Source: Methanolobus vulcani (GTDB lineage: Archaea; Halobacteriota; Methanosarcinia; Methanosarcinales; Methanosarcinaceae). Taken from it: a stretch of DNA of 64,000 nucleotides. The stretch lies in contig NZ_FNCA01000003.1 in assembly GCF_900100715.1 (NCBI RefSeq), forward strand, positions 248,001 through 312,000, written 5' to 3'. Both the position numbers and the translations under genes were made by a program. This document shows positions 1-64,000 of this stretch, piece by piece (the first letter of the stretch is position 1; each line of letters begins with the position of its first letter). The notes under the pieces were generated by a model. It saw only the letters and a program-made list of their open reading frames with translations, was not told where the DNA came from and did no database searches.

Positions 1-433
1 GAGCTCTTCCCTGTCAGTCATTTCCTGTTGCATTCTTGGAACTGCTTGCATAGGAACATTCTGAACCGGAACAGTTGAAGGAGCAATATTCGTTCCACCC
101 TGCTGACCCTGTTGTCTCATATTCTGCATGTTCTGGTTTTGCATATTATTGTTATTATTCTGTGGGGGTTTAGTAAGATTGTGGAGTTTGCATATTTTGA
201 GAAGTCTGAATCTGACCCTGATTAAATCCTAATCTCTGGGCCATATTAAAATTAAAGAACTGCTGGCTGATCACATATATCTGCTGGGCTTTTACCTGTA
301 TGCGACCTGAAACACCATCCTCTATGGAAAAAGAAGAAAAGGAGAGAGCTGCATCGTCATTTTCAGCAGCAACAGAATAAGCCAAGAACATAAGTAAAAA
401 CGCCACAAATGTTGACAATACCAGTTTCTTCAT
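1..433 (-). pseudogene. secreted Gln/Asn-rich protein, frame broken, cut by window edge
   Basis: The first 87 codons (433 down to 170) encode a signal peptide (residues 1-23, hydrophobic core, AEN after the cleavage region), a short beta-like segment and a Q/N-rich tail ending in a TAA stop. Shifting by one base before that stop opens a second frame to position 1 that carries on in the same style: runs of Asn, repeated Gln-Asn-Met and Gln-rich residues, then a Pro/Val stretch. The composition match across the break suggests one protein interrupted by a one-base insertion near 180-200. The C-terminus lies outside the window. Function is not recognisable; an exported, low-complexity, possibly surface-attached protein is the safest reading. 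Sequencing error is a real alternative to true inactivation. Confidence 0.5.
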
Positions 434-525
434 AGCATTTCACCTAATTTTCTATACGATCCTCTATCATTCACGTTTATTTTTTCCTTACTTACCCCAC
501 TTGTTCCTGAATTATAGCAAAGGGA

Positions 526-561
526 TCATATGAAGCAATTCAAAACTCAAGCTTCATATGA
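526..561. terminator. 11-bp perfect inverted repeat, probable terminator
   Basis: Arms 526-536 (TCATATGAAGC) and 551-561 (GCTTCATATGA) are perfectly complementary around a 14-nt loop. It lies just after the stop of the ABC exporter operon (600) and before the next minus-strand gene (start 433). It may end the exporter transcript, or act as an operator for the downstream gene. Confidence 0.45.
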
Positions 562-599
562 AACCTGTATTCCTTTCAGGAGAGGAATCTTTAGTTTAT

Positions 600-1829
600 T
601 TATTCGTATCTCAGTGCATCGACCGGCTTCATCTTTGAAGCATTATATGCCGGGATAATACCAGAGAGCACTCCAATGACAACTGCAATGGAAATACCCA
701 GCACCATCAGATATGGAGCAACGGTCATGCCCATGGATGAACGCATAATGGATATTCCAAGATACGGCATCAACGATGTAAGTACGAGACTCAGCACTAT
801 ACCGAGCACACCTCCTACAAAGCCTACAAGAGCTGAATTGAACAGGAATATCATCATGATGTCCTTGTTCTTGGCACCTATAGCCTTCATTGTGCCAATC
901 TCTTTGGTCTTTTCCAGAACTGATGTGAACATTGTGTTCGCTATTCCCACTGAACCCACTATAAGAGAGACACCAGCTATAGCTCCAAGGAACAATGTCA
1001 GTGATGACATCATCTCACTTGCGGATTCGGCTCTTGACAATGAATCGGATACACTGAAATCTCTATCCTTTTCATTGACGATATGTCTGGATATCATAAG
1101 TTTATCCTCAGTAGCATTGACAACCGATGCCACGTTATCAACATCATTGGCCTTTAACACAATGGTATTGTATACATTTGCCTCTGCATCAGTAATAACG
1201 TCCACTGCCGCATCTATCGGCATGATAATAGCATTATCGTCTTCACCGGAGGCTAATATGCCTATGACTCTGACAGACTTACCGTTGACAGTGATCACAC
1301 GATTCAGTCCTATCTCATTATCATACATAGTATGAGCTACTCTGTAACCTATAACAGCTACGTATTTGTCTGTGGGCTGGAGCAATCTCCCGGACTCCAC
1401 ATCATACGTCACCATATAACTCCAGACCTGAGGATCAACTCCGGTAATAGAGAGACTGGCTGACTTGCCCATAAAATACACATCTTCACTACCGGAGATC
1501 TCCCCATCTATATATGTGACATTCTGAAGCAATTTCAACGTCGTTATATCTTTGTTAGTAAGCGTTGCATCAGAAGAGGAGGAGGAAGACGAGAAATCTC
1601 CCGGGCCTCCAAATGACATAGCCCTTGTATAGCCTGGTGTTACTCTTATAAGCGTAAGGTCCATGTCAGCAAATCTACTTTGCATATCTGCAGCCATACT
1701 GTCACTGAGTGACATTATAGTAACTACTGCTCCAACGCCAATAACGATACCTATTATAGTTAGCCAGCTTCTGACCTTACTGTGTACCAGAATATTTGCA
1801 GCAAGCTTAATATAGGTACTTCGTCTCAT
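600..1829 (-). CDS. MacB/FtsX-type ABC transporter permease
   Basis: 409-aa membrane subunit of an ABC exporter. An N-terminal transmembrane helix at about residues 22-42 follows the basic start. A large extracytoplasmic MacB-like periplasmic-core domain (about 45-270) comes next, including a Ser-rich stretch (SSSSSSS near residue 83). Three C-terminal helices form the FtsX domain (about 278-300, 325-350, 370-395), and the chain ends with the family-typical ASKMKPVDALRYE. Its ATG overlaps the stop of the upstream S-layer-type protein (ATGA), so it is translationally coupled to the adaptor and ATPase genes. MacB/LolE-type systems move lipoproteins or peptides, or transmit force across the envelope, rather than importing solutes. 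The substrate here cannot be read from sequence. Confidence 0.9.
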   Translation of the reverse strand: MRRSTYIKLAANILVHSKVRSWLTIIGIVIGVGAVVTIMSLSDSMAADMQSRFADMDLTLIRVTPGYTRAMSFGGPGDFSSSSSSSDATLTNKDITTLKLLQNVTYIDGEISGSEDVYFMGKSASLSITGVDPQVWSYMVTYDVESGRLLQPTDKYVAVIGYRVAHTMYDNEIGLNRVITVNGKSVRVIGILASGEDDNAIIMPIDAAVDVITDAEANVYNTIVLKANDVDNVASVVNATEDKLMISRHIVNEKDRDFSVSDSLSRAESASEMMSSLTLFLGAIAGVSLIVGSVGIANTMFTSVLEKTKEIGTMKAIGAKNKDIMMIFLFNSALVGFVGGVLGIVLSLVLTSLMPYLGISIMRSSMGMTVAPYLMVLGISIAVVIGVLSGIIPAYNASKMKPVDALRYE

Positions 1830-3229
1830 TGATTGTCCTTCTTCAGTATTTTGTTTTTCAGTTCCCTCAATTGGACACCAAGCGGTTCATAGGTTCCTTC
1901 TTTCATCATTTTTTTCTTTCTATAGTAATATGCTCCTCCTACAACTACAACGACAAGAAGACCATATTCAAGATAAGTGGTGGTACTGGATGAACTGCGA
2001 CTGCTTGGTCCTGCTCCGGAATATGAACTTGCGGTCATAGACCCTCCTGACAGTCCTTCTATCTGAACAGTCTTCTCAACAGAACGCCTCTGACCGGCAG
2101 AATCTGTGTATTCGATAAGAACAAGGAGATCGTTCTGTGACATGCTACTTTGAGCGTATTGTGATTCTGTCACATTTCCTCCGGGCATTCCTGAAGGTCC
2201 TGAAGAGCCCATCTGTGGTGATGAGCTATTTGCAGACATTGATCCTGTCTGTGAGATCGAGAAGGAAGTGATAGTATAGTCACCTTTTTCGAGGTTACCT
2301 ACAATCGTAGAAGTACTTCCAGTAGCTTGAAAATTCTGCTGATCCGGTATTGAGACCTTAACAGAATAAGCCTCATTGTTACCTACGTTTGCAAGAGACA
2401 GAGAGACTTCACCCGCACTGCTCTCTGAGTAACTCAGATCAAAATCCGTAGTGCCTCCTACAAACAGACCAGCTTTAGTATTTATGGTTGTGCTGTTGGA
2501 ATTATAATCTTCGAATTTCAGAGTGATGTCAAGCTGATACAATCCAGGATTTGCATTCACATCCGCCATTACAGAATATGAAACGCTTACCGACTGGTTA
2601 ACACCAAGATAACTTATGTACTTAGTATTGGATGAGTATACAGGCAGGATTACTCCTGTCGATTCATCCCATGAAACAGCCATGTTCTTGAGCGGTGAAG
2701 TACCAGTATTTGTTATCACGAATTCCAGAGGTTCCACGGTTGCAACATCAATGTTAGATTCACTGATAGTAACTATCTGTGCATACTCTTTGCCCTTTAT
2801 ATCAATACTGACTTTTGTCGATACACTTGAACTTGATTCACTGTCGGTGACTAGTACATCCAGATCATAAGTGCCTTCCGAAACATCCGGATCAACCTTT
2901 AGTTTGAATTTAAGAAGTGTTGCATCAGCTGTGTCCTGACGGGCTTCAAGGAATGATATTTTCTGTGAAAGGGACTCGCCTTCTACCTGGGAGAAGGGAT
3001 ATTGCGGATCTATTGAAACCACTACATTTGAGAGATCCTGGTTTCCTACATTCTGAACACTGAAAGTGAGCTCTACTGTTTCACCGGGCCTTGCAGGACT
3101 GGGGCTCTGGGTCATCAGATCCACCTGAACCCCGGAAATGGCGGCGTTCAAATCTGCCGATGCATCTGATATCGGCAAAACCATTGAAAATATTAATAAT
3201 AATAATAATAATAACAGAATTTTTCTCAT
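1826..3229 (-). CDS. COG1361-type S-layer-domain protein of ABC exporter operon
   Basis: About 467 aa, exported and membrane-anchored. It has a signal peptide with a run of eight leucines, several Ig/CARDB-like beta domains with NEW1-like phrases (PGETVELTFSVQNVGNQDLS near residue 50; ITNTGTSPLKNMAVSW near 175), a Ser/Gly/Met-rich segment, one C-terminal transmembrane helix (YLEYGLLVVVVVGGAYYY) and a basic tail. COG1361 proteins often lie between the ATPase and permease of MacB-like systems in Methanosarcinales and probably form the extracellular part of the complex. I chose the ATG at 3229; a GTG at 3238 overlapping the ATPase stop is also possible. Confidence 0.85.
   Translation of the reverse strand: MRKILLLLLLLLIFSMVLPISDASADLNAAISGVQVDLMTQSPSPARPGETVELTFSVQNVGNQDLSNVVVSIDPQYPFSQVEGESLSQKISFLEARQDTADATLLKFKLKVDPDVSEGTYDLDVLVTDSESSSSVSTKVSIDIKGKEYAQIVTISESNIDVATVEPLEFVITNTGTSPLKNMAVSWDESTGVILPVYSSNTKYISYLGVNQSVSVSYSVMADVNANPGLYQLDITLKFEDYNSNSTTINTKAGLFVGGTTDFDLSYSESSAGEVSLSLANVGNNEAYSVKVSIPDQQNFQATGSTSTIVGNLEKGDYTITSFSISQTGSMSANSSSPQMGSSGPSGMPGGNVTESQYAQSSMSQNDLLVLIEYTDSAGQRRSVEKTVQIEGLSGGSMTASSYSGAGPSSRSSSSTTTYLEYGLLVVVVVGGAYYYRKKKMMKEGTYEPLGVQLRELKNKILKKDNQ
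3194..3214 (-). repeat. (TTA)7 microsatellite inside a signal-peptide coding region
   Basis: Seven tandem TTA triplets (TAA on the plus strand) encode leucines in the hydrophobic core of the signal peptide of the S-layer-type protein. Gain or loss of triplets would change signal-peptide length without breaking frame. Confidence 0.85.
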
Positions 3230-3234
3230 CTTTA

Positions 3235-4005
3235 TCACATTGCTTCATTATTTTTTTTCAATATCTCTATTTTATCGACCATTCCGTCTTTTATATGAAC
3301 TACACGATCGGCATATTTCGTAAGATCAGGATCGTGGGTGATCATTATGATAGTTTTACCTTCTTTCTGATGGAGACCACTTAAGAATTCAAGAATATAG
3401 TCACCTGTTGTGCTATCCAGGTTACCTGTTGGCTCATCTGCAAGTATTACCCTTGGATCAACTGCCAGGGATCTTGCAATTGCAACTCTCTGTCTTTGAC
3501 CACCAGACAACTGTGAAGGAAGATTGTATTTTTTATCAGAAAGACCCACTACATCAAGCAATTCCAGTGCTCTCTTCCAGCAAGAATCAGCATCTTCTTC
3601 CTGGAACTCAAGTGGAAGCATCACATTTTCGATAGTATTTAATGTAGGAATAAGGTTGAATGTCTGGAAAATAAATCCAATTAATTGACCTCTGATCTGG
3701 GCAAGTTCAGATTCCTTCATCTTGGAAATGTCCTTGTTGTTGAGCTCAACAACGCCCTTGCTTGGAAGATCAAGGCAACCCAGCAGGTTCATCATTGTAC
3801 TCTTACCGCTTCCACTTGGACCAAGTATGACTACAAATTCACCATGCAGGATCTCCAGATCAATGCCTTTTAATGCGGCAAACTCGACCTCTCCCATTTT
3901 GTAGATCTTCCACACGTCTGTCAAGCGCATGAGAATATCAGGAGTGCCATTTGTGCCATTTTGCGGCTGAATTTCTTGTTCAGTATTATTGAGATTCTCG
4001 TCCAT
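3235..4005 (-). CDS. LolD/MacB-type ABC transporter ATP-binding protein
   Basis: 256-aa cytoplasmic ATPase driving the exporter encoded by the next two genes. Visible motifs are Walker A GPSGSGKST (about residues 62-70), the Q-loop, signature LSGGQRQRVAIARS, Walker B VILADEPTGNLD and the H-loop in MITHDPDL. The LDLPSKGVVELNNKD region and GNLDS are typical of the LolD/MacB subfamily. A start at 4005 is preferred because GAGGT (4011-4015) sits 5 nt upstream; the longer 4017 start would be TTG with no ribosome site. First gene of a three-gene operon (ATPase, S-layer-type protein, permease). Confidence 0.93.
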   Translation of the reverse strand: MDENLNNTEQEIQPQNGTNGTPDILMRLTDVWKIYKMGEVEFAALKGIDLEILHGEFVVILGPSGSGKSTMMNLLGCLDLPSKGVVELNNKDISKMKESELAQIRGQLIGFIFQTFNLIPTLNTIENVMLPLEFQEEDADSCWKRALELLDVVGLSDKKYNLPSQLSGGQRQRVAIARSLAVDPRVILADEPTGNLDSTTGDYILEFLSGLHQKEGKTIIMITHDPDLTKYADRVVHIKDGMVDKIEILKKNNEAM

Positions 4006-4036
4006 GATATACCTCAAATTATTCCCATTTTACAAT

Positions 4037-4066
4037 ATTATATAAACAGATGAATATAAATATTTA
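4037..4066 (-). promoter_or_regulatory. TATA boxes of the ABC exporter operon
   Basis: On the minus strand TTTATATAAT (4046-4037) lies about 32 nt before the ATG at 4005, giving a very short leader. A second AT-rich TATA candidate (TTATAAATATTTATATTC) lies just upstream. Confidence 0.5.
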
Positions 4067-4103
4067 TAACTATGTATACTAAAATTACACTGAAAGTGAA
4101 AAC

Positions 4104-4280
4104 TCATTTGTCATCCACATATCCTGCCGGGGATATTCTGATCAAACGGATCATCTGTTCTGAATTCAGTTTTCTGCACAGAGAAATTACTGCATTTTCA
4201 TGTCCGTTTGCTCCTTTCTGTTCGGCAGGGCCACCAGCAACTTTCTCTTCAAACATAACATGCATATTATTAGTGTTCAT
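4104..4280 (-). CDS. small ORF (58 aa) directly downstream of structured element A
   Basis: ATG at 4280 is preceded by GAGG (4289-4292) at 8-nt spacing, which is good Shine-Dalgarno placement. The product is hydrophilic at the N-terminus (Glu/Gly/Asn-rich, EEKVAGGPAEQKGANGHENA) and ends with a short amphipathic segment (SEQMIRLIRISPAGYVDDK); it has one Cys. No family is recognised. The main support is position: it starts 17 nt after the last hairpin of structured element A, just as a different 50-aa ORF follows element B. It could be a real small protein, or a leader ORF upstream of the ABC exporter operon (which starts about 100 nt after its stop). Confidence 0.4.
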   Translation of the reverse strand: MNTNNMHVMFEEKVAGGPAEQKGANGHENAVISLCRKLNSEQMIRLIRISPAGYVDDK

Positions 4281-4296
4281 AATTCATGCCTCTGTA

Positions 4297-4450
4297 TCGG
4301 ATAAGAGACACCTGGCGGATAGGTAACAGGTGTCCCTTAAACGAGTGGGGGGTTGTTGGTTGTTGGTACATCAGTGGCACCAGGCTGGATGTGGTTGGGG
4401 GTTGGTGCCACCTTAGCTTTGGTGGTTTACCTACCAGCTCACTGCTGGCA
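4297..4450 (-). ncRNA. structured RNA element A (leader or small RNA)
   Basis: Three hairpins are visible. Hairpin 1 pairs 4302-4314 with 4327-4339 (12 of 13 pairs, plus a TCG/CGA base at 4297-4299 and 4342-4344). Hairpin 2 pairs GTGGCACCA (4374-4382) with TGGTGCCAC (4403-4411) around a 20-nt loop. Hairpin 3 pairs CCAGC (4434-4438) with GCTGG (4444-4448). Element B (7191-7334) has the same order of hairpins and an identical hairpin-2 loop, while stem sequences differ and still pair. The minus strand is inferred from the promoter at 4471-4491 and the downstream SD-led ORF. On that strand the conserved loop is C-rich (ACCCCCAACCACAUCCAGCC). Confidence 0.65.
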
Positions 4451-4470
4451 AGCAATCTCCAAATTGGCAG

Positions 4471-4491
4471 TTTTAAATAAAAGCATACTTA
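4471..4491 (-). promoter_or_regulatory. conserved promoter motif, copy A
   Basis: The minus strand reads TAAGTATGCTTTTATTTAAAA: a TATA-like TTTTATTTAAAA with a fixed upstream AAGTATG. It places a start near 4450, at the edge of element A. Near-identical motifs occur at 7353-7374, 9052-9071 and 9615-9632. AAGCTTTAT (4530-4538), about 40 bp further upstream, recurs near copies B and C. Confidence 0.6.
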
Positions 4492-4730
4492 TTTGAAAAA
4501 GACTCACAAATTCCGATGATCAATCAATGAAGCTTTATAATGAAATAAATAATAGATGAATGGTTTATAAGACAGCTAATAACTTATCAAACGTATATTA
4601 GAATATTAATTACTATTTTAGACACTAAAATTCATTATTACACATGAGCCATAGTTTTAGAAGTGAGTAAAAATAAATAGATATCGAAGAGATAATCAGG
4701 GATGAACATTACCTCTGAAAAAAAGAAACA

Positions 4731-5696
4731 TTACTTCTCAGGTTCTACAAGGAAAAGGACATTTCCACGTCCTTTCTTGAATTTCTGGATCTTGCCCCTC
4801 TTCTCAAGATCAAGAAGCATAAGGCTTACTTTTCCTTCTGAATACTTAAGACGTTTACGCATATCTTTCTGTGTCATTCTGCCACCCTGGGATTTCAGGA
4901 TGTCCAGTATTTCCTGAAGGTCAGCAGGGACCGGTTCATCTGAAACTACAGGTTCATTAGCTGAAACGGTTACAGTTTCAGGCTCATCAACAACTGGTTC
5001 TGGCGTAATGATAGTAGATACTTCTTCTACCGGTTCCTCGATCTCTTGATCGGATTCTGCCATTTCAACCGTTTCCTGTACTACATCAACCGGACTTGCG
5101 GTCTCTACCACAGTGATTGCTGCTTTATCCTCTTGCTGAACAGGTTTTTCTTCAACCTTTGCAGAAACTTCCGAAATAGCGTGAGGTACTCCTTCCTTCT
5201 TTACAGCAGCATGCCTTGGAGCCTGAGGCTTTTGTTTTATCTGGAATATAAGAAGGACAAGAACAACAATAACCAGCAGAATGGAACCATAAAGAAGAGA
5301 ATTACTGTTAGTACCTGATGAACTTACCGTAGCAGAACCTGCTGAAATGCTATCATTGGAACTGGAATAGGACGGAACCAGTAACAGATCAAGAACATAA
5401 CTTCCTTCTTCTGAAACTGTTATTACATCCTTTGCATAATAAGTGAGCTGATCATTCTCATAATAACTTGCAGTGATCATGTATGTACCATTTGCCAGTT
5501 CAAAAGAATAGACACCGTATTGAGCCACCATGGACTGTGCCGGTGTTGAGTTAACCTCAATGATAGCATTATCAAGAGGCTCAAATGTGCTCCATTCATA
5601 GGCTACGCCATGTACCGTTGCAATATTGGATGCTGATCCGATACCCGTCAGCGCCAGGATAATTGCAATACAGCAAATATAATATACTGATCTCAT
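4731..5696 (-). CDS. membrane-anchored winged-helix transcriptional regulator (COG2512-like)
   Basis: About 321 aa. Order of parts: signal sequence (1-24); an extracytoplasmic carboxypeptidase-regulatory-like beta domain (about 27-105, TVHGVAYEWSTFEPLDNAII) with an N-glycosylation-type NST; a Ser-rich spacer; one transmembrane helix (about 133-152, LLYGSILLVIVVLVLLIFQI); a long acidic linker rich in Glu/Val/Pro; and a C-terminal winged-helix domain (about 258-321, MTQKDMRKRLKYSEGKVSLM). This layout matches archaeal membrane-associated regulators that sense outside and bind DNA inside. A start at 5696 is preferred over 5747: it gives a clean signal peptide and a 37-nt gap to the upstream gene, like the 34-nt gap in the paralogous copy. 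It likely works with the secreted protein encoded just upstream. Confidence 0.8.
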   Translation of the reverse strand: MRSVYYICCIAIILALTGIGSASNIATVHGVAYEWSTFEPLDNAIIEVNSTPAQSMVAQYGVYSFELANGTYMITASYYENDQLTYYAKDVITVSEEGSYVLDLLLVPSYSSSNDSISAGSATVSSSGTNSNSLLYGSILLVIVVLVLLIFQIKQKPQAPRHAAVKKEGVPHAISEVSAKVEEKPVQQEDKAAITVVETASPVDVVQETVEMAESDQEIEEPVEEVSTIITPEPVVDEPETVTVSANEPVVSDEPVPADLQEILDILKSQGGRMTQKDMRKRLKYSEGKVSLMLLDLEKRGKIQKFKKGRGNVLFLVEPEK

Positions 5697-5733
5697 GTTA
5701 CGCAACCTGTCATTATTTGAACGTTCTCCAATA

Positions 5734-6645
5734 TCAATCTCTCTCAAATATTGGAATCATCCATACATTTTCTTTTCCTTTAGATATATCATTATCAAGA
5801 TGATAAGTACCATTCCCTACAAGTTCAGCTTCACCATTACCGTTTGCTTCCAGATCGATCCTATCTGCCATTATAGCAACCGTATATGACGAACCGGACA
5901 TAGAAACATTACCTGTCACATCAATATATGAGATCATTGCATGAGGCATTATCAGATCATGTGATCCATCTTTATCAGGAGCATACTCCTGTTTATAATC
6001 AGCATCTGTATCAATAACAAGATCACCACTAAAATCAACTACTGAGAATTTGCCATCTGACAGGAAAAAGCTCAGGTCAATGTCACCTGACAGAATGGCA
6101 ACTCCACTTCCTTCAGCACTTAACGTGGTGTTTGTGATCTCAACAGGACCGGTCATATATTCCTTGATCTCATCCAGTATTGGTTTAAGCTGTGAATTTG
6201 CTTTTATGATGCTTTCCCTGGACTTATCCAGATAAGCCTCTTTTTCGGATTCGGAAGAAGTGGTCTGTGCCATTTCAAGATAAGATCTGGATTCAGATAC
6301 AAGGTCAGAATAATCGATTATCATACTTTTAAGATCTGAAACATTTTTGCCTTCATTCTCCAGTTCATTGCTTGCAGTATCAAGTCTTTGAACCATTGAC
6401 TCGGATTTTTCGATATTATCTTCAAGGAAAGTTTCCTCATCGACCATCGAAGAGAAAGAAACCATATGTGTTACCATGAAAACTTCTGATGGAGATGAAG
6501 CCATGCCTAAAGGGGGTATGGAACGATCTCTGTGAACATCCGGTCCTTCATCAGAATGTGAAAACACATCATCAGAATCAGCCAAACCTGAAATAACAAC
6601 CATTAACATAAGAATAATCAATACTATGAGAGGCATTTTTTTCAT
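5734..6645 (-). CDS. exported helical/beta-domain protein, cassette copy 1
   Basis: 303 aa with an N-terminal signal or anchor helix (residues 4-22). An alpha-helical domain (about 65-165) follows, rich in Glu/Ser (ENIEKSESMVQRLDTASNEL). The C-terminal all-beta domain (about 165-300) has repeated Gly/Asn turns (AEGSGVAILSGDIDLSFFLS; EANGNGEAELVGNGTYHLDN). There is no lipobox Cys. It is homologous over its full length to the 300-aa product at 8046-8948. No named family is recognised. Being directly followed by a membrane-anchored regulator, it could be the sensor's exported partner or ligand-binding module; that is inference from position. Confidence 0.8.
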   Translation of the reverse strand: MKKMPLIVLIILMLMVVISGLADSDDVFSHSDEGPDVHRDRSIPPLGMASSPSEVFMVTHMVSFSSMVDEETFLEDNIEKSESMVQRLDTASNELENEGKNVSDLKSMIIDYSDLVSESRSYLEMAQTTSSESEKEAYLDKSRESIIKANSQLKPILDEIKEYMTGPVEITNTTLSAEGSGVAILSGDIDLSFFLSDGKFSVVDFSGDLVIDTDADYKQEYAPDKDGSHDLIMPHAMISYIDVTGNVSMSGSSYTVAIMADRIDLEANGNGEAELVGNGTYHLDNDISKGKENVWMIPIFERD

Positions 6646-6751
6646 TGATCATCACATTCTCAGAAACGATTAACTATTAATAGGTATCTCCGATCTTACA
6701 AAGATAACAGATATCATCTGCCTTAAACATTTTCTCGGTTTTAATTGAATG

Positions 6752-6765
6752 TATTTATATAAATA
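6752..6765. promoter_or_regulatory. palindromic TATA box TATTTATATAAATA
   Basis: A perfect 14-nt palindrome containing TTTATATAAA. On the minus strand it sits about 107 nt before the ATG at 6645. On the plus strand it sits 12 nt before the ATG of a 58-aa ORF (6777), the distance expected for a leaderless start. It could serve either or both. Confidence 0.5.
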
Positions 6766-6776
6766 GTTGTGCGGCA

Positions 6777-6953
6777 ATGTCTGAAGAAACGGATTTAAAG
6801 GAACAACTAAAACAAACCGGAAAAATACTAAAAATATGGCTTTGGCCGATAAAGCAGAAAACGGCCTGTATACCATACAAAATCAAACAAGCAAAGATTA
6901 AGCAAGCAAAGCAAAGAAGAAATAGATCACCACATGAAATCCTTCTTTACTGA
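6777..6953 (+). CDS. possible leaderless small basic protein (58 aa)
   Basis: The ORF begins with SEETDLKEQLKQTGKILKIW and continues Lys/Arg/Gln-rich with two near-copies of KIKQAK and a basic RRNRS near the end, so it is strongly basic. A TATA palindrome ends 11 nt upstream, so transcription would begin at or next to the ATG. No ribosome site is visible, in keeping with leaderless expression. No family is recognised. It runs opposite to the flanking minus-strand genes; a chance ORF in AT-rich DNA is quite possible. Confidence 0.3.
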   Translation: MSEETDLKEQLKQTGKILKIWLWPIKQKTACIPYKIKQAKIKQAKQRRNRSPHEILLY

Positions 6954-7026
6954 GATGTTTTTATGGTGACATCTGGAAGTACCGATATCCTTTAAGGCAG
7001 AATCACATGAGGATGACTCTGAACAT

Positions 7027-7179
7027 TCATTTAGCCTTTCGGAATTTAGCCTTCTTCATAAGACCGGATGCAACATACACTTGATCGGGATAAATGGCCT
7101 GTGCACGGGTTGCCTCCTGAAGCCTTGAGTCGATGAATTGCTTAAAGGTATCTTTCATATCAGACAAAATATTCACCAT
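7027..7179 (-). CDS. small ORF (50 aa) directly downstream of structured element B
   Basis: The ATG at 7179 has AAGGTG (7184-7189) at 4-nt spacing. The predicted product has an amphipathic helix (LSDMKDTFKQFIDSRLQEAT), a central aromatic stretch (AIYPDQVYVASGL) and a basic tail (MKKAKFRKAK). Composition looks protein-like, and there are no rare-codon runs. No family is recognised. The start codon lies 12 nt from the base of element B, mirroring the 58-aa ORF behind element A, although the two peptides share no clear sequence similarity. Roughly 380 nt separate its stop from the next gene (start 6645), so it may be a stand-alone transcript. Confidence 0.5.
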   Translation of the reverse strand: MVNILSDMKDTFKQFIDSRLQEATRAQAIYPDQVYVASGLMKKAKFRKAK

Positions 7180-7190
7180 TTTACACCTTA

Positions 7191-7334
7191 TCGTTTAAGA
7201 GATACCCCGGATAGGGTGGGCACCTCTTAAGCGAGGAGGGGTTGTTGGTACAGTGGTGGCACCTTAGGCTGGATGTGGTTGGGGGTTAGGTGCCACCGAA
7301 GTGGGGTGGTACCCTCCAACATATTAGTTGTCGG
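7191..7334 (-). ncRNA. structured RNA element B (leader or small RNA)
   Basis: Partner of element A. Hairpin 1 pairs 7191-7201 with 7224-7234 (10 of 11) with an inner ACCC/GGGT stem (7204-7207, 7214-7217) and the apical CGGATAGG shared with A. Hairpin 2 pairs GGTGGCACCT (7255-7264) with AGGTGCCACC (7288-7297); compared with A the loop-closing pair is swapped A:T to T:A. Its loop holds the identical GGCTGGATGTGGTTGGGGGT. Hairpin 3 pairs 7316-7321 with 7329-7334, with one pair that is a G-U wobble only on the minus strand. The minus strand is favoured by this wobble, the promoter at 7353-7374 and the downstream SD-led ORF. Confidence 0.65.
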
Positions 7335-7352
7335 GCAAGTTATCAATTGGTA

Positions 7353-7374
7353 ATTTTAAATAAAAGCATACTTA
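7353..7374 (-). promoter_or_regulatory. conserved promoter motif, copy B
   Basis: The minus strand reads TAAGTATGCTTTTATTTAAA, identical over 20 nt to copy A (4471-4491). AAGCTTTAT recurs 36 bp further upstream (7410-7418). It is expected to start transcription near 7330, at hairpin 3 of element B. Confidence 0.6.
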
Positions 7375-7634
7375 CAAGAAAAAGCATTTTTTGATAAATT
7401 ACATTTTTTAAGCTTTATAGCGACTCAAAATCATAAAATAGAACATAATAGTACATTTAATACTTATTAAACCACTCAGAAACTTTTAATCAATAACTAT
7501 TCCCTATTAACATTGATACTTTAAAGTCAATTCCAAAAAAATAATTTATGGGATGCTTTGATATTTAAATAAACATAAGAGAAATAAGGAAGAAAATAAG
7601 GCAAAGATCTGTGTTGAGCATCGAGATTTAAGGA

Positions 7635-7680
7635 TCAGACTTCCATTACGGTAAGGAACAGAATATTTCCGCGGCCTTTT
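7635..7680 (-). pseudogene. remnant of winged-helix C-terminus
   Basis: In a shifted frame this stretch encodes FIKGRGNILFLTVMEV then a TGA stop. It corresponds to FKKGRGNVLFLVEPEK at the very end of the intact regulator at 4731-5696. It touches the stop of the 110-aa paralog, so the deletion junction is visible at about 7680. Confidence 0.75.
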
Positions 7681-8011
7681 ATGAAGGAACCAGAAGGAGA
7701 TCTACGACATAATTTCCTTCATCCATGATAGTTATAACTTCCTCATCATAACACGTGAGATCCCCATTTACATAATAACTTGAAGCTATGCGATAATTCC
7801 CTTCAGGAAGCTCAAAAGAATACATTCCATATTTTGCAACCATTGATTGCCTGGGAGTGGAATTCACCTCAATTATAACATTATCAAGTGGAGCAAGAGT
7901 ACTCCAGTCATAAACCACACCATGAACAGTCGCACTGTCCTCTGCAGCAACTACTGTGGATAAAAGAAGAAGGAGGATGGTGATGCAACCTGCACAGGAT
8001 GTAATTTTCAT
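7679..8011 (-). CDS. truncated paralog of the membrane-anchored regulator (sensor domain only)
   Basis: 110 aa with a signal peptide (1-23) and the extracytoplasmic beta domain (TVHGVVYDWSTLAPLDNVII, then the sensor strand pattern to LLLVPS). It is strongly similar to residues 1-105 of the regulator at 4731-5696. The transmembrane helix, acidic linker and most of the DNA-binding domain are gone: after VPS the frame hits TAA, and the last 16 codons of the winged helix remain out of frame next to it. The product would be a free exported sensor domain, possibly a decoy or modulator, or simply a decaying gene. It follows its secreted partner gene by 34 nt. Confidence 0.75.
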   Translation of the reverse strand: MKITSCAGCITILLLLLSTVVAAEDSATVHGVVYDWSTLAPLDNVIIEVNSTPRQSMVAKYGMYSFELPEGNYRIASSYYVNGDLTCYDEEVITIMDEGNYVVDLLLVPS

Positions 8012-8045
8012 GTTACACTACCATCGAAATGGTTTTTATCTTATG

Positions 8046-8948
8046 TCATAAGGTTTCAAATATAGGTGCTAACCAGACTCCTTCCCTGACTGAACCGGAG
8101 TTATCCAGATAATAAGTTCCATTGCCATAGAGCTGGACTTCTCCAAAGCCAGTTGCATGGAGAGTTGTATTATCACCCATGACAGCAATTGTCATCCCTG
8201 AACCTGACATTCTCACATTACCCTGAACGTCCAGGTATGAGACCATATGATGTGGATTCACACTCCCGGAAGTGGACACCGCAGATTCAGCTACTACATT
8301 GGAACTTAATAATTCATCAGAATTTATAGACATGTCTCCCTCAAAGTCCACTACAGAGAATTTTCCTGAAGACATACTGAGATTGACATCCAGATCTCCA
8401 GAGAGAATTATTACTCCACTTCCCTTTGCATCAAGACTGTCATTCCCGGTTATCTCTACAGGTCCTGGCATATAGTTATGCATGGCCACGAATATCCTTT
8501 TCAGTAAGACATCTGAATGGACCATCTTGTCTTTGGACAATGAAACATATTTCTGCTCATCTGAAATTGAATCTGCACTGTTTGCCTTTTCAAGATATGA
8601 ACCCGCATCTGAAACAAGTGATGAATAATCCCTGACCATTTGTTTAAGGTCGCTTACATCGTTTCCTTCACTGGCCAGACGATCAATGGAATCTTCAAGA
8701 CGAACTATCATCTCATCGGATTTCTGTATGTTATCTGTCAGAAAGTCCTTTTCATCCTGTGGCTTTACATTTTCTTCTGAAACAGATGAGGGAACCTCAC
8801 CATATAGTTCTTTATTGATATATTCCGGCTGACTGGAAGACATTTTAGAATGGTCTCCGTCAACAGGATACCTGCCATTATCTGACAGACCTGATATTAA
8901 TACCATCAATATGAGAATTCCCAGTGTTATAAGTGGTAACTTCTTCAT
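8046..8948 (-). CDS. exported helical/beta-domain protein, cassette copy 2
   Basis: 300 aa and a full-length paralog of the 5734-6645 product: signal helix (LPLITLGILILMVLISGL), helical domain (NIQKSDEMIVRLEDSIDRLA, about 70-165) and beta domain (AKGSGVIILSGDLDVNLSMS; ATGFGEVQLYGNGTYYLDNS). A strong ribosome site AGGAGGTGATT precedes ATG 8948. The promoter motif at 9052-9071 gives a leader of about 80 nt. First gene of the second cassette, followed by the truncated regulator. Function unknown; export is predicted from the signal sequence. Confidence 0.82.
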   Translation of the reverse strand: MKKLPLITLGILILMVLISGLSDNGRYPVDGDHSKMSSSQPEYINKELYGEVPSSVSEENVKPQDEKDFLTDNIQKSDEMIVRLEDSIDRLASEGNDVSDLKQMVRDYSSLVSDAGSYLEKANSADSISDEQKYVSLSKDKMVHSDVLLKRIFVAMHNYMPGPVEITGNDSLDAKGSGVIILSGDLDVNLSMSSGKFSVVDFEGDMSINSDELLSSNVVAESAVSTSGSVNPHHMVSYLDVQGNVRMSGSGMTIAVMGDNTTLHATGFGEVQLYGNGTYYLDNSGSVREGVWLAPIFETL

Positions 8949-9051
8949 GGAATCACCTCCTGATTATTCTCTTTTTATGGCATTCTGTATAGCAAATTAA
9001 CATATTATAATGCACCTTCACGTTTTTTCATGTATACTCTGGATTGGGAGG

Positions 9052-9071
9052 TTTAAATATAAACATACTTA
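9052..9071 (-). promoter_or_regulatory. conserved promoter motif, copy C
   Basis: The minus strand reads TAAGTATGTTTATATTTAAA, upstream of the secreted protein gene starting at 8948. It differs from copies A/B by C-to-T after AAGTATG and one T/A in the TATA core. AAGCTTTAT lies at 9120-9128. Confidence 0.6.
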
Positions 9072-9614
9072 AGCGGAAAGAGATTTTTAGAAAAATAATA
9101 AGAGATAAAAAGAGAGCTTAAGCTTTATGAAGCTTTTTTGAAAATAAAAAATGATTTTGAAACTATATTAAGAGATAAAAGTTATAAATAACTACTAATA
9201 TACATCTATTTTGGATTCAAACTCATTTTAACTATGTTTTAAAATTGCGTAATACAATGATTTTTGATGACATGTTAGAAAAAATCCTACTTTGGAATTA
9301 TGGAAGAAATGACTTCAACTTGACCCTGACACAACACAGATAAACCCTACATTTAAAAAAATCATTGCAGCGCATCCTATTCATTGAGAGATATCACATA
9401 TGCCTAACGGGAAAATCGGCTAAATACGAAACCTCTGTTCTTTTGGAGTGGAATTCTATCAAATAGAAACTTCCTGTTAAACACCGGACATACCTTCAAT
9501 AGAAGAAATCAACCATACTCATTAATTTTAAGTGTTCAAAGGTTCCTTTTGACAATAAACCTTTATAGAAGTTTTATTTTTTGATTTAAAGCTCATATTG
9601 AACTTCTTTTACGA

Positions 9615-9632
9615 AAGTATGCTTATATTTAA
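9615..9632 (+). promoter_or_regulatory. conserved promoter motif, copy D
   Basis: The plus strand reads AAGTATGCTTATATTTAA, about 84 nt before the ATG at 9716, so the leader is about 60 nt. It is the only copy on the plus strand and again precedes a secreted-protein gene. Confidence 0.6.
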
Positions 9633-9715
9633 GCCTGTAGATCAGGAAAATGTCAGAAGCACGCCAATAATTGAGGCAATCATCTGACTGAACAGAGAAA
9701 AAGGAGATAGAAATT

Positions 9716-10522
9716 ATGAAACACAGAATACTGAAATTACTGGCCTGTATTTCATTGGCATCAATGGTGTTAAGTGTTGTGACACCAGGCGCCTTTGCTG
9801 ATGAAACAGGAACAGCAAACGATACCAAGGAGTTCGATGATCATAGGATGATGAATGCTCCAGACGGGAACTTCAGCATCAATAATTCAATCATGGAAGC
9901 ACCTGTGTTTGACAGTGAGGAAGAAGAGATGAACTTCCTTGTAGAAAGAACAAATGAATCAATCAGCAGGAAGATAGAAATGCTTCAGGAAATGCTCTAT
10001 AACATCGATGAAATTGATGATGAGAACATAACAGCAGATTCTATTCAAGAGCAGATTACAGAACTGCAGGGATTGCTTGCAGACGTTGAGAGTGCAACAA
10101 CACTGGACGAACTCAAGGGGATTCTGGAAACATCCAGAGAATCTATGATGATGGAGAATCCGGTAAAGGGTGAAAGACCGGAAATGGAAAAGATAGTATT
10201 CGATTCCGATGAGGAAGAAATGGCTTTCCTTGTAGAGAGAGAAACAGAACACATCACCAAAAGAATAGAAATGCTCAACGAGAAGATGGATAATATCGAC
10301 GAGATGAACGACGAAAACGTCACAGAGGAATTTATCAACGAAGAGATTACCGGGCTTGAAGATCTGCTTTCAGAGATCCAGGGTGCAACAACTCTTGATG
10401 AGCTCAAGACAATCCTGGAAGGGTATAGAGCAAACAACCCTCAACCACACGGACATGGAAGAGAACATGGACCAATGGGCCCAGCTCCTGAAATTGAAGA
10501 AGAGATAACCCAGGAAGAGTGA
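9716..10522 (+). CDS. secreted acidic coiled-coil protein with internal duplication
   Basis: 268 aa. Signal peptide (1-29, cleavage after GAFA). Two related repeats of about 78 residues with a 97-residue period: 64-142 starts FDSEEEEMNFLVERTNES and 161-237 starts FDSDEEEMAFLVERETEH. Both continue into heptad-rich helices and a closing ATTLDELK-ILE motif. The tail is His/Gly/Pro-rich (PQPHGHGREHGPMGPAP) and could bind metal. AAGGAGATAG is a good ribosome site and promoter copy D lies upstream. No named family is recognised. The next gene (10612) encodes a related single-repeat protein, so the pair probably arose by duplication and may be co-transcribed. Confidence 0.8.
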   Translation: MKHRILKLLACISLASMVLSVVTPGAFADETGTANDTKEFDDHRMMNAPDGNFSINNSIMEAPVFDSEEEEMNFLVERTNESISRKIEMLQEMLYNIDEIDDENITADSIQEQITELQGLLADVESATTLDELKGILETSRESMMMENPVKGERPEMEKIVFDSDEEEMAFLVERETEHITKRIEMLNEKMDNIDEMNDENVTEEFINEEITGLEDLLSEIQGATTLDELKTILEGYRANNPQPHGHGREHGPMGPAPEIEEEITQEE

Positions 10523-10560
10523 GATCAAAAGGAATGGTCTGTAAAATGATCACTACCGCT

Positions 10561-10586
10561 ATGAGATAGGATTATTCCTATCTCAT
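10561..10586 (+). terminator. 11-bp perfect hairpin between two secreted-protein genes
   Basis: ATGAGATAGGA and TCCTATCTCAT pair perfectly around a TTAT loop. It lies 38 nt after the stop of the 268-aa protein and 25 nt before the next ATG. It could terminate, attenuate or protect an mRNA end; there is no long T-tract. Confidence 0.5.
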
Positions 10587-10611
10587 AAATCCAAATTAAA
10601 GGAGTTTTAAC

Positions 10612-11214
10612 ATGAGAAGAAAGTTAACTTTGCTTTACTAATGATAGTGTTCAGCACCGCAATACCGGGAGTTTATGCACTGGAAGACAACGGTAGCATG
10701 GAAATGCCACAAATGGATGCTGCACAGATGAAAGAAATGACACTTGGAATGATAGAGAACAATATAGATGCACTTACCACCCTCCAGTCTGAAACAGAAG
10801 ATGAAGATACACTACAATCAATAGAAAGCCTTCTTGAACAGATGGAATCACAAAAAACAGAACTAGAAGGCACAGACGATAAAGATACTGTTGAGGACAT
10901 AATGGGAGAGCTCAGAACATTAATGGAAGAAGCACCAGAACAAGTACGTGAGTCACTTATGCAGAATGGCCCCGGAGGAGACCGAGGACTGGATGGAGAA
11001 GGCATGATGAATGGCAATGGTGCAGGCACCTGAAGGAGCAACAGGCAGTGGATTCCCGGGAAATGGAAGTATGGGTGATGGAGCTCAGATGGGAAGACCG
11101 GACGAAAGAACAACTGACAGCGATTCCAGCAGTTCAGAAGCTATCACAAATTCTATTGAAGAGAGTACAGGATTTCTCAGCGGTCTTATCAACATGATCA
11201 AGGGACTCTTGTAA
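10612..11214 (+). pseudogene. secreted coiled-coil protein with two compensating frame breaks
   Basis: ATG 10612 follows AAAGGAG and starts MRRKLTLLY before a TAA. Adding one T at the TTT run 10634-10636 would give a normal signal peptide (MRRKLTLLLLMIVFSTAIPG) running into the long middle frame (10641-11033). That middle part is a coiled coil (LQSIESLLEQMESQKTELEG) akin to the repeats of the preceding gene. It meets TGA at 11031. Removing one base near 11025 joins it to a Gly/Ser-rich tail and a final hydrophobic segment (FLSGLINMIKGLL). Start and tail are in one frame, with the middle shifted. Either two sequencing errors or a damaged gene. The internal ATG 10641 could still make a shorter product without a basic N-region. 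Confidence 0.6.
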
Positions 11215-11239
11215 AGATGCTGTTCACCATTGAAGAGGT

Positions 11240-11285
11240 TTACCTGGGGAGGAAGTAAATCTGATCCTGGCTTCAGGTAATTTTT
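11240..11285 (+). terminator. probable terminator after secreted-protein gene
   Basis: TTACCTG (11240-11246) pairs with CAGGTAA (11274-11280), followed by TTTTT. Confidence 0.45.
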
Positions 11286-11495
11286 GCTTAATAATCTGGT
11301 TTTAACTATAAATTGATTCTTTTATTGTGCTTAAAAATAGTACTGGGTAAATACTCAAGAGAACAATAATAGCTAGGAGTTACTATAAATACCATGACAC
11401 AGATTAACACAGTCAATTAGTTTCTACCGATAATTACCAAAAACATTAACATACAATAGATTATGCTAATATTCCTATAAAGCAGGAGAAATGTC

Positions 11496-12215
11496 ATGAA
11501 AATTGCAATACTTGGAGGCACAGGTAATATAGGCAAGGGTTTTGCACTTCGATGGGGTCAGAAACATGAGATTATAATCGGTTCCAGAGAACAGGACAAA
11601 GCCAAAGCGGTTGCATCAGAATACAATGAAATACTTGAAAAGTTTGGTCATAATAAAAATATAACAGGTACTGATAACAAAACAGCCGCCGAAAAAGCAG
11701 AGATAATTGTTGTTGCCATCAGGTATAATCAGCTTGCTCCTGTAATGAATCTTATAAAACCTGTCATAGAGAACAAGATGGTCATCAGTGTCGTTGTTCC
11801 CATGGAAAGGAACATGTGTTACATCAGTCCAGGAAGCAACTACCCAAGAACCCCAATAGAGAGCAAGGATTTCAATACTGAATATTTCTGTTTCTCAATG
11901 CCTGAACTTGGAAGTGCCGCTCAGGAGATATTTACCATGATACCTGAAAGCACCGAACTTGTTGCAGCATTCCATACGGTGCCTGCAAGAAAACTGGCAA
12001 ACCTTGAGATGGAACTTGATTATGACATCGGTGTCTGCGGAAACTCCATGCATGCAAAGGAGATCGTTTTCGGTCTTGTAAAGGATATTTCCAACATGAG
12101 ACCACTTGACATCGGGCCTCTTGAAACCGCAGGAATGATCGAGTCCCTTACACCTCTACTTATCAACGTAGCCGCAAGGAATGAAATGAAGGACGTTAGT
12201 CTTAAATTCGTCTGA
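11496..12215 (+). CDS. fno: F420H2:NADP+ oxidoreductase
   Basis: 239 aa, close to the usual 220-240. It moves hydride between reduced coenzyme F420 and NADP+, supplying NADPH for biosynthesis. The N-terminus has the Rossmann motif ILGGTGNIGKGFALRW with GSREQDKA as the NADP phosphate-binding region. The middle carries IVVAIRYN and the family-typical VVVPMER segment; the C-terminus has the helical pair ending IGPLETAGMIESLTPLLI. AGGAG lies 7 nt before the ATG. It stands alone and converges with the glutamate-synthase-like gene, in a stretch otherwise devoted to nitrogen assimilation. Confidence 0.92.
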   Translation: MKIAILGGTGNIGKGFALRWGQKHEIIIGSREQDKAKAVASEYNEILEKFGHNKNITGTDNKTAAEKAEIIVVAIRYNQLAPVMNLIKPVIENKMVISVVVPMERNMCYISPGSNYPRTPIESKDFNTEYFCFSMPELGSAAQEIFTMIPESTELVAAFHTVPARKLANLEMELDYDIGVCGNSMHAKEIVFGLVKDISNMRPLDIGPLETAGMIESLTPLLINVAARNEMKDVSLKFV

Positions 12216-12281
12216 TTTTAGGTCCTTACTTATTTATTTTTGTTTTTTGGAAGAGTCCATAAAATCCTGATGGAAAAGAAA

Positions 12282-12302
12282 AAGTAAGCATTAAGCTTAC
12301 TT
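12282..12302 (-). terminator. hairpin plus T-tract after glutamate-synthase-like gene
   Basis: AAGTAAGC and GCTTACTT pair around a 5-nt loop. On the minus strand the hairpin runs into TTTTTCTTTTCC. It begins 4 nt past the stop codon. Confidence 0.75.
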
Positions 12303-12305
12303 TGT

Positions 12306-13898
12306 TTATCCGTCAAGGATCTCTTCTGCAATATCCCTGTACGCATCCATGACATATGCGATACCGGATACCTTTGCTGCTTCTTCAGTAAGCGCCATGA
12401 GGTCCTTACGCGAAAGCGTGGAAGTATTGAACCTTCTGGAACCTGCCATGAGTTGCTGGAGTCCGACCTTTGTTTTCTGGGCGTAGGAATAAATTCCAAT
12501 GGCACCCAGTGGAATCTCATCTATCTCGCTTCCATAGCGCTCCTCGAGTTCCTCATAATGTACAAAGATCTCTTCCTTTCTGTGTCCGAATTCGGATACG
12601 GTTTTTGGAAGGTCTCCTTCCTCAAGCCACTTGCCGATATTCTTACCAACCATTCCGGGAATCATCAGACCACGACCCATACACACTGCCTTGAAGTATG
12701 GAGCACCCATTGCAAGAACCTTGTAGATGCCATCTTCAGTTGAGAATCCACCTGCCATTGCAAGGTCTGGAACTCTTTTGCCCTTGGAATTCAGCTTCTC
12801 TGCAAATTCGTATACAAGTGACTGTAAATAGAATGTTGGTGTTCCCCATTCTTCCATCATTGGCCATGGGCTCATTCCGGTTCCACCCGGTGCACCATCA
12901 TAAGTTAGCAGGTCTATCTTTGCATCGGAACTGTATTTGAGTGCCATTGCAGTTTCTGCCATTGAATAAGCACCGGTCTTTAAGGTTATTCTCTTAAACC
13001 CAAGATCCCTTAGTCTGTCACACTCCGCATGGAACCCTTCTTCAGTTACAAAACCAAGCCTTGAGTGTCTCTCGAATTCCCTTATTGCGCCAACTTTGTA
13101 AGCTTCCTGTACTGATGCAAGTTCTGGATCTGGCGTTACAATGTAACCCCTTTTCTTGAGTTCAAGTGCACGCTCAAGTTCTTTGACCTTTATTTCTCCA
13201 CCAATACATTTTGCACCCTGTCCCCACTTAAGTTCAATAGTGTCCATCTCATGTTTGCTGGAAAGATATTCTGCGACACCAAGATTTGTGTCTTCCACAT
13301 TCATCTGGACGAGCATCTCACCGTAACCATCGTAGAACTTCCTGTAAAGTTCAATTCTGCGGTCCATCTCCGGAGATTCAGTGACAAGTCCATCACTGCC
13401 TCTTTTAAGTTCGGGGTCTATACCACAAACATTCTCACCACAGACAATGGTAACACCTGAAATTGCTGCACCAATTGCGAAGTGTTCCCAGTTCTTTCTT
13501 GCAATTTCTGTAGAACCCAGTGCTCCGGTAAATATCGGAACCTTCATCTTTACTTTTTTGTCCCATCCGTATTCTGTTTCAGTGCTTACATTCGGGAATC
13601 TTGCAGTTTCAGGCCCTGGCACCATATCTTCTGGCATGCCGATGGCTCCAACAGCATATCCCTGAATGTTCAGGTGGGAGTAGTCTATAGGATAGTCTTT
13701 GTCTGCACCGGCTGTAATCTCACCGAAAGGTCCGGGGTACAGAACTTCACGTCCCCTGAATGAAGATTTAAAAATTTCACAATTGCCACGACATCCATCT
13801 ACACAACGTGTACAGAGTCCTGACATCGGTACCACGCTCTTTGACCTGTTAAAGGTCTGAGTAGCGTCATTTGAGTTTGGTCTCCTAAGGTTACCCAT
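12306..13898 (-). CDS. FMN-binding glutamate synthase family protein
   Basis: 530 aa. It matches the central FMN/synthase domain family (COG0069) but not the amidotransferase or GXGXG parts. The N-terminus carries a cysteine cluster CTRCVDGCRGNC (about residues 31-42), suggesting an Fe-S site. The barrel part contains KWGQGAKCIGGEIK and LLTYDGAPGGTGMSP, the FMN/substrate loop seen in glutamate synthases, and GGFSTEDGIYKVLAMGA. GAGGAAGTGA precedes ATG 13898. Stand-alone versions are common in methanogens and their exact reaction is not settled. It is distinct from GltB2 at 18183-19691, so two synthase barrels are present. Divergent from glnA. Confidence 0.85.
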   Translation of the reverse strand: MGNLRRPNSNDATQTFNRSKSVVPMSGLCTRCVDGCRGNCEIFKSSFRGREVLYPGPFGEITAGADKDYPIDYSHLNIQGYAVGAIGMPEDMVPGPETARFPNVSTETEYGWDKKVKMKVPIFTGALGSTEIARKNWEHFAIGAAISGVTIVCGENVCGIDPELKRGSDGLVTESPEMDRRIELYRKFYDGYGEMLVQMNVEDTNLGVAEYLSSKHEMDTIELKWGQGAKCIGGEIKVKELERALELKKRGYIVTPDPELASVQEAYKVGAIREFERHSRLGFVTEEGFHAECDRLRDLGFKRITLKTGAYSMAETAMALKYSSDAKIDLLTYDGAPGGTGMSPWPMMEEWGTPTFYLQSLVYEFAEKLNSKGKRVPDLAMAGGFSTEDGIYKVLAMGAPYFKAVCMGRGLMIPGMVGKNIGKWLEEGDLPKTVSEFGHRKEEIFVHYEELEERYGSEIDEIPLGAIGIYSYAQKTKVGLQQLMAGSRRFNTSTLSRKDLMALTEEAAKVSGIAYVMDAYRDIAEEILDG

Positions 13899-14361
13899 GC
13901 TTTAGTCACTTCCTCTATTTTTACAATACTATTTTTCAGGCCGGTCTTCCTACGTCCGACCTTTTCCTAACAACTAGGGAAAATAATAGTAGGATAACGG
14001 ATGGCTTATACAATTATATATAGTTTTTTATTCAGGAGAATATATGCCAAATCAATACCACTATTCAGCAGCCTCTTACCGGGAAGAGATATATAGAGAT
14101 GACTGTGTATTAAAGAATGAAAATAGTAATATACCATATATATTTTGCCCTAACCACGTCAATTACATATTTTGATAAATCAAAAACATAGATTACCTCT
14201 TAAAAAACTACCTTATATTTAATGCAAAATCACGAACAGTTAGATTTTTGGAACTGATAAAACAGAACTTTACAGCAAACTATAACTTCATGGACTTAGA
14301 TAGGCGGAAATAATTTTGCATTGCATGTGCAAGATATAGAGGAAGAATAGCAGGCGATCAA
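13899..14361. other. 463-nt intergenic region upstream of glnA
   Basis: It contains the divergent starts of the FMN protein and glnA, a candidate 43-aa ORF (14044-14175) with its own TATA box (ATTATATATAG, 14013-14023), and a glnA TATA box (TTATATTTAA, 14213-14222). TACCT occurs twice as a direct repeat just ahead of that TATA. Confidence 0.5.
14044..14175 (+). CDS. candidate small protein (43 aa) upstream of glnA
   Basis: ATG at 14044 has AGGAGA (14034-14039) at about 5-nt spacing and a TATA box 20-30 nt upstream. The peptide is aromatic- and acidic-rich (MPNQYHYSAASYREEIYRDD, ending IFCPNHVNYIF) with two Cys. No family is recognised. Small proteins that bind glutamine synthetase are known in Methanosarcina mazei, so its place just ahead of glnA is notable. 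No sequence link to those proteins is claimed. The TATA-to-ATG distance is short, so either a leaderless or a very short leader is implied. Confidence 0.4.
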   Translation: MPNQYHYSAASYREEIYRDDCVLKNENSNIPYIFCPNHVNYIF

Positions 14362-15690
14362 ATGATAATTTGCAATAAGGAAGATGTTATCAAAGCCATT
14401 GAGACGCATAACGTGAAATTCATACGTTTGCAGTTTACAGACATACAGGGAGTAGTCAAGGATGTTGAAATCCCTGTAACCCAGATAGAAAAAGCACTAA
14501 CAAGTGGAATATACTTTGACGGGTCATCCATCGAGGGTTTTGTCAGGATAGACGAATCAGACATGACATTAAAACCAGATGTCAGAACTTTCGCAATACT
14601 ACCATGGAGTAAAGACAAAGGCGGAGTTGCAAGGATAATCTGTGACATACAGATGCCTGATGGAAGAAATTTCGAAGCCGACCCTCGTTATGTTCTGAAA
14701 AAGGTCATGAAAGAAGCAGAGGAAATGGGATACACTTTCAATGTTGGTCCTGAACTGGAGTTTTTCCTTTTTGAAAAAGTAGAAGGTAAAGCAACAACAA
14801 ACCCGCATGATTTCGGCAGGTACTTCGAATTTGCACCAACTGACCTTGCAGAAGATATCAGGAGAGATATTGTCCTAACCCTTACTGACCTGAATTTTGA
14901 TATTGAGGCATCTCATCATGAAGTTGCTTTTGGTCAGCATGAGATTGACTTCAAGTACGGAGATGCGCTGACAACGGCTGATAATGTGATTACATTCAAA
15001 TATGTTACAAGGACCATTGCAAAACTGTATGGTCTGCATGCAACGTTTATGCCAAAACCCATAGCTGTTGAAAATGGTTCAGGAATGCATGTTAACCTCT
15101 CGCTTTCAAAAAGTGATGAGAATGCATTTTATGATCCTAATGGGGAGATGGAGATAAGTGAAACTACCAAACAATTCATTGCAGGTGTTTTGAAACATAT
15201 CAAAGCGATCTCATGTATCTCAAATCCCCTTGTGAACTCGTACAAGAGACTTATTCCCGGTTATGAGGCACCGGTTTACATCACATGGTCAGGTGCGAAT
15301 CGCAGTTCACTTATACGCATACCTTCAGCAAGGGGAAAAAGCACCAGAGTGGAACTCAGAAGTCCTGACCCCTCATGCAACCCTTATCTTACATTTGCAG
15401 CCATTCTTGCCGCAGGTCTTGATGGAATAAAGAACCAGATGGACCCCGGGAAGATCATGGACTACAATGTTTTTGACCTGACAAAAGAAGAGCGTATGGA
15501 AAGAGGTATTGATACGCTGCCATCTACTATCAGTGAAAGCGCAGATTACCTCGAGAAAGATGAACTTCTTAAAAACACATTGGGTCCCCATGTCCATGAC
15601 AATATTCTGAGACTTGCAAGAGCCGAATGGGATGCATACAGAACCCAGGTGCACGACTGGGAGATACAGCGCTATCTTAATACTATCTGA
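14362..15690 (+). CDS. glnA: glutamine synthetase type I (first copy)
   Basis: 442 aa. Makes glutamine from glutamate, ammonia and ATP. Motifs: FDGSSIEGF with the following Arg (feedback-site position of GSI-alpha enzymes), GPELEFFLF, SHHEVAFGQHEIDF, NGSGMHVN, the ATP-binding NRSSLIRIP and the catalytic-loop region RVELRSPDPSCNPYL. The region equivalent to the adenylylation site reads NVFDLTKEE with Phe instead of Tyr, so control by adenylylation is unlikely; control by repressor, PII or small protein is expected. A second glnA lies at 20955-22295 in the opposite direction. A GNAT gene follows after 2 nt. Confidence 0.96.
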   Translation: MIICNKEDVIKAIETHNVKFIRLQFTDIQGVVKDVEIPVTQIEKALTSGIYFDGSSIEGFVRIDESDMTLKPDVRTFAILPWSKDKGGVARIICDIQMPDGRNFEADPRYVLKKVMKEAEEMGYTFNVGPELEFFLFEKVEGKATTNPHDFGRYFEFAPTDLAEDIRRDIVLTLTDLNFDIEASHHEVAFGQHEIDFKYGDALTTADNVITFKYVTRTIAKLYGLHATFMPKPIAVENGSGMHVNLSLSKSDENAFYDPNGEMEISETTKQFIAGVLKHIKAISCISNPLVNSYKRLIPGYEAPVYITWSGANRSSLIRIPSARGKSTRVELRSPDPSCNPYLTFAAILAAGLDGIKNQMDPGKIMDYNVFDLTKEERMERGIDTLPSTISESADYLEKDELLKNTLGPHVHDNILRLARAEWDAYRTQVHDWEIQRYLNTI

Positions 15691-15692
15691 AA

Positions 15693-16199
15693 ATGGTTGA
15701 AGGATTTTCCATCAGGTATGCCAGCAAAACTGACAAGCTACGGGTTACAAGCTTTCTTGAACTTGTGGATGAAGATTTCTATCCTCCACTTAGCCAGAGA
15801 GGAGGAGGCATACCTGAAAGGATCGAAAGATGCCTGGATACTGATGAAGCAAATTTTCTTGTCGCTGAACCAAACGCCAACAGAGGAAACTCCCTGTTAG
15901 AAGAGTTCATGGGGATGATCGGTTACACAAGAAACTGGAAAGGACATGGTACTGCCTATATCAATTTTCTTGCAACGCATCCGAATCATAGGAACTCAGG
16001 TATTAGTAAAGAACTATGTTTGAGACTGGAAGATGAACTTGCAGGATCAGGAATAAAAAGAATATATCTCTGTACTTGGTCCGGCAATCCTGCAGCAATG
16101 AGATTCTATGAGTCTCTGGGATATTGTTCTTATGCAATCGTCCTGAACGATAGAGGTAACAGCATAGACACGATTTATTACAAAAAGAATATTTCATAG
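15693..16199 (+). CDS. GNAT family N-acetyltransferase
   Basis: 168 aa in the GNAT fold. The acetyl-CoA loop is visible as HPNHRNSGISKELCLRLEDE (about residues 89-108), followed by the IKRIYLCTWSGNPAAMRFYE strand-helix and YESLGY. It starts 2 nt after the glnA stop, so it is co-transcribed with glnA. Substrate unknown; the link to glnA suggests an amine or a protein connected with nitrogen metabolism, but this is only positional. Confidence 0.8.
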   Translation: MVEGFSIRYASKTDKLRVTSFLELVDEDFYPPLSQRGGGIPERIERCLDTDEANFLVAEPNANRGNSLLEEFMGMIGYTRNWKGHGTAYINFLATHPNHRNSGISKELCLRLEDELAGSGIKRIYLCTWSGNPAAMRFYESLGYCSYAIVLNDRGNSIDTIYYKKNIS

Positions 16200-16324
16200 C
16201 AAAATATGCAAAACAATAATATAGCATCAGAGTCTCGATAAGAGGGCTCTTCCTGAAATCCCTATCATTGCGGGAAGCTTGAGGATTAATCTGAAAAGTG
16301 AACCGCTTTGATTGAAAAAAGACA

Positions 16325-16384
16325 GGACACGAGTGCCTATTGCATGGTTAGGAAGAATAGAGGAAGTGGATAGGCACCGTGTCC
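16325..16384 (-). terminator. long 3'-UTR stem-loop with T-tract after the glt operon
   Basis: GGACAC/GTGTCC and GTGCCTAT/ATAGGCAC form a 14-pair stem with a small internal loop and a 29-nt pyrimidine-rich apical loop (minus strand). The minus strand then reads TGTCTTTTTTC. It is 24 nt beyond the stop of the FrhB-like gene. The unusually large loop may also serve as a 3'-derived small RNA. Confidence 0.65.
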
Positions 16385-16408
16385 ATAAACATGATTTTTC
16401 GTTTTTGT

Positions 16409-17431
16409 TTACTCCTCTGGCATTCGTTCAAGCTTCTTTTTGGAGAGCTTTTCAACCAATTCCAGATTTACATCATTTTCAAGTGACAGTTTACCGTTGC
16501 TTACAGCGCTGTTTACGAACTGTTTGCCAACAGGATTGCGTATTATCAGGGTTGTGTAACCCTTGGCACTGCCAATGGAACCTGCAGATACGTCTGCATC
16601 TACAGCTGTGAGATCCGTACAGATGTGACATCCCGGACGGACACAATCCTCAACGTCTTTCAGTGAGATGATTGTCATGTTTCCGTCTTTGAGAGTAATC
16701 TCAAGTTTGCCCTTCACATCAAAATGTATGATGTCAAGAGGATCGATTTGATGTTCTGTAATGAGCTTGTCCTGTACAAGTTTCTCATAGTCGAATGTCT
16801 CTGTACAGAAGAGTCCTACCACAAGGCGGATGTTCTTTCTGAAAGGACGCAACAGGTCAAGATCGCTTGTACGCATCTGCTTCATTGCCTGAGTGACACA
16901 TGGAACACCTACAACTGCAATGTTAGTATACTTACGCTTCATAACAGCTTCCTTAAGAGAAGCTACCAGAGGAACCCACCAGTTGTAGCGGCTTCCTGCC
17001 TGGTGCACGAGTACATCAGATGAAGTGATCACAGCTGATGATGGTTTAAGGGTCCATGGGTCTTCGACAACAGTGACAACCGCATCGATCATACCCTCAT
17101 CAAGAGCATTGGTAAGGATTGCTGTTACTGCACCACCACTCTGTTTTCTTGGGACATTCATTTCTGCTTTTGCAGTTACGATGTCAAGGTACTCACCAAG
17201 AACCTCAGTTGATGGTTTCTCATTTCTTGGGCATACTTCATAGCATGCACCGCATGGGACTCCGTCATTTACATCCTTACAGTATCCGCTGTTAAGAGGA
17301 TGAACGGAATTTGCTCCCATTTCAAAGTAAATAGCATCAGCCGGGCATACAGCTACACATGCACCACATGCTGCACATTTTCCTGTGTCCCAGATCTCTG
17401 CTTTAAGATCAAGATAATTTTTGCCTGCCAT
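16409..17431 (-). CDS. FrhB-type F420-binding iron-sulfur protein of the glutamate synthase operon
   Basis: 340 aa. The N-terminus has two ferredoxin-type cysteine motifs (CAACGACVAVCP about residues 19-30; CGACYEVCP about 60-68). The rest is the FrhB/FdhB/FpoF family that binds FAD and coenzyme F420, including QSGGAVTAIL, AVVGVPCVTQA, LVVGLFCTETF and a C-terminal CVRPGCHICTD motif. The start at 17431 is preferred because GGAGTGAT ends 4 nt upstream; it leaves a 5-nt gap after gltB3. As last gene of gltB1-gltB2-gltB3, it most likely feeds electrons from F420H2 to glutamate synthase instead of NADPH. That role is inferred from family and context. Confidence 0.85.
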   Translation of the reverse strand: MAGKNYLDLKAEIWDTGKCAACGACVAVCPADAIYFEMGANSVHPLNSGYCKDVNDGVPCGACYEVCPRNEKPSTEVLGEYLDIVTAKAEMNVPRKQSGGAVTAILTNALDEGMIDAVVTVVEDPWTLKPSSAVITSSDVLVHQAGSRYNWWVPLVASLKEAVMKRKYTNIAVVGVPCVTQAMKQMRTSDLDLLRPFRKNIRLVVGLFCTETFDYEKLVQDKLITEHQIDPLDIIHFDVKGKLEITLKDGNMTIISLKDVEDCVRPGCHICTDLTAVDADVSAGSIGSAKGYTTLIIRNPVGKQFVNSAVSNGKLSLENDVNLELVEKLSKKKLERMPEE

Positions 17432-17436
17432 TATAA

Positions 17437-18180
17437 TCACTCCCATGTGTATTTACCTGCAAATGGTCTGGCGCTTGCAGGAACTATTTTTGAATAGTTA
17501 GTGTCCAGGAAAGGTTTTGGATCAATATCGAACCTTTCACAGAATTCTTTGATCACAGGAGCTACATTTTCCAGGTCTTCTTCAGTAAAGTCAACCTTCT
17601 TTGCACCTACTCCGAGCAATTTCTCGTCCACATCACCACGGATGATGATCTCTCCTCCATGAATACCACTACCGATTCCACGATCCTGCACTGCAGGCTC
17701 ATGACCAATACCGAGCACAAGGATGAGGCCTCCTGCCATGTATTCACCAAGGAATGCATGGGACGTACCGCCTATTACCAGAATAGGACGTTTGCACTCG
17801 TACTGCTTCATGTGTATGCCACCACGGTAGCCGATGTTTCCTTCTACGAAAACCTTACCGCCACGCATACTGTGTGCCACTGCGTCTCCGGCACTTCCAT
17901 GGATGATGAGTGCTCCATTGTCCATTGTGTTGCCTGGTGCATGTTCTGCATCACCGAATATCTCACATTCAGGACCACTCATGAACATTCCAAGATCACC
18001 ACCAGGAACACCGTTCACGATGATCTTTGCGTCACCTCTAAGACCATTGCCTATGAAACGCTGTCCAAGTACGTTGTTAAGAACTATTTCCTTGACACCG
18101 GAAGCAAGTGCCTCACGGATCTGTCTGTTAAGAGGGGTATAGTGCATACCCTTTGCATCTATCACTAAAGGTTCTGCCAT
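17437..18180 (-). CDS. gltB3: glutamate synthase, GXGXG domain subunit
   Basis: 247 aa. It is the C-terminal structural domain of bacterial GltB as a separate subunit (COG0070): a right-handed beta-helix with repeated glycine turns, e.g. GLRGDAKIIVNGVPGGDLG, HGSAGDAVAHSMRGGKVFVE and GNIGYRGGIHMKQY. It has no catalytic residues of its own but holds the other domains together. ATG 18180 is 2 nt from the gltB2 stop. Third gene of the operon. Confidence 0.93.
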   Translation of the reverse strand: MAEPLVIDAKGMHYTPLNRQIREALASGVKEIVLNNVLGQRFIGNGLRGDAKIIVNGVPGGDLGMFMSGPECEIFGDAEHAPGNTMDNGALIIHGSAGDAVAHSMRGGKVFVEGNIGYRGGIHMKQYECKRPILVIGGTSHAFLGEYMAGGLILVLGIGHEPAVQDRGIGSGIHGGEIIIRGDVDEKLLGVGAKKVDFTEEDLENVAPVIKEFCERFDIDPKPFLDTNYSKIVPASARPFAGKYTWE

Positions 18181-18182
18181 CT

Positions 18183-19691
18183 TCAGGCCCCCACAGACTC
18201 TATTTTCAGTACGTCAAGTAATCCCTGGTCAAGCATGTATCCTCTAAGACGCTCACGATTACCACGCAGACTCTCAATACTGTTAAGACCTGCTGCACCC
18301 ATGAGTTCACTCAGTTCAAGTGTCCATGCGTGGATAAGATTTGCAACATTTTCTGCGCCAACATCAGAGTCGATACGGTTGACGAGTTCAGGTTTCTGGG
18401 TTGCAATACCCCATGGACAGAGTCCACGATAGCAGTTACCACAAACACGGCATCCCAGTGCTATGAGTGAGGCAGTTCCAATGTAAACCGCATCTGCACC
18501 AAGTGCAATGGATTTTGCAAGGTCACCGCTGTTGCGTATACCACCACTGGCTATGATAGAAACCTCATTCCTGATTCCCTGATCGTTGAGCTTCTGGTCT
18601 ACTGCAGCAATGGCTGCTTCGATAGGGATACCTACGTTGTCCCTGAATACCTTTGGTGCTGCACCTGTACCTCCTTTGAAACCATCAATTACAACGGCAT
18701 CGGCAGATGATCTTGCGATACCTGCTGCAATTGCGGCCACGTTGTGTACTGCAGCGATCTTCACAAAGACCGGCTTTTCCCAGTTTGTAGCCTCTTTAAG
18801 ACTGCGAACAAGCTGGGCAAGGTCTTCTATACTGTAAATATCATGATGAGGAGCTGGACTGATTGCGTCTGAACCCAGTGGGATCATACGTGTGCATGAA
18901 ACATCTGCACAAACCTTTTCTCCAGGAAGGTGACCGCCAATACCTGGCTTTGCACCCTGTCCTACCTTGATCTCAATGGCTGCACCGCGCTCAAGATAGT
19001 CGATGTCAACACCGAAACGTCCCGATGCTATCTGGACGATTGTGTGGTCCTGATATGGATAGATCGCCTCGTGCATTCCTCCCTCACCGGTTCCCATGAA
19101 AGTTCCGGTCTTTGCTACTGCCTTTGCAAGACTGAGCTGTGCGTTAAGGCTGATTGCACCGTAACTCATGTGTCCTATCATGAGAGGAGTGTCGAGCTTG
19201 AGGTTTGGAGAAAGTTTAGTCTTAAGATCAATGTCGCCATTGTTCTTTGTAAATTCGAGTTTTGAAGGCTTCTTACCAATATATGTCCTCAGTTCCATTG
19301 GTTCCCTGAGAGGATCGATACTTGGGTTTGTGACCTGACATGCATCAAGTACCAGCCTGTCAAATATAATTGGATAATCAACTGCATTGCCCATTCCAGC
19401 CAGGATTATTTTCCCTGTACGTGCCTGGTTGATGACATCTTCACGTGCCTCTACTGTCCAAAGTGGATGACTGCGATAGTCAACCGGTCTTTCCTGCAAA
19501 TTGATGGCATCCCTTGGACACATGGAGATACAGCGGTGGCATGCAGTACATTTGCGCGAGTCTATGAGGATCTTGTCATCCTCTACCCTGTAAACACCAT
19601 AGGAACAGTTATCGACACAGCGCATACATTTCATACACTGGTCACGGTCGATGCTGATCTTGTACTTAAGTGGAACACTACCGAGACTCAT
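18183..19691 (-). CDS. gltB2: glutamate synthase, FMN/synthase subunit with ferredoxin domain
   Basis: 502 aa. The N-terminus holds two 4Fe-4S motifs ([16 protein letters not shown] about 18-33; [12 protein letters not shown] about 48-59). The FMN-binding barrel follows, with [19 protein letters not shown], the GTGEGG loop, [16 protein letters not shown] and [12 protein letters not shown] further cysteine group [17 protein letters not shown] (about 425-441) fits the 3Fe-4S or 4Fe-4S site near FMN. It makes glutamate from 2-oxoglutarate and channelled ammonia. Its ATG overlaps the gltB1 stop (19688-19691). Confidence 0.94.
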
Positions 19692-20740
19692 TCTACAACC
19701 CTCCCGATTACAGGTTCTCCTGCCCTTGGCATATATATTGTCTCAACATCAGGATCCATTGTACGGATAGCTGCCTCTTCACTTGAAATATAAAGCTTTG
19801 AACCGTTCTCTCCTACAATAAGAGGACGCAACTTGATCCTGTCAGTGAAACCTACAATTCCATCCTTTGTTGCAACAACGATTGCAAATGGACCGTTCAT
19901 CAGAGCAGGGCCGTATGTAAGACGAAGTGCCCTCATGAATTCTTCCTTTTTCTCAGGCATCTCATCGATCTCATCCCAGAAAGGAGGAGCAAGTGCTTCA
20001 ACTACCATTTCAGATGGGAGACCGTGTTTTCTGCCGAGAAGATCAAAAAGATAAGCTACCACTTCTGTATCAGTTAACATCGTACACTGGTACCCGTGAC
20101 CTTCAACGTATCTGCGGTTTGTACCATATGATGTAATCTCGCCATTGTGGACAACTGACCAGTCAAGCAGATTGAATGGGTGAGCTCCTCCCCACCAACC
20201 GGATGTGTTTGTTGGATAACGGTTGTGGGCGAGCCATATATAACCCTCATAATCTTCAATTCTGTAAAAGTTTGCTACATCCTCAGGCCATCCTGATGCC
20301 TTAAAAACTCCAAGGTTCTTACCGGATGAGAAAACAAGAGCACCTTCTACATCTGAATTAATTTTCATCACAAGATGTGTGACATTATCATCATCAGGGT
20401 TTGTGGTTCCCACCATAAGGTCAGCATAAGGTTTGAAGAAATATCTCCATGGTATGTGTTCTTTCTTAAGACCTGGCTGTTCATAGGTTGGGATCTCTTC
20501 CTGATGAACTATCCTTCCCCACTGTTTCAGTATTGCGTCAACCTTGGTCTTTGGTTCTAACAGATTATCAAAAAATACGTGGATGGCATAGCAGTCTGCA
20601 TAATCAGGATAAATGCCATAAGCTACATATCCTGCGCCTTCTCCACTTCCTCTTTCATCCATCAGACTCAGAGCTCTTTTTATGTGAGAGCCGTCCATTC
20701 TGGACATTGTCCGATCGATTACGCCTATAATTCCGCACAT
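19688..20740 (-). CDS. gltB1: glutamate synthase, class II glutamine amidotransferase subunit
   Basis: 350 aa. It hydrolyses glutamine to deliver ammonia to GltB2. Starting at 20740 gives Met-Cys-Gly-Ile-Ile, so Met removal exposes the catalytic N-terminal Cys required of class II amidotransferases; the longer start at 20749 would hide it. Other motifs: [20 protein letters not shown] and [19 protein letters not shown], which form the glutamine pocket. First gene of the operon; about 200 nt of upstream DNA holds the promoter. Confidence 0.93.
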
Positions 20741-20937
20741 GTTGATCACTATGAGTATTTAATCTTGGGGCTATGAGATAGTATTTACCTGATATGAATT
20801 TAACCATGCAAAAATCCGTCCAGGATAAAACCCCCGGTTTTCGTGAACAACTTCTATTCACGTTTTGTCAGCCTGAAAAAGATTAGCTGATCGAAGTTTA
20901 TTGAAATTTATTGAATTTTACTGAAATATAAAGTGAA

Positions 20938-20958
20938 GTAAGGGGTAATTCCCCTTAC
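20938..20958 (-). terminator. hairpin overlapping the second glnA stop
   Basis: GTAAGGGG and CCCCTTAC (8 bp) flank TAATT. The stop codon lies inside the arm; the minus strand continues TTCACTTTATATTTC. Confidence 0.65.
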
Positions 20959-22295
20959 AGTATGCTAAGGTACGTATCAAGTTCCCACTGGTGGACCTGA
21001 GCCTTGTAGTCGTCCCACTGAGCCTTCTTAGCCTCAATGTAGTTCTCAAAGACGTGTTCTCCAACTACATCCTTTACGAACTCACTGGCTGCCATAAGGT
21101 CAATTGCTTCCTTAAGGTTGCCTGGGAGGGACTCGATTCCTCTTGCAGCTCTGTCTTCTTCTGTGAGCTTGAAGATGTTTACATCAGTTGATGCCGGTGC
21201 ATCCATTCCTTTCTCAATACCGTCAAGACCTGCACTGAGCATTGCTGCAAATGCAAGGTATGGGTTACATGCTGGGTCTGGGCATCTGAGCTCTACTCTT
21301 GTACCCTTGCCTCTTGTTGCAGGGATCCTGATAAGGGAACTGCGGTTTGCTGCAGACCATGTGCAGTAGATAGGTGCCTCGTATCCTGGAACAAGTCTCT
21401 TGTATGAGTTGACTGTTGAGTTTGTGATAGCTGCGAATTCACGAATGTGTGTGAGAAGACCTGCAATGTACTGCTTTGCAGTTGTTGAGAGCTGGTCAGG
21501 TGTGCTTGGATCGAAGAATGCGTTCTCTCCGTCCTTCATAAGGGACTGGTTGGAGTGCATACCTGAACCATTTACACCAAAGAGTGGTTTTGGCATGAAT
21601 GTTGCGTAGTAGCCCATGTGTGCTGCGATGGACTTTACAACATATTTGAATGTTACAATATTGTCACATGTGGTAAGTACATCACCGAATCTGAAGTTGA
21701 TCTCGTGCTGTGATGGAGCTACCTCGTGGTGGGATGCTTCGATCTTGAATCCCATATCCTCGAGAGCAAAGTCGATTGCCCTTCTGACATCCTGTGCCTT
21801 GTCAAGAGGTGCAAAGTCGAAGTAACCTCCCATGTCAGTGAGCTCTGTGGTTGGGTGGCCATTCTCGTCCAGTTTGAACAGGAAGAACTCAAGTTCAGGA
21901 CCGATGTTCATTGTGTATCCTTGTTCAGCTGCCTTTGCGATAGCCGTCTTTAGAACGTATCTTGGGTCACCCTCGAATGGATTTCCGTTTGGTCTGTATA
22001 CGTCACCAATGATACGAGCAACTGCACCTTCCTTTGGTCTCCATGGGAGTATCCTGAAGGTGGTTGGGTCCGGCATAAGAATCATGTCGGATTCTTCGAT
22101 CCTTGTGAATCCCTCGATAGATGAACCATCGAACATTACACCGTTCTCGAATGCACCCTCAAGATCTTCTGCAGGGATCGCCCAACTTTTGATCATGCCC
22201 ATGGTGTCGGTGAATTGAATTCTTATGAATTTAACATCGTTCTCGGTTACAGCCTGTAACACTTCTTCCTTTGTTGCTGGATTTGCTTTTACCAT
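20955..22295 (-). CDS. glnA: glutamine synthetase type I (second copy)
   Basis: 446 aa from ATG 22295. GAGGAG lies 8 nt upstream; the longer start at 22337 would sit on the predicted transcription start. GSI motifs: FDGSSIEGFTRIEESDM, GPELEFFLF, SHHEVAPSQHEINF, NGSGMHSN, ANRSSLIRIPATRGKGTRVE and the catalytic-loop RCPDPACNPYL. The adenylylation-site equivalent reads NIFKLTEEDR with no Tyr. It is more typical of the main methanogen enzyme than the 14362 copy; which one is dominant cannot be told. It is transcribed toward the glt operon but has its own terminator. Confidence 0.96.
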   Translation of the reverse strand: MVKANPATKEEVLQAVTENDVKFIRIQFTDTMGMIKSWAIPAEDLEGAFENGVMFDGSSIEGFTRIEESDMILMPDPTTFRILPWRPKEGAVARIIGDVYRPNGNPFEGDPRYVLKTAIAKAAEQGYTMNIGPELEFFLFKLDENGHPTTELTDMGGYFDFAPLDKAQDVRRAIDFALEDMGFKIEASHHEVAPSQHEINFRFGDVLTTCDNIVTFKYVVKSIAAHMGYYATFMPKPLFGVNGSGMHSNQSLMKDGENAFFDPSTPDQLSTTAKQYIAGLLTHIREFAAITNSTVNSYKRLVPGYEAPIYCTWSAANRSSLIRIPATRGKGTRVELRCPDPACNPYLAFAAMLSAGLDGIEKGMDAPASTDVNIFKLTEEDRAARGIESLPGNLKEAIDLMAASEFVKDVVGEHVFENYIEAKKAQWDDYKAQVHQWELDTYLSIL

Positions 22296-22642
22296 TTTGA
22301 CTACTCCTCTATTCACTAAGGGGTGTGAGTAACCCATTACCTATCAGGTAGTATATATAAGTTATTGTTATTTATGAGCTAAATACACCACTCTCCAAAA
22401 AAGAAGAAAAGCGAATAATATTAAAATCTTATCCTTTTTCAGTATAATAATATACGTAAACAATTCCCTGGAAAACAATTAATCTTATAGATAGATAATA
22501 TAATAAATCCTGATAATACGACTGAAAATAAATAAAAGATAGAAAAAAGGATACATGTGTCAGATGTTGCCGCAACTGCCTCCGAGCTTCGGAAGATTTA
22601 TCATTCTTGCAAAAATAGTGACTTTAACAGGCAGGAGAAAAT
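22296..22642. other. intergenic region between second glnA and hdrC
   Basis: Divergent promoter region. Besides the glnA operator I see short GC-richer hairpins at 22574-22596 (GTTGCCGCAAC and CCGAGCTTCGG) in an AT-rich background, about 50 nt ahead of hdrC; they may lie in the hdrC leader. No gene is visible. Confidence 0.4.
22328..22361 (-). promoter_or_regulatory. TATA box and palindromic operator of second glnA
   Basis: TATATATAAG (22352-22361 on plus) is the TATA box. Immediately downstream lies TACCTATCAGGTA (22338-22350), a 13-nt inverted repeat with 5-bp arms. Overlapping it is AGTA-N6-TACC (22328-22341), one base off the GGTA-N6-TACC pattern I recall for the NrpR nitrogen repressor of Methanosarcina. 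Placement after TATA suits repression. Confidence 0.5.
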
Positions 22643-23176
22643 ATGAACGAAATATCAAGGGAGAACATCAATATAAAAGAGCAGTTAAAAGAAGCTTCAT
22701 CTAGCGTTCTCCGTTGCATGCAATGCGGAGTTTGCAGCAGTAGTTGTCCCTCAGGAAGACATACAAGCCTTAACATCCGAAAACTTGTGAAAATTGCAGG
22801 TAAAGACCCAGATATTCTCAAAAGTGAGGAATTATGGATGTGCACAACCTGTTACAACTGCCAGGAAAGATGTCCTCGTGGAATAGACATTGTAGAGACA
22901 ATACTGAAGATCAGATCGATCTCAGCCCACCAGGATATAATCCTCCCCGAACACAGAGCAGTATGTCAAATGTTGCTCAAATACGGACATGCGGTTCCCA
23001 TCAATGATAATTACAAAAGAAAACGAACAGATATCGGCCTGGAAGAACTTCCGGAAACCGTACATAAATACAAGGATTCTCTAAATGAGGTGAAAAAACT
23101 CTTGGCATCCTGTGGTTTTCAGAGATTCGTAGAAGAGGACTTGAATGAGAATCAAAATAAGGAGACCTCATTATGA
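22643..23176 (+). CDS. hdrC: CoB-CoM heterodisulfide reductase subunit C
   Basis: 177 aa. Small cytoplasmic subunit with two 4Fe-4S centres: CMQCGVCSSSCPSG (about residues 25-38) and CTTCYNCQERCPRG (about 68-81). It relays electrons between HdrA and the catalytic HdrB in the HdrABC complex that reduces CoM-S-S-CoB at the end of methanogenesis. AGGAG precedes ATG. Its stop overlaps the hdrB start (ATGA). No hdrA is present in the window, so HdrA must be encoded elsewhere. Confidence 0.95.
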   Translation: MNEISRENINIKEQLKEASSSVLRCMQCGVCSSSCPSGRHTSLNIRKLVKIAGKDPDILKSEELWMCTTCYNCQERCPRGIDIVETILKIRSISAHQDIILPEHRAVCQMLLKYGHAVPINDNYKRKRTDIGLEELPETVHKYKDSLNEVKKLLASCGFQRFVEEDLNENQNKETSL

Positions 23177-24069
23177 AGGGACTATCACTTTTTCTGGGAT
23201 GCCTTATACCTAACAGATACCCAGGAATTGAACTGGCCACTAAACTATGTCTTGCCAAAATGGACATTGATTGCAGCGATCTTCCAGGTGCATCATGTTG
23301 CCCTGCTCCAGGAGTGTTCCTTTCTTTTGACAAAACATCCTGGCTTACACTTGCAAGTCGCAATATAGTCCTGTCCGAAGAGATGGACAGGGACGTTCTT
23401 ACAATCTGCAACGGATGTTTCAGTACCCTTGCTGATGCAAACCATACAATTCAGAAAGATGAGAAAGCAAAAGAAGACGTAAATGCTCACCTCAAAAAGA
23501 TTGGAAGGGAAGTTAAAGGGAACATCGATGTCAGACATATTATAGAATATCTTTACCAGGAATACGGACCTGAAATGATCAGTTCATTTGTGGAAAGACC
23601 ACTTGACATCAGAATTGCAGTCCATTACGGATGCCATCTGATAAAACCTACTAAGGACAGAGGACTTGGAAATTCTGAAAGACCGGTGTTCTTTGATGAA
23701 CTCATAACCGCTCTTGGTTCAACAAGTGTTGACTACCCTGATAAGATGGCATGCTGCGGAGCTGGTGGAGGAGTTCGCTCTGCCATGAAAGAAAAGTCAT
23801 TGAGAATGACCGAAGCAAAGCTTGCAAAGATACAGGAAGCAAATGTGGATTGCATAGTAAACTCATGTCCGTTCTGCCATATGCAGCTTGACAGCGGACA
23901 GGATGACATAAAGGAATTAACAGGAACAGAGTTTGAAATACCCGTACTCCACTACACACAAATTTTAGGACTTGCGCTGGGCTTTCCTGCAGAGATGCTT
24001 GGAATTGATACAAGCGTTGAAAAGAACAGGAAACTCATGGAACTGCTGGATTCCCAGGTTGAATCCTAG
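23173..24069 (+). CDS. hdrB: CoB-CoM heterodisulfide reductase subunit B
   Basis: 298 aa. Catalytic subunit with two CCG domains that hold the noncubane Fe-S clusters splitting the heterodisulfide. First set: CLIP, then GASCCPAPG and CNGCF. Second set: HYGCHL, ACCGAGGGVRSA and CPFCHMQLD. Length and spacing are normal. It is translationally coupled to hdrC. The stop is TAG, notable only because Methanosarcinaceae can decode TAG as pyrrolysine; HdrB normally ends here. A small AGGATT/AATCCT hairpin follows. Confidence 0.95.
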   Translation: MKGLSLFLGCLIPNRYPGIELATKLCLAKMDIDCSDLPGASCCPAPGVFLSFDKTSWLTLASRNIVLSEEMDRDVLTICNGCFSTLADANHTIQKDEKAKEDVNAHLKKIGREVKGNIDVRHIIEYLYQEYGPEMISSFVERPLDIRIAVHYGCHLIKPTKDRGLGNSERPVFFDELITALGSTSVDYPDKMACCGAGGGVRSAMKEKSLRMTEAKLAKIQEANVDCIVNSCPFCHMQLDSGQDDIKELTGTEFEIPVLHYTQILGLALGFPAEMLGIDTSVEKNRKLMELLDSQVES

Positions 24070-24214
24070 AATTCAGGATTTAATCCTGTATTTATCACGG
24101 TTCTTTGTGAAAAATACAGAAAACTCAGTTGAGAACTTAACTTATTTATCGCAAGAAAGCTTTTTCACCAATAACTTTAAGATATTGAATGTTATTACGT
24201 GAGTAGCACAACAT

Positions 24215-24289
24215 GAGCGTGTGGCCTAGTCAGGATATGGCGGCAGCCTCCTAAGCTGCAAGCCGGGGGTTCAAATCCCTTCACGCTCG
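24215..24289 (+). tRNA. tRNA-Arg(CCT)
   Basis: 75 nt. Acceptor arms GAGCGTG and CACGCTC pair fully with discriminator G. The anticodon stem GCAGC/GCTGC encloses CTCCTAA, giving anticodon CCT (codon AGG). The T-arm carries GGTTCAAATCC. CCA is not encoded. Confidence 0.95.
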
Positions 24290-24325
24290 CTATTTTTCTT
24301 TTTAACGATTTCCGGAGATCGATAA

Positions 24326-24778
24326 TTGATAATAAGAAAAGCCAATGTTAATGATATTCCTGCAATAAAAAGCATCATAGATACCTATGCGAAACAGGAG
24401 ATGATGCTTCCTCGTTCATTGAGTGAGCTGTATGAATTTACCCGCAGTTTCCATGTCTGCGAGATAGATGGGGAAATAATTGGTTGCTGCGCCCTGCAGG
24501 TTAGCTGGGAGAATATGGCAGAAGTATTGTCATTTGCAGTAAAGCAGGAATACAGAGATAAAGGCATAGGAACAAAGCTTGTCAAAGCCTGTCTGGAAGA
24601 ATCAAAAGAACTTGGAATAAACAAAGTATTCACACTCACATACGCAGTTCCTTTCTTTGAAAAACAGGGATTTGAAATAATAGACAAGCAGATGCTTCCG
24701 CATAAAGTATGGACAGGATGCATAAAATGTCCAAAATTCCCGAACTGCGATGAAGTAGCAATGATGAAAAAGCTATAA
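24326..24778 (+). CDS. ArgA-like GNAT N-acetyltransferase
   Basis: 150 aa with a TTG start. The GNAT acetyl-CoA loop is FAVKQEYRDKGIGTKLVKAC (about residues 71-90). The C-terminus has KVWTGCIKCPKFPNCDEVAM, a cysteine-bearing tail seen in short bacterial and archaeal amino-acid acetyltransferases of arginine synthesis. N-acetylglutamate synthase activity is therefore likely; argB, for the next step, lies 5 kb away. GGAG lies 9 nt upstream of the TTG. It starts 36 nt after tRNA-Arg. Confidence 0.75.
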   Translation: MIIRKANVNDIPAIKSIIDTYAKQEMMLPRSLSELYEFTRSFHVCEIDGEIIGCCALQVSWENMAEVLSFAVKQEYRDKGIGTKLVKACLEESKELGINKVFTLTYAVPFFEKQGFEIIDKQMLPHKVWTGCIKCPKFPNCDEVAMMKKL

Positions 24779-24782
24779 TTCA

Positions 24783-25238
24783 TCATTTACTGTTGTCAGA
24801 TTGCAGGGACTTTTCAAAATGAACAGTTCCTTTATCTTCTTTTACAACTGAAAAACCATTTTTTACATAGATAGATATGGCCTTTTTCAGGGATGAATCC
24901 GTTTTCAACCGGACGTAGGAATAATTGTTTTCAGCATAGACAAGAGCTTTACTGAATAGGGCAAATCCAACACCTTTGCCACGACACTCTTTTTTCACAT
25001 ACAGTCTTTTGATCTCACATACATCCGAATCTATGTTCTTCACTGCAGATGTCCCCACAACCTCGTCATCTGAAAGACACAGGAAAAAAGCACCCCCTCT
25101 ATCAGGATAATTACCCTGAATATCATCAAGATCAGAATCTTTTAAAGGATCGTAGTCAAAACCTTCTCCGCAAAGCACATCTATTACAAATGACCTTGCC
25201 GCAGAAGAATATACAGGTGAGAACGGAACAATGTTCAT
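24783..25238 (-). CDS. GNAT family N-acetyltransferase
   Basis: 151 aa. GNAT fold with the CoA-binding loop VKKECRGKGVGFALFSKALV (about residues 76-95) and a late IYVKNGFSV strand. Its start overlaps the stop of the M20 hydrolase gene (25235-25238), so both are made from one mRNA. An acetylase next to a deacylase may handle N-acyl amino acids, but the substrate is not known. Confidence 0.8.
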   Translation of the reverse strand: MNIVPFSPVYSSAARSFVIDVLCGEGFDYDPLKDSDLDDIQGNYPDRGGAFFLCLSDDEVVGTSAVKNIDSDVCEIKRLYVKKECRGKGVGFALFSKALVYAENNYSYVRLKTDSSLKKAISIYVKNGFSVVKEDKGTVHFEKSLQSDNSK

Positions 25239-26425
25239 TCAAGGTATTCTCCGGAGTTTTTAAGGAAATCCGTTGCTAAAGAATAAAGTAATTCCACACC
25301 ACTTAGTAGTACATCCTCATCAATGTCAAAACTGGAGGAATGATTTCCTTCCACAATTCCTTTTTCAACATTCCTTGTGCCGACTATCGTATACATTCCG
25401 GGAACTTCCTGAAGGTAGTAAGCAAAATCCTCCGCCCCAAAGATAGGGGCTGCATGAGGATTAACATTTTCAAATTTAGTTTTTAACAACTTGAAGGCTC
25501 TTTCTGTGAAAGCAGGATCATTGAAAAGAACAGGATAGCCGCGATAAACATTCAGATCATATGAGGGAACTCCTTCCATGCCCTCCTTTGAATATGAGTG
25601 CATAAGAGAATCAAGCAGATCGGTCATTATCTGTTCGATAGTGTCAATATCATCGTCATCAAATGTCCTGAAACTACCAACAAGCTCGAGCTCATCGGGC
25701 GACCTGTTGAATTGCTTACCACTATTCACTGTACCAAATCCAAGCACATGATCGGAAGTATCAACTCTCTGTGAAACAGCAGGTTTTAAAGAAGAAATGA
25801 ATTCAGCGGCAATTTGTATGGGATCAATACACATATCAGGTATCGCATGATGACCACCCTTTCCGAATATCTTTAAAGTAAAGCGATTAGAACTTGCCAT
25901 TAAAGGACCTGCGCGAATATTGATCTGTCCTATATCCACATCACCAAAAATGTGCAGCCCGATGATAGCATCCACACCTTCCAGACCACCTTCTTCTATT
26001 ACTCTTACCGCACCTCCCGGAGGGACTTCTTCCGCAGGCTGGAAGATGAATCTGACAGTGCCACATATTTCTTTTCTTTTTTCCTTCATTATGCGGGCGA
26101 CACCCAGAACAATGGCCATGTGACCGTCGTGGCCGCATGCATGCATTACACCGGGATTTTGGGAGATGTAATCCTTGTTTCTGGAAGAAAGTACCTCATG
26201 TGCCGCAAGTGCATCGGTATCAGAACGTATGGCAATGCATGGACCGGAAGACGTACCCCTTATCTCTGCAATTATACCTGTGTCGGCAATCTTCCTGCAA
26301 CCAATGCCGAGTTCTTCCAGTATTGACATGATCCGTGCCTGCGTATCATGTTCCTGAAAACTTAGTTCAGGATTCCTGTGGAATTCTCTCCGAACCTCAC
26401 GTATCCATGTTTCAAAGGATTGCAA
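25235..26425 (-). CDS. M20 family metallohydrolase (amidohydrolase)
   Basis: 396 aa, TTG start with GGTGAT upstream. Zn-hydrolase of the M20D/hippurate-hydrolase group that cleaves N-acyl amino acids. Motifs: SDTDALAAHE (metal ligand Asp region), MHACGHDGHMAIVLG, FQPAEEVPPGGA with the catalytic Glu pair, GLHIFGDVDIGQI, the dimerisation segment GKGGHHAIPDMCIDPIQIA and GAEDFAYYLQEVPG, then the last His in EGNHSSSFDID. First gene of a two-gene operon with a GNAT gene. Confidence 0.88.
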   Translation of the reverse strand: MQSFETWIREVRREFHRNPELSFQEHDTQARIMSILEELGIGCRKIADTGIIAEIRGTSSGPCIAIRSDTDALAAHEVLSSRNKDYISQNPGVMHACGHDGHMAIVLGVARIMKEKRKEICGTVRFIFQPAEEVPPGGAVRVIEEGGLEGVDAIIGLHIFGDVDIGQINIRAGPLMASSNRFTLKIFGKGGHHAIPDMCIDPIQIAAEFISSLKPAVSQRVDTSDHVLGFGTVNSGKQFNRSPDELELVGSFRTFDDDDIDTIEQIMTDLLDSLMHSYSKEGMEGVPSYDLNVYRGYPVLFNDPAFTERAFKLLKTKFENVNPHAAPIFGAEDFAYYLQEVPGMYTIVGTRNVEKGIVEGNHSSSFDIDEDVLLSGVELLYSLATDFLKNSGEYLE

Positions 26426-26615
26426 ACTCTATCACCATTTATGTAGACATAGTCAAACAAATATAGAGACTATCAATTTGAAATCACAGATAGACATGTT
26501 GCTGAAGTATATATTAGATGTTATTAGATCAAACTGAGATAATAAAAGTCGTACCATTTTTATGGGAAAAGACAATTACCTGTACAGATTGAATACTAAC
26601 ACAGGAAGGCAAAAT

Positions 26616-27557
26616 ATGACAAAAACAAGACTCAGGGATTTCCTTGTAACAAAAGATGACTGGATCTTTGCAGTTTCCGACTATTTCCACCCACATGGAA
26701 TCAGGTCTACGCTCAGGTATGTGCCGGATGAGAATGGGGAACGCGAACTTGACGGTAAACGTTACAAGAAATACGATTTTGATGTTGCTTTTGACTTTAT
26801 GCGCCAGAACCGCCCTGAATGGGTAGAAGATGTACATGTGGTCCCTGAAGACCAGATCAAAAAAGTGCTTCCTCCTTCAAGTGCCATAGAAAAGTGGTAT
26901 GGTATTGACAGCAGAGTGACAGTTGTTGTGGATACTCTTGAAAAAGCAGGCATCAGCAGAGATATGATGGGAATTACAGGATCTCTTTTGCCAGGACTTC
27001 AGAACGAAGGCTCAGACATTGATTTTGTAGTTTATGGTGATCAGTGGTTCATAGCAAGGGATGCCATCGCAAAAGCAAAATCAGAAGACGGACCTATCGA
27101 TGATATCGATCTGAACATGTGGAAACGCATATACAACAAACGTATCCCGGAAATCTCTTTTGAGGAATTCATGGTCCACGAGAAAAGAAAAGGAAATCGT
27201 GGAATGGTTGAGGGAACCTATTTTGACCTTCTTTTTGTCAGGGATTGGGAGCAGATCAAAGAGCCTACACAGAGAGGCGAGGATATTGGAACAATGAAGA
27301 TAGAAGCCAAGGTCACAAATGCCGATCTTGCATTTGATGCCCCTTCGGTTTACAAGGTTGAACACGATGAGATAGACCACGTACTCTCATACACACACAC
27401 ATACGCGGGACAGGCCCTTGCAGGAGAGACTATTGAAGCTCAGGGTGTTGTGGAACAGGTAGGAGACATAAAAAGACTTGTAGTAGGAACTTCCAGAGAA
27501 CCAAAAGGAGAGTGGATCCGCTCACTGACACTACTTGAAAAAGAAGGATTTATCTAA
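26616..27557 (+). CDS. archaeal nucleotidyltransferase (pol-beta fold, COG1665-like)
   Basis: 313 aa from ATG 26616, which has GGAAGG 6 nt upstream; an earlier ATG at 26562 lacks a ribosome site. The nucleotidyltransferase motif is GSLLPGLQNEGSDIDFVVYG (about residues 127-146), with the two metal-binding Asp in DID. The N-terminal part has RDFLVTKDDWIFAVSDY and FHPHGIRSTLRYVP. This conserved archaeal protein has no settled substrate. Monocistronic, convergent with the DUF2098 gene. Confidence 0.8.
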   Translation: MTKTRLRDFLVTKDDWIFAVSDYFHPHGIRSTLRYVPDENGERELDGKRYKKYDFDVAFDFMRQNRPEWVEDVHVVPEDQIKKVLPPSSAIEKWYGIDSRVTVVVDTLEKAGISRDMMGITGSLLPGLQNEGSDIDFVVYGDQWFIARDAIAKAKSEDGPIDDIDLNMWKRIYNKRIPEISFEEFMVHEKRKGNRGMVEGTYFDLLFVRDWEQIKEPTQRGEDIGTMKIEAKVTNADLAFDAPSVYKVEHDEIDHVLSYTHTYAGQALAGETIEAQGVVEQVGDIKRLVVGTSREPKGEWIRSLTLLEKEGFI

Positions 27558-27590
27558 GACAAGGATTTGAAAATTTTTAAAAATACATAA

Positions 27591-27610
27591 AGGCGGTTTA
27601 ACCACCGCCT
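27591..27610. terminator. hairpin between convergent genes
   Basis: AGGCGGT and ACCGCCT (7 bp) flank a 6-nt loop and overlap the DUF2098 stop. AT-rich tracts on both sides suit a two-way terminator. Confidence 0.7.
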
Positions 27611-27915
27611 GTTACCTGGCCAATATCATAACCAGCCTCGTTTTCGGCGCTGTAAGAACGCATGTAGGATTCTGCAGCTTCTGCAGATGTGCGCTCTTTC
27701 ATTTCACCTTTAAGCTCACTTTCATCTGTGATGACAAGTACCTCTGGCTTATAGAACAAGCCGGTGCTATCAAGCAATACCCAGATACCTTCTTCATCTT
27801 CTTTAAGATCGGTAACTCTTCCCACAGTACCTGTGTTCAGGTATCTGACAACAGACCCAACTTCAATGGGGCTGCCATCCATACTCAAAGCTTCGATCTT
27901 TTCTGAATCGTCCAC
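27598..27915 (-). CDS. DUF2098 family protein
   Basis: 105 aa with a GTG start and AAGGAG 7 nt upstream. A small beta-barrel (KOW/SH3-like pattern) is visible: GSPIEVGSVVRYLNTGTVGR, DEEGIWVLLDSTGLFYKPEV. A charged helical tail ends in GQVTGGG. DUF2098 is a methanogen-conserved family of unknown function; the name is from recall. It lies 56 nt downstream of mptA and is probably co-transcribed with it. Confidence 0.7.
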   Translation of the reverse strand: MDDSEKIEALSMDGSPIEVGSVVRYLNTGTVGRVTDLKEDEEGIWVLLDSTGLFYKPEVLVITDESELKGEMKERTSAEAAESYMRSYSAENEAGYDIGQVTGGG

Positions 27916-27971
27916 AATATAACTCCTTTAATTATTATCCTGGAAGATATATGAGCTTACAGATTTAATAG

Positions 27972-28928
27972 TTAAGCATCCTGAGATATCTCAAGACGCA
28001 GATCACCAATGGTTGCAACCCTTTCGGCAAAGGCGTTGTGCCTGTGAATACTTTCTTCATTAATCTGCTTGATAGTGACAATTGCCTCATCAGGAAGGTG
28101 TTCAAAGTCCTTGACAACATTCTTTGCCATGGTCCTGACACAATCCTCAACAAACTTTGGATTATTATGAGCCGTCTGGACAACTGTTGCTTCATCAGCC
28201 CTCTTTAGAAGCTCAAATACACTGGCACTCATTGATTTCTCAATGATCTCGATGATCTTCTCAAGTGAAACGTAAACATTTCCGACAACCTCAATAGAGA
28301 TTATACCGCGTCCACGCTGGTTGTGTGTTGCCATTGGGACCCTGTGAAGGAATTCTGCAATGTGCCTGTTATCGACACCGATCTTCTCCAGTTCCTGCCT
28401 TGCGTTGTCTCTCATAATCTCCTGAGCACATGGACATGCAGTCATTCCCACCACTTCTGCACCGATGAGTTTCTTGACCTCCATATTCTCTACATCATCA
28501 CGCATTGCAATTGCCTCAGCGAAGATATCAACAACTTCCTGGCATTCCATCTTTGTTGAAGGTGACTCTCTTTTGAGAACGTACTCGCTTTTAAGAATTA
28601 CTTCTGCGCGGGTTGCGTATTCATGACGCTTCAAAAGACTCTGGGCAACATCACTGCAAAGCTGTTCTATCTCATAGACAGGCATGTTGACCGCCATTTC
28701 GAGAACTTCATCAACTGCTTCAAAGTTACGTGAGAGATTGGCACCTTTCAGGTGTGATGGCAGATCTACAAAAATATCAAAGGTGCAAATAAGGATAATT
28801 GGGCGCTTGTCCCTCCTTTTAATCTGCACTAGTTTTTTAACGTTAGTAACACCGACACGTGTCAGGTTAATTGGTATCTGAGGCTTGTTAGCCTGTATAT
28901 CTGGTAATTTGACAACCGGGACTTCCAT
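27972..28928 (-). CDS. mptA: GTP cyclohydrolase MptA
   Basis: 318 aa, the usual size. An Fe(II)-dependent enzyme that opens the methanopterin pathway by converting GTP to 7,8-dihydroneopterin 2',3'-cyclic phosphate. Key parts: [37 protein letters not shown] (type IB/IV cyclohydrolase signature), [12 protein letters not shown] and [15 protein letters not shown], containing likely metal-binding Cys/His residues. GAGGTATAATT before ATG is a good ribosome site. Confidence 0.93.
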
Positions 28929-29366
28929 AATTATACCTCTAAAATCAAATGAAGGATGAGGATCCGTTCTGCGAATGCAGATACCGGATAGTAATTATAT
29001 CATGGTGAAAGGGATTCATTACATGTAAATGTTGTGTTACGGACCCGGAATAATAAAAGAAAAAAAAATAGAAATGCAGGAATACACAAAGTTGCAATAT
29101 GGCAACCGATACTCAAAATAATATAAATCACCAACCGTTTTCAAATCAAGTTAACTTGACATGTTGCCACATACCGCTCTGATAACATACACTACTTTTT
29201 CAAAATTATATAATAATGGGCTCATATTCTACCCCAATAATCGCTCTAAATTACAGTAAATTGCATAAAACGAGAACAAAAGACGACATTAAAAGAAAAA
29301 TATATATACCTTATATACTAAATACGGTTAGCAGATGTAATCGCATAATGATTACGAGGTGACATC
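28929..29366. other. 438-nt region between mptA and mc1
   Basis: Divergent promoter region, AT-rich. The mc1 TATA box is AATATATATACC (about 29297-29310), followed by a leader of about 30-40 nt and a strong GAGGTGACATC ribosome site. No gene is seen in the rest. Confidence 0.5.
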
Positions 29367-29657
29367 ATGTCTGAAGCAAGAAATTTTGTGTTAAGAGACA
29401 AGAAAGGAAATGAGCACGGGGTATTCACTGGGAAGCAGCCAAGACAGGCAGCTTTAAAGGTGGCAAACAGAGGAAAAGGAAGCAAATCAAAGCCAGAAGA
29501 GATCAGGCTTCGTGAGCGTGGAACAAAGAAAGTACACGTATTCAAGGGCTGGAAGGAAAAGGTCGAGGCTCCAAAGAACAAGCCAGACTGGATGCCTGAC
29601 AAGATCAACAAGCCATTCGTAAAGAAAGTAGGTATCGAAAAGCTTGAAAAGGTCTGA
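29367..29657 (+). CDS. mc1: non-histone chromosomal protein MC1
   Basis: 96 aa, basic, close to the typical 93-aa MC1. Recognisable are RNFVLRDKKGNEHGVFTGKQ, PRQAALKVANRGKGSKSKPE, LRERGTKKVHVFKGWKEKVE and NKPDWMPDKI. MC1 is a monomeric DNA-bending architectural protein typical of Methanosarcinales and haloarchaea, which supports the taxonomic call. A strong promoter, strong ribosome site and a terminator (29669-29695) fit high expression as a single-gene unit. Confidence 0.96.
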   Translation: MSEARNFVLRDKKGNEHGVFTGKQPRQAALKVANRGKGSKSKPEEIRLRERGTKKVHVFKGWKEKVEAPKNKPDWMPDKINKPFVKKVGIEKLEKV

Positions 29658-29668
29658 TTTTCATAAAG

Positions 29669-29695
29669 GACCCATATAATGGGTCTTTTGTTTTA
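29669..29695 (+). terminator. mc1 terminator
   Basis: GACCCAT and ATGGGTC pair around ATA, followed by TTTTGTTTT. Confidence 0.85.
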
Positions 29696-29838
29696 CTTTC
29701 CTATTCTATCAATATACTAAAAGACAGCTATTTTATCGTAGCAGAAACTATTTTTAAATCAATTGAGCATATTAACAGAGAGCTCCGGCTATAATGTTAT
29801 GACTTGCCGGACCCAGAAAATAATCACAGGTAAACATC

Positions 29839-30732
29839 ATGACACTTAATCGAGAGAATGTGCTTATTGAGGCATTACCATACATAAGGGAATTCCACGA
29901 ATCCATAATGGTGATAAAAGTAGGTGGCCACGCAATGGTCAATCCTGAAGTGATGAGTGACATCATACAGGATCTGGTCCTTCTGAGATTTGTAGGGATA
30001 CACCCGATCATTGTACATGGCGGCGGCCCGGAAATTTCAGAAAAGATGAAACGCATGGGTAAGGAATCCCAGTTTGTCGGTGGTTTGAGGGTTACTGATG
30101 ATGAGACCCTTGAGATAGCCCGCATGGTACTTGTTGGAAACATCAACACGGAAATTGTTGCACTCATAGGTAAACACGGTGGAAAAGGTGTGGGTCTTTC
30201 AGGCAAAGACGGTAAAACCATTATAGCCAAAAAGAAACCATCCCAGAAAGTGATGATCGAGAACGTGGAACATGAAGTTGATCTTGGATGGGTTGGTGAC
30301 ACTGAGATCATCAACACAGAACTACTAAATATACTCATCAGGGAAGGCTACATCCCGGTTATTTCACCAATTGCCATGGATATCAACGGAAAAGCCCTGA
30401 ATATTAATGCAGATACCGTTGCAGGCGACATTGCCGCTGCACTGAAAGCCAAAAAGCTCATTCTGATGACAGACGTTCCGGGCCTTTTGAGAGACATCAA
30501 CGACAAAAGCTCACGCATATCAAGAGTAGCCATTGAGGATATAGACGACATGGTAGACAGCGGCCTCATATCAGGCGGTATGATCCCTAAAATAAGAAGT
30601 GCCGCAACATCCGTTACAAGCGGTGTCGAAAAGATACACATCATCGATGGAAGTGTCTCGCACTCAATATTACTTGAGTTATTCACAGACACAGGTATCG
30701 GAACAATGGTGTTTAAAAGAGGAGATGAGTGA
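29839..30732 (+). CDS. argB: acetylglutamate kinase
   Basis: 297 aa. Phosphorylates N-acetylglutamate in arginine synthesis. Amino-acid-kinase motifs: MVIKVGGHAM, IIVHGGGPEI, GLSGKDGKTI, NINADTVAGDIAAALKAKKL and MTDVPGLL, then GMIPKIRSAATSV near the C-terminus. Length and motif order are standard. AGGTAA lies about 8 nt upstream of ATG. Monocistronic, convergent with the RaSEA gene. Confidence 0.95.
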   Translation: MTLNRENVLIEALPYIREFHESIMVIKVGGHAMVNPEVMSDIIQDLVLLRFVGIHPIIVHGGGPEISEKMKRMGKESQFVGGLRVTDDETLEIARMVLVGNINTEIVALIGKHGGKGVGLSGKDGKTIIAKKKPSQKVMIENVEHEVDLGWVGDTEIINTELLNILIREGYIPVISPIAMDINGKALNINADTVAGDIAAALKAKKLILMTDVPGLLRDINDKSSRISRVAIEDIDDMVDSGLISGGMIPKIRSAATSVTSGVEKIHIIDGSVSHSILLELFTDTGIGTMVFKRGDE

Positions 30733-30761
30733 TAACTCATCTTTACATTTTAATTTTAAAT

Positions 30762-31802
30762 TTAATCGAGAATCGGACTACCAAAGGTATGATCTTCCAG
30801 TTCGAGAACCTGTTCCCAGAGATCCTTACAATCACAGGACAAATGTTCAAAGCATGATAGATCCTGCGTCAATGAGAACAATCTTATTGCATCGGCAACA
30901 GCATGACTGCACTGCCTGCAATTATGTGGCCCTCTTTTAGAACCTGCGCCAACAGGATCGGAGGTAATTATCATATCAGGGAACTCTTTTTTTGTTCTCT
31001 GAAGAATATCCACAATACTCCAGAGCCATGGAGGACGGTATTGCTTCCTGTCCCACAGATATTCCACATAAGTACCACGCTGGACATTGCAGAGATTGAT
31101 GGAAAAAGTGTCTGTGTACTCTGCTGCATCACGGACTGTCTGGACAATATCCTCCAGAGCCTCTTTTTCTGAAAGGAACAGAGGCTTGAGCATAAGATAT
31201 GACTTTACAGTTGCGCCGTTTACTCTTGCCACAACCGCAGCATCAACGAAATTCTGGAAAGTGAAGCCTTTATTGATAGATTGCTTGCGTATGACATCCG
31301 AACTTGTCTCAAGTCCCATTGCAACTTCAAAATCAGTACTTTTAAGAACGGAAACACAGTCCTTCACATTTCCCTCAGTCACAAACTCAGGGCGGGTCTC
31401 TGCCAGAACTTTAACGATCCTTTCATCAGAGTCCAGTTCTTCAAGTATCCTGTGCCTTACCTCAAGAGGAATTTCCTTTGTGTCAAGGAAACTGCCTGAA
31501 GTGAATATCTTGACCATGAAACGATCAAAATCTGAAGCCTTCCTCATTGCCTTTACAAGCTGAGCCATAAGGTCGTCATCAGAAGGACTGTCCTGTGCAC
31601 TGTCATAAACATAACCGCACATAGTACACCCTCCGGCTTTGCCCCACCAACATCCGGACGTCTTGAAGATAATAGTAATTGTATCTATTTCACCGGATTC
31701 AATGACATCCCTTCCAGTCCATGAGGCTGCAGGCACATCTAAAGGAGAAGGTTTTACCCTCTGACGATTACGGATATCAAGAACTGCTTTGTTAAGTGAC
31801 AT
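30762..31802 (-). CDS. archaeosine biosynthesis radical SAM protein RaSEA
   Basis: 346 aa from ATG 31802. It carries the unusual radical-SAM cysteine motif CWWGKAGGCTMCGY (CX7CX2C). Other features are FTSGSFLDTKEIP, GLETSSDVIRKQSINKGFTF and a C-terminal CRQCSHAV/CFEHLSCDC cysteine group. With ArcS it converts the lysine adduct of preQ0-tRNA to archaeosine at G15 of tRNA. The longer start at 31946 would overlap guaA by about 100 nt; 31802 leaves 37 nt and fits family starts. Probably co-transcribed with guaAb. Confidence 0.88.
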   Translation of the reverse strand: MSLNKAVLDIRNRQRVKPSPLDVPAASWTGRDVIESGEIDTITIIFKTSGCWWGKAGGCTMCGYVYDSAQDSPSDDDLMAQLVKAMRKASDFDRFMVKIFTSGSFLDTKEIPLEVRHRILEELDSDERIVKVLAETRPEFVTEGNVKDCVSVLKSTDFEVAMGLETSSDVIRKQSINKGFTFQNFVDAAVVARVNGATVKSYLMLKPLFLSEKEALEDIVQTVRDAAEYTDTFSINLCNVQRGTYVEYLWDRKQYRPPWLWSIVDILQRTKKEFPDMIITSDPVGAGSKRGPHNCRQCSHAVADAIRLFSLTQDLSCFEHLSCDCKDLWEQVLELEDHTFGSPILD

Positions 31803-31839
31803 TTGTCTTGCTCTGGTAAATTGATAATAATTGTAATAA

Positions 31840-32754
31840 TTACTCGAATTCAATTGTTGCAGGTGGTTTTGGGGTAAGGTCATAAAGCACCCTTGCAACG
31901 GAAGGAATCTCAGCGGTAATCCTTGATTCGATCTTTCTGAGGACACTCCATGGAAGTTCCATTGCCTCTGCGGTCATTCCATCCCTTGAGCCTACTGCTC
32001 TTACAGCAACGATCCAGCCGTGAACTCTTACGTCACCTTTCACACCGGTTCCCTTTCCGACAATTGCGGCAAAGGTCTGCCATGGCTGGAACTGCTCAAC
32101 GAGTTCTTCCTCAACAATTGCATTGGCTTCCCTTACAGCTTCAACAAGCTCCTCGGTTACCTTTCCAACGATCCTTACTGAAAGTCCGGGACCCGGGAAT
32201 GGCATCCTTTCTGATATCTCGAGTGGAAGCTCAAGTGCACGGGCAACTTCACGAACCTCGTCCTTGTAAAGGTCATCAATAGGTTCTACAATTGCCTTAA
32301 AGTCCATAACAGAAGGAAGACCGCCTACATTGTGGTGGGATTTGATGCCGCCCTCTGATTCGATTCTGTCAGGATAGATTGTTCCCTGAATGAGGTACTC
32401 TGCCTGGAGTAATTTTGCCTCTTCCTCGAAAACACGAATAAAAGTCTCGCCAACTGCCTTGCGTTTCTCTTCAGGATCCTCAATACCTGCAAGTGCTGAA
32501 AGGAAACGGTCTTTTGCATCGACGACCTCAAGGTTCATATCCGCAAATATTTCCTTTATTCTCTCAGTTTCACCTTTGCGCATGAGACCTGTGTCAATGT
32601 AAATTGGTGTAAGTTTGTCACCGATGGCACGGTGTGCAAGTATTGCACAAACTGAACTATCGACACCACCAGAAAGTGCTATGATTGCAGGACCATCGAT
32701 CTGCTTCTGGATTTTTTCTATTGCTTTAGGAATGAATTTGTCTACTTTTACCAT
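31840..32754 (-). CDS. guaAb: GMP synthetase, ATP pyrophosphatase subunit B
   Basis: 304 aa. Adenylates XMP and replaces the oxygen with ammonia from the separate amidotransferase subunit (53364-53933). Motifs: PP-loop [66 protein letters not shown] and the C-terminal dimerisation domain ending [19 protein letters not shown]. Archaea commonly split GuaA in two; here the halves are 21 kb apart. Confidence 0.95.
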
Positions 32755-33191
32755 GAATGAGAACTCCGAATATAAGATTACTATGGATTTTACCCTGAAA
32801 TAGTGTTTCGTACATATTAATGCTCGCCCGGAGATAAGAGCCTTGCCGGAGTAAAATACTAGAATTTTTGCAAAAATATTCCATGAGAGACAAGATCTGT
32901 ATATTCCGAATAATTGTTGCTTAACATAGTTTCTTACTCTAATATATACTCTAAGATCATATTGAAAATATTAGAGAGTTAATTATGATTATGCGGATGT
33001 TTTTTGAATAGAATGGTTTCAGGGAAAAATATCCCCTCCTCTTTTTCATCTGAAATCATTCTTTACCTCTATGTTAATATTCAAGGCTCTGCTTTTACTG
33101 TTGTTCTAATAACAGAATACTTTCACCCTGCATACCTGAAGATTAAATACATCAGTAACATATATTCAGGAAAAGCAAGTATGGTCTAAAG
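32755..33191. other. 437-nt region between guaAb and recQ
   Basis: Divergent promoter region. It contains the repeat cluster at 32936-32976 and a GGGAAAAATATCCC hairpin near 33021. Short ORFs here lack support. Confidence 0.5.
32936..32976 (+). promoter_or_regulatory. repeat cluster around a TATA box upstream of recQ
   Basis: ACTCTAA occurs twice in direct orientation (32936-32942, 32948-32954) and once nearly inverted (TTAGAGA, 32971-32977). CTCTAATAT (32937-32945) and ATATTAGAG (32968-32976) form a perfect 9-bp inverted repeat. AATATATAC inside may be the TATA box. It lies about 215 nt ahead of recQ. Confidence 0.4.
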
Positions 33192-35267
33192 ATGCACGAG
33201 ACTCTCCGGAAGTACTTTGGATACTCTGATTTTCGCCCGTTACAAGAGGAAATAATCAATGATGTGCTAAATGACTGTGATACTTTTGTGCTGATGCCCA
33301 CAGGCGGAGGTAAATCCCTTTGTTATCAGCTTCCAGCTCTTCTAAAAGATGGTATCACCGTTGTAGTTTCACCACTTATCTCCCTTATGAAGGATCAGGT
33401 GGACAGCCTTAAAGAAAACGGAATTGATGCTGCATACCTTAATAGCACACTCAAACCTGCGCAGTCAAAACGTATTTATGAGGAGCTGAAAAGAGGTGAG
33501 ATCAAAATTCTCTATGTGGCCCCTGAAAGACTCACAATGTCAGGTACCATCACACTCCTGAAAAGCCTCAATGTAAGCCTATTTGCAATCGATGAGAGCC
33601 ACTGCATCTCTGAATGGGGACATGATTTCAGACCGGAATATCGAAAACTTGATATGTTGAAGAAGAAATTCCCGAAAATACCCATCATTGCACTCACAGC
33701 CACTGCCACACCAAAAGTAAGAGAAGACACCATAAAGCAACTTGGAATCGAAAATTGTGGAATATATGTTGCAAGTTTTAACCGGCAGAATCTATTCTAC
33801 CGGGTGCGTGCCAAGAAGGATACCTATAACAACCTTTTGCAATATCTCAGAAAAAAGAAAGGAGAAAGTGGGATCATTTACTGCCAGAGCCGCAGGACCG
33901 TAGACAGCCTGACAAAGAAACTTCTAAAGGATGGATTCAATGCACTTTCATACCATGCAGGTCTTACCGATCTCCAGCGATCAAAGAACCAGGAGATGTT
34001 CATTAAAGACAGGGCTGAAATTGTGGTTGCAACCATTGCATTTGGAATGGGAATAGACAAACCCAATGTCCGTTTTGTGATACACTACGACCTCCCCAAG
34101 AACCTCGAAGGATACTACCAGGAAACCGGAAGAGGTGGTCGAGACGGACTTGAATGTGAATGTGTGCTCTTTTTCAGTCGTGGTGACAAATACAAGATAG
34201 AGTATTTCATAAAACAGAAGGACAAAAAAGAAGAAAGAGACATTGCGATCAAACAGCTCAACGACATGGTAGACTACTGTGAAAGCAACATCTGTCGCCG
34301 AAAAGTATTGCTGAGATATTTTGGGGAAGAAATACCTGAGGATAATTGTGGAAAGTGCGATGTCTGCCTGCAACCCCGAATTGAGGTTGATGGAACAGCA
34401 GAAGCAAGGCTGATAATCAAATGCATTCAGGACCTTAATCAGAGATTTGGAATGAACCATGTCATTGATGTGCTTGCCGGCAGTCGGGCAAAGAAGATCA
34501 CAGACAAAAAACATCATCTGCTCAAAAGTTTCGGACAGGGAGATGAATATTCCAAGAATGAATGGCTGGATATGGCACGAGAGATGGTCAGACAGGATGT
34601 AATCAAAGTTGAAGGAGCACGTTATCCGCTTCTTAAACTTAATCGGAAGAGTCTGGAAGTACTGGACGGAAAGAGAACTGTGAGTTTTACCCGAAAAGTT
34701 GAGGATGTGCAAACTGAATACGAATCAGTTACGCCTGATATTGAGGAAGAAGAGTTTGAGGAAGACTACAAGCCAGTGGTTCACCGCAAGATCAGTGATG
34801 ATCCTGACAAGATCCTTTTTGATAAATTAAAAGAGCTACGTATTTCCCTGGCACAGATGCAGGATGTACCGCCGTACATCATATTTGCTGACACAAGTCT
34901 TCGCCAGATGGCTGCCAGAAGACCAGCTACAAAAGAAGAAATGCTGAAGATCACGGGTGTTGGAGAGTATAAACTCAAGAAATATGGGGACATGTTCCTC
35001 AAGGCTATTGCAGAACATTTGGAAACAGTGGAATCGTCTAAACAAGAAAATAAAAGGAGCAAAACTAAAGCTCCTGTGAAAGAGGAAGTTATAACTAAGG
35101 TTTCCGGAAACAGCATCCCAAAACCAGCTCTTAAAAAAGAGATAGTTCTCAATGCGCTGGATGAACTTGAAGACGAACTCATCAGAAGTATAAAAGATAA
35201 ACTCGGTGGCATCTATTCTAATGATGAGATCAGGAATGTTTACCAGTCAATTATCAAAAAGAAATGA
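33192..35267 (+). CDS. recQ: ATP-dependent DNA helicase RecQ
   Basis: 691 aa. 3'-5' superfamily 2 helicase in DNA repair. Motif I PTGGGKSLCYQLPA (about residues 37-50), motif II as IDESHCISEWGHDFRPEY, motif III ALTATATP, motif V/VI VVATIAFGMGIDKPNVRFVI and YYQETGRGGRDG. A zinc-binding set CESNICRRKVLLRYFG...CGKCDVC follows (about 370-400), then a winged helix and a C-terminal HRDC domain (about 535-610, PPYIIFADTSLRQMAARRPA). A charged tail of about 80 residues ends it. RecQ is patchy in archaea and probably bacterial in origin. Confidence 0.95.
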   Translation: MHETLRKYFGYSDFRPLQEEIINDVLNDCDTFVLMPTGGGKSLCYQLPALLKDGITVVVSPLISLMKDQVDSLKENGIDAAYLNSTLKPAQSKRIYEELKRGEIKILYVAPERLTMSGTITLLKSLNVSLFAIDESHCISEWGHDFRPEYRKLDMLKKKFPKIPIIALTATATPKVREDTIKQLGIENCGIYVASFNRQNLFYRVRAKKDTYNNLLQYLRKKKGESGIIYCQSRRTVDSLTKKLLKDGFNALSYHAGLTDLQRSKNQEMFIKDRAEIVVATIAFGMGIDKPNVRFVIHYDLPKNLEGYYQETGRGGRDGLECECVLFFSRGDKYKIEYFIKQKDKKEERDIAIKQLNDMVDYCESNICRRKVLLRYFGEEIPEDNCGKCDVCLQPRIEVDGTAEARLIIKCIQDLNQRFGMNHVIDVLAGSRAKKITDKKHHLLKSFGQGDEYSKNEWLDMAREMVRQDVIKVEGARYPLLKLNRKSLEVLDGKRTVSFTRKVEDVQTEYESVTPDIEEEEFEEDYKPVVHRKISDDPDKILFDKLKELRISLAQMQDVPPYIIFADTSLRQMAARRPATKEEMLKITGVGEYKLKKYGDMFLKAIAEHLETVESSKQENKRSKTKAPVKEEVITKVSGNSIPKPALKKEIVLNALDELEDELIRSIKDKLGGIYSNDEIRNVYQSIIKKK

Positions 35268-35288
35268 CGGCACTATATTCAATGAATA

Positions 35289-35414
35289 TCATTCACATGT
35301 ATCAAGAAGATGTCTTTTTGGACGAACCCTCTGATCACCAGGGTGAATTGGGTTTACCTTTGCCTTTTGTTCATCTTCGTTCTGCTTTTTGTTCTCAGGT
35401 TTCTTTTCTTGCAT
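35289..35414 (-). CDS. possible small protein (41 aa)
   Basis: ATG at 35414 is preceded by GGAGATGG at about 5-nt spacing. The product is Lys/Glu/Gln-rich at the start (QEKKPENKKQNEDEQKAKVN) and ends PIHPGDQRVRPKRHLLDTCE. No family is recognised. It starts 83 nt after the prepilin-peptidase stop and could be the last gene of that transcript. Confidence 0.4.
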   Translation of the reverse strand: MQEKKPENKKQNEDEQKAKVNPIHPGDQRVRPKRHLLDTCE

Positions 35415-35497
35415 TGACCCATCTCCAGTTAATAATTTGAAAGAAACGATATTAAAACCTGATGCAAAAAAGAAGTTAAAAAGAGATAAAATACAAT

Positions 35498-36256
35498 TCA
35501 CATCATCATGAATTGCATTGTAAGCTGGAATATAAGGTCACCATAGACAACGGCTGTGATAAAGCCGGCTGTAATGGGAATCATAAATGGAAGACCAGGA
35601 GTGATCCACACACCATCTTTTACTTTGCCTTCTTTCTGATATGTTTTTAGTTCTTTTATCACGTCAGAACTGAGTTCTGTACCTGATCTTGAAAATCTGA
35701 ACTTTAAGCCGTCTTTTGTTTCCTCATAAGAATCCAGCATACGAAAATGACCTTTTTCCAGTTTTGATATTGGAGTGATATATCCTATGAACATGTAAAA
35801 CGGACGTTTCAGAGATTCAGAAGGATTTTTCACCAGATTATACAGGAATAGTCCAAGGGGAACGATCACTGTAAGGATGACCGAATTGCCGAATACACTG
35901 AAGGCAAAGAGATCGATCGGAGGAACACCACTTATCGGGAGCGATGTTGACCCTATCTCAATTATAGGGAAGGTTGGAATTATCAGTGAGATTACCATCA
36001 ATATCTTTGCATCTGCCCCTCCGAATGCTCCGAACTGGAAAAGGATGTAAACAAAAGCGAATATGAACAGAAATGACAATATGTTGCGTATCAGATACGG
36101 AAGACCATATGTCATCAGGTCATACATGATGAATATGAATCCCACACCGAACATCATAAACCATACATCATTTGAAACACGCCGGGTTTTGATATCCGAA
36201 TAGCAGGAATATAACAAAAAAGGCATGCATGCAAGCACTTTCAACAATTCGATCAT
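35498..36256 (-). CDS. A24 family prepilin/preflagellin peptidase
   Basis: 252-aa polytopic membrane protease of the GxGD aspartyl type. The two catalytic Asp are in YSDIKTRRVSN (about residue 21) and FGGADAKILM (about 78). About six hydrophobic helices surround a cytoplasmic loop (about 145-215) that is longer than in FlaK. It removes class III signal peptides from pilin- or archaellin-like proteins; no such substrate gene is seen in this window. It starts 1 nt after the hps-rraA stop, so the two are co-transcribed. Confidence 0.85.
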   Translation of the reverse strand: MIELLKVLACMPFLLYSCYSDIKTRRVSNDVWFMMFGVGFIFIMYDLMTYGLPYLIRNILSFLFIFAFVYILFQFGAFGGADAKILMVISLIIPTFPIIEIGSTSLPISGVPPIDLFAFSVFGNSVILTVIVPLGLFLYNLVKNPSESLKRPFYMFIGYITPISKLEKGHFRMLDSYEETKDGLKFRFSRSGTELSSDVIKELKTYQKEGKVKDGVWITPGLPFMIPITAGFITAVVYGDLIFQLTMQFMMM

Positions 36257-36257
36257 T

Positions 36258-37556
36258 TCAGTGTTTCTCCCATTTCTTAAGTTTCATGACCTCAGATAAT
36301 GTTGCACCCCTGCGGATCTCCTCAAAAAGACGCTGCTCGGTCTTTTCAACCTCTTTGGCACGCCTTGCGATCTCATAGGCACGTTCCTTTGGAATGACAA
36401 CAACTCCATTGTCGTCACCTACAATATAGTCACCTGGATTTACAGTCTGGTTTCCGCAAACTATTTCGGAATTAATCTCACCGAAGCCTTTTGGCTCTCC
36501 TGCATTGGGCACATGACAGGTGGCAAAAACAGGCAGTCCGATCTTGCGGACCTCATCTATATCCCTCACGGCACCATCGATGACAACACCGGCAACTCCT
36601 TTGTTAAGACAGCTAAGTGTTGCAAGCCCGCCCCATGGAGCTACATGCCTGCTTCCGTTATAGATAACGATAACATCACCTTCTTTTGCCTCATCGATCG
36701 CCTCAACTGCTTTTGCCCAGTCTCCTTTGAAGGTCTGAACAGTTACTGCAGTACCTATCATCTTTTTACCTTCCATCATCGAGAAGATATCCTGCATGGC
36801 ACCTTTTCTGTGCATTGCGTCGGAGATATTAGAAGTAGAAACAGATTCCAGTATTGTTCTTATCTCATCATCGCGTGAAAGTCTGGTAATCTGAACTTTT
36901 GCGGGTGAATCTACACTTTCCCTGATGGCTCTTGCAGAAGCAGTTACATTGGATGAACGGACGATATTTCCCCCGACAACCACAATGTCCGCACCTGCAA
37001 TTACAGCCTCAGCACACGAAACAGCATCCAGACCTCCTGCGATTGCAACCGGAATATTGACTTTCTTGACAACTTCTTTCATTATGGAAAGAGAGTCCAG
37101 ACCCTCCATCTGCTGGTCGATACCTGCATGTACGTTGATATAATCCACGCCCAGTTTTTCTACTTCCATACTGCGGGCAACAGGATCATTTGCAGAGATA
37201 AGGTCAGCCATTATCTTTACTCCATACTTTCTTGCCGCTCGTACAGACTCCAGTATAGTAGAATCATCTGCGCTTGCAAGCACAACTACGATATCTGCAC
37301 CTGCCTTTGCCCCCATTTCAACTTCCATGGCACCGGTATCAGTTATTTTCATATCGGCAATGATGGTTTTCTCCGGGAAGGCATCCCTTAGTTTTCTGAT
37401 AACGTCCATCCCCTCACTTTTGATAAGAGGAGTACCGGCCTCAAGCCAGTCTGCGCCGCCTTCCAGAGATTCTTTTGCTATCTGTATTGCCCTGTCGGTT
37501 TCCAGGAGATCAAGAGCAACCTGAATAATTGGTTTATTAGGATCAACTTTGGACAT
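36258..37556 (-). CDS. fused 3-hexulose-6-phosphate synthase / RraA-like protein
   Basis: 432 aa. Residues 1-210 form the Hps barrel ([67 protein letters not shown]). Residues 240-432 match RraA/demethylmenaquinone-methyltransferase-like proteins ([42 protein letters not shown]). Hps condenses formaldehyde with ribulose 5-phosphate; in methanogens it often runs backward to make ribulose 5-phosphate. The RraA-like half has no assigned role here. A second Hps is present in fae-hps at the window end. Confidence 0.92.
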
Positions 37557-37621
37557 ACTTACACTACTAAAATACTTGAAAACCTATAAATTTAATCACG
37601 TAAAATTAATATCGTGGATTT

Positions 37622-38092
37622 ATGGGAGCGGAAATAAGGGATAATGATGAGATTTCCACCAGAGAAAGAGAGAAACTATTGAAAAGCCTCCATAGTAGTC
37701 TTTTCTGGGTAGGAGAAGAGATCCCCTACAAGGTTATGATCGATGGGAATGAAGTGAACCTACATGAAATCGTATGGGAGATAGTTAACAAGCCAAATAT
37801 CGAAAGAAGCGATGTGGACAACATCGATAAACTTCTGGAATTGCTGTCAGCTAAGGAAAAAGAATACGAAGACTGCCTTGAACACGGAAATGTAAGCTCT
37901 GATGAAGCAAATGAGATCTTTGAGAAGGCTGCAGGTGTTCGCAGGGCCATCATGGACCTTAAAGAGCTGACAACTTCTGCTAAAAGAAAAGCTATTTTCA
38001 AATGCAGGCACATCTGTGATAATGTGGAGACATGTGAATGGGACAGTCTGGCCGAAGATATGAAAGACAAATGCTGGAGTAAAAGATCCTGA
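37622..38092 (+). CDS. conserved hypothetical protein with C-terminal cysteines
   Basis: 156 aa, acidic, mostly helical. The N-terminal part contains REREKLLKSLHSSLFWVGEE and KVMIDGNEVNLHEIVWEIVN. The middle has a coiled-coil-like stretch. The C-terminus has four Cys (KCRHICDNVETCEW and KCWSKRS) that could bind metal. It resembles an archaeal domain of unknown function (possibly DUF5788, from recall). It lies 45 nt ahead of pyrB in the same direction. Confidence 0.65.
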   Translation: MGAEIRDNDEISTREREKLLKSLHSSLFWVGEEIPYKVMIDGNEVNLHEIVWEIVNKPNIERSDVDNIDKLLELLSAKEKEYEDCLEHGNVSSDEANEIFEKAAGVRRAIMDLKELTTSAKRKAIFKCRHICDNVETCEWDSLAEDMKDKCWSKRS

Positions 38093-38137
38093 CTTAGCAG
38101 GCAAATATTATATCCCATGCAATGCCTTTTGTAGTCG

Positions 38138-39064
38138 ATGAATTTTAAGGACCAACCTATCATTTCTATGAGGAACTTCTCCAGAGAGATGATCGACCAT
38201 ATCCTCACTGCTGCCGAAAAGATGGAGCCGATTGCACGCGGAGAAGAGAGGTCGGACCTGCTTTCAGGAAAGATCCTTGCAGTTCTTTTTTTTGAACCAA
38301 GTACAAGGACAAGAATGTCTTTTGAAACTGCAATGCTTCGTCTTGGAGGAGATGTCTTGAACCTGGGTTCGGTGGATGCCAGTTCTATCGCAAAAGGGGA
38401 AACTCTTGCAGATACCATAAGAGTTGTTGATGGTTATGTTGATGCTATCGTTCTTCGCCATCCAAAAGAAGGGGCAGCACATCTTGCATCTGAATTTTCA
38501 AGGGTTCCTGTACTCAATGCAGGCGACGGTGCCGGTCACCATCCTACACAGACACTGCTTGACCTCTATACTATCAAACGTGAGAGTCACCTTGAAGACT
38601 TAAAGATTGCACTTGCAGGCGACCTCAAGTATGGAAGAACTGTTCACTCATTATGTTATGCACTCTCACTTTATGGTGCACAGATAACCCTGATATCCCC
38701 AAAAGAACTGCGTATGCCGGAAGAGATCATCAATGACATTATTGCAAGGGGAGCAAAGATAAAAGAGGTAGATACTATTGAGGAAGCCATCAGGGATGTT
38801 GATGTGCTTTACATGACGCGCATACAGAAAGAAAGGTTCCCTGATCCTGCTGAGTACCGCAAAGTTGCTAACAGGCTGAAGATCACCGCTGAAACACTGA
38901 AAGAAGCTAAAAAGGAACTTAAAATAATGCACCCTCTTCCCAGAGTTAATGAGATAGATAATAAAGTGGATGATACACCACATGCGTGCTACTTTAAACA
39001 GGCATTCTATGGGGTTCCTGTGAGAATGGCATTGCTTGGGCTTGTATTGGGAGCAATAGAATGA
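38138..39064 (+). CDS. pyrB: aspartate carbamoyltransferase, catalytic subunit
   Basis: 308 aa. First committed step of pyrimidine synthesis: carbamoyl phosphate plus aspartate. Motifs: FFEPSTRTRMSFETAMLRLG (carbamoyl-phosphate loop), ASSIAKGETLADTIR (80s loop with Ser and Lys), VLRHPKEGAA, NAGDGAGHHPTQTLLDLYTI, and MHPLPRVNEID (the aspartate-side loop). The stop overlaps the pyrI start. Confidence 0.96.
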   Translation: MNFKDQPIISMRNFSREMIDHILTAAEKMEPIARGEERSDLLSGKILAVLFFEPSTRTRMSFETAMLRLGGDVLNLGSVDASSIAKGETLADTIRVVDGYVDAIVLRHPKEGAAHLASEFSRVPVLNAGDGAGHHPTQTLLDLYTIKRESHLEDLKIALAGDLKYGRTVHSLCYALSLYGAQITLISPKELRMPEEIINDIIARGAKIKEVDTIEEAIRDVDVLYMTRIQKERFPDPAEYRKVANRLKITAETLKEAKKELKIMHPLPRVNEIDNKVDDTPHACYFKQAFYGVPVRMALLGLVLGAIE

Positions 39065-39531
39065 CCGATATTGAGACAGAGCTCAGAGTACGCAGAATAG
39101 AGAACGGTACTGTTATCGACCATATCACAGCAGGCAAAGCTCTGAATGTGCTGAAGATACTCGGACTTCCGGATTCGTCACAGGGTGTTGTTAGTGTACT
39201 TATCAACTCCAATGGAAAATACGGACGAAAAGATGTTGTCAAGGTAGAAAATCGTGAGCTTAATGTGGAAGAGGTTGACAAGATAGCACTTATTTCCCCT
39301 AATGCAACTATTAATATCATACGCGATTTCAATATTGTCAATAAGTACAAAGTACACATTCCATCCTTTGTGGAAGGAGTTGTTGGCTGCATAAATCCTA
39401 ACTGCATATCCAACAGCAATGAACCTATTACATCGAAGTTTACTGTTGATACCGAAAACATATTCCTTAAACTCAGATGCTATTATTGTGGAAGAGTTAT
39501 CTCCGAAAATATTGCAGAGCACCTGCTATGA
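39061..39531 (+). CDS. pyrI: aspartate carbamoyltransferase, regulatory subunit
   Basis: 156 aa. It binds nucleotide effectors and forms the c6r6 holoenzyme with PyrB. N-terminal allosteric domain: RRIENGTVIDHITAGKALNV. C-terminal zinc domain: CINPNCISN and LRCYYCGRVI provide the four Cys ligands. ATG overlaps the pyrB stop (39061-39064), ensuring coupled translation. Confidence 0.95.
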   Translation: MTDIETELRVRRIENGTVIDHITAGKALNVLKILGLPDSSQGVVSVLINSNGKYGRKDVVKVENRELNVEEVDKIALISPNATINIIRDFNIVNKYKVHIPSFVEGVVGCINPNCISNSNEPITSKFTVDTENIFLKLRCYYCGRVISENIAEHLL

Positions 39532-39735
39532 AGAGAATCAAAAAAATAAAAAAAGGAAGAAACGTTTGGAGGTAGTAACAATGGCACCAAATGCTTTCAT
39601 GTTACAATAGATATTATATATAGGCATATATATAATATCGATGACCATTGTTCACGATTTATCATTTGATACTATGTGCACAATATGCAGATACTGCGCC
39701 ACAAATGAACACATACATCCCAAAAAAATAGGGGA

Positions 39736-40527
39736 TCAGAGTCCCAGAATATCCTGCATTGTATAAAGTCCAGGTTTTGCATTGCCTATCCAGGCTGCTG
39801 CTTTGACCGCACCGCCTGCAAAAGCCTGTCTTGAATGTGCCTGGTGTTTTATCTCTATTCTCTCACCATCACCTGCAAAAAGAACAGTGTGATCTCCAAC
39901 TATATCTCCACCGCGTACTGCATGGATACCAATCTCTTTTCCACGGGGTGCAAAGCCCTCACGACCATAAACGAATTCCTTGCCTCCAAGTGCTTCACTG
40001 ATTACCTTTGCAGCTCCCAGTGCTGTTCCGCTTGGTGCATCTTTCTTGTGCATATGGTGAGCTTCTATTATCTCAATGTCCATGTCACCAAGATATTTGG
40101 AAGCTTCTGCAAGTATTTTGAAAAATACATTTACTCCTATTGAATAATTAGGAGATATGATCCCTGCAACGTTGTTGCTGATTATTGAATCTTCTATTGC
40201 CTTTTTCTGCTCAGGGGAAAGACCTGTTGTTCCTATTACAAGACTTACACCGGCTGACGCAGCCTTTGGTGCATTTACAGCAGTTGCATCTGCAATCGTA
40301 AAATCGATCAGCACCTGGGTTTTAGACTCCTTCAGGACAGATTCCATATCATCTACACCTGATATAGGAACTCCCAGGGTGCCCATCTGAGCTACCTCAC
40401 CAACATCTTTGCCGATGTTCATAAGGTCAAAAGCAGATGTCAGTTTGAGCTCATCGAATCTAAGGATATTATCAATAATGAGTCTGCCCATTCTTCCGGA
40501 AGCACCGGTCACGCCAACGTTAATCAT
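39736..40527 (-). CDS. dapB: 4-hydroxy-tetrahydrodipicolinate reductase
   Basis: 263 aa from ATG 40527, whose ATGA overlaps the dapA stop. NAD(P)H-dependent second step of the lysine branch. Motifs: VGVTGASGRMGRLII (Rossmann), DFTIADATAVNA, IGTTGLSPEQ, SPNYSIGVNVFFKI and the substrate motif EAHHMHKKDAPSGTALGAAK (catalytic His and Lys). Second gene of dapA-dapB. Confidence 0.94.
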   Translation of the reverse strand: MINVGVTGASGRMGRLIIDNILRFDELKLTSAFDLMNIGKDVGEVAQMGTLGVPISGVDDMESVLKESKTQVLIDFTIADATAVNAPKAASAGVSLVIGTTGLSPEQKKAIEDSIISNNVAGIISPNYSIGVNVFFKILAEASKYLGDMDIEIIEAHHMHKKDAPSGTALGAAKVISEALGGKEFVYGREGFAPRGKEIGIHAVRGGDIVGDHTVLFAGDGERIEIKHQAHSRQAFAGGAVKAAAWIGNAKPGLYTMQDILGL

Positions 40528-41399
40528 GCGATGCACCCCAGGTTGCGAAGAGCATTCTCAAGTGTAACGCTGTTCTCATTGCTAAGTGGCGCAAGAGGGA
40601 GTCTCATATCACCACTTGAAAGGCCTATAAGCTCAACTGCCCTCTTTACTGGAATAGGATTAGTTTCAGTGAACAATGCACGTGTAAGTGGTGCTATCTC
40701 AAAGTGTATCATTCTGGCAGTTTCAAGATCACATGCCTTTACAGCCTCTGCAAGTTGTACCATCTTTCCAGGTACAATATTAGCAACCACAGATATGACA
40801 CCTGCGCCGCCCAGGGCCATTGATGGGAACGTAAGACCATCCTCACCTGAAAGAACCTCAAAGTCTTCATCTGCAGTCTCTTCGAGTATCTGTGAGAACT
40901 TGCCAAGACTACCGCTTGCTTCCTTGACAGCTACGATATTATCAACCTTTGATAGTTCTACAATAACTTCCAGTGGCATGTCCTGTCCGGTACGTGAAGG
41001 GACATTATATAATACAATAGGAATATCGGAAGCTTCTGCTATCTTTTTAAAATGAGCAATAAGCCCTGCATTGTTGGGCTTGATATAATATGGGGATATT
41101 ATAAGAGCGCCATCTGCTCCCGCATCAGCAGCGTGTTTAGTAAGTTCCACCGCCTCTGCAGTGTTGTTGGAACCTGTACCGGCAATGACAGGAACCTTAG
41201 CGCAATCAACACAAAGATTAATCAGCTCTTTGTGTTCCCCGGTTGACAGGGTTGCAGATTCACCAGTCGTACCACAGACAACAACTCCGGAAACGCCACC
41301 ATCTTCCACAAAACTGACAATGTTTCTGAAACTTTCAGAATCAATTGAGCCGTCCTTTGAGAATGGCGTTACAAGAGCAGGTAAAACTCCTTCGAACAT
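40524..41399 (-). CDS. dapA: 4-hydroxy-tetrahydrodipicolinate synthase
   Basis: 291 aa. Condenses pyruvate with aspartate semialdehyde. Motifs: ALVTPFSKDGSID, VVCGTTGESATLSTGEHKEL (GTTGE pyruvate-binding loop), YYIKPNNAGLIAHFK, LYNVPSRTGQDMP (catalytic Tyr and Arg region) and VAVKEASGSLGKF with the Schiff-base Lys. Followed by dapB with overlapping codons; rps17e lies 24 nt upstream. Confidence 0.95.
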   Translation of the reverse strand: MFEGVLPALVTPFSKDGSIDSESFRNIVSFVEDGGVSGVVVCGTTGESATLSTGEHKELINLCVDCAKVPVIAGTGSNNTAEAVELTKHAADAGADGALIISPYYIKPNNAGLIAHFKKIAEASDIPIVLYNVPSRTGQDMPLEVIVELSKVDNIVAVKEASGSLGKFSQILEETADEDFEVLSGEDGLTFPSMALGGAGVISVVANIVPGKMVQLAEAVKACDLETARMIHFEIAPLTRALFTETNPIPVKRAVELIGLSSGDMRLPLAPLSNENSVTLENALRNLGCIA

Positions 41400-41423
41400 G
41401 GGAACATCCCCTCTCCAGAAACC

Positions 41424-41618
41424 TTACTCTCTTGGCTTATGTGTCATCTTTCTTGTCACGTAACCTGCTACACGGTTTCTGATAACCTTACTCTCGATGG
41501 TTGTGTACTTTGTCACAAGGTGCTTGTTTGTGTCAAAGTCTGTTGTAAATACGTTTCCGTGGTTTTCGGCTAAGCGAAGTGCGATTCTCTTGATATTGGT
41601 TTGTCTAATATTTCCCAT
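41424..41618 (-). CDS. rps17e: 30S ribosomal protein S17e
   Basis: 64 aa, the archaeal size. Basic protein with [40 protein letters not shown] and [18 protein letters not shown], all typical of S17e. GGAG lies 7 nt before ATG. It heads a run with dapA-dapB, a common archaeal arrangement. Confidence 0.95.
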
Positions 41619-41745
41619 GATAATTCTCCATTATGATGAATTAATTATTTGATGAAACTTTATAGTAGTAACTTGTATCGGGGTTATAATAAATACCCTT
41701 ACATTTATACCTTTTGGATTACTGGAACTGCAGCTGAATACTTTA

Positions 41746-42051
41746 TTATATATCAGTCTTTCCCAGAAAACGATCCTTGGAATCTGCGTTGATGAAAACT
41801 TTCTCCCTAACACCTTTTTTGTTGAAATAAAGACCGATAAAAACAACAAATAGACCCATTTCCGGATTAAAAGTGGTGAACAGGACTCCCAGCATTACAA
41901 TTGCAGATGCAAGAATTCCCTTCATTGCACCTTTACGATACGAATCTATTCTGGTCCTTTTGTAGATACGGATATCTCTCAACGTGAGATAAAGAACAGC
42001 TACGTAAGCAATAGTTGCAAGATATATATAGTACATGATTAACAGGACCAT
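41746..42051 (-). CDS. small membrane protein of unknown function
   Basis: 101 aa with an N-terminal transmembrane helix (about 5-23), a basic loop (RDIRIYKRTRIDSYRKGAMK) and one or two further helices (about 45-85, ILASAIVMLGVLFTTF and MGLFVVFIGLYF). It ends with a charged tail. Two start codons are possible (42051 or 42036); neither has a clear ribosome site. No family is recognised. It lies about 125 nt ahead of rps17e. Confidence 0.6.
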   Translation of the reverse strand: MVLLIMYYIYLATIAYVAVLYLTLRDIRIYKRTRIDSYRKGAMKGILASAIVMLGVLFTTFNPEMGLFVVFIGLYFNKKGVREKVFINADSKDRFLGKTDI

Positions 42052-42177
42052 TAATTTATATGATTGCCATGGTTCGTGATATTATATCAGCGTTCCGTTA
42101 GCCATAAGCAAAAAACCGATATATTCAATAGAATCCATAAATACATCCACTTTTGAATAAAAAACCTTGGAGATCCG

Positions 42178-43269
42178 ATGGAAAGCGCCGGAAGAGAAAA
42201 GATAACACTGCACATCGATATGGACAGCTTTTACTCCTCAGTTGAAGTAAGGGAAAAGCCGGAACTTAAAGGACTGCCTGTTGTGGTAGGATCAGACCCT
42301 AAAGGCGGCAGTGGCAGAGGAGTTGCAAGTACTTGTTCATATGAAGCAAGGGCATACGGCATACATTCCGGTATGCCAATCTCAAAAGCCTACAAACTAT
42401 GCCATGATGCAGTATATCTCAGGGTCAACATGAAGCTTTACAAGGAAGTATCTGCAGACATAATGCAGACACTTCGCATTTTTGCCGACCGGTTCCAGCA
42501 GGTTAGTGTTGATGAAGCATACCTTGACATTGGAGAATCAATTTCGGATTATGAATCGGCAACCCTGCTTGCAAAGAAGATAAAAAGTGAGATACAGAGG
42601 CTTCATGGACTTACATGCTCAATTGGCGTGGCGCCAAACAAGGTAATTGCAAAGATAGCATCCGATTTTAACAAACCCGATGGACTGACCGTTGTAAGAC
42701 CTGAGGATATACAGGATTTCCTGTTCCCCATGCATGTGTCAAGAATACCTGGGATCGGTAAGAAAACCCAGCCAATTCTGGAAGAGATGGGGATTGAAAA
42801 TGTGGGACAGCTTGCAACCTGCGATGTGCAGTTACTCATAGCTCGTTTTGGAAAATTCGGTGTTGTCATGCACCAGCTTGCAAATGGTATTGACACACGT
42901 GAAGTGAAAGAGAGAGAAGAAGTAAAATCCGTGAGCACAGAGGATACTTTCGATGAGGATATCTCCGAACCGGTCAAAATTGAAGCTGTTTTCAGAGAGC
43001 TGACCGAGAAGGTCCACGCATCAATGATGAAAAAGAGATTCAGGTACAGGACTGTGACCATCAAGGTGCGTTTTGAGGATTTCAGGACATATACCCGGGC
43101 AAAAACACTGAATGCTGCCACCACGGATAAAGAAGTGATCGCAAAGAATGCTCTGACACTTATGGAAGAATTCATGGGTACAGGCAGATTCAGGTTACTT
43201 GGAGTAGGGGTCACAAAACTTGAAAAGATAGATGAAAGACAAACCTTTTTGAGTGATTTTCTTTATTGA
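42178..43269 (+). CDS. dinB: DNA polymerase IV (Y family)
   Basis: 363 aa. Low-fidelity translesion polymerase. Motifs: HIDMDSFYSSVEVREKPEL (first catalytic Asp and steric-gate region), PVVVGSDPKGGSGRGVASTC, SYEARAYGIHSGMPISKAYK, QQVSVDEAYLDI (catalytic Asp-Glu), GVAPNKVIAKIASDFNKPDG, then helix-hairpin-helix RIPGIGKKTQPILEEMGIEN and the little-finger domain. The C-terminal FLSDFLY could be a PCNA-binding box (QTFLSDFLY). GGAG precedes ATG. Confidence 0.95.
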   Translation: MESAGREKITLHIDMDSFYSSVEVREKPELKGLPVVVGSDPKGGSGRGVASTCSYEARAYGIHSGMPISKAYKLCHDAVYLRVNMKLYKEVSADIMQTLRIFADRFQQVSVDEAYLDIGESISDYESATLLAKKIKSEIQRLHGLTCSIGVAPNKVIAKIASDFNKPDGLTVVRPEDIQDFLFPMHVSRIPGIGKKTQPILEEMGIENVGQLATCDVQLLIARFGKFGVVMHQLANGIDTREVKEREEVKSVSTEDTFDEDISEPVKIEAVFRELTEKVHASMMKKRFRYRTVTIKVRFEDFRTYTRAKTLNAATTDKEVIAKNALTLMEEFMGTGRFRLLGVGVTKLEKIDERQTFLSDFLY

Positions 43270-43438
43270 TCGATGTGTGATGCATATATGATTATGATTG
43301 TGATTATGATAAAACACTGATTTGAAAAAGTATATATGAAAAGTAAAACAAGAGGTAAATAGGCTGGAACGGGAGGTTAGTCAACAAACCCATTCTAACC
43401 AAAGAAGATAATCCAATTAATATTGGGTGGTGCGATAT

Positions 43439-44470
43439 ATGAGATGCAAAATAATGACATTACTGATAGTGCTAGCTTTATTCACAGGAATAGCAAGCGC
43501 TTATGATACAAATGACTTGAATTCAAATGGTCCAGAACCTCTAATAAAAGTGGCTGCAGCTACTGGAGAATCGATTGTAGATAACCTGGATGGAACTTAC
43601 ACATATACACAAACAGTGGATGAGAGCAGTACAGCTCCACATTACACTGCACCTGCTAATGGAGGAGGTTTTGGAATATACAGCTGGATGGATCAGGATT
43701 ATGGCTGGATGCATACACTGGACCCAACAATTTATGCTGACCCGAACCTTACTATAAACTCAGTACAAATTGTAATCCGTGCATGGGACGTCGATGCTGA
43801 ACCTGAGCATGGACTTGAAGGTGAGTACGATCATGTTACTGCAGATGGTGTGGATATGAACCCGGTATATCTTCAGGGAACAGACGATACATGGTCAACC
43901 ACAACATTTGACGTAAACCCCTCTCTACTATTGAATGATGGAGCCCTTGATATGTGGATAGACATCGACATGTATGATACAGATTCCTGGGCAACAACAC
44001 TTGAATACAGTAAGCTTATCGTAACATACAGCACCGATGGTTCAAACCATATACCATACGAGCCTGTTGTTGAGAAAAGTCCAGCATACTGTGTAGACAC
44101 AAATGATAATCTTGTGGTTGACGTAACCGGACCAAACCCAGCAGACCCTGATGAAGATGCTGTTACCTACAAGTATAGATGGTATGTAGATGTCGGAACC
44201 GGCGGATATCTTGATGATGACTTTGCACTTGGAATAGACCACACAGGAAACACAGTGCCTGCTGCTGACACAAGTGTCGGAGAGAAATGGATGGTACAGG
44301 TCACTCCTGTAGACGCGTATGGTGCACAGGGCCCAATGGTCGAAGTAGAGTTTGAGACAATTGTTAGGGAATGTGGCGAAGAGGAAATTCCTGAGTTCCC
44401 AACACTTGTACTCCCTATAGCTGCAATAATCGGTATTGCACTTGTGTTCCAGAGACGTAAGAACGAGTAA
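43439..44470 (+). CDS. PEF-CTERM sorted surface protein
   Basis: 343 aa. Signal peptide (cleavage near GIASA-YD), a beta-rich extracellular domain (about 45-210) rich in Asp and Trp (GGGFGIYSWMDQDYGWMHTL, WTTTFDVNP-like strands) and a cadherin/Ig-like domain (about 220-305, GPNPADPDEDAVTYKYRWYV). The C-terminus is a PEF-CTERM sorting signal: EEIPEFPTLVLPIAAIIGIA, then a basic end RRKNE. Such proteins are processed and anchored by an archaeosortase, which is not encoded in this window. ATG 43439 is preferred (GGTGG 8 nt upstream) over GTG 43427. Confidence 0.85.
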   Translation: MRCKIMTLLIVLALFTGIASAYDTNDLNSNGPEPLIKVAAATGESIVDNLDGTYTYTQTVDESSTAPHYTAPANGGGFGIYSWMDQDYGWMHTLDPTIYADPNLTINSVQIVIRAWDVDAEPEHGLEGEYDHVTADGVDMNPVYLQGTDDTWSTTTFDVNPSLLLNDGALDMWIDIDMYDTDSWATTLEYSKLIVTYSTDGSNHIPYEPVVEKSPAYCVDTNDNLVVDVTGPNPADPDEDAVTYKYRWYVDVGTGGYLDDDFALGIDHTGNTVPAADTSVGEKWMVQVTPVDAYGAQGPMVEVEFETIVRECGEEEIPEFPTLVLPIAAIIGIALVFQRRKNE

Positions 44471-44499
44471 GTGAAAACTTACTCCAACTTTTCTTTTTT
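44465..44499 (+). terminator. terminator of PEF-CTERM gene
   Basis: GAGTAAGT-GAAA-ACTTACTC (8 bp, GAAA loop) overlaps the stop codon and is followed by TTTTCTTTTTT. Confidence 0.9.
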
Positions 44500-44896
44500 A
44501 AATATTAGTCCTTTTTCACTTAGAGAATATTGTTCATTTAGAGTACTCTTTTTAATTTTTATTAAAAAAAATTAATATTTTTCTGACGATAAAAATAATT
44601 CAAATCCTGTATTGCTTGACTGATACTATATAAGTAATTAAAATAGGATACAAGAAGAATAAAAAAGGAAATAATCCCAAAATAACAGATAAATAACATC
44701 TATTTTTGATAAATATTAATCTAAAAGTGCTATTTTAGTTATTAGAAACTAATTTAAAATTTAAAACTAAATAAAACCATTGAAGTTCATTTATATTCAA
44801 AATAACTAAAGAATCGGTGATTATTTATTCTTAAAACATATAATATTGCTTGAATGCACTGTGTCGTGTGTTCCAAATATTAGAGGGTTATACCTG
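44500..44896. other. about 400-nt AT-rich region upstream of the methyltransferase fusion gene
   Basis: Very AT-rich with many TATA-like stretches (for example ACTATATAAGTA near 44626). No ORF, RNA or clear repeat is visible. It is the likely promoter region of the next gene. Confidence 0.5.
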
Positions 44897-46819
44897 ATGA
44901 AAGAAAGACCTAAAGAATACCAGAACAAAGATAAACAAAAACCAAGGACATTGGGACCAGTCCCATACCTGGAAGAGCATGTGAACCCCGATTGGTGGAA
45001 GAAGATATTCAACTCACTCTACCTGAAGACCGATGCGGATATCGTAGAGGATGCCACCATCACCAGGCAGGAAATAGACACTTTTTCATCAATACTGAAG
45101 CTGACACCTGAAAGCCACGTACTTGACCTGTGTTGTGGACAGGGAAGGCATACACTTGAACTTGCAAGAAGAGGTTTGAAAAACCTTGACGGCCTGGACA
45201 GGTCACATTACCTAATCCAGCGGGCAAAGACCACTGCTAAGAAAGAAAGTCTTGGTGCCAAGTTCAAGGAAGGGGACGCCAGGAAAACACCATACGCAAC
45301 TGACACATTCGATGTTGTGATGCTCCTTGGCAATAGTTTTGGTTATTTTGAAACGTCTGACGAAGACCTGAGAGTCTTAAAAGAAGTAAAAAGGATACTG
45401 AAACCCTGGGGAAAAGTACTGCTTGATGTGGCTGATGGTTCATACCTCAAGGAAAAATACCAGCCACGTTCATGGGAATGGATCGACAAGCACAACTTTG
45501 TGTGCAGGGAGAGGTCCATTTCAACCGATGGTCAGAAACTCATATCTAGAGAGGTAATCGTCAACGACACATCAGGAGTTATAGCAGACCAGTTCTATGC
45601 GGAACGTCTTTACACCACCGATGCGCTGAAAGAGCTGCTGAAAAAAGCAGAATTTACAGATATTGAGATAGTAGACTCCATCAATTCACAGACACTGAGA
45701 AACCAGGACCTTGGAATGATGGAAAGACGCATAATTGTCACTGCAACGGTAAGGAAAGAATGGACCCCTAAGAAGAAAAAGGCAAAGGAAGCAAAGAAGA
45801 ATGTAGTTGTTGTCTTCGGAGACCCGAGGAAGAATGATTCACTAAAGCCATGTGGTGTCTTTGATGATGATGACATGTACACCATAGACCAGCTTAAAGG
45901 TGGACTCTATGAACTTGAAAACTATTCGTTCAAATATCTGGATAACCACGATACACTAGTCACCGACCTTGCAAAAATAAGATCTAAAACGGATTTCGTG
46001 TTCAACCTCTGTGATGAGGGTTATGATAATGACCCAAAAAAAGAGCTGCATGTGCCTGCAATACTTGAGATGTTCAATATTCCTTACACGGGCTCAGGAC
46101 CACAGTGTCTTGCTTTCTGTTATGATAAGGCACTTGTCAGAGGCATTGCAAAGGACCTTGCTGTTCCGGTTCCTGAAGGTATTGTTGTTAAAGGAGAGGA
46201 CACTCTGTTCGAGCTGCCTATGGATTTTCCCGTTATTGTTAAACCTAACTTTGGTGACTCCAGCTTCGGGCTGAACCAGCACAGCGTATGTAACAGTCGT
46301 GATGAGGTTGTCAGAGCCATCTATGACATAAGGGAAGGACTTGGTTACGATAAACCAATACTTGTGGAAGAATTCCTAACCGGAAAAGACCTTAGTATAG
46401 GAATCATAGGCAACCCACCGGAGAACTATACCGTACTGCCGCTTACGCAGGAAGATTACTCTGACTTACCTGAAGACCTTCCAAAGCTCTGCGGATACGA
46501 GGCAAAGTGGATACCGGACTCTCCTTACTGGAAAATAAAATCCTCACCTGCCGACCTTCCAAAAGAGACAGAGGAACTCATTGTCGAGTGCAGCCTGAAA
46601 CTCATAAACAGGCTGGAATGCAGGGACTACACCCGCCTTGACTGGAGACTTGATGCTAAAGGCAACCCAAAGCTCCTTGAAGTCAACCCCAACCCCGGAT
46701 GGTGCTGGGACGGACATCTTGCAAAAATGGCTAAAATTGCTGATATCTCGTACAGCGACATGATAGCCATGATACTCAAGAGCGCAGACGATAGGATTTC
46801 AGGGCAAAAGCAGGGATAA
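44897..46819 (+). CDS. fused SAM methyltransferase / D-Ala-D-Ala ligase-like ATP-grasp protein
   Basis: 640 aa. Residues about 60-300 are a class I SAM-dependent methyltransferase: HVLDLCCGQGRHTLELARRG (motif I, about 74-93), GLDRS, DTFDVVMLLGNSFGYFE and KRILKPWGKVLLDVADGSYL. A Lys-rich linker (KKKKAKEAKKN) joins it to a D-Ala-D-Ala-ligase-like ATP-grasp module (about 320-630): FNLCDEGYDND, AILEMFNIPYTGSGPQCLAF, FPVIVKPNFGDSSFGLNQHS, ILVEEFLTGKDLSIGI and LEVNPNPGWCW. Methanosarcinales have no peptidoglycan, so the ligase half probably joins other amino acids or peptides. Start 44897 has GAGG upstream. Monocistronic. Substrates unknown. Confidence 0.85.
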   Translation: MKERPKEYQNKDKQKPRTLGPVPYLEEHVNPDWWKKIFNSLYLKTDADIVEDATITRQEIDTFSSILKLTPESHVLDLCCGQGRHTLELARRGLKNLDGLDRSHYLIQRAKTTAKKESLGAKFKEGDARKTPYATDTFDVVMLLGNSFGYFETSDEDLRVLKEVKRILKPWGKVLLDVADGSYLKEKYQPRSWEWIDKHNFVCRERSISTDGQKLISREVIVNDTSGVIADQFYAERLYTTDALKELLKKAEFTDIEIVDSINSQTLRNQDLGMMERRIIVTATVRKEWTPKKKKAKEAKKNVVVVFGDPRKNDSLKPCGVFDDDDMYTIDQLKGGLYELENYSFKYLDNHDTLVTDLAKIRSKTDFVFNLCDEGYDNDPKKELHVPAILEMFNIPYTGSGPQCLAFCYDKALVRGIAKDLAVPVPEGIVVKGEDTLFELPMDFPVIVKPNFGDSSFGLNQHSVCNSRDEVVRAIYDIREGLGYDKPILVEEFLTGKDLSIGIIGNPPENYTVLPLTQEDYSDLPEDLPKLCGYEAKWIPDSPYWKIKSSPADLPKETEELIVECSLKLINRLECRDYTRLDWRLDAKGNPKLLEVNPNPGWCWDGHLAKMAKIADISYSDMIAMILKSADDRISGQKQG

Positions 46820-47019
46820 ACTACAATTTTAAATTCTTATTTATGGAACAGATCATATGATGTTTGATTTTGTTCCATGACTTATTTCGTTAGTTCTAAA
46901 TAGACTGAGGTTTCATATATTAGATGGGAGTTATTGTTTGCCTTTATCTTACAGGCAAATAAAATCACATTGGACTGATAATCACCAGTTAGTGAATACT
47001 GGACATGGAGAGTGGATAT

Positions 47020-47304
47020 ATGTTTTCAAAAGTACCTATAGATCTCAGTAACATAAAAAAAGAAAATATCGACAAAGAGATACTAAGAGCTGCACTTATG
47101 GCCGAACTTGATGCCATCAACCTCTATGAACAGATGGCAGGTATGACTGACAATAAAGAAGTAATTAATGTGCTTCTTGATGTTGCAAAGGAAGAAAAAA
47201 CACACATTGGAGAGTTCCAGACACTTCTCCTCCAAATAGACCAGCAGCAGGTTGATGAGCTGGAAGCCGGGAAGAAAGAAGTTGAAGAAGAACTGGGCAA
47301 ATAA
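47020..47304 (+). CDS. half-size ferritin-like protein, copy 1
   Basis: 94 aa from ATG 47020 (GGAGAG 7 nt upstream). Two long helices carry a ferritin-like metal site: AELDAINLYEQM (about 29-40) and DVAKEEKTHIGEF (about 55-67, EExxH). This half-ferritin layout resembles the encapsulated-ferritin (EncFtn) and related rubrerythrin-like families, which dimerise or form rings to build a di-iron site. A Glu/Lys-rich tail follows. A paralog starts 11 nt downstream, so the pair is one operon. No encapsulin shell gene is nearby. An iron or oxidative-stress role is inferred. Confidence 0.75.
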   Translation: MFSKVPIDLSNIKKENIDKEILRAALMAELDAINLYEQMAGMTDNKEVINVLLDVAKEEKTHIGEFQTLLLQIDQQQVDELEAGKKEVEEELGK

Positions 47305-47315
47305 CGGGTGATTAA

Positions 47316-47588
47316 ATGGTATTTTCAGATGTTCCCATTGAACTTAAAAATGTCAGCGAAGAAGACATTGATAAAGAGTTAATGAGAGTTGCCATCATGG
47401 CTGAATTCGATGCTATTAACATGTACGAACAGATGGCAAATATCACCGAAAATGAAGACCTTAAGACAATATTGCTCGATATAGCCCAAGAAGAAAAAGT
47501 TCATGTAGCCATGTTCCAGACTGTTCTCATGGAAGTTGACAATGAATATCTCAAAGTTATGGTGAATTACTCATTGGCAAAAGAGTGA
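47316..47588 (+). CDS. half-size ferritin-like protein, copy 2
   Basis: 90 aa, paralogous to the preceding gene: VFSDVPIELKNVSEEDIDKE at the start, AEFDAINMYEQM and DIAQEEKVHVAMF for the metal-site helices. The pair differs most at the C-terminus (here NEYLKVMVNYSLAKE), so a mixed assembly is possible. GGTGATT lies 2 nt ahead of ATG. It converges with the DUF1624 gene. Confidence 0.75.
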   Translation: MVFSDVPIELKNVSEEDIDKELMRVAIMAEFDAINMYEQMANITENEDLKTILLDIAQEEKVHVAMFQTVLMEVDNEYLKVMVNYSLAKE

Positions 47589-47620
47589 ATTTATCTATTC
47601 AATCTGATTGAAGGAAGTTA

Positions 47621-48364
47621 TTAGATCCTAGTAACCAGCAGTAATGTTCCCACAATCACCGGCTGATGCACCAGATAGATCAGCAGCGACTTTTTCCCCA
47701 GATACTCAAGCAATCTCACAACAGCATTCCCCTCGCAATCACACATCCTGAAACTTCGTTTGTAATCAGGATACAGGCTGTTCCCTGTATAAATTCCCAG
47801 AAGGACAAGGCCAAACCAGGGAATCAGCGGGAAGTAATCAAGAGTGTAAAAACCGTGTGGTTTGAGACCTATCCATAAAAGCCAGGGGTAATTTACATAA
47901 ACCGGGTCCGTCAGGACTCCTGCAAAGAGCAAGACAAGACCTGCAATCAGATTGAACCTTCTGTACTTCAGGAATGGATAGGAAATGATTATCGAAACTC
48001 CTATCAGGTGGAGAATTCCAAAGTAGATTGTGCCGCTTTCAAGGAATATTGCTGTAACTGCGGTTATTACAAGACCCCAGCCAAAAATTCCGGCACCTCT
48101 TTTCAGATTGTGGATGAAGATATCTTTTTCAGGTTTGGAACGGGATGTCCTTGAGTAGCTTAAAGTGAGAGAAACGCCCACAAGAAAAATGAAAAGGATA
48201 GCTGCGCTTCTACCTATTACAAGCAGAAGACCTGAATGCATATCAAAATAATGGATGTTGAAAAAATAAAGATCAAAAAAGAAATGATAGGCAACCATCA
48301 GAACGATTGCGACTGCACGCAGAGCATCAACTTCAAAGAATCGTTCTTTTGGAATTACATCCAT
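47621..48364 (-). CDS. DUF1624 family membrane protein (heparan-acetyltransferase-like)
   Basis: 247 aa with about seven transmembrane helices. The start RFFEVDALRAVAIVLMVAYH is the hallmark of the DUF1624/acyltransferase-like fold (conserved Asp-Ala-Arg and membrane His). Later helices include HSGLLLVIGRSAAILFIFLV and YLGKKSLLIYLVHQPVIVG (C-terminal conserved His). These proteins may transfer acetyl groups across the membrane, but the archaeal role is not known. It starts 19 nt after the OapC-like gene stop, so they share a transcript. Confidence 0.82.
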   Translation of the reverse strand: MDVIPKERFFEVDALRAVAIVLMVAYHFFFDLYFFNIHYFDMHSGLLLVIGRSAAILFIFLVGVSLTLSYSRTSRSKPEKDIFIHNLKRGAGIFGWGLVITAVTAIFLESGTIYFGILHLIGVSIIISYPFLKYRRFNLIAGLVLLFAGVLTDPVYVNYPWLLWIGLKPHGFYTLDYFPLIPWFGLVLLGIYTGNSLYPDYKRSFRMCDCEGNAVVRLLEYLGKKSLLIYLVHQPVIVGTLLLVTRI

Positions 48365-48383
48365 TGCTTACCTCAAAGAAAAA

Positions 48384-48839
48384 TCACTTTTTCTTCTTTT
48401 TCTTATCTTTGTTTTCCTTAAAAACAGAACCAAGATGCAGGGCATATGCACCATCTTCCTTGAAAGCCATCACGATCTCTTTGCGGTCAAGCAGGGAATC
48501 GAGGTTCAGTTCATAGGAACCTGGACCAAGGATACGCACGGATTCGACCCTTTCACCATTCTCTTCGGTTACGCTGGACTCCTTCTTTTCAACACCAAGT
48601 ATGTCATCGATCTCGCGGATAATCGTCTCGGAATGTTCATCTGCTTTTTCAGAGGAAGTCTCATCAATAACGTGTTCCTTTCCGGTTTCTGTTGTCTCAG
48701 ACTCTTCAGGAGATTTACTCTCAAGCTCTTCATCCTTGACATAAAGGAACTTATTCCAGCCGCAATTAGGGCATCCGCTAAGTATTACTGAAGCACCGTC
48801 TACAAAGATTGATTCACATCTTGTACACTTATGAGGCAT
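48384..48839 (-). CDS. zinc-ribbon protein (OapC/COG3364-like)
   Basis: 151 aa. The N-terminal zinc ribbon is MPHKCTRCESIFVDGAS with CPNCGWNKFLYV, four Cys in CxxC pairs. A long acidic Ser/Glu-rich disordered middle (about 40-100) follows, then a beta domain (SVRILGPGSYELNLDSLLDR, KEIVMAFKEDGAYALHLGS) and a Lys-rich end (KKKKKK). This layout matches archaeal OapC-like zinc-ribbon proteins linked with replication origins; the name is from recall and the role here is not shown. Confidence 0.75.
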   Translation of the reverse strand: MPHKCTRCESIFVDGASVILSGCPNCGWNKFLYVKDEELESKSPEESETTETGKEHVIDETSSEKADEHSETIIREIDDILGVEKKESSVTEENGERVESVRILGPGSYELNLDSLLDRKEIVMAFKEDGAYALHLGSVFKENKDKKKKKK

Positions 48840-48911
48840 GGTCCACCGAATTAAATAAGCATCATGATATATTAAAACACTTGCGATAAGCCACTTACAG
48901 ATAGCTCAGAC

Positions 48912-49781
48912 TCATTCATTCAGATATTTTCCGATAAGAGGATCAAGCCTTCTCTTTGTTTCATGAGGTATCATGGACGGAACGGTTGTTATCGCACCCA
49001 TAAGAGCATCCTTACACATACAGTGTTGCTCGATACTCAGTTTATCCAGAGTTGACACAATTATATCTTTTACAGCAGCCTCATTCTTCATCGCATTCTC
49101 AATGATAGTCTCAATGGTGACATCTTCCTCATGCCATACATCGTAATCTGTTACGGTAGCGATCATGGAGTAACATATCTCAGCTTCACGAGCGAGTTTT
49201 GCCTCAGGAATTGCAGTCATGCCAATTATATCGAAACCAAGTGCCTGGTAAACTCTGGACTCCGCACGAGTTGAGAACTGCGGACCTTCCATACAAACAT
49301 AGGTTCCACCTTCCTTGACGCTGTAACCCTTTGAATTAGCAACATCGACTATGGTCTTTGAAGTCTCAGGACAGAATGGGTCTGCAAATCCCATATGGAC
49401 AACAATACCATCCTCGAAGAAAGTTGATGGTCTGGATTTTGTGCGGTCATATATCTGGTTTGGAATCACAATATCCAGTGGTTTGAACTCCTCTTTCAGA
49501 CTGCCCACTGCAGATGCAGCGATTATGCGTTTCACACCAAGTTTTTTGAGAGCGAAGATATTAGCTCTCGAGTTCAGTTCAGATGGAGAGATCCTGTGAC
49601 CAACTCCATGTCTTGGAAGGAAACAGACACTCAGGTCACCATGGTCACCAATTGTTATTGAGTCCGAAGGTTTTCCAAAAGGAGTGTCAATATCAACATC
49701 TCGTACATTGTCAAGCAGATTGGCATCATAAATGCCGCTTCCGCCTATAATTGCGACATCAGCTTTAGCTTTTTCCTGCAT
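48912..49781 (-). CDS. mtnP: S-methyl-5'-thioadenosine (or thioinosine) phosphorylase
   Basis: 289 aa. PNP-family enzyme that splits methylthioadenosine, or methylthioinosine in some methanogens, releasing the base. Motifs: AIIGGSGIYDANLL (phosphate loop), LPRHGVGHRISPSELNSRAN, AASAVGSLKEEF, EGPQFSTRAESRVY, GMTAIPEAKLAREAEICYSM and TDYDVWHEE. The ATG at 49781 is preferred because the longer start would overlap the phosphoribosyltransferase gene. Downstream partner of a purine-type phosphoribosyltransferase: a base-salvage pair. Confidence 0.9.
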   Translation of the reverse strand: MQEKAKADVAIIGGSGIYDANLLDNVRDVDIDTPFGKPSDSITIGDHGDLSVCFLPRHGVGHRISPSELNSRANIFALKKLGVKRIIAASAVGSLKEEFKPLDIVIPNQIYDRTKSRPSTFFEDGIVVHMGFADPFCPETSKTIVDVANSKGYSVKEGGTYVCMEGPQFSTRAESRVYQALGFDIIGMTAIPEAKLAREAEICYSMIATVTDYDVWHEEDVTIETIIENAMKNEAAVKDIIVSTLDKLSIEQHCMCKDALMGAITTVPSMIPHETKRRLDPLIGKYLNE

Positions 49782-49809
49782 CTTATCACTCGTTTTATTC
49801 AGCAAGTTT

Positions 49810-50496
49810 CTAGTACTGCTTTCCGTCCTCATTCACAGAGCATACGACACCTCTGCGGTGCATCTCTTCCATAACCTCAGGAAGCCTTCCGGGCTGTGCA
49901 ATCTCAAATGCGAAAGAGTCAAGTGAGTGATACATGTAAAGACCGTGTCTTATAGAAGCAACATCCCAGAGTTCCCTGTCCTCTTTTGTCATGAGTGTTG
50001 AGATGAGATCGGTCATGTCCTCGATGAAATTCCATGGGAAAACTACCCGTGCCCATTCTTCAAGACGTTCTCCTACAAAATCCGGTTCGAATTCTGATGA
50101 ATCAAGGAACTGAAGAGATGCAGTCTTCACTTCCTTTGGACCCTGTTCATTCACATATTCAAGAGAGTGCATCAGGCTCTTGCCTGTGTCTGCAATATCA
50201 TCAACAATAAGGATCTTCTTTCCTGCAACGGCATTGTCGGCAAGAGGATATTTGATCTGTGGCTCATCACCTGCAAGTGCAGTTCCAAGGTAGTGCTCGA
50301 TCTTAAGACTTGTAAGGTCATCAAGACCAAGGAAATCACATAACACACGACCTGCAAACCATCCGCCTCTTGCAAGGGCAACTATCATATCTGGTTCGTA
50401 ACCTGAAGCTTTCACTTCGTTTGCAACTTCTCTGCACAGGTCGTAAATGTAATCCCAGTTTGTAACAACACATTTGAATTTGTCAGGTAAAGCCAT
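49810..50496 (-). CDS. purine phosphoribosyltransferase (Gpt/Hpt-like)
   Basis: 228 aa from ATG 50496 with GGAGAG 5 nt upstream. PRPP-binding motif KILIVDDIADTGKSLMHSLE (about residues 96-115) and the type I PRTase start MIVALARGGWFAGRVLCDFL. The extra C-terminal region (WARVVFPWNFIEDM and on) is typical of archaeal COG2236 proteins. It attaches ribose phosphate to a purine base, probably one released by the MtnP encoded 28 nt downstream. Exact base preference is unknown. Confidence 0.85.
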   Translation of the reverse strand: MALPDKFKCVVTNWDYIYDLCREVANEVKASGYEPDMIVALARGGWFAGRVLCDFLGLDDLTSLKIEHYLGTALAGDEPQIKYPLADNAVAGKKILIVDDIADTGKSLMHSLEYVNEQGPKEVKTASLQFLDSSEFEPDFVGERLEEWARVVFPWNFIEDMTDLISTLMTKEDRELWDVASIRHGLYMYHSLDSFAFEIAQPGRLPEVMEEMHRRGVVCSVNEDGKQY

Positions 50497-50674
50497 ATTA
50501 TCTCTCCAATAATTATAAACAAAAGATGATTCACTATATTTAAACAAATAGGAGATATAATTTACCTATTATGCATCAGGTATCCTGTTGTGAAAATGGA
50601 ATCATACGCAAACTATATCAACAATGAAATAGTTGAGGAGGGAGTACCCTTCCAGAATAAGCACTAATCTCCGA

Positions 50675-50749
50675 AGCGGGGTGGGGTAGCCAGGAGATCC
50701 CGACGGGCTCATAACCCGTAGACCGATAGTTCGAATCTATCCCCCGCTA
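50675..50749 (+). tRNA. initiator tRNA-Met(CAT), copy 1
   Basis: 75 nt. Acceptor arms AGCGGGG/CCCCGCT with an A1-T72 pair; anticodon stem ACGGG/CCCGT with three G:C pairs next to the CTCATAA loop. Both are marks of archaeal initiator tRNA. No CCA encoded. Confidence 0.95.
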
Positions 50750-50880
50750 CTTTTCTAACATAATTTTGATCTAACCATCAATTAGTGTGTTAGAGCCGTG
50801 TTCTGGAAATATACATATATAGTATGCAGACATAGAAGGATTTACTTTACTAATAAAACTTTAAAAACTTCAATCCCTGA

Positions 50881-50955
50881 AGCGGGGTGGGGTAGCCAGG
50901 AGATCCCGACGGGCTCATAACCCGTAGACCGATAGTTCGAATCTATCCCCCGCTA
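50881..50955 (+). tRNA. initiator tRNA-Met(CAT), copy 2
   Basis: Identical in all 75 positions to copy 1, starting 206 nt downstream. Flanking DNA is not conserved beyond a few bases. Confidence 0.95.
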
Positions 50956-51053
50956 CTAACTCTCTTTTCTAAATATCATTTTATCATTTCCGGAAACTGA
51001 GTTGTAACTCTTTTATATCATTTACTCATTCCAGTAAGTTCAGGATATTAAAA

Positions 51054-51885
51054 ATGGAACTATCTATTGCTATTTTCGGGCTTGCAGCTGCCTTGTGTTG
51101 GGGAGCCGGAGACTTTAGCGGCGGAGTTGCAACCAAACGCAACGGGGTAATGATAGTTGCAATCATCTCCCAGACAATAGGATTGATACTCCTTACAGCA
51201 GCTGCAATTGCTTTTAGTGAGAATATACCTTCTAACACTGACTTGATGTTGAGTGCTGTTGCGGGACTTTGCGGAGGTGCAGGGCTATTGGCACTATACC
51301 ATGCACTCTCTGTAGAGAAAATGGGATTTGTGGCACCTGTTACAGCAGTATGGAGCGCACTTGTGCCTATGGCTTTTGGAATGATTACTGAGGGACTTCC
51401 AACCATAAATCAGTTTACAGGATTTGCTTTTGCTTTTGCCGGGGTCTGGCTTATCTCAAGAGATGAGAACAGCCAGAAGATCGAACTAGAGAGGATCAAG
51501 TTGCCACTCATCGCGGGCACAGGATTTGGTCTGTTCATGACACTCATTGACCAGGTACAGAGTTCAGGAATATTCTGGCCGCTTGTTGGTGTCAGGGTGG
51601 CAACGATCCCTACATTTATTATAGTAGCATATTACAGCAAAAAACTGAGGATACCCGGAATCAAGTATCTCCCACTTATCTTGCTTGTGGGATTACTTGA
51701 TACAGGAAAATGTATTCTACGTGCTTGCAGCAAAGACCGGAAGGCTTGACATCGCAGCCATTCTCACTTCACTTTATCCGGCTGTGACCGTACTTCTTGC
51801 GTGGGTGCTCCTGAAAGAGAGACTCAAAAGCAGACAATGGATTGGAGTGTTTGCTGTACTCATCGCAGTAGTATTGATCACATAA
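51054..51885 (+). pseudogene. EamA/DMT transporter split by a one-base frame break
   Basis: The first frame (51054-51749) encodes eight or so hydrophobic helices of a drug/metabolite transporter ([33 protein letters not shown]). It then loses its family pattern. The second frame, up to 51885, continues with [20 protein letters not shown], the EamA end [18 protein letters not shown] and a last helix. Removing one A from the AAAA run at 51707-51710 joins LLDTG to NVFYVLAAK exactly as in EamA proteins. Intact length would be about 277 aa with 10 helices. Either a fresh inactivation or a sequencing error. Confidence 0.8.
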
Positions 51886-52009
51886 ATTGAAGCTCACATA
51901 AGCTGGTGTATAAACCAGCCCTACATTGAGATGATATTCACAACAGAATTAAATATGAACTCCCCATTTATTAGAACAAAAAGAGAGAACTGAACAGGAA
52001 GATCCTTAA

Positions 52010-53329
52010 ATGGTAATGGATAAACTCGGAAATTCCCTGCAGGATGCCCTGAAGAAACTGGTAAAATCAGGGCGTATCGACGAACGTACAGTAAACGAGG
52101 TCGTCAAGGATATCCAGAGGGCTTTGCTCCAGTCTGATGTAAACGTCAAACTCGTCATGCAGATGTCACAGCACATCAAAGAGCGTGCACTGAAAGAGGA
52201 AGTACCTTCCGGAATGAACCCCAGGGAACATGTAATAAGAATTGTTTACCAGGAACTCATCAGTATCATCGGTAAAAGTACCGACATCCCACTTAAACCA
52301 CAAACCATCATGATGATAGGTCTACAGGGAAGCGGTAAGACAACCACCACATCAAAACTTGCACGTTACTTCCAGAGAAAAGGACTGAAACCGGGTGTCG
52401 TTTGTGCTGACACATTCAGACCTGGCGCATACCAGCAGCTTAAGACCCTCTGTACCAAACTTAACGTTGCATTCTATGGAGAAGAAGGCAACCCTGATGC
52501 AGTGGGCATTGTAGAAAGAGGTCTCAAGGAACTACAAAAGAACGATGTACTGATTGTGGATACTGCCGGTCGTCACTCACTTGAAAGTGACCTCATCACA
52601 GAAATGGAAGAGATACATGCTGTGGCAAAACCTGACTACAAGCTTCTTGTGCTTGACGGTGCTATCGGTCAGCAGGCAAGCGAACAGGCACGTGCATTCA
52701 ATGATTCTATCGGCATCTCAGGTGTTGTGATCTCGAAACTTGACGGTACCGCAAAAGGTGGTGGAGCACTCTCCGCTGTTTCAGAAACAAATTCATCCAT
52801 CGCATTCATTGGTGTTGGTGAAACACCGGACGACCTTGAGAGATTCGAGCCTGACAGGTTCATTTCAAGACTCCTTGGAATGGGTGACATCAAGAGTCTT
52901 ATCGAAAAGGCGGAGGAAGCACTCGGAGAAGAGGACTTTGACATGGAATCAATGCTCCGTGGCAGGTTCACTCTGAAAGATATGTACAAACAGCTTGAAA
53001 GCCTCAATAAGATGGGACCGATGAAGCAGATAATGCAAATGCTGCCTCTTGGAGGAATGGGTGCCAAGATACCGGAAGATGCATATCAGGTAACAGGCGA
53101 CAAACTCGGACGCTACAGAGTTCTCATGGACTCAATGACAGAAGAGGAAATGCTCAATCCAAGAATCATCGGCAGTGCGCGCATCAAGAGAATTGCCAGA
53201 GGAGCAGGTTGCGCTCCTGAAGATGTCAGAGAGCTCTTAAAGTATCATAAAATGATGCAGACTGCCATGAAAGGATTCCGTGGTGGAAAATTCAATATGC
53301 AAAAAATGATGAAGAAAATGGGAATGTGA
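52010..53329 (+). CDS. ffh: signal recognition particle GTPase SRP54
   Basis: 439 aa. Binds signal peptides and 7S RNA and, with FtsY, delivers ribosomes to the membrane. N domain (about 1-95), G domain with [20 protein letters not shown] (G1), [11 protein letters not shown] (G2), DTAGRH (G3), [14 protein letters not shown] (G4/G5 region) and a Met-rich M domain (about 320-439, including [20 protein letters not shown] for RNA binding and KMMKKMGM at the end). ATG 52010 or 52016 is possible. Convergent with guaAa. Confidence 0.95.
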
Positions 53330-53375
53330 GATTTAATAATTCTCACATAGATGAATGCGAGACTTAGTAAGTCTC
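53325..53375. terminator. two adjacent hairpins between convergent ffh and guaAa
   Basis: GTGAGA/TCTCAC around 53325-53346 (at the ffh stop) and GAGACTTA/TAAGTCTC at 53359-53375 (containing the guaAa stop). The arms share GTGAGA-type sequence, so alternative pairing is possible. Probably a bidirectional terminator. Confidence 0.7.
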
Positions 53376-53933
53376 ACATATCTCAAAGAAATTCGTCAAC
53401 AACTTTTCTCCTTTTTCAGTGTGTGCCACTTCAGGATGCCATTGTACTCCAAATATTGGCCGTTCTTCATGCCTCATAGCCTCACATTCGCAAATGTCAG
53501 ACCTTGCAAGTTGGATGAACTCTTCCGGCATCCTGACAACCTCATCTGCGTGTGAAGCCCAAACTGATGTTTTTGGGCCAATTCCCTTCAGAAGATCATC
53601 TTCGTCAACTATCTCAACTTCTATGTCTGCATAGCCGCCGGAACTGCCCTGACCTACTTCGCCTCCAAAGGTTTTAGCGATAATCTGGTGTCCAAGACAG
53701 ATTCCCAGGATAGGGAGATCAATACTTTCCACATACTCTGAACAGATTCCTGCACGTTCCATTGTCGGACCGCCACTGAGTATCAGTCCGTCAGGCTCCT
53801 CATCGAGGATCTCATCGACAGGAGTGGTGTTGGCAACTATCTTTGTATCCATGTCCAGATCCCTTACTGAACGATGGATAAGATGGCAGAACTGCCCATA
53901 ATTGTTGATAACAAGGATTTTTAACTCTCTCAT
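53364..53933 (-). CDS. guaAa: GMP synthetase, glutamine amidotransferase subunit A
   Basis: 189 aa from ATG 53933. Class I amidotransferase supplying ammonia to GuaAb. Motifs: [33 protein letters not shown], the nucleophile loop [18 protein letters not shown] (Cys about residue 78) and [15 protein letters not shown] (catalytic His and Glu). Size matches archaeal GuaAa. The first 19 codons of the longer reading lack family similarity and were dropped. Confidence 0.95.
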
Positions 53934-54228
53934 ATTAGTTCCCTGACTGTTTGTTATTAATGTTAGATTTAGTCCGGAGAATATCTCCAAATATGATCAG
54001 CACAGAATTACTATTAATTCCAGTATTATATTGGCGTTATAGTAATTAACCATATAAGAGGGTTTCATAGCACAGATGCAATCTATTAAATGAAAAATAA
54101 TTTTAGTACATCCAAACATTATGCATTTTCATATATACAAACCCACGAATAATGTTAAGTAAAATTAAAAGTAAATTAAGTAAGGGAGAGGAAATTTCAT
54201 ATAAATCCTTTACATAAAAATCTCATTA

Positions 54229-55629
54229 TTGCTTGGCAATACCCTGGACGAGGTTCTGAAATTGGAAACAAAATTCACAGGAATAAACGGTTTAGATGAG
54301 ATACTGGGAGGCGGGATAACTGCCCCATCGACTATACTTATAGCAGGTAACCCGGGTAGTGGAAGGACCATACTTGGAGTACAGAGCTTATGTGAAGCAG
54401 CGCGTAACGGCGAAAAGGTACTCTATATCTGTATCACAACACAATCAGAGAATTCCATAAGGGAATCTCTTTCAGAATATTCATTTTACGAAGAAGCTCT
54501 GAATTTACGCGTATTCAATGTCAGCTCCGTTGAAAGAGATCCACTGACAATGCTTGTAGATCTTGGGAACATAGTCAACTCCATCAAGCCTGACAGGATA
54601 CTCATTGACCCGATAACACCTATTGGATTTGGTTTCCCTGAAGCTGAAAGGCGGAGGTTTATCTACTCACTTAATTCAGCCATTGTTGAATGGAATGCCA
54701 TTGTGTACCTTACCGGAACAATGTCAAAGTCAGATGTTTGCAAATCAGTGATAAGCGACGTAGCAGATGGTATTATTCACCTATCTCAGGAGATACAGAG
54801 AAGAGGAAGCAAGCGCATGATCACGATAATCAAGATGAATCGGCCGAATTATCTTGATGGTGAACATACATTCAGCATAAATGCCAGTGGAGTTACTATC
54901 TATCCCAGAATTACTGCTCCTGTTATAGAAGAAGCAGCACAGATCAGCCGGATAAATGCAGGCATCCCAAAGTTTGAAGATTTGAGCAGAGGCGGACTTT
55001 TTGAGTTATCATCTACGTTGATAGCGGGAAATACAGGTACCGGAAAGACACTGTTCGGACTTAGTTTCATTGTGGAAGGTGCCAAAAATGGCGAACCTGG
55101 AATAATCAGTACTTTTGAGGATAGTCCTGCAGAACTTAGACGTTATGCAACAAGTCTCGGACTTGAACTGGAAAAACTGGAAAAACAGGGATTGATAAGG
55201 ATAATTTACACACCACCTTCTGAGATCAATGCATGCAGACACACCATAGAGCTTCGCAACTACATTCAGGAAATGGGAGCAAAAAGGGCGCTATTGGACG
55301 ATATTTCGGGCTTTGATTATGTTTTTGATACACAGATAGCGAAAAGAGAACATATTGCTAACATGATACGGCTTTTCAAGAATATGGGTGTTACATCTAT
55401 GTTCATAAGCGGCAATATGGCTGCAGGAAGCAATATACTCCAATCAGAGATACCTATATCCTCACTTGTTGATGTGCTGATCCTTCTCAGGCATATGGAT
55501 ATCGGGAAAGAGATCAGAAAGACCATGGCCATTCTCAAAATGCATGGCAGCGACCATGAGAAACACCTTATAAGTTATGACATAACTTCAGAAGGAATAA
55601 ACATCGGTGAGTTCCTGAAAGATATGTGA
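54229..55629 (+). CDS. KaiC/RAD55-like ATPase with two RecA domains
   Basis: 466 aa. Two tandem RecA-fold halves. Half 1: TGINGLDEILGGGI, then Walker A GNPGSGRT (40-47) with Arg replacing the usual Lys, and Walker B PDRILIDPITPIG. Half 2: FEDLSRGGLFELSSTLIAGN with a normal GNTGTGKT (267-274) and Walker B RALLDDISGFDYVF. The first half may bind ATP weakly or act structurally. There is no in-frame ATG before TTG 54229. A TATA-like TTTCATATAAA (54196-54206) lies about 25 nt upstream, so a leaderless TTG start is likely. KaiC-like proteins in archaea act in signalling; the partner is unknown. Monocistronic. Confidence 0.82.
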   Translation: MLGNTLDEVLKLETKFTGINGLDEILGGGITAPSTILIAGNPGSGRTILGVQSLCEAARNGEKVLYICITTQSENSIRESLSEYSFYEEALNLRVFNVSSVERDPLTMLVDLGNIVNSIKPDRILIDPITPIGFGFPEAERRRFIYSLNSAIVEWNAIVYLTGTMSKSDVCKSVISDVADGIIHLSQEIQRRGSKRMITIIKMNRPNYLDGEHTFSINASGVTIYPRITAPVIEEAAQISRINAGIPKFEDLSRGGLFELSSTLIAGNTGTGKTLFGLSFIVEGAKNGEPGIISTFEDSPAELRRYATSLGLELEKLEKQGLIRIIYTPPSEINACRHTIELRNYIQEMGAKRALLDDISGFDYVFDTQIAKREHIANMIRLFKNMGVTSMFISGNMAAGSNILQSEIPISSLVDVLILLRHMDIGKEIRKTMAILKMHGSDHEKHLISYDITSEGINIGEFLKDM

Positions 55630-55670
55630 ACTTTATTTTATAATTTGCTTCAGCCAGTCATACAAAAACT

Positions 55671-55710
55671 TTTATATACTAAACCGTGCTACTATGTCAC
55701 ATACTGACAT
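55671..55710 (+). promoter_or_regulatory. promoter and palindrome of the aro operon
   Basis: TTTATATACT (55671-55680) is the TATA box. ATGTCA-CATAC-TGACAT (55694-55710) is a 6-bp inverted repeat overlapping the predicted start site, a typical place for a repressor. Confidence 0.5.
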
Positions 55711-55786
55711 AAAACTGCACAATACATTAATGTACTACATGATACATCAATGGACATGTGAAAATAATTATTGAAGGCGAAAGCAT

Positions 55787-56584
55787 ATGACTGAAATTGG
55801 CAAAAAGATCCGTATTGAAAGAATAATGCACAGAGACAGCAGAAACATCGTGATAATCCCAATGGATCACGGAATATCAGATGGTCCTATAAAAGGACTC
55901 ATTGACGTTGCTGATACCATCAACAAGGTGGCAGAAGGCGGTGCAGATGCAGTTCTCATGCAGAAGGGTATTGTTACTCACGGTCACAGGGGATACGGAC
56001 ATGATGTAGGACTTATAGTCCATATGAGCGCATCCACTATTCTTGGACCGGACCCAAATAACAAGGTTCAGGTATGTTCCGTAGAAGAAGTGATGAAGAT
56101 GGGAGCAGATGCAGTTTCTATACATGTGAACGTCGGTTCAGAAACTGAAGCAGACCAGCTCCAGAAACTTGGAAGTGTGGCTGAGGAATGTAACTACTGG
56201 GGAATGCCACTTCTTGCAATGATGTACCCACGTGGAAAGGACATCAGCAACCCGCATGATCCGGAACTTATAGCACATGTTGCAAGAGTTGGTGCGGAAC
56301 TTGGCGCAGATGTAGTTAAGACACTATACACCGGCAACCCGGACACATTCAAAGACGTAGTACAGGGATGTCCAGTTCCAATAGTGATCGCAGGTGGACC
56401 AAAGACAAATACTGATGAAGAATTCCTCCAGATGATAGAAGGTGCCATGGAAGGAGGAGCCAGGGGTGTTGCAATAGGAAGGAACGTATTCCAGCACGAG
56501 AACCCTACCAAAATTACAAAAGCAATTACAGAGATAGTGCACTACAAAAAGTCAGTTGAAGAAGCACTGGAAATGCTGAAATAA
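55787..56584 (+). CDS. 2-amino-3,7-dideoxy-D-threo-hept-6-ulosonate synthase (AroA')
   Basis: 265 aa. Class I aldolase-fold enzyme opening the archaeal route to 3-dehydroquinate from aspartate semialdehyde and a 6-deoxy-5-ketohexose phosphate. Motifs: [49 protein letters not shown] and [16 protein letters not shown] with the Schiff-base Lys, then [17 protein letters not shown] and [10 protein letters not shown]. First gene of aroA'-aroB'-aroD-aroE-tyrA. Archaeal fructose-bisphosphate aldolase is the nearest alternative, but the operon settles it. Confidence 0.9.
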
Positions 56585-56619
56585 TAAGGTCATTTTCTGT
56601 GCTTGCGGACGTGCTCATT

Positions 56620-57762
56620 ATGAATAACAAGATAATCTGGATCAAAGCCGATGAAGGCAACTGGGATGAACGCAAGGCTGTAATTACAACCGGAATGGAA
56701 TCCGGTGTGGATGCAATTATGGTTGATGCTGCTGATGTTGAGAAGGTAAAAGAGCTTGGAAATGTAAAAGTAGCATCCTTTGCTTCAAGCCCTGTTGAAG
56801 GTGCTGACATTATTGTCGTAGGAAAAGGAGGAGAAGGAGACGGCACAAAGCCATTACCACCTGATTATGCAGGTTCACTCGATATTACAACAGCCCTCCG
56901 GCTGAAAGATAAAGGACTCAAGGTTGCAGGATATGTCATCATCCGCAACAAGGACTACGAGAACTTTGCAGCTGAAATGGGAAGTATCTGTGATTATCTT
57001 GTAACTATAGGTACTGATTGGCAGGTCATTCCACTGGAAAACCTCATTGCGGGACTTCAGAAGAAGGATGTAAAACTTCTGTCCGGCGTCCAGAATTCAG
57101 AGCAAGCAAAGCTTGCATTCGAGACAATGGAACACGGTACCGATGGTGTAATGCTTGACACAAAGGACCTGAGTCAAATCAAGAAGACAGCGGAAGTTGC
57201 AGAAACTGCCGGTGTCAAGAACCTCACAATCCAGACTGCAGTTGTCACAAGGGTCGAATCAATCGGCATGGGCGACAGGGTTTGTGTCGACACATGCAAC
57301 CTCATGGTAAGAGGCGAAGGAATGCTTGTGGGTTCACAGGCAAACGGAATGTTCCTTGTGCACTCCGAATCAGAGGAAAGTCCATACGTTGCTTCCCGGC
57401 CATTCAGGGTCAATGCAGGTGCAGTTCACGCTTACATCAAGGTAGGAGAGAAGACACGCTACCTCTCAGAGCTTAAAGCAGGTGACCAGGTCACAATAGT
57501 AGATGGTGACGGTAAGCAGAGAACAGGTGTTGTCGGTCGGGTCAAGATAGAGAGAAGACCACTCATTCTTGTTGAAGCAGATCTTAATGGCAAGATCATC
57601 AAGAACATCCTGCAGAATGCAGAAACCATCAAACTCGTAACCAAGGATAAAGAACCAATAGCTGTTACAGATGTCAAGGTTGGCGATGAGATACTTGTTC
57701 ACTCAGAAGATATTGGTCGTCACTTCGGAATGAAGATCGAAGAGACAATCATTGAAAAATAA
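56620..57762 (+). CDS. 3-dehydroquinate synthase II (AroB')
   Basis: 380 aa from ATG 56620. NAD-dependent oxidative deamination and cyclisation giving 3-dehydroquinate; unrelated to bacterial AroB. Recognisable: MNNKIIWIKADEGNWDERK, GLKVAGYVIIRNKDYENFAA, VIPLENLIAGLQ, GTDGVMLDTKDLSQIKKTAE, GDRVCVDTCNLMVRGEGMLV and FRVNAGAVHAYI. A GTG at 56599 would add seven residues with no family support. Second gene of the aro operon, 35 nt after aroA'. Confidence 0.92.
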   Translation: MNNKIIWIKADEGNWDERKAVITTGMESGVDAIMVDAADVEKVKELGNVKVASFASSPVEGADIIVVGKGGEGDGTKPLPPDYAGSLDITTALRLKDKGLKVAGYVIIRNKDYENFAAEMGSICDYLVTIGTDWQVIPLENLIAGLQKKDVKLLSGVQNSEQAKLAFETMEHGTDGVMLDTKDLSQIKKTAEVAETAGVKNLTIQTAVVTRVESIGMGDRVCVDTCNLMVRGEGMLVGSQANGMFLVHSESEESPYVASRPFRVNAGAVHAYIKVGEKTRYLSELKAGDQVTIVDGDGKQRTGVVGRVKIERRPLILVEADLNGKIIKNILQNAETIKLVTKDKEPIAVTDVKVGDEILVHSEDIGRHFGMKIEETIIEK

Positions 57763-57793
57763 ACGAGAAGAAGATAAAGTCAGGAGTGATTCA

Positions 57794-58498
57794 ATGGTAA
57801 AGATAGGGACCTTTGACCTTGATGAAAAGCCCGCTATTGTTTCAGTGATAGACGATGACCCGGCGGAGAATGCAAAGGCTGCAAACTGGCTGGGTGCTAA
57901 TGCCCTTGAACTGAGACTTGATCTTCTCAATTTTTCAAACCTTGAAGAAGCTAAGAAGACCATTGAAAGAATAAAAGTGAACACCAACCTTCCATGTATT
58001 GCAACCAACAGGTTACAATCTGATGGCGGCAAATGGGAAGGTTCGGAAGATGACAGGATAAAATTATTAGTTGATATTATACCTTTTGTGGAAGCTGTAG
58101 ATATTGAGCTTAGCGCAGACGAAGACCAGCGCAACAAGGTCATTGCGGCAGCAAAAGCGGCAGGAGTAACAGTAATTGTATCTGCACATGATTTTGATGG
58201 AACACCTTCCGTTGAGATCATGAAAAAGATACTCAATCATGCACATGAAGCCGGTGCTGATATTGCAAAACTGGCAGTCATGGCAAAGTCAAAGCAGGAT
58301 GTGCTGAACGTACTTCAGGCAACTGCTGATATGAAAAAGCCAGTGTGCACCATTGCAATGGGGGAAATCGGCAAACACAGCCGCATCGTTGCACCATGCT
58401 ACGGTTCACGCCTTACATACGGAGCAATAGCACAGGCTGTTGCACCCGGACAGATCAAGATACACGAACTTAAATCAGCTCTGGAGATACTCTTTTGA
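57794..58498 (+). CDS. aroD: 3-dehydroquinate dehydratase, type I
   Basis: 234 aa from ATG 57794 (GGAGTGAT ends 3 nt upstream). Removes water from 3-dehydroquinate. Type I motifs: NALELRLDLLNFSN (Glu/Arg substrate site), IATNRLQSDGGKWEGSEDDR, VSAHDFDGTPS (catalytic His) and ADIAKLAVMAKSKQDVLNVL (Schiff-base Lys), then CTIAMGEIGKHSRIVAPCYG. Its TGA overlaps the TTG start of aroE. Confidence 0.94.
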   Translation: MVKIGTFDLDEKPAIVSVIDDDPAENAKAANWLGANALELRLDLLNFSNLEEAKKTIERIKVNTNLPCIATNRLQSDGGKWEGSEDDRIKLLVDIIPFVEAVDIELSADEDQRNKVIAAAKAAGVTVIVSAHDFDGTPSVEIMKKILNHAHEAGADIAKLAVMAKSKQDVLNVLQATADMKKPVCTIAMGEIGKHSRIVAPCYGSRLTYGAIAQAVAPGQIKIHELKSALEILF

Positions 58499-59310
58499 GA
58501 ACAGTTTTTGGCGTATTCGGTAACCCGATAGCACATTCGAAATCACCCGATATGCATAATGCAGCTTTCAGGGAACTTGGCATGGAATGCACATACCATG
58601 CTTTCAGGGTCAGCCCTGAGAACCTGAAGGATGCACTTTTTGGAGCTAAAGCCATGGGTTTTGGCGGAGTGAACCTCACTGTTCCCCTGAAACAGGAAGC
58701 ATTGAAGATAGTCGATGCTGACCCGCTGGCAGAAGGAATCGGTGCAGTGAATACCGTAGACTTCAAGGACGGAATGGTCGGCTACAATACCGACGGACTT
58801 GGTGCAAAACGCAGCCTTGAGGAAAAAGGAGTGAAGATAAAGGGTTCCAATGTACTGATAGTTGGTGCAGGTGGAGCTTCAAGAGCTATCGCATTCCAGT
58901 TTGCAAAGGATGGAGCGGACATCACCATAGCTAACAGGACTGAGGAAAAAGCTATCGAACTTGCAGCCGGTGTGTCAGAAGTTGGTAATGCAAAAGGTTG
59001 TGGACTTGGAAATATGAAACAACTGATTGCCGATAGTGATATTCTCATTAATTGCACCACCCTCGGAATGCATCCGAAGACCGAGGGAACAATAGCAACA
59101 GCAGAGGATATGCATCCTAATCTCACAGTATTTGATATTGTTTACAACCCCCTGGAAACCACCCTCTTGAAAGAAGCAAAGAAAGCCGGTGCTAAAGCTG
59201 TCACCGGTGAGATGATGCTTGTCTACCAGGGTGCAGAGGCATTTAAGATATGGACTGGCGTTGAGCCACCAATTGAAGTTATGAAGAAAGCGGTACTGGA
59301 GGGTTTTTGA
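58495..59310 (+). CDS. aroE: shikimate dehydrogenase
   Basis: 271 aa, TTG start overlapping the aroD stop as TTGA. NADPH-dependent. Motifs: FGNPIAHSKSPDMHNAAFRE (shikimate-binding SKS), GVNLTVPLKQEAL (catalytic Lys), GAVNTVDFKDG, GYNTDGLGAKRSL (catalytic Asp), VLIVGAGGASRAIAFQF (Rossmann), ITIANRTEEKA and the late GEMMLVYQGAEAFKIWTG. Fourth gene of the operon. Confidence 0.95.
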   Translation: MRTVFGVFGNPIAHSKSPDMHNAAFRELGMECTYHAFRVSPENLKDALFGAKAMGFGGVNLTVPLKQEALKIVDADPLAEGIGAVNTVDFKDGMVGYNTDGLGAKRSLEEKGVKIKGSNVLIVGAGGASRAIAFQFAKDGADITIANRTEEKAIELAAGVSEVGNAKGCGLGNMKQLIADSDILINCTTLGMHPKTEGTIATAEDMHPNLTVFDIVYNPLETTLLKEAKKAGAKAVTGEMMLVYQGAEAFKIWTGVEPPIEVMKKAVLEGF

Positions 59311-60632
59311 GTTTGAAAGTCCTTATCATAGGCGGTACCGGAGAAATGGGACAGTGGTTCACTCCTTTTTTTAAGAACCACGGTTACGAGGTTGTTGTCT
59401 GGGGAAGCAGCGGGAAAGTTGAAGTTGCTGAGCTAATGGAAGTTGAGTTTGCCGGCGACCTTGATGCTGCAATTACCACCAGTGACATTGTTATCGTAAC
59501 AGTACCCATCAATATTACCGAGAGGGTCATCAGTGAAACTGCACCAAAGATGAAGAGTGGAAGCCTGCTTATGGATTTCACATCACTTAAGGTCGGACCC
59601 ACTGAAGCCATGAAGAAGTATGCTCCCAAAGATGTGGAGATACTCGGTACCCACCCTATGTTCGGACCATCCATACCAAGTCTGCACGGACAGATTTTCA
59701 TTTTAACACCCATCGAAGGACGATGTAATAAGTGGTTCCCAATTATGCGCTCACTTTTTGAGGACAACGGTGCACACATCGAAGTAATCACTCCCACAGA
59801 ACACGACAGGTTCGTTTCCGTTGTGCAGGGACTGACACACTTCGCATACATCACAATAGGAACTACCTTTGATGCCCTTGATTTCAGCGTGAACGAGTCA
59901 AGGAGATTCATGAGCCCGGTCTACGATATCATGCTTGATTTCGTTGGCAGGATACTTGGACAGAACCCTTACCTCTACGCATACATCCAGATGGAGAACC
60001 CGGAAGTTCTCAAGGTGCATGATGCTTTCATGAACCAATGCAGTGAGATGTCATCCATCGTCAGGAAAAAGGATGTTGAAGCCTTCACCAACAAAATGAA
60101 AGAGGCAGCAGTTCATTTTGGAGATACTGCATCAGCACTTCGCAGATCTGACAAGCTCATAAACTCAAAGATCGCTGAATTTGACAGGCTGCTAGATTCC
60201 ATTGGAGAGGAAATTGGTGTCAGGCACATATATTCAGGAATAGTACACACTGGAATTATCAAGAAAGTAAGTCCTAGAGACGTTGTTCTTGAATGTGGCA
60301 GCAGGGTAGTACCTCTAAAAATCGAGAACATCCGTCTTTTAGATGAAGAGGAACTGTATGAGTGGAAACTCGGCAACCTTGAACATCATTTAAGAGATAT
60401 ATCGGTGCTGATTCCTGAGGAAGCCGATGCAGATGTCATCATGGAACTTGTTTCCTGTAATGAGAACATAGTCTCAATTGAGATAATTGACAGGTATGAG
60501 GGTGTTGAAGGTACAGAGCGGCTGAGTGTTACATTCCGTGTGATGATAATAGGGGATGTTGAGGCGGAGAAGGTGCATCTGGAAGTTGAAAGGCAACTGA
60601 AAGGAATTGGTTGTAGTATTCGCGGGCAATGA
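59307..60632 (+). CDS. tyrA: prephenate dehydrogenase with C-terminal regulatory region
   Basis: 441 aa, TTG start overlapping the aroE stop (TTGA again). Converts prephenate to 4-hydroxyphenylpyruvate for tyrosine. Motifs: LIIGGTGEMGQWFTPFFKNH (NAD-binding), DFTSLKVGPTEAMKKYAP, LGTHPMFGPSIPSLHGQIFI (substrate and catalytic His region) and VVQGLTHFAYITIGTT. Beyond about residue 290 it carries an extra domain (LEHHLRDISVLIPEEADADV, SVTFRVMIIGDVEAEKVHLE), probably ACT-like and regulatory. Last gene of the aromatic operon. Confidence 0.92.
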   Translation: MSLKVLIIGGTGEMGQWFTPFFKNHGYEVVVWGSSGKVEVAELMEVEFAGDLDAAITTSDIVIVTVPINITERVISETAPKMKSGSLLMDFTSLKVGPTEAMKKYAPKDVEILGTHPMFGPSIPSLHGQIFILTPIEGRCNKWFPIMRSLFEDNGAHIEVITPTEHDRFVSVVQGLTHFAYITIGTTFDALDFSVNESRRFMSPVYDIMLDFVGRILGQNPYLYAYIQMENPEVLKVHDAFMNQCSEMSSIVRKKDVEAFTNKMKEAAVHFGDTASALRRSDKLINSKIAEFDRLLDSIGEEIGVRHIYSGIVHTGIIKKVSPRDVVLECGSRVVPLKIENIRLLDEEELYEWKLGNLEHHLRDISVLIPEEADADVIMELVSCNENIVSIEIIDRYEGVEGTERLSVTFRVMIIGDVEAEKVHLEVERQLKGIGCSIRGQ

Positions 60633-60665
60633 ATTAAACGAACAGTTTCAATGTTAAAACATCAA

Positions 60666-61436
60666 TTATCGGATGTTAATGGTATTTCCATCAGAAGCGA
60701 CAACTTTTACGTTTACATCCCTGTTGTTATCTTTGTCATTAACAGAGTCACTGACACCTATCATTTTCAACAAGTCAATTGCTTCTGAAGCATATATTCT
60801 TGTACTCCTATCATGATCATTCAAGACTTTTTTTAATGACTGTAATTCAACTGAATCAGAAACTGTGTCATAAATATCTTTTATTGCAAGGTTTCTTAAT
60901 GAAAAAGCAGCAGCCTTACGACAAACAATATTTTTATCGGACAATAGAGCAGTAAGTGACGTAACGGTTGATTTATCAACTATTCCCCGTTCTGCAAGGT
61001 GGCCAATAGCAAAAGCAGCATTATATGATACTTTATCAAATCTGTCATGTAACTTTTCTGAAAAGAAGTTAGTCGCATCATCTGCAAAAATATCACATTT
61101 AATGAGTGCCTTTAATGCAAATGTTGTACTCCAACGAATATTTACATCATGTCCAAATGATAAATCAATTAGTGGTTGTAGAGATTCTTCTTTGTAAGCA
61201 CCTTTTTCTGCCATATCACCAATTGCAAATGCCGCCTGAATACGAACATCTTTAGTTCCATTAGATAAAACTTCATTTATCTTATCAATAACAGTGTGAT
61301 CAAGAATTCCTTTTTTAGCTAATACTGATATTGCTTTTAGAGATGCTAATTGAGTTTTTGGATTGTTTGAACTACGAAGTATACGGACAATGCTTATGAT
61401 ATCGCCTTTATCTGTTAACTGCTTTATAGTTGGCAT
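60666..61436 (-). CDS. HEAT-repeat protein
   Basis: 256 aa. At least five HEAT-like helical repeats, about 35-40 residues each, with recurring AAFAIGDMAEKGAY, AAFAIGHLAERGIV and AAAFSLRNLAIKDIY. A polar tail ends in VKVVASDGNTINIR. HEAT arrays hold other proteins together; no enzyme motif is present. It follows the unknown 148-aa gene by 25 nt, so the two may act together. The DNA is more AT-rich than in flanking genes, suggesting recent acquisition. Confidence 0.78.
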   Translation of the reverse strand: MPTIKQLTDKGDIISIVRILRSSNNPKTQLASLKAISVLAKKGILDHTVIDKINEVLSNGTKDVRIQAAFAIGDMAEKGAYKEESLQPLIDLSFGHDVNIRWSTTFALKALIKCDIFADDATNFFSEKLHDRFDKVSYNAAFAIGHLAERGIVDKSTVTSLTALLSDKNIVCRKAAAFSLRNLAIKDIYDTVSDSVELQSLKKVLNDHDRSTRIYASEAIDLLKMIGVSDSVNDKDNNRDVNVKVVASDGNTINIR

Positions 61437-61461
61437 AATTTATCACTAGTAAAAGAAAGTA

Positions 61462-61908
61462 TTATCGTATTCTCTGCATTTCAATGATACTAGATTTCTG
61501 CTTTTTTAACAAAGAATCAACTTGACCCCGTACTTTCGAATGTGCATCCAGAATTATATCATTGACATTATTTTTTCCAATATGCTGCGAAAAGCAGAGG
61601 AAACTATAATTTTTAGACCATTTTCTTGCTTCATCACAAAGGACTACTGAATCCTGACATGGAGTTACACCCAAAAACAATGAATCTTTGCAACAACACA
61701 CTTCACCAAACTTTTCCATATTGAAAAACATGTTAATTGCAATATTGTATCCATAATCTTTGTATTCAAATGATTCAGCATAGAATTGATGCATCCCTGT
61801 TACTGGATATTCATCGATGAGAGCTTCATCTATTTTTTGTAAGAGAACATCGTTTAATTCTTCAACTGTGCTTTCTTTTACCTTAAACAATTCATCTTCT
61901 AATGTCAC
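61462..61908 (-). CDS. hypothetical protein with cysteine cluster
   Basis: 148 aa, not recognised. Acidic N-terminal helix (EDELFKVKESTVEELNDVLL), a mid-region with a cysteine triplet (FGEVCCCKDSLFLGVTPCQD, about residues 67-86), two more Cys (VLCDEA, FLCFSQ) and a basic helical end. The Cys set could bind metal. AT-rich codon use as in the following HEAT gene. No signal peptide or membrane segment. It forms a two-gene unit with the HEAT-repeat gene. Confidence 0.6.
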   Translation of the reverse strand: MTLEDELFKVKESTVEELNDVLLQKIDEALIDEYPVTGMHQFYAESFEYKDYGYNIAINMFFNMEKFGEVCCCKDSLFLGVTPCQDSVVLCDEARKWSKNYSFLCFSQHIGKNNVNDIILDAHSKVRGQVDSLLKKQKSSIIEMQRIR

Positions 61909-62115
61909 TTAACCCACCTTTGTTCATCTCAGTTAAAAATATAGATTCGGCATATAACTAAATTTACTGCTTAATCCAACATCTTTTGCCCACAATCCAA
62001 TTAATCTGCGGACAACATCCAAATAGTATAAGTTGGCAATATAAAAAAAGTTTTCATTTTGATATTATCTTTTGATAATACCAAATTATAAAAAAGTGTA
62101 TAAGCAGATGAAATT

Positions 62116-62135
62116 GTGTGACTTTAAAGTCACAC
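62116..62135 (-). terminator. 20-nt perfect palindrome at the tpiA stop
   Basis: GTGTGACTTTAAAGTCACAC is fully self-complementary and includes the tpiA stop codon. Confidence 0.65.
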
Positions 62136-62798
62136 CTTGCTAACCAAATCGTCAAGTGCAGCCTTAGGATCAGCAGCCTTCACAATACCTGATGCCAGCA
62201 GAACGCCAACTGAACCAAGTTCAAGAGCTGCTGCAAGGTCTTCTCCTTTTGAGATGCCTGCTCCGCAGAGAACCTGTACTGCAGGGTTGATCCTCTTTAC
62301 TGCATCAACTGAACCTGTGACTACCCCAGGGTCTGCTTTTGATACAGGGATGCCGGAGCCGATAAGCTCTGGTGGTTCAACTGCAACATAATCTGGACCT
62401 AGTGCTGCTGCTGCTGCTGAAGTTGCAACGTTGTTGGTGCAGACTACTGTCTTAAGACCTGCGTCCCTTGCAGTTGTGATTGATGCATCAATGTTTGCAA
62501 GGGTAAGACGGCATTCGGAGTGGTTGATAAGGGTTCCAACTGCGCCTGCATCTTTGATAGACTGGACGAATGCATGTCCTGTAAAGCTGCCTGCTCCAAC
62601 CGGGTCAAGACTCTGTGAGTAGACCGGCAGGTCAACCTGTGATGCAACACGGTAGATGTCACAGAACTGTGGTGCAACACCAATCTCAATTCCGCTGTTG
62701 TCTGCAACTTCTTTACATGCCTGTGCAACCTTTACGGCGCCTTCGCCTGTACCCTCAAGGTATGTCTTGAGATTCAGGACAATTAGTGTAGAACTCAA
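62130..62798 (-). CDS. tpiA: triosephosphate isomerase
   Basis: 222 aa, the short archaeal form, from a TTG at 62798 with GGAGAG 6-7 nt upstream. The ATG at 62873 would add 25 residues with no family similarity. Interconverts DHAP and glyceraldehyde 3-phosphate. Motifs: LNLKTYLEGTG (substrate Lys), INHSECRL (catalytic His) and VAVEPPELIGSG (catalytic Glu), CGAGISKGED and VGVLLASGIVKA (phosphate-binding). Monocistronic, downstream of fae-hps in the same direction. Confidence 0.93.
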   Translation of the reverse strand: MSSTLIVLNLKTYLEGTGEGAVKVAQACKEVADNSGIEIGVAPQFCDIYRVASQVDLPVYSQSLDPVGAGSFTGHAFVQSIKDAGAVGTLINHSECRLTLANIDASITTARDAGLKTVVCTNNVATSAAAAALGPDYVAVEPPELIGSGIPVSKADPGVVTGSVDAVKRINPAVQVLCGAGISKGEDLAAALELGSVGVLLASGIVKAADPKAALDDLVSKV

Positions 62799-62949
62799 AT
62801 TAAATCTCTCCAATATGATTATATGAACATCAGTATGCGCATCTTGTACGCAGGAATATAGATGTAACTCCAACTATAAATATAAGGGTATAAGAAAAGC
62901 AAAAAGAAGTAAAAAGCGAGAGTGAAAATTAAGAAAAAAAAAGAAAAGA

Positions 62950-62966
62950 GTGTGGAAATTCCACAC
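62950..62966 (-). terminator. intrinsic-type terminator of fae-hps
   Basis: GTGTGGAA and TTCCACAC pair with a one-base centre. The minus strand continues TCTTTTCTTTTTTTTTC. It begins 3 nt past the stop codon. Confidence 0.88.
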
Positions 62967-62968
62967 GC

Positions 62969-64000
62969 TTAGAAGTCGGTCATAACTCTGAACTGGTCGA
63001 TCTCAGGGTTGTTAAGACCTTCAATGAATTTCTCTGCGACCTGCCTTACATCCTTTGCGTTGGTGATTGCTCTTCCAACTACAAGGACATCTGCGCCTGC
63101 CTTAAGAGCTGCAGGCATAGTGTCAATACGTACACCACCAGCAACTGCCACCAGGATCTTTGGTGAGAGTGCCTTGATAGCATCGATGTTACCCCATGCG
63201 TGCTCTGTTTCCTCGATGTCGATTCCACGGTGGAGTTCAACTACATCAGGAAGTACATCGAGCTGTTTGAGTACTGCTACAGGGTCGTCACAGTTGAGGG
63301 TGTCCATGATAGCATAGATACCTGTCTTGTGTGCTTCCTCAATTGCCTTGTTCATGGTTGCGATCGGTGCAAGAGCGGAAACGACAATTGCGTCTGCTGT
63401 TGCGTCTGCTACCATACGTGCCTCGAGGTTACCTGTGTCCAGAGTCTTAAGGTCAGCTACGATGAATGCGTCAGGACGGATCTCTCTGAGCTTGCTTACT
63501 ACGTCAACACCATAGCGTTTGATAAGAGGTGTACCTGCTTCAAGGATAACGTGGTCGCTCTTAGGGATCTGGTTGACGATGTTAAGGATTGCAGGAAGGT
63601 TTGGATTGTCAAGTGCAACCTGCAGGTATGGTGGATTCCAAAGTCTGGAAACCTTGAATCCCATGATTGCGTGTCCCATTCTGTCCTTCTCCTTGAGTAC
63701 TGTGTCAATGTCAGGGAAGCCATCTACTGCGCGCTTAACAGCAAGCTTTGTAGCTCCGTAGTTGTACCTGTAGATCCTGTTGTAGTCTGTTGCTTCAGGG
63801 TGGATGAAAACACTTGCAATAACTACAAGGTCTTCAGGATCAAGGTCACCGAATGCTCCTTCTTCAAGAGCATCTGCAACAGCCTTTGCAACAGCTGCCT
63901 GTGCCGGACCGAAGATCTGAGCTGCCTGGTCCATGTTCTTTACAGTTACCTTTGGTACGATAAGTGTTGCAGGTTTTGTTGGAAGGTTTGGACGAATAAC
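62969..64000 (-). CDS. fae-hps: fused formaldehyde-activating enzyme / 3-hexulose-6-phosphate synthase (partial)
   Basis: The reading frame is open to the window edge, so the N-terminus is missing; 343 codons are visible. The first about 110 residues are the C-terminal part of Fae ([51 protein letters not shown]-like), which condenses formaldehyde with tetrahydromethanopterin. The rest is Hps ([80 protein letters not shown]). In methanogens this fusion works in the reverse ribulose monophosphate route that makes pentose. It is one of two Hps domains in this window. Confidence 0.95.

Follow-up and report, generated by a model that had tools for sequence, protein, structure and literature searches.

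To our knowledge, structured cis-regulatory leaders have seldom been described in archaea, and even less often in methanogens. In Bacillus, TRAP leaders of the trp operon carry arrays of GAG/UAG triplets for a ring-shaped binder; we know of no TRAP-like or GcvB-like regulon logic described in archaea. The crcB RNA is a cis-regulatory leader found also in archaea (PMC2864571), and the GcvB sRNA regulon, as summarized in PMC11456600 with reference to Sharma 2007, involves C/A-rich elements in ABC transporter mRNAs. The main text of a study of Methanolobus psychrophilus (PMC5378194) reports that large 5′ UTRs are common, that they exceed 150 nt in 24% of mRNAs, and that, by prediction, some of them cover ribosome sites; it describes neither the element nor the operon considered here, which belong to the same genus.

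Here we analyse a window of 64,000 nucleotides from Methanolobus vulcani. Like riboswitches and ribosomal-protein leaders, the RNA at this locus places covarying hairpins between a promoter and the first ORF of homologous operons. Unlike catalogued structured leaders, it has no Rfam match and a narrow range (Methanosarcinaceae), and several unrelated genes share only its promoter, 5′ hairpin and ACC motifs. Its repeated trinucleotides in open RNA would suit a ring-shaped binder as in TRAP-type leaders, an analogy of working only, whereas the triplet here is ACC, the spacing irregular and the host archaeal. As in GcvB targets, C/A-rich elements lie within transporter-mRNA 5′ UTRs; in contrast, these mRNAs encode archaeal exporters, and the complement search gave no G/U-rich partner sRNA.

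Two copies of a three-hairpin element

An earlier note, made from this DNA alone, had described an element with three hairpins in two copies, here termed A and B. Both sequence and coordinates hold for each copy, and its parts, in the order of the transcript, are as follows.

4297-4456, minus strand: leader RNA A core (P1-ACCACC-P2-ACC array-P3), supported by 29-sequence covariation; CM R1 match of 139 bits, a self-match, as the training set included leaders A and B
4429-4453, minus strand: P1 of A, the 5′-terminal hairpin (hairpin 3 of the earlier note)
4421-4427, minus strand: ACCACC motif 3′ of P1 of A
4373-4412, minus strand: P2 of A with a C/A-rich loop (formerly hairpin 2)
4383-4402, minus strand: L2 loop of A, ACCCCCAACCACATCCAGCC, the same in B
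4351-4369, minus strand: ACC-repeat linker of A, GTACCAACAACCAACAACC
4297-4344, minus strand: P3 of A, long hairpin TCG-UAAG...CUUA-CGA (formerly hairpin 1)
7191-7339, minus strand: leader RNA B core; CM R1 match of 143 bits, likewise a self-match
7311-7336, minus strand: P1 of B (alignment and covariation)
7255-7297, minus strand: P2 of B with L2 loop at 7267-7286 (alignment and covariation)
7240-7251, minus strand: ACC linker of B, GTACCAACAACC (alignment)
7191-7234, minus strand: P3 of B (alignment and covariation)

The 20-nt loop is indeed identical in the two copies (4383-4402 and 7267-7286), and the adjoining pair reads A:T in copy A and T:A in copy B. P3 keeps its TCG/CGA base and apical GGATAGG on altered but still paired stems, and the arms of P1 differ between copies with pairing retained, both as originally noticed. 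Similarity between A and B continues past the hairpins into a shared promoter, so the element reaches about 4491 in A and 7374 in B.

4471-4491, minus strand: promoter A, TAAGTATGCTTTTATTTAAAA, resembling a TATA box and flanked upstream by an unvarying TAAGTATG
7354-7374, minus strand: promoter B, same sequence as promoter A
9055-9071, minus strand: related promoter site with 2 mismatches, before the 300-aa gene at 8046-8948
9614-9630, plus strand: related promoter site with 2 mismatches, ahead of a divergent gene at 9716 for a secreted coiled-coil protein

This distinctive promoter, TAAGTATGCTTTTATTT, sits just 5′ of the leader. It is exact in A and B, and only 4 sites genome-wide match it with at most 2 mismatches, all of them in a 5.2-kb cluster. 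The minus-strand RNA suggested previously agrees with this arrangement and would start near 4456 and 7339; the predicted start of transcription is at the base of P1, about 27 nt past the TATA box.

Conservation of the RNA structure

Covariation was assessed in an alignment of 29 homologues from Methanolobus species. Standard pairs occupied 94.8% of pair cells and dropped to 37–46% when the partner was slid by 1–3 columns. Both sides had changed in 17 of 35 pairs, a level reached in 0 of 500 shuffles and in 0 of 2000 trials of a null in which columns are re-paired within their consensus type, so that the phylogeny is kept. These changes were distributed over P1 (6 of 10 pairs; 85% of cells paired), P2 (4 of 9; 98.9%) and P3 (7 of 16; 98.7%). 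Under a stricter, R-scape-like branch null, only 2 single pairs reached E<0.05, and 4 reached E<0.1, so that support is strong in aggregate and modest per pair. On this comparative evidence the element is a conserved structured RNA, its pairs kept through both-side changes above a null that preserves relatedness. The idea of a functional structured RNA, first drawn from the two copies, is thereby upheld by pair-preserving homologues in other genomes, with both nulls exceeded.

The unpaired segments are conserved as well. ACCACC follows P1 in 25 of the 29 leaders, with near variants in the remainder, and TACCA or close variants occur in the linker of nearly all. Among A/B types, ACCACC, GUACCAAC and L2 are near-invariant; the L2 core, CCAACCACATCC, has diverged in the single-copy lineage.

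As the earlier note had supposed, the element falls outside known RNA families, Rfam 15 yielding no relevant match. At gathering thresholds the whole window gave tRNAs only, an E-value scan of 4050-7600 gave chance-level matches only, and six related loci gave one tRNA and nothing else. Covariance-model matches with the same neighbourhood were found in 19 genomes of the genus, with further matches in two other genera, and a class-wide search of 238 genomes produced no match beyond the family Methanosarcinaceae. The literature search found no description of this leader or of DUF7343.

Downstream genes and duplication

A conserved small ORF follows the leader; in copy A it precedes an operon for an ABC ATPase, a COG1361-type protein and a MacB-like permease.

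4104-4280, minus strand: small ORF A, 58 aa, motif KLxxEQMxRLxxISP, kept in homologues
7027-7179, minus strand: small ORF B, 50 aa, shorter than near orthologues
3235-4017, minus strand: ABC ATPase, first large gene after leader A (PF00005, E 8.7e-31)
1826-3238, minus strand: secreted protein of the operon, which we take to be of COG1361 type (NPCBM_assoc, E 1.7e-6)
600-1829, minus strand: MacB-like permease (PF12704, E 1e-30; PF02687, E 9.7e-22)
4731-5747, minus strand: HTH membrane protein with a DUF7343 winged helix, in the duplicated unit (PF24034, E 4.4e-17), a candidate regulator
5734-6645, minus strand: 300-aa protein with a signal-peptide-like start, in the duplicated unit, paralogue of 8046-8948

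At the level of coding sequence, the small ORF is under purifying selection (median dN/dS 0.43 in A types and 0.15 in single-copy types); small ORF B is truncated relative to near orthologues of about 75–86 aa ending in DFxW. The ABC ATPase orthologue follows the leader in other genera too, the order of the COG1361-type gene within the operon is repeated at other loci, and the gene order around the 300-aa gene (5734-6645) matches in relatives. Contig scans with the 300-aa protein as query recovered no relatives, and those with the permease did. A and B stem from an old tandem duplication of a [leader-small ORF-300 aa-HTH] unit, which is present in duplicate in 13 genomes and as one copy in five others; since the whole unit was duplicated, the two copies do not in themselves speak for an independent RNA gene.

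Related leaders in other genera

In related genera, orthologous exporter operons are likewise preceded by this promoter, then a 5′ hairpin and then UACCACC, and so are DUF4405 genes and secreted-protein genes. Across the 112 genomes of the family, the promoter with ACCAYC after 35–65 nt occurs in 33, spanning 5 genera, and the reversed pattern, searched likewise, gave no match. ACCAM was counted 53 times against 15.3±3.5 expected (300 dinucleotide shuffles, maximum 26), an excess of about 3.5-fold in which pattern-selected rows hold about one motif by construction. The ACC motifs sit in G-poor loops, G making up 1–16% of unpaired bases, and DUF4405 leaders carry long ACC arrays in the loop of a hairpin whose stem shows AU/GC exchanges. 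ACC counts are low in the g7, g10 and g11 leaders from other genera and mostly not individually significant; P2 and P3 in g7 and g10 are not the hairpins found here. Because the downstream elements differ between genera, the common part is small: promoter, 5′ hairpin and UACCACC. Selection for unstructured linkers that lack G could have produced the ACC bias as a side effect.

A probable cis-acting leader and its possible trans factor

Sequence comparison establishes the minus strand, the adjacent promoter, three hairpins kept through compensatory change, open G-poor ACC segments, and a promoter and leader placed alike before exporter orthologues and other envelope genes of related genera. The element is very probably a cis leader, its position being fixed between the promoter and homologous downstream genes. 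On balance, we favour a structured 5′ leader of an mRNA for a small protein and an exporter (copy A), with ACC segments for a shared trans factor. Since its stems keep pairing and ACC motifs recur before other cell-surface genes, the leader is probably an uncharted type of control switch.

In the proposed mechanism, the hairpins would present ACC segments to one shared trans factor, which would set translation or stability of all ACC-leader mRNAs jointly, and the special promoter would control this regulon at a first, transcriptional level. That a shared factor acts on the ACC motifs is a possibility we hold with some caution. It would most likely be a multimeric RNA-binding protein reading ACC triplets, a G/U-rich sRNA being less likely, yet the choice of a protein over an sRNA is itself doubtful; this analysis identified no candidate for either. 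More tentatively, we propose an archaeal post-transcriptional regulon of TRAP-like or GcvB-like logic in which one factor reads hairpin-displayed ACC arrays in unlinked envelope and exporter mRNAs sharing a dedicated promoter. If one factor does read these motifs, they would give access to a regulon and, probably, to a new RNA-binding regulator of archaea. Covariation backs its structural model, its promoter is defined, its small protein conserved and its target operon fixed, so the leader is directly testable in cultured Methanolobus species.

Alternative explanations

A passive 5′ stability element, in which hairpins shield the end of the mRNA, linkers poor in G hold the leader open and no specific partner recognizes the motif, fits the hairpin at the predicted 5′ end in other genera as well, the freedom of downstream hairpins to vary and the scarcity of G in unpaired segments. 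We consider it unlikely, because the near-invariant segments of A/B types and the ACC excess over dinucleotide content exceed what openness needs. A riboswitch, with L2 in a ligand pocket and altered access to the small-ORF ribosome site, would account for the constancy of L2 in A/B types; moreover, in leaders of the single-copy lineage the P3 3′ arm has an alternative, an 11-pair hairpin covering the Shine-Dalgarno sequence (three genomes at −14.5 to −17.4 kcal/mol and two with a weaker fold; duplex z from about −1.4 to about −3.9). This reading is nevertheless quite unlikely: L2 is a single-stranded hairpin loop with no multi-helix pocket and diverges in that same lineage, and related leaders stand before unrelated envelope genes. 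Two mutually exclusive conserved structures were not found on examining ACCACC:GGUGG and P3-arm:Shine-Dalgarno pairing. The former was rejected as a switch, showing no covariation among the 29 leaders, and general masking by the P3 3′ arm was rejected because it is at chance level in A and B types and strong only in the single-copy lineage. Transcription attenuation found no support either, as no run of at least 4 U lies just 3′ of P3 A.

It is extremely unlikely that the element is a duplicated DNA-level feature, for instance the end of a mobile element or palindromes bound by protein. Inverted repeats do occur in two copies, but 18 genomes have them at a fixed position, after the promoter and before the small ORF, changes are of GU and compensatory type, unpaired loops are conserved and the locus has no mobile-element genes. 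An sRNA processed from the leader that acts in trans, or has a dual function, with its C-rich loop pairing with G-rich mRNA sites, is very unlikely, even though the loop is C-rich and open and dual-function sRNAs with small ORFs have been proposed in Methanosarcina mazei (PMC11456600). The leaders run on into a conserved small ORF or ABC gene, P3 of A lacks a following U-run, and L2 is unconserved outside A/B types. A role as 5′ leader to a small ORF and ABC exporter operon accounts for the RNA better than a trans-pairing loop does. Pairing of the loop with ribosome sites, an earlier suggestion, found no support: in the genome search, perfect complements of the 12-nt loop core occurred only at the two elements, and complements with at most 1 mismatch stood at background (12 matches vs 12 in the control). 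Complements of L2 and of GUACCAACMACC were rejected as trans targets, being at or below control levels. A single extra exact complement match lies on C8, within apparent coding sequence.

Architecture and covariation of the leader RNA

The two structured elements described in the earlier note, A and B, both exist and lie where it placed them, and their RNA strand is the minus strand:

4297-4456, minus strand, leader A RNA core, three-hairpin element
7191-7339, minus strand, leader B RNA core, three-hairpin element

From 5′ to 3′, both copies comprise the promoter TAAGTATGCTTTTATTTAAAA, a gap of approximately 15-20 nt, hairpin P1, ACCACC, hairpin P2 with an invariant C/A-rich loop (L2), the linker GUACCAACAACC(AACAACC), hairpin P3, which has TCG/CGA at its foot and CCTATCC in its loop, and a small ORF. 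No U-run follows P3 of A, which speaks against transcription attenuation.

P1, P2 and P3 were scored in an alignment of 29 leaders, where 17 of 35 pairs had changed on both sides and double-change cells numbered 70 compared to 23.6 in shuffles (0 of 500 as high). Standard pairs made up 94.8%, falling to 37-46% once the partner was slid, percentages that lean towards the structure because it was partly derived from the same sequences. When columns were re-paired within the same consensus type with relatedness kept, none of 2000 trials reached any of the three observed values; under a stricter, R-scape-like branch null, 2 pairs had E<0.05 and 4 had E<0.1. RNAalifold, supplied with no structure, recovered the same P2 and P3 plus the P1 base. 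Covariance-model matches in genomes G056, G044, G050 and G081 (two tandem copies; E 2e-12 to 4e-7) and G068 (E 2e-4) lie outside the training set and are independent.

The published article texts searched contain no description of this leader; start sites for its genes may already be in print. A study of Methanolobus psychrophilus reports that long 5′ UTRs are common, exceeding 50 nt in 51% and 150 nt in 24% of mRNAs (PMC5378194).

Small protein and tandem duplication

BLAST matched leader A in 21 of 112 family genomes, some matches covering the promoter only. A wider scan, of 238 class genomes, gave no hit beyond the family. The genus of the window is Methanolobus, to which the genome handles G063 (M. 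vulcani B1d), G039 (M. bombayensis), G045 (M. psychrotolerans) and G047 (UBA474) also belong. Thirteen genomes, the window's included, carry both A and B, in tandem wherever one contig holds both, and G040, G044, G047, G050 and G056 each carry one diverged copy. Where the contig shows it, the single-copy gene order is 300 aa-HTH-leader-small ORF-ABC ATPase-COG1361-type protein-permease; the A/B pair therefore derives from tandem duplication of [leader-small ORF-300 aa-HTH]. The HTH paralogue at 7679-8011 (-), upstream of 4731-5747 (-), no longer has the DUF7343 winged helix and is down to its carboxypeptidase-regulatory-like N-terminus; this pair is a case of unequal fate after tandem duplication.

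Median dN/dS of the small ORF was 0.43 in A types, 0.15 in the single-copy lineage and 0.45 in three B types. Most A and single-copy small proteins share KLxxEQMxRLxxIS, and most B-type and single-copy ones end in DFxW; given these ratios and motifs, the small ORF looks translated. Small ORF B (7027-7179, minus strand) is truncated in the window, near-relative orthologues having ~75-86 aa, and G054 yielded no small ORF, the leader there continuing into the ABC gene. The RNA is best interpreted as the leader of the small ORF.

Promoter and related leaders

In the window's genome, four TAAGTATGCTTTTATTT sites with at most two mismatches were found, all in the leader cluster:

before leader A
before leader B
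before the gene for the 300-aa protein, at 8948
before the divergently oriented gene for a secreted protein, at 9716

The pattern AAGTATNYTTWTATT-N35-65-ACCAYC had matches in five genera (33 of the family's 112 genomes), and its reverse had none. The genes downstream are orthologous ABC ATPase and COG1361-type genes (genera g7, g10 and g11, the last with a short ORF between leader and ABC gene), genes for a DUF4405 membrane protein (C9 of the window's genome and further Methanolobus) and, in g7 and g10, genes for small secreted proteins that carry repeated DxDxDG. In other genera, the repeated DxDxDG motifs at loci L106, L107 and L116 are calcium-binding-like, with the same promoter and UACCACC upstream. 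Locus L101, in a genome of another genus, has two leader copies 2.6 kb apart (7848-8000 and 10486-10638, minus strand), and after each copy comes the same 11-codon reading frame (MKIMGCTYYSK). DUF4405-like and Lcl_C-domain genes lie nearby, the setting of the two leaders of G081.

ACC motifs and candidate mechanisms

Eighteen representative leaders, G-poor in their unpaired segments, contained 53 ACCAC/ACCAA motifs compared to 15.3±3.5 (maximum 26) in 300 dinucleotide shuffles, a count of which at most 10 is explained by the choice of 10 leaders through a pattern holding one such or near ACC motif. In DUF4405 leaders the stem AAGAUCRCAUGU/ACAUGYGAUCUU encloses a loop made of a long ACC array, and the stem's G-C/A-U exchanges between genomes preserve pairing. 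One such hairpin leader, the second ACC-array type, precedes the DUF4405 gene at L105 (G000 C9, with the promoter at about 177255 in record coordinates) and lacks an Rfam match; many other Methanolobus genomes have it too.

The earlier suggestion that the C-rich loop seeds trans pairing with ribosome sites found no support, as L2 complements were not enriched. ACCACC:GGUGG pairing as a switch was likewise rejected, lacking covariation. Base pairing between the 3′ arm of P3 and the Shine-Dalgarno sequence came out strong for the single-copy lineage (duplex z of about -1.4 to -3.9) but no better than chance for A and B types, and thus may be an added feature of that lineage rather than a common mechanism. 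All leaders have in common the promoter, a hairpin at the 5′ end and unpaired ACC motifs, which suggests that a shared factor may read these motifs.

In g11 leaders (L133-L135), a P3-like hairpin has the 3′ arm GGAUGCCUCC with a G-rich, GGAGG-like stretch soon after, resembling the alternative pairing of single-copy Methanolobus. Elsewhere in the window, two identical tRNA-Met (CAT) genes lie ~130 nt apart (50675-50750 and 50881-50956, plus strand).
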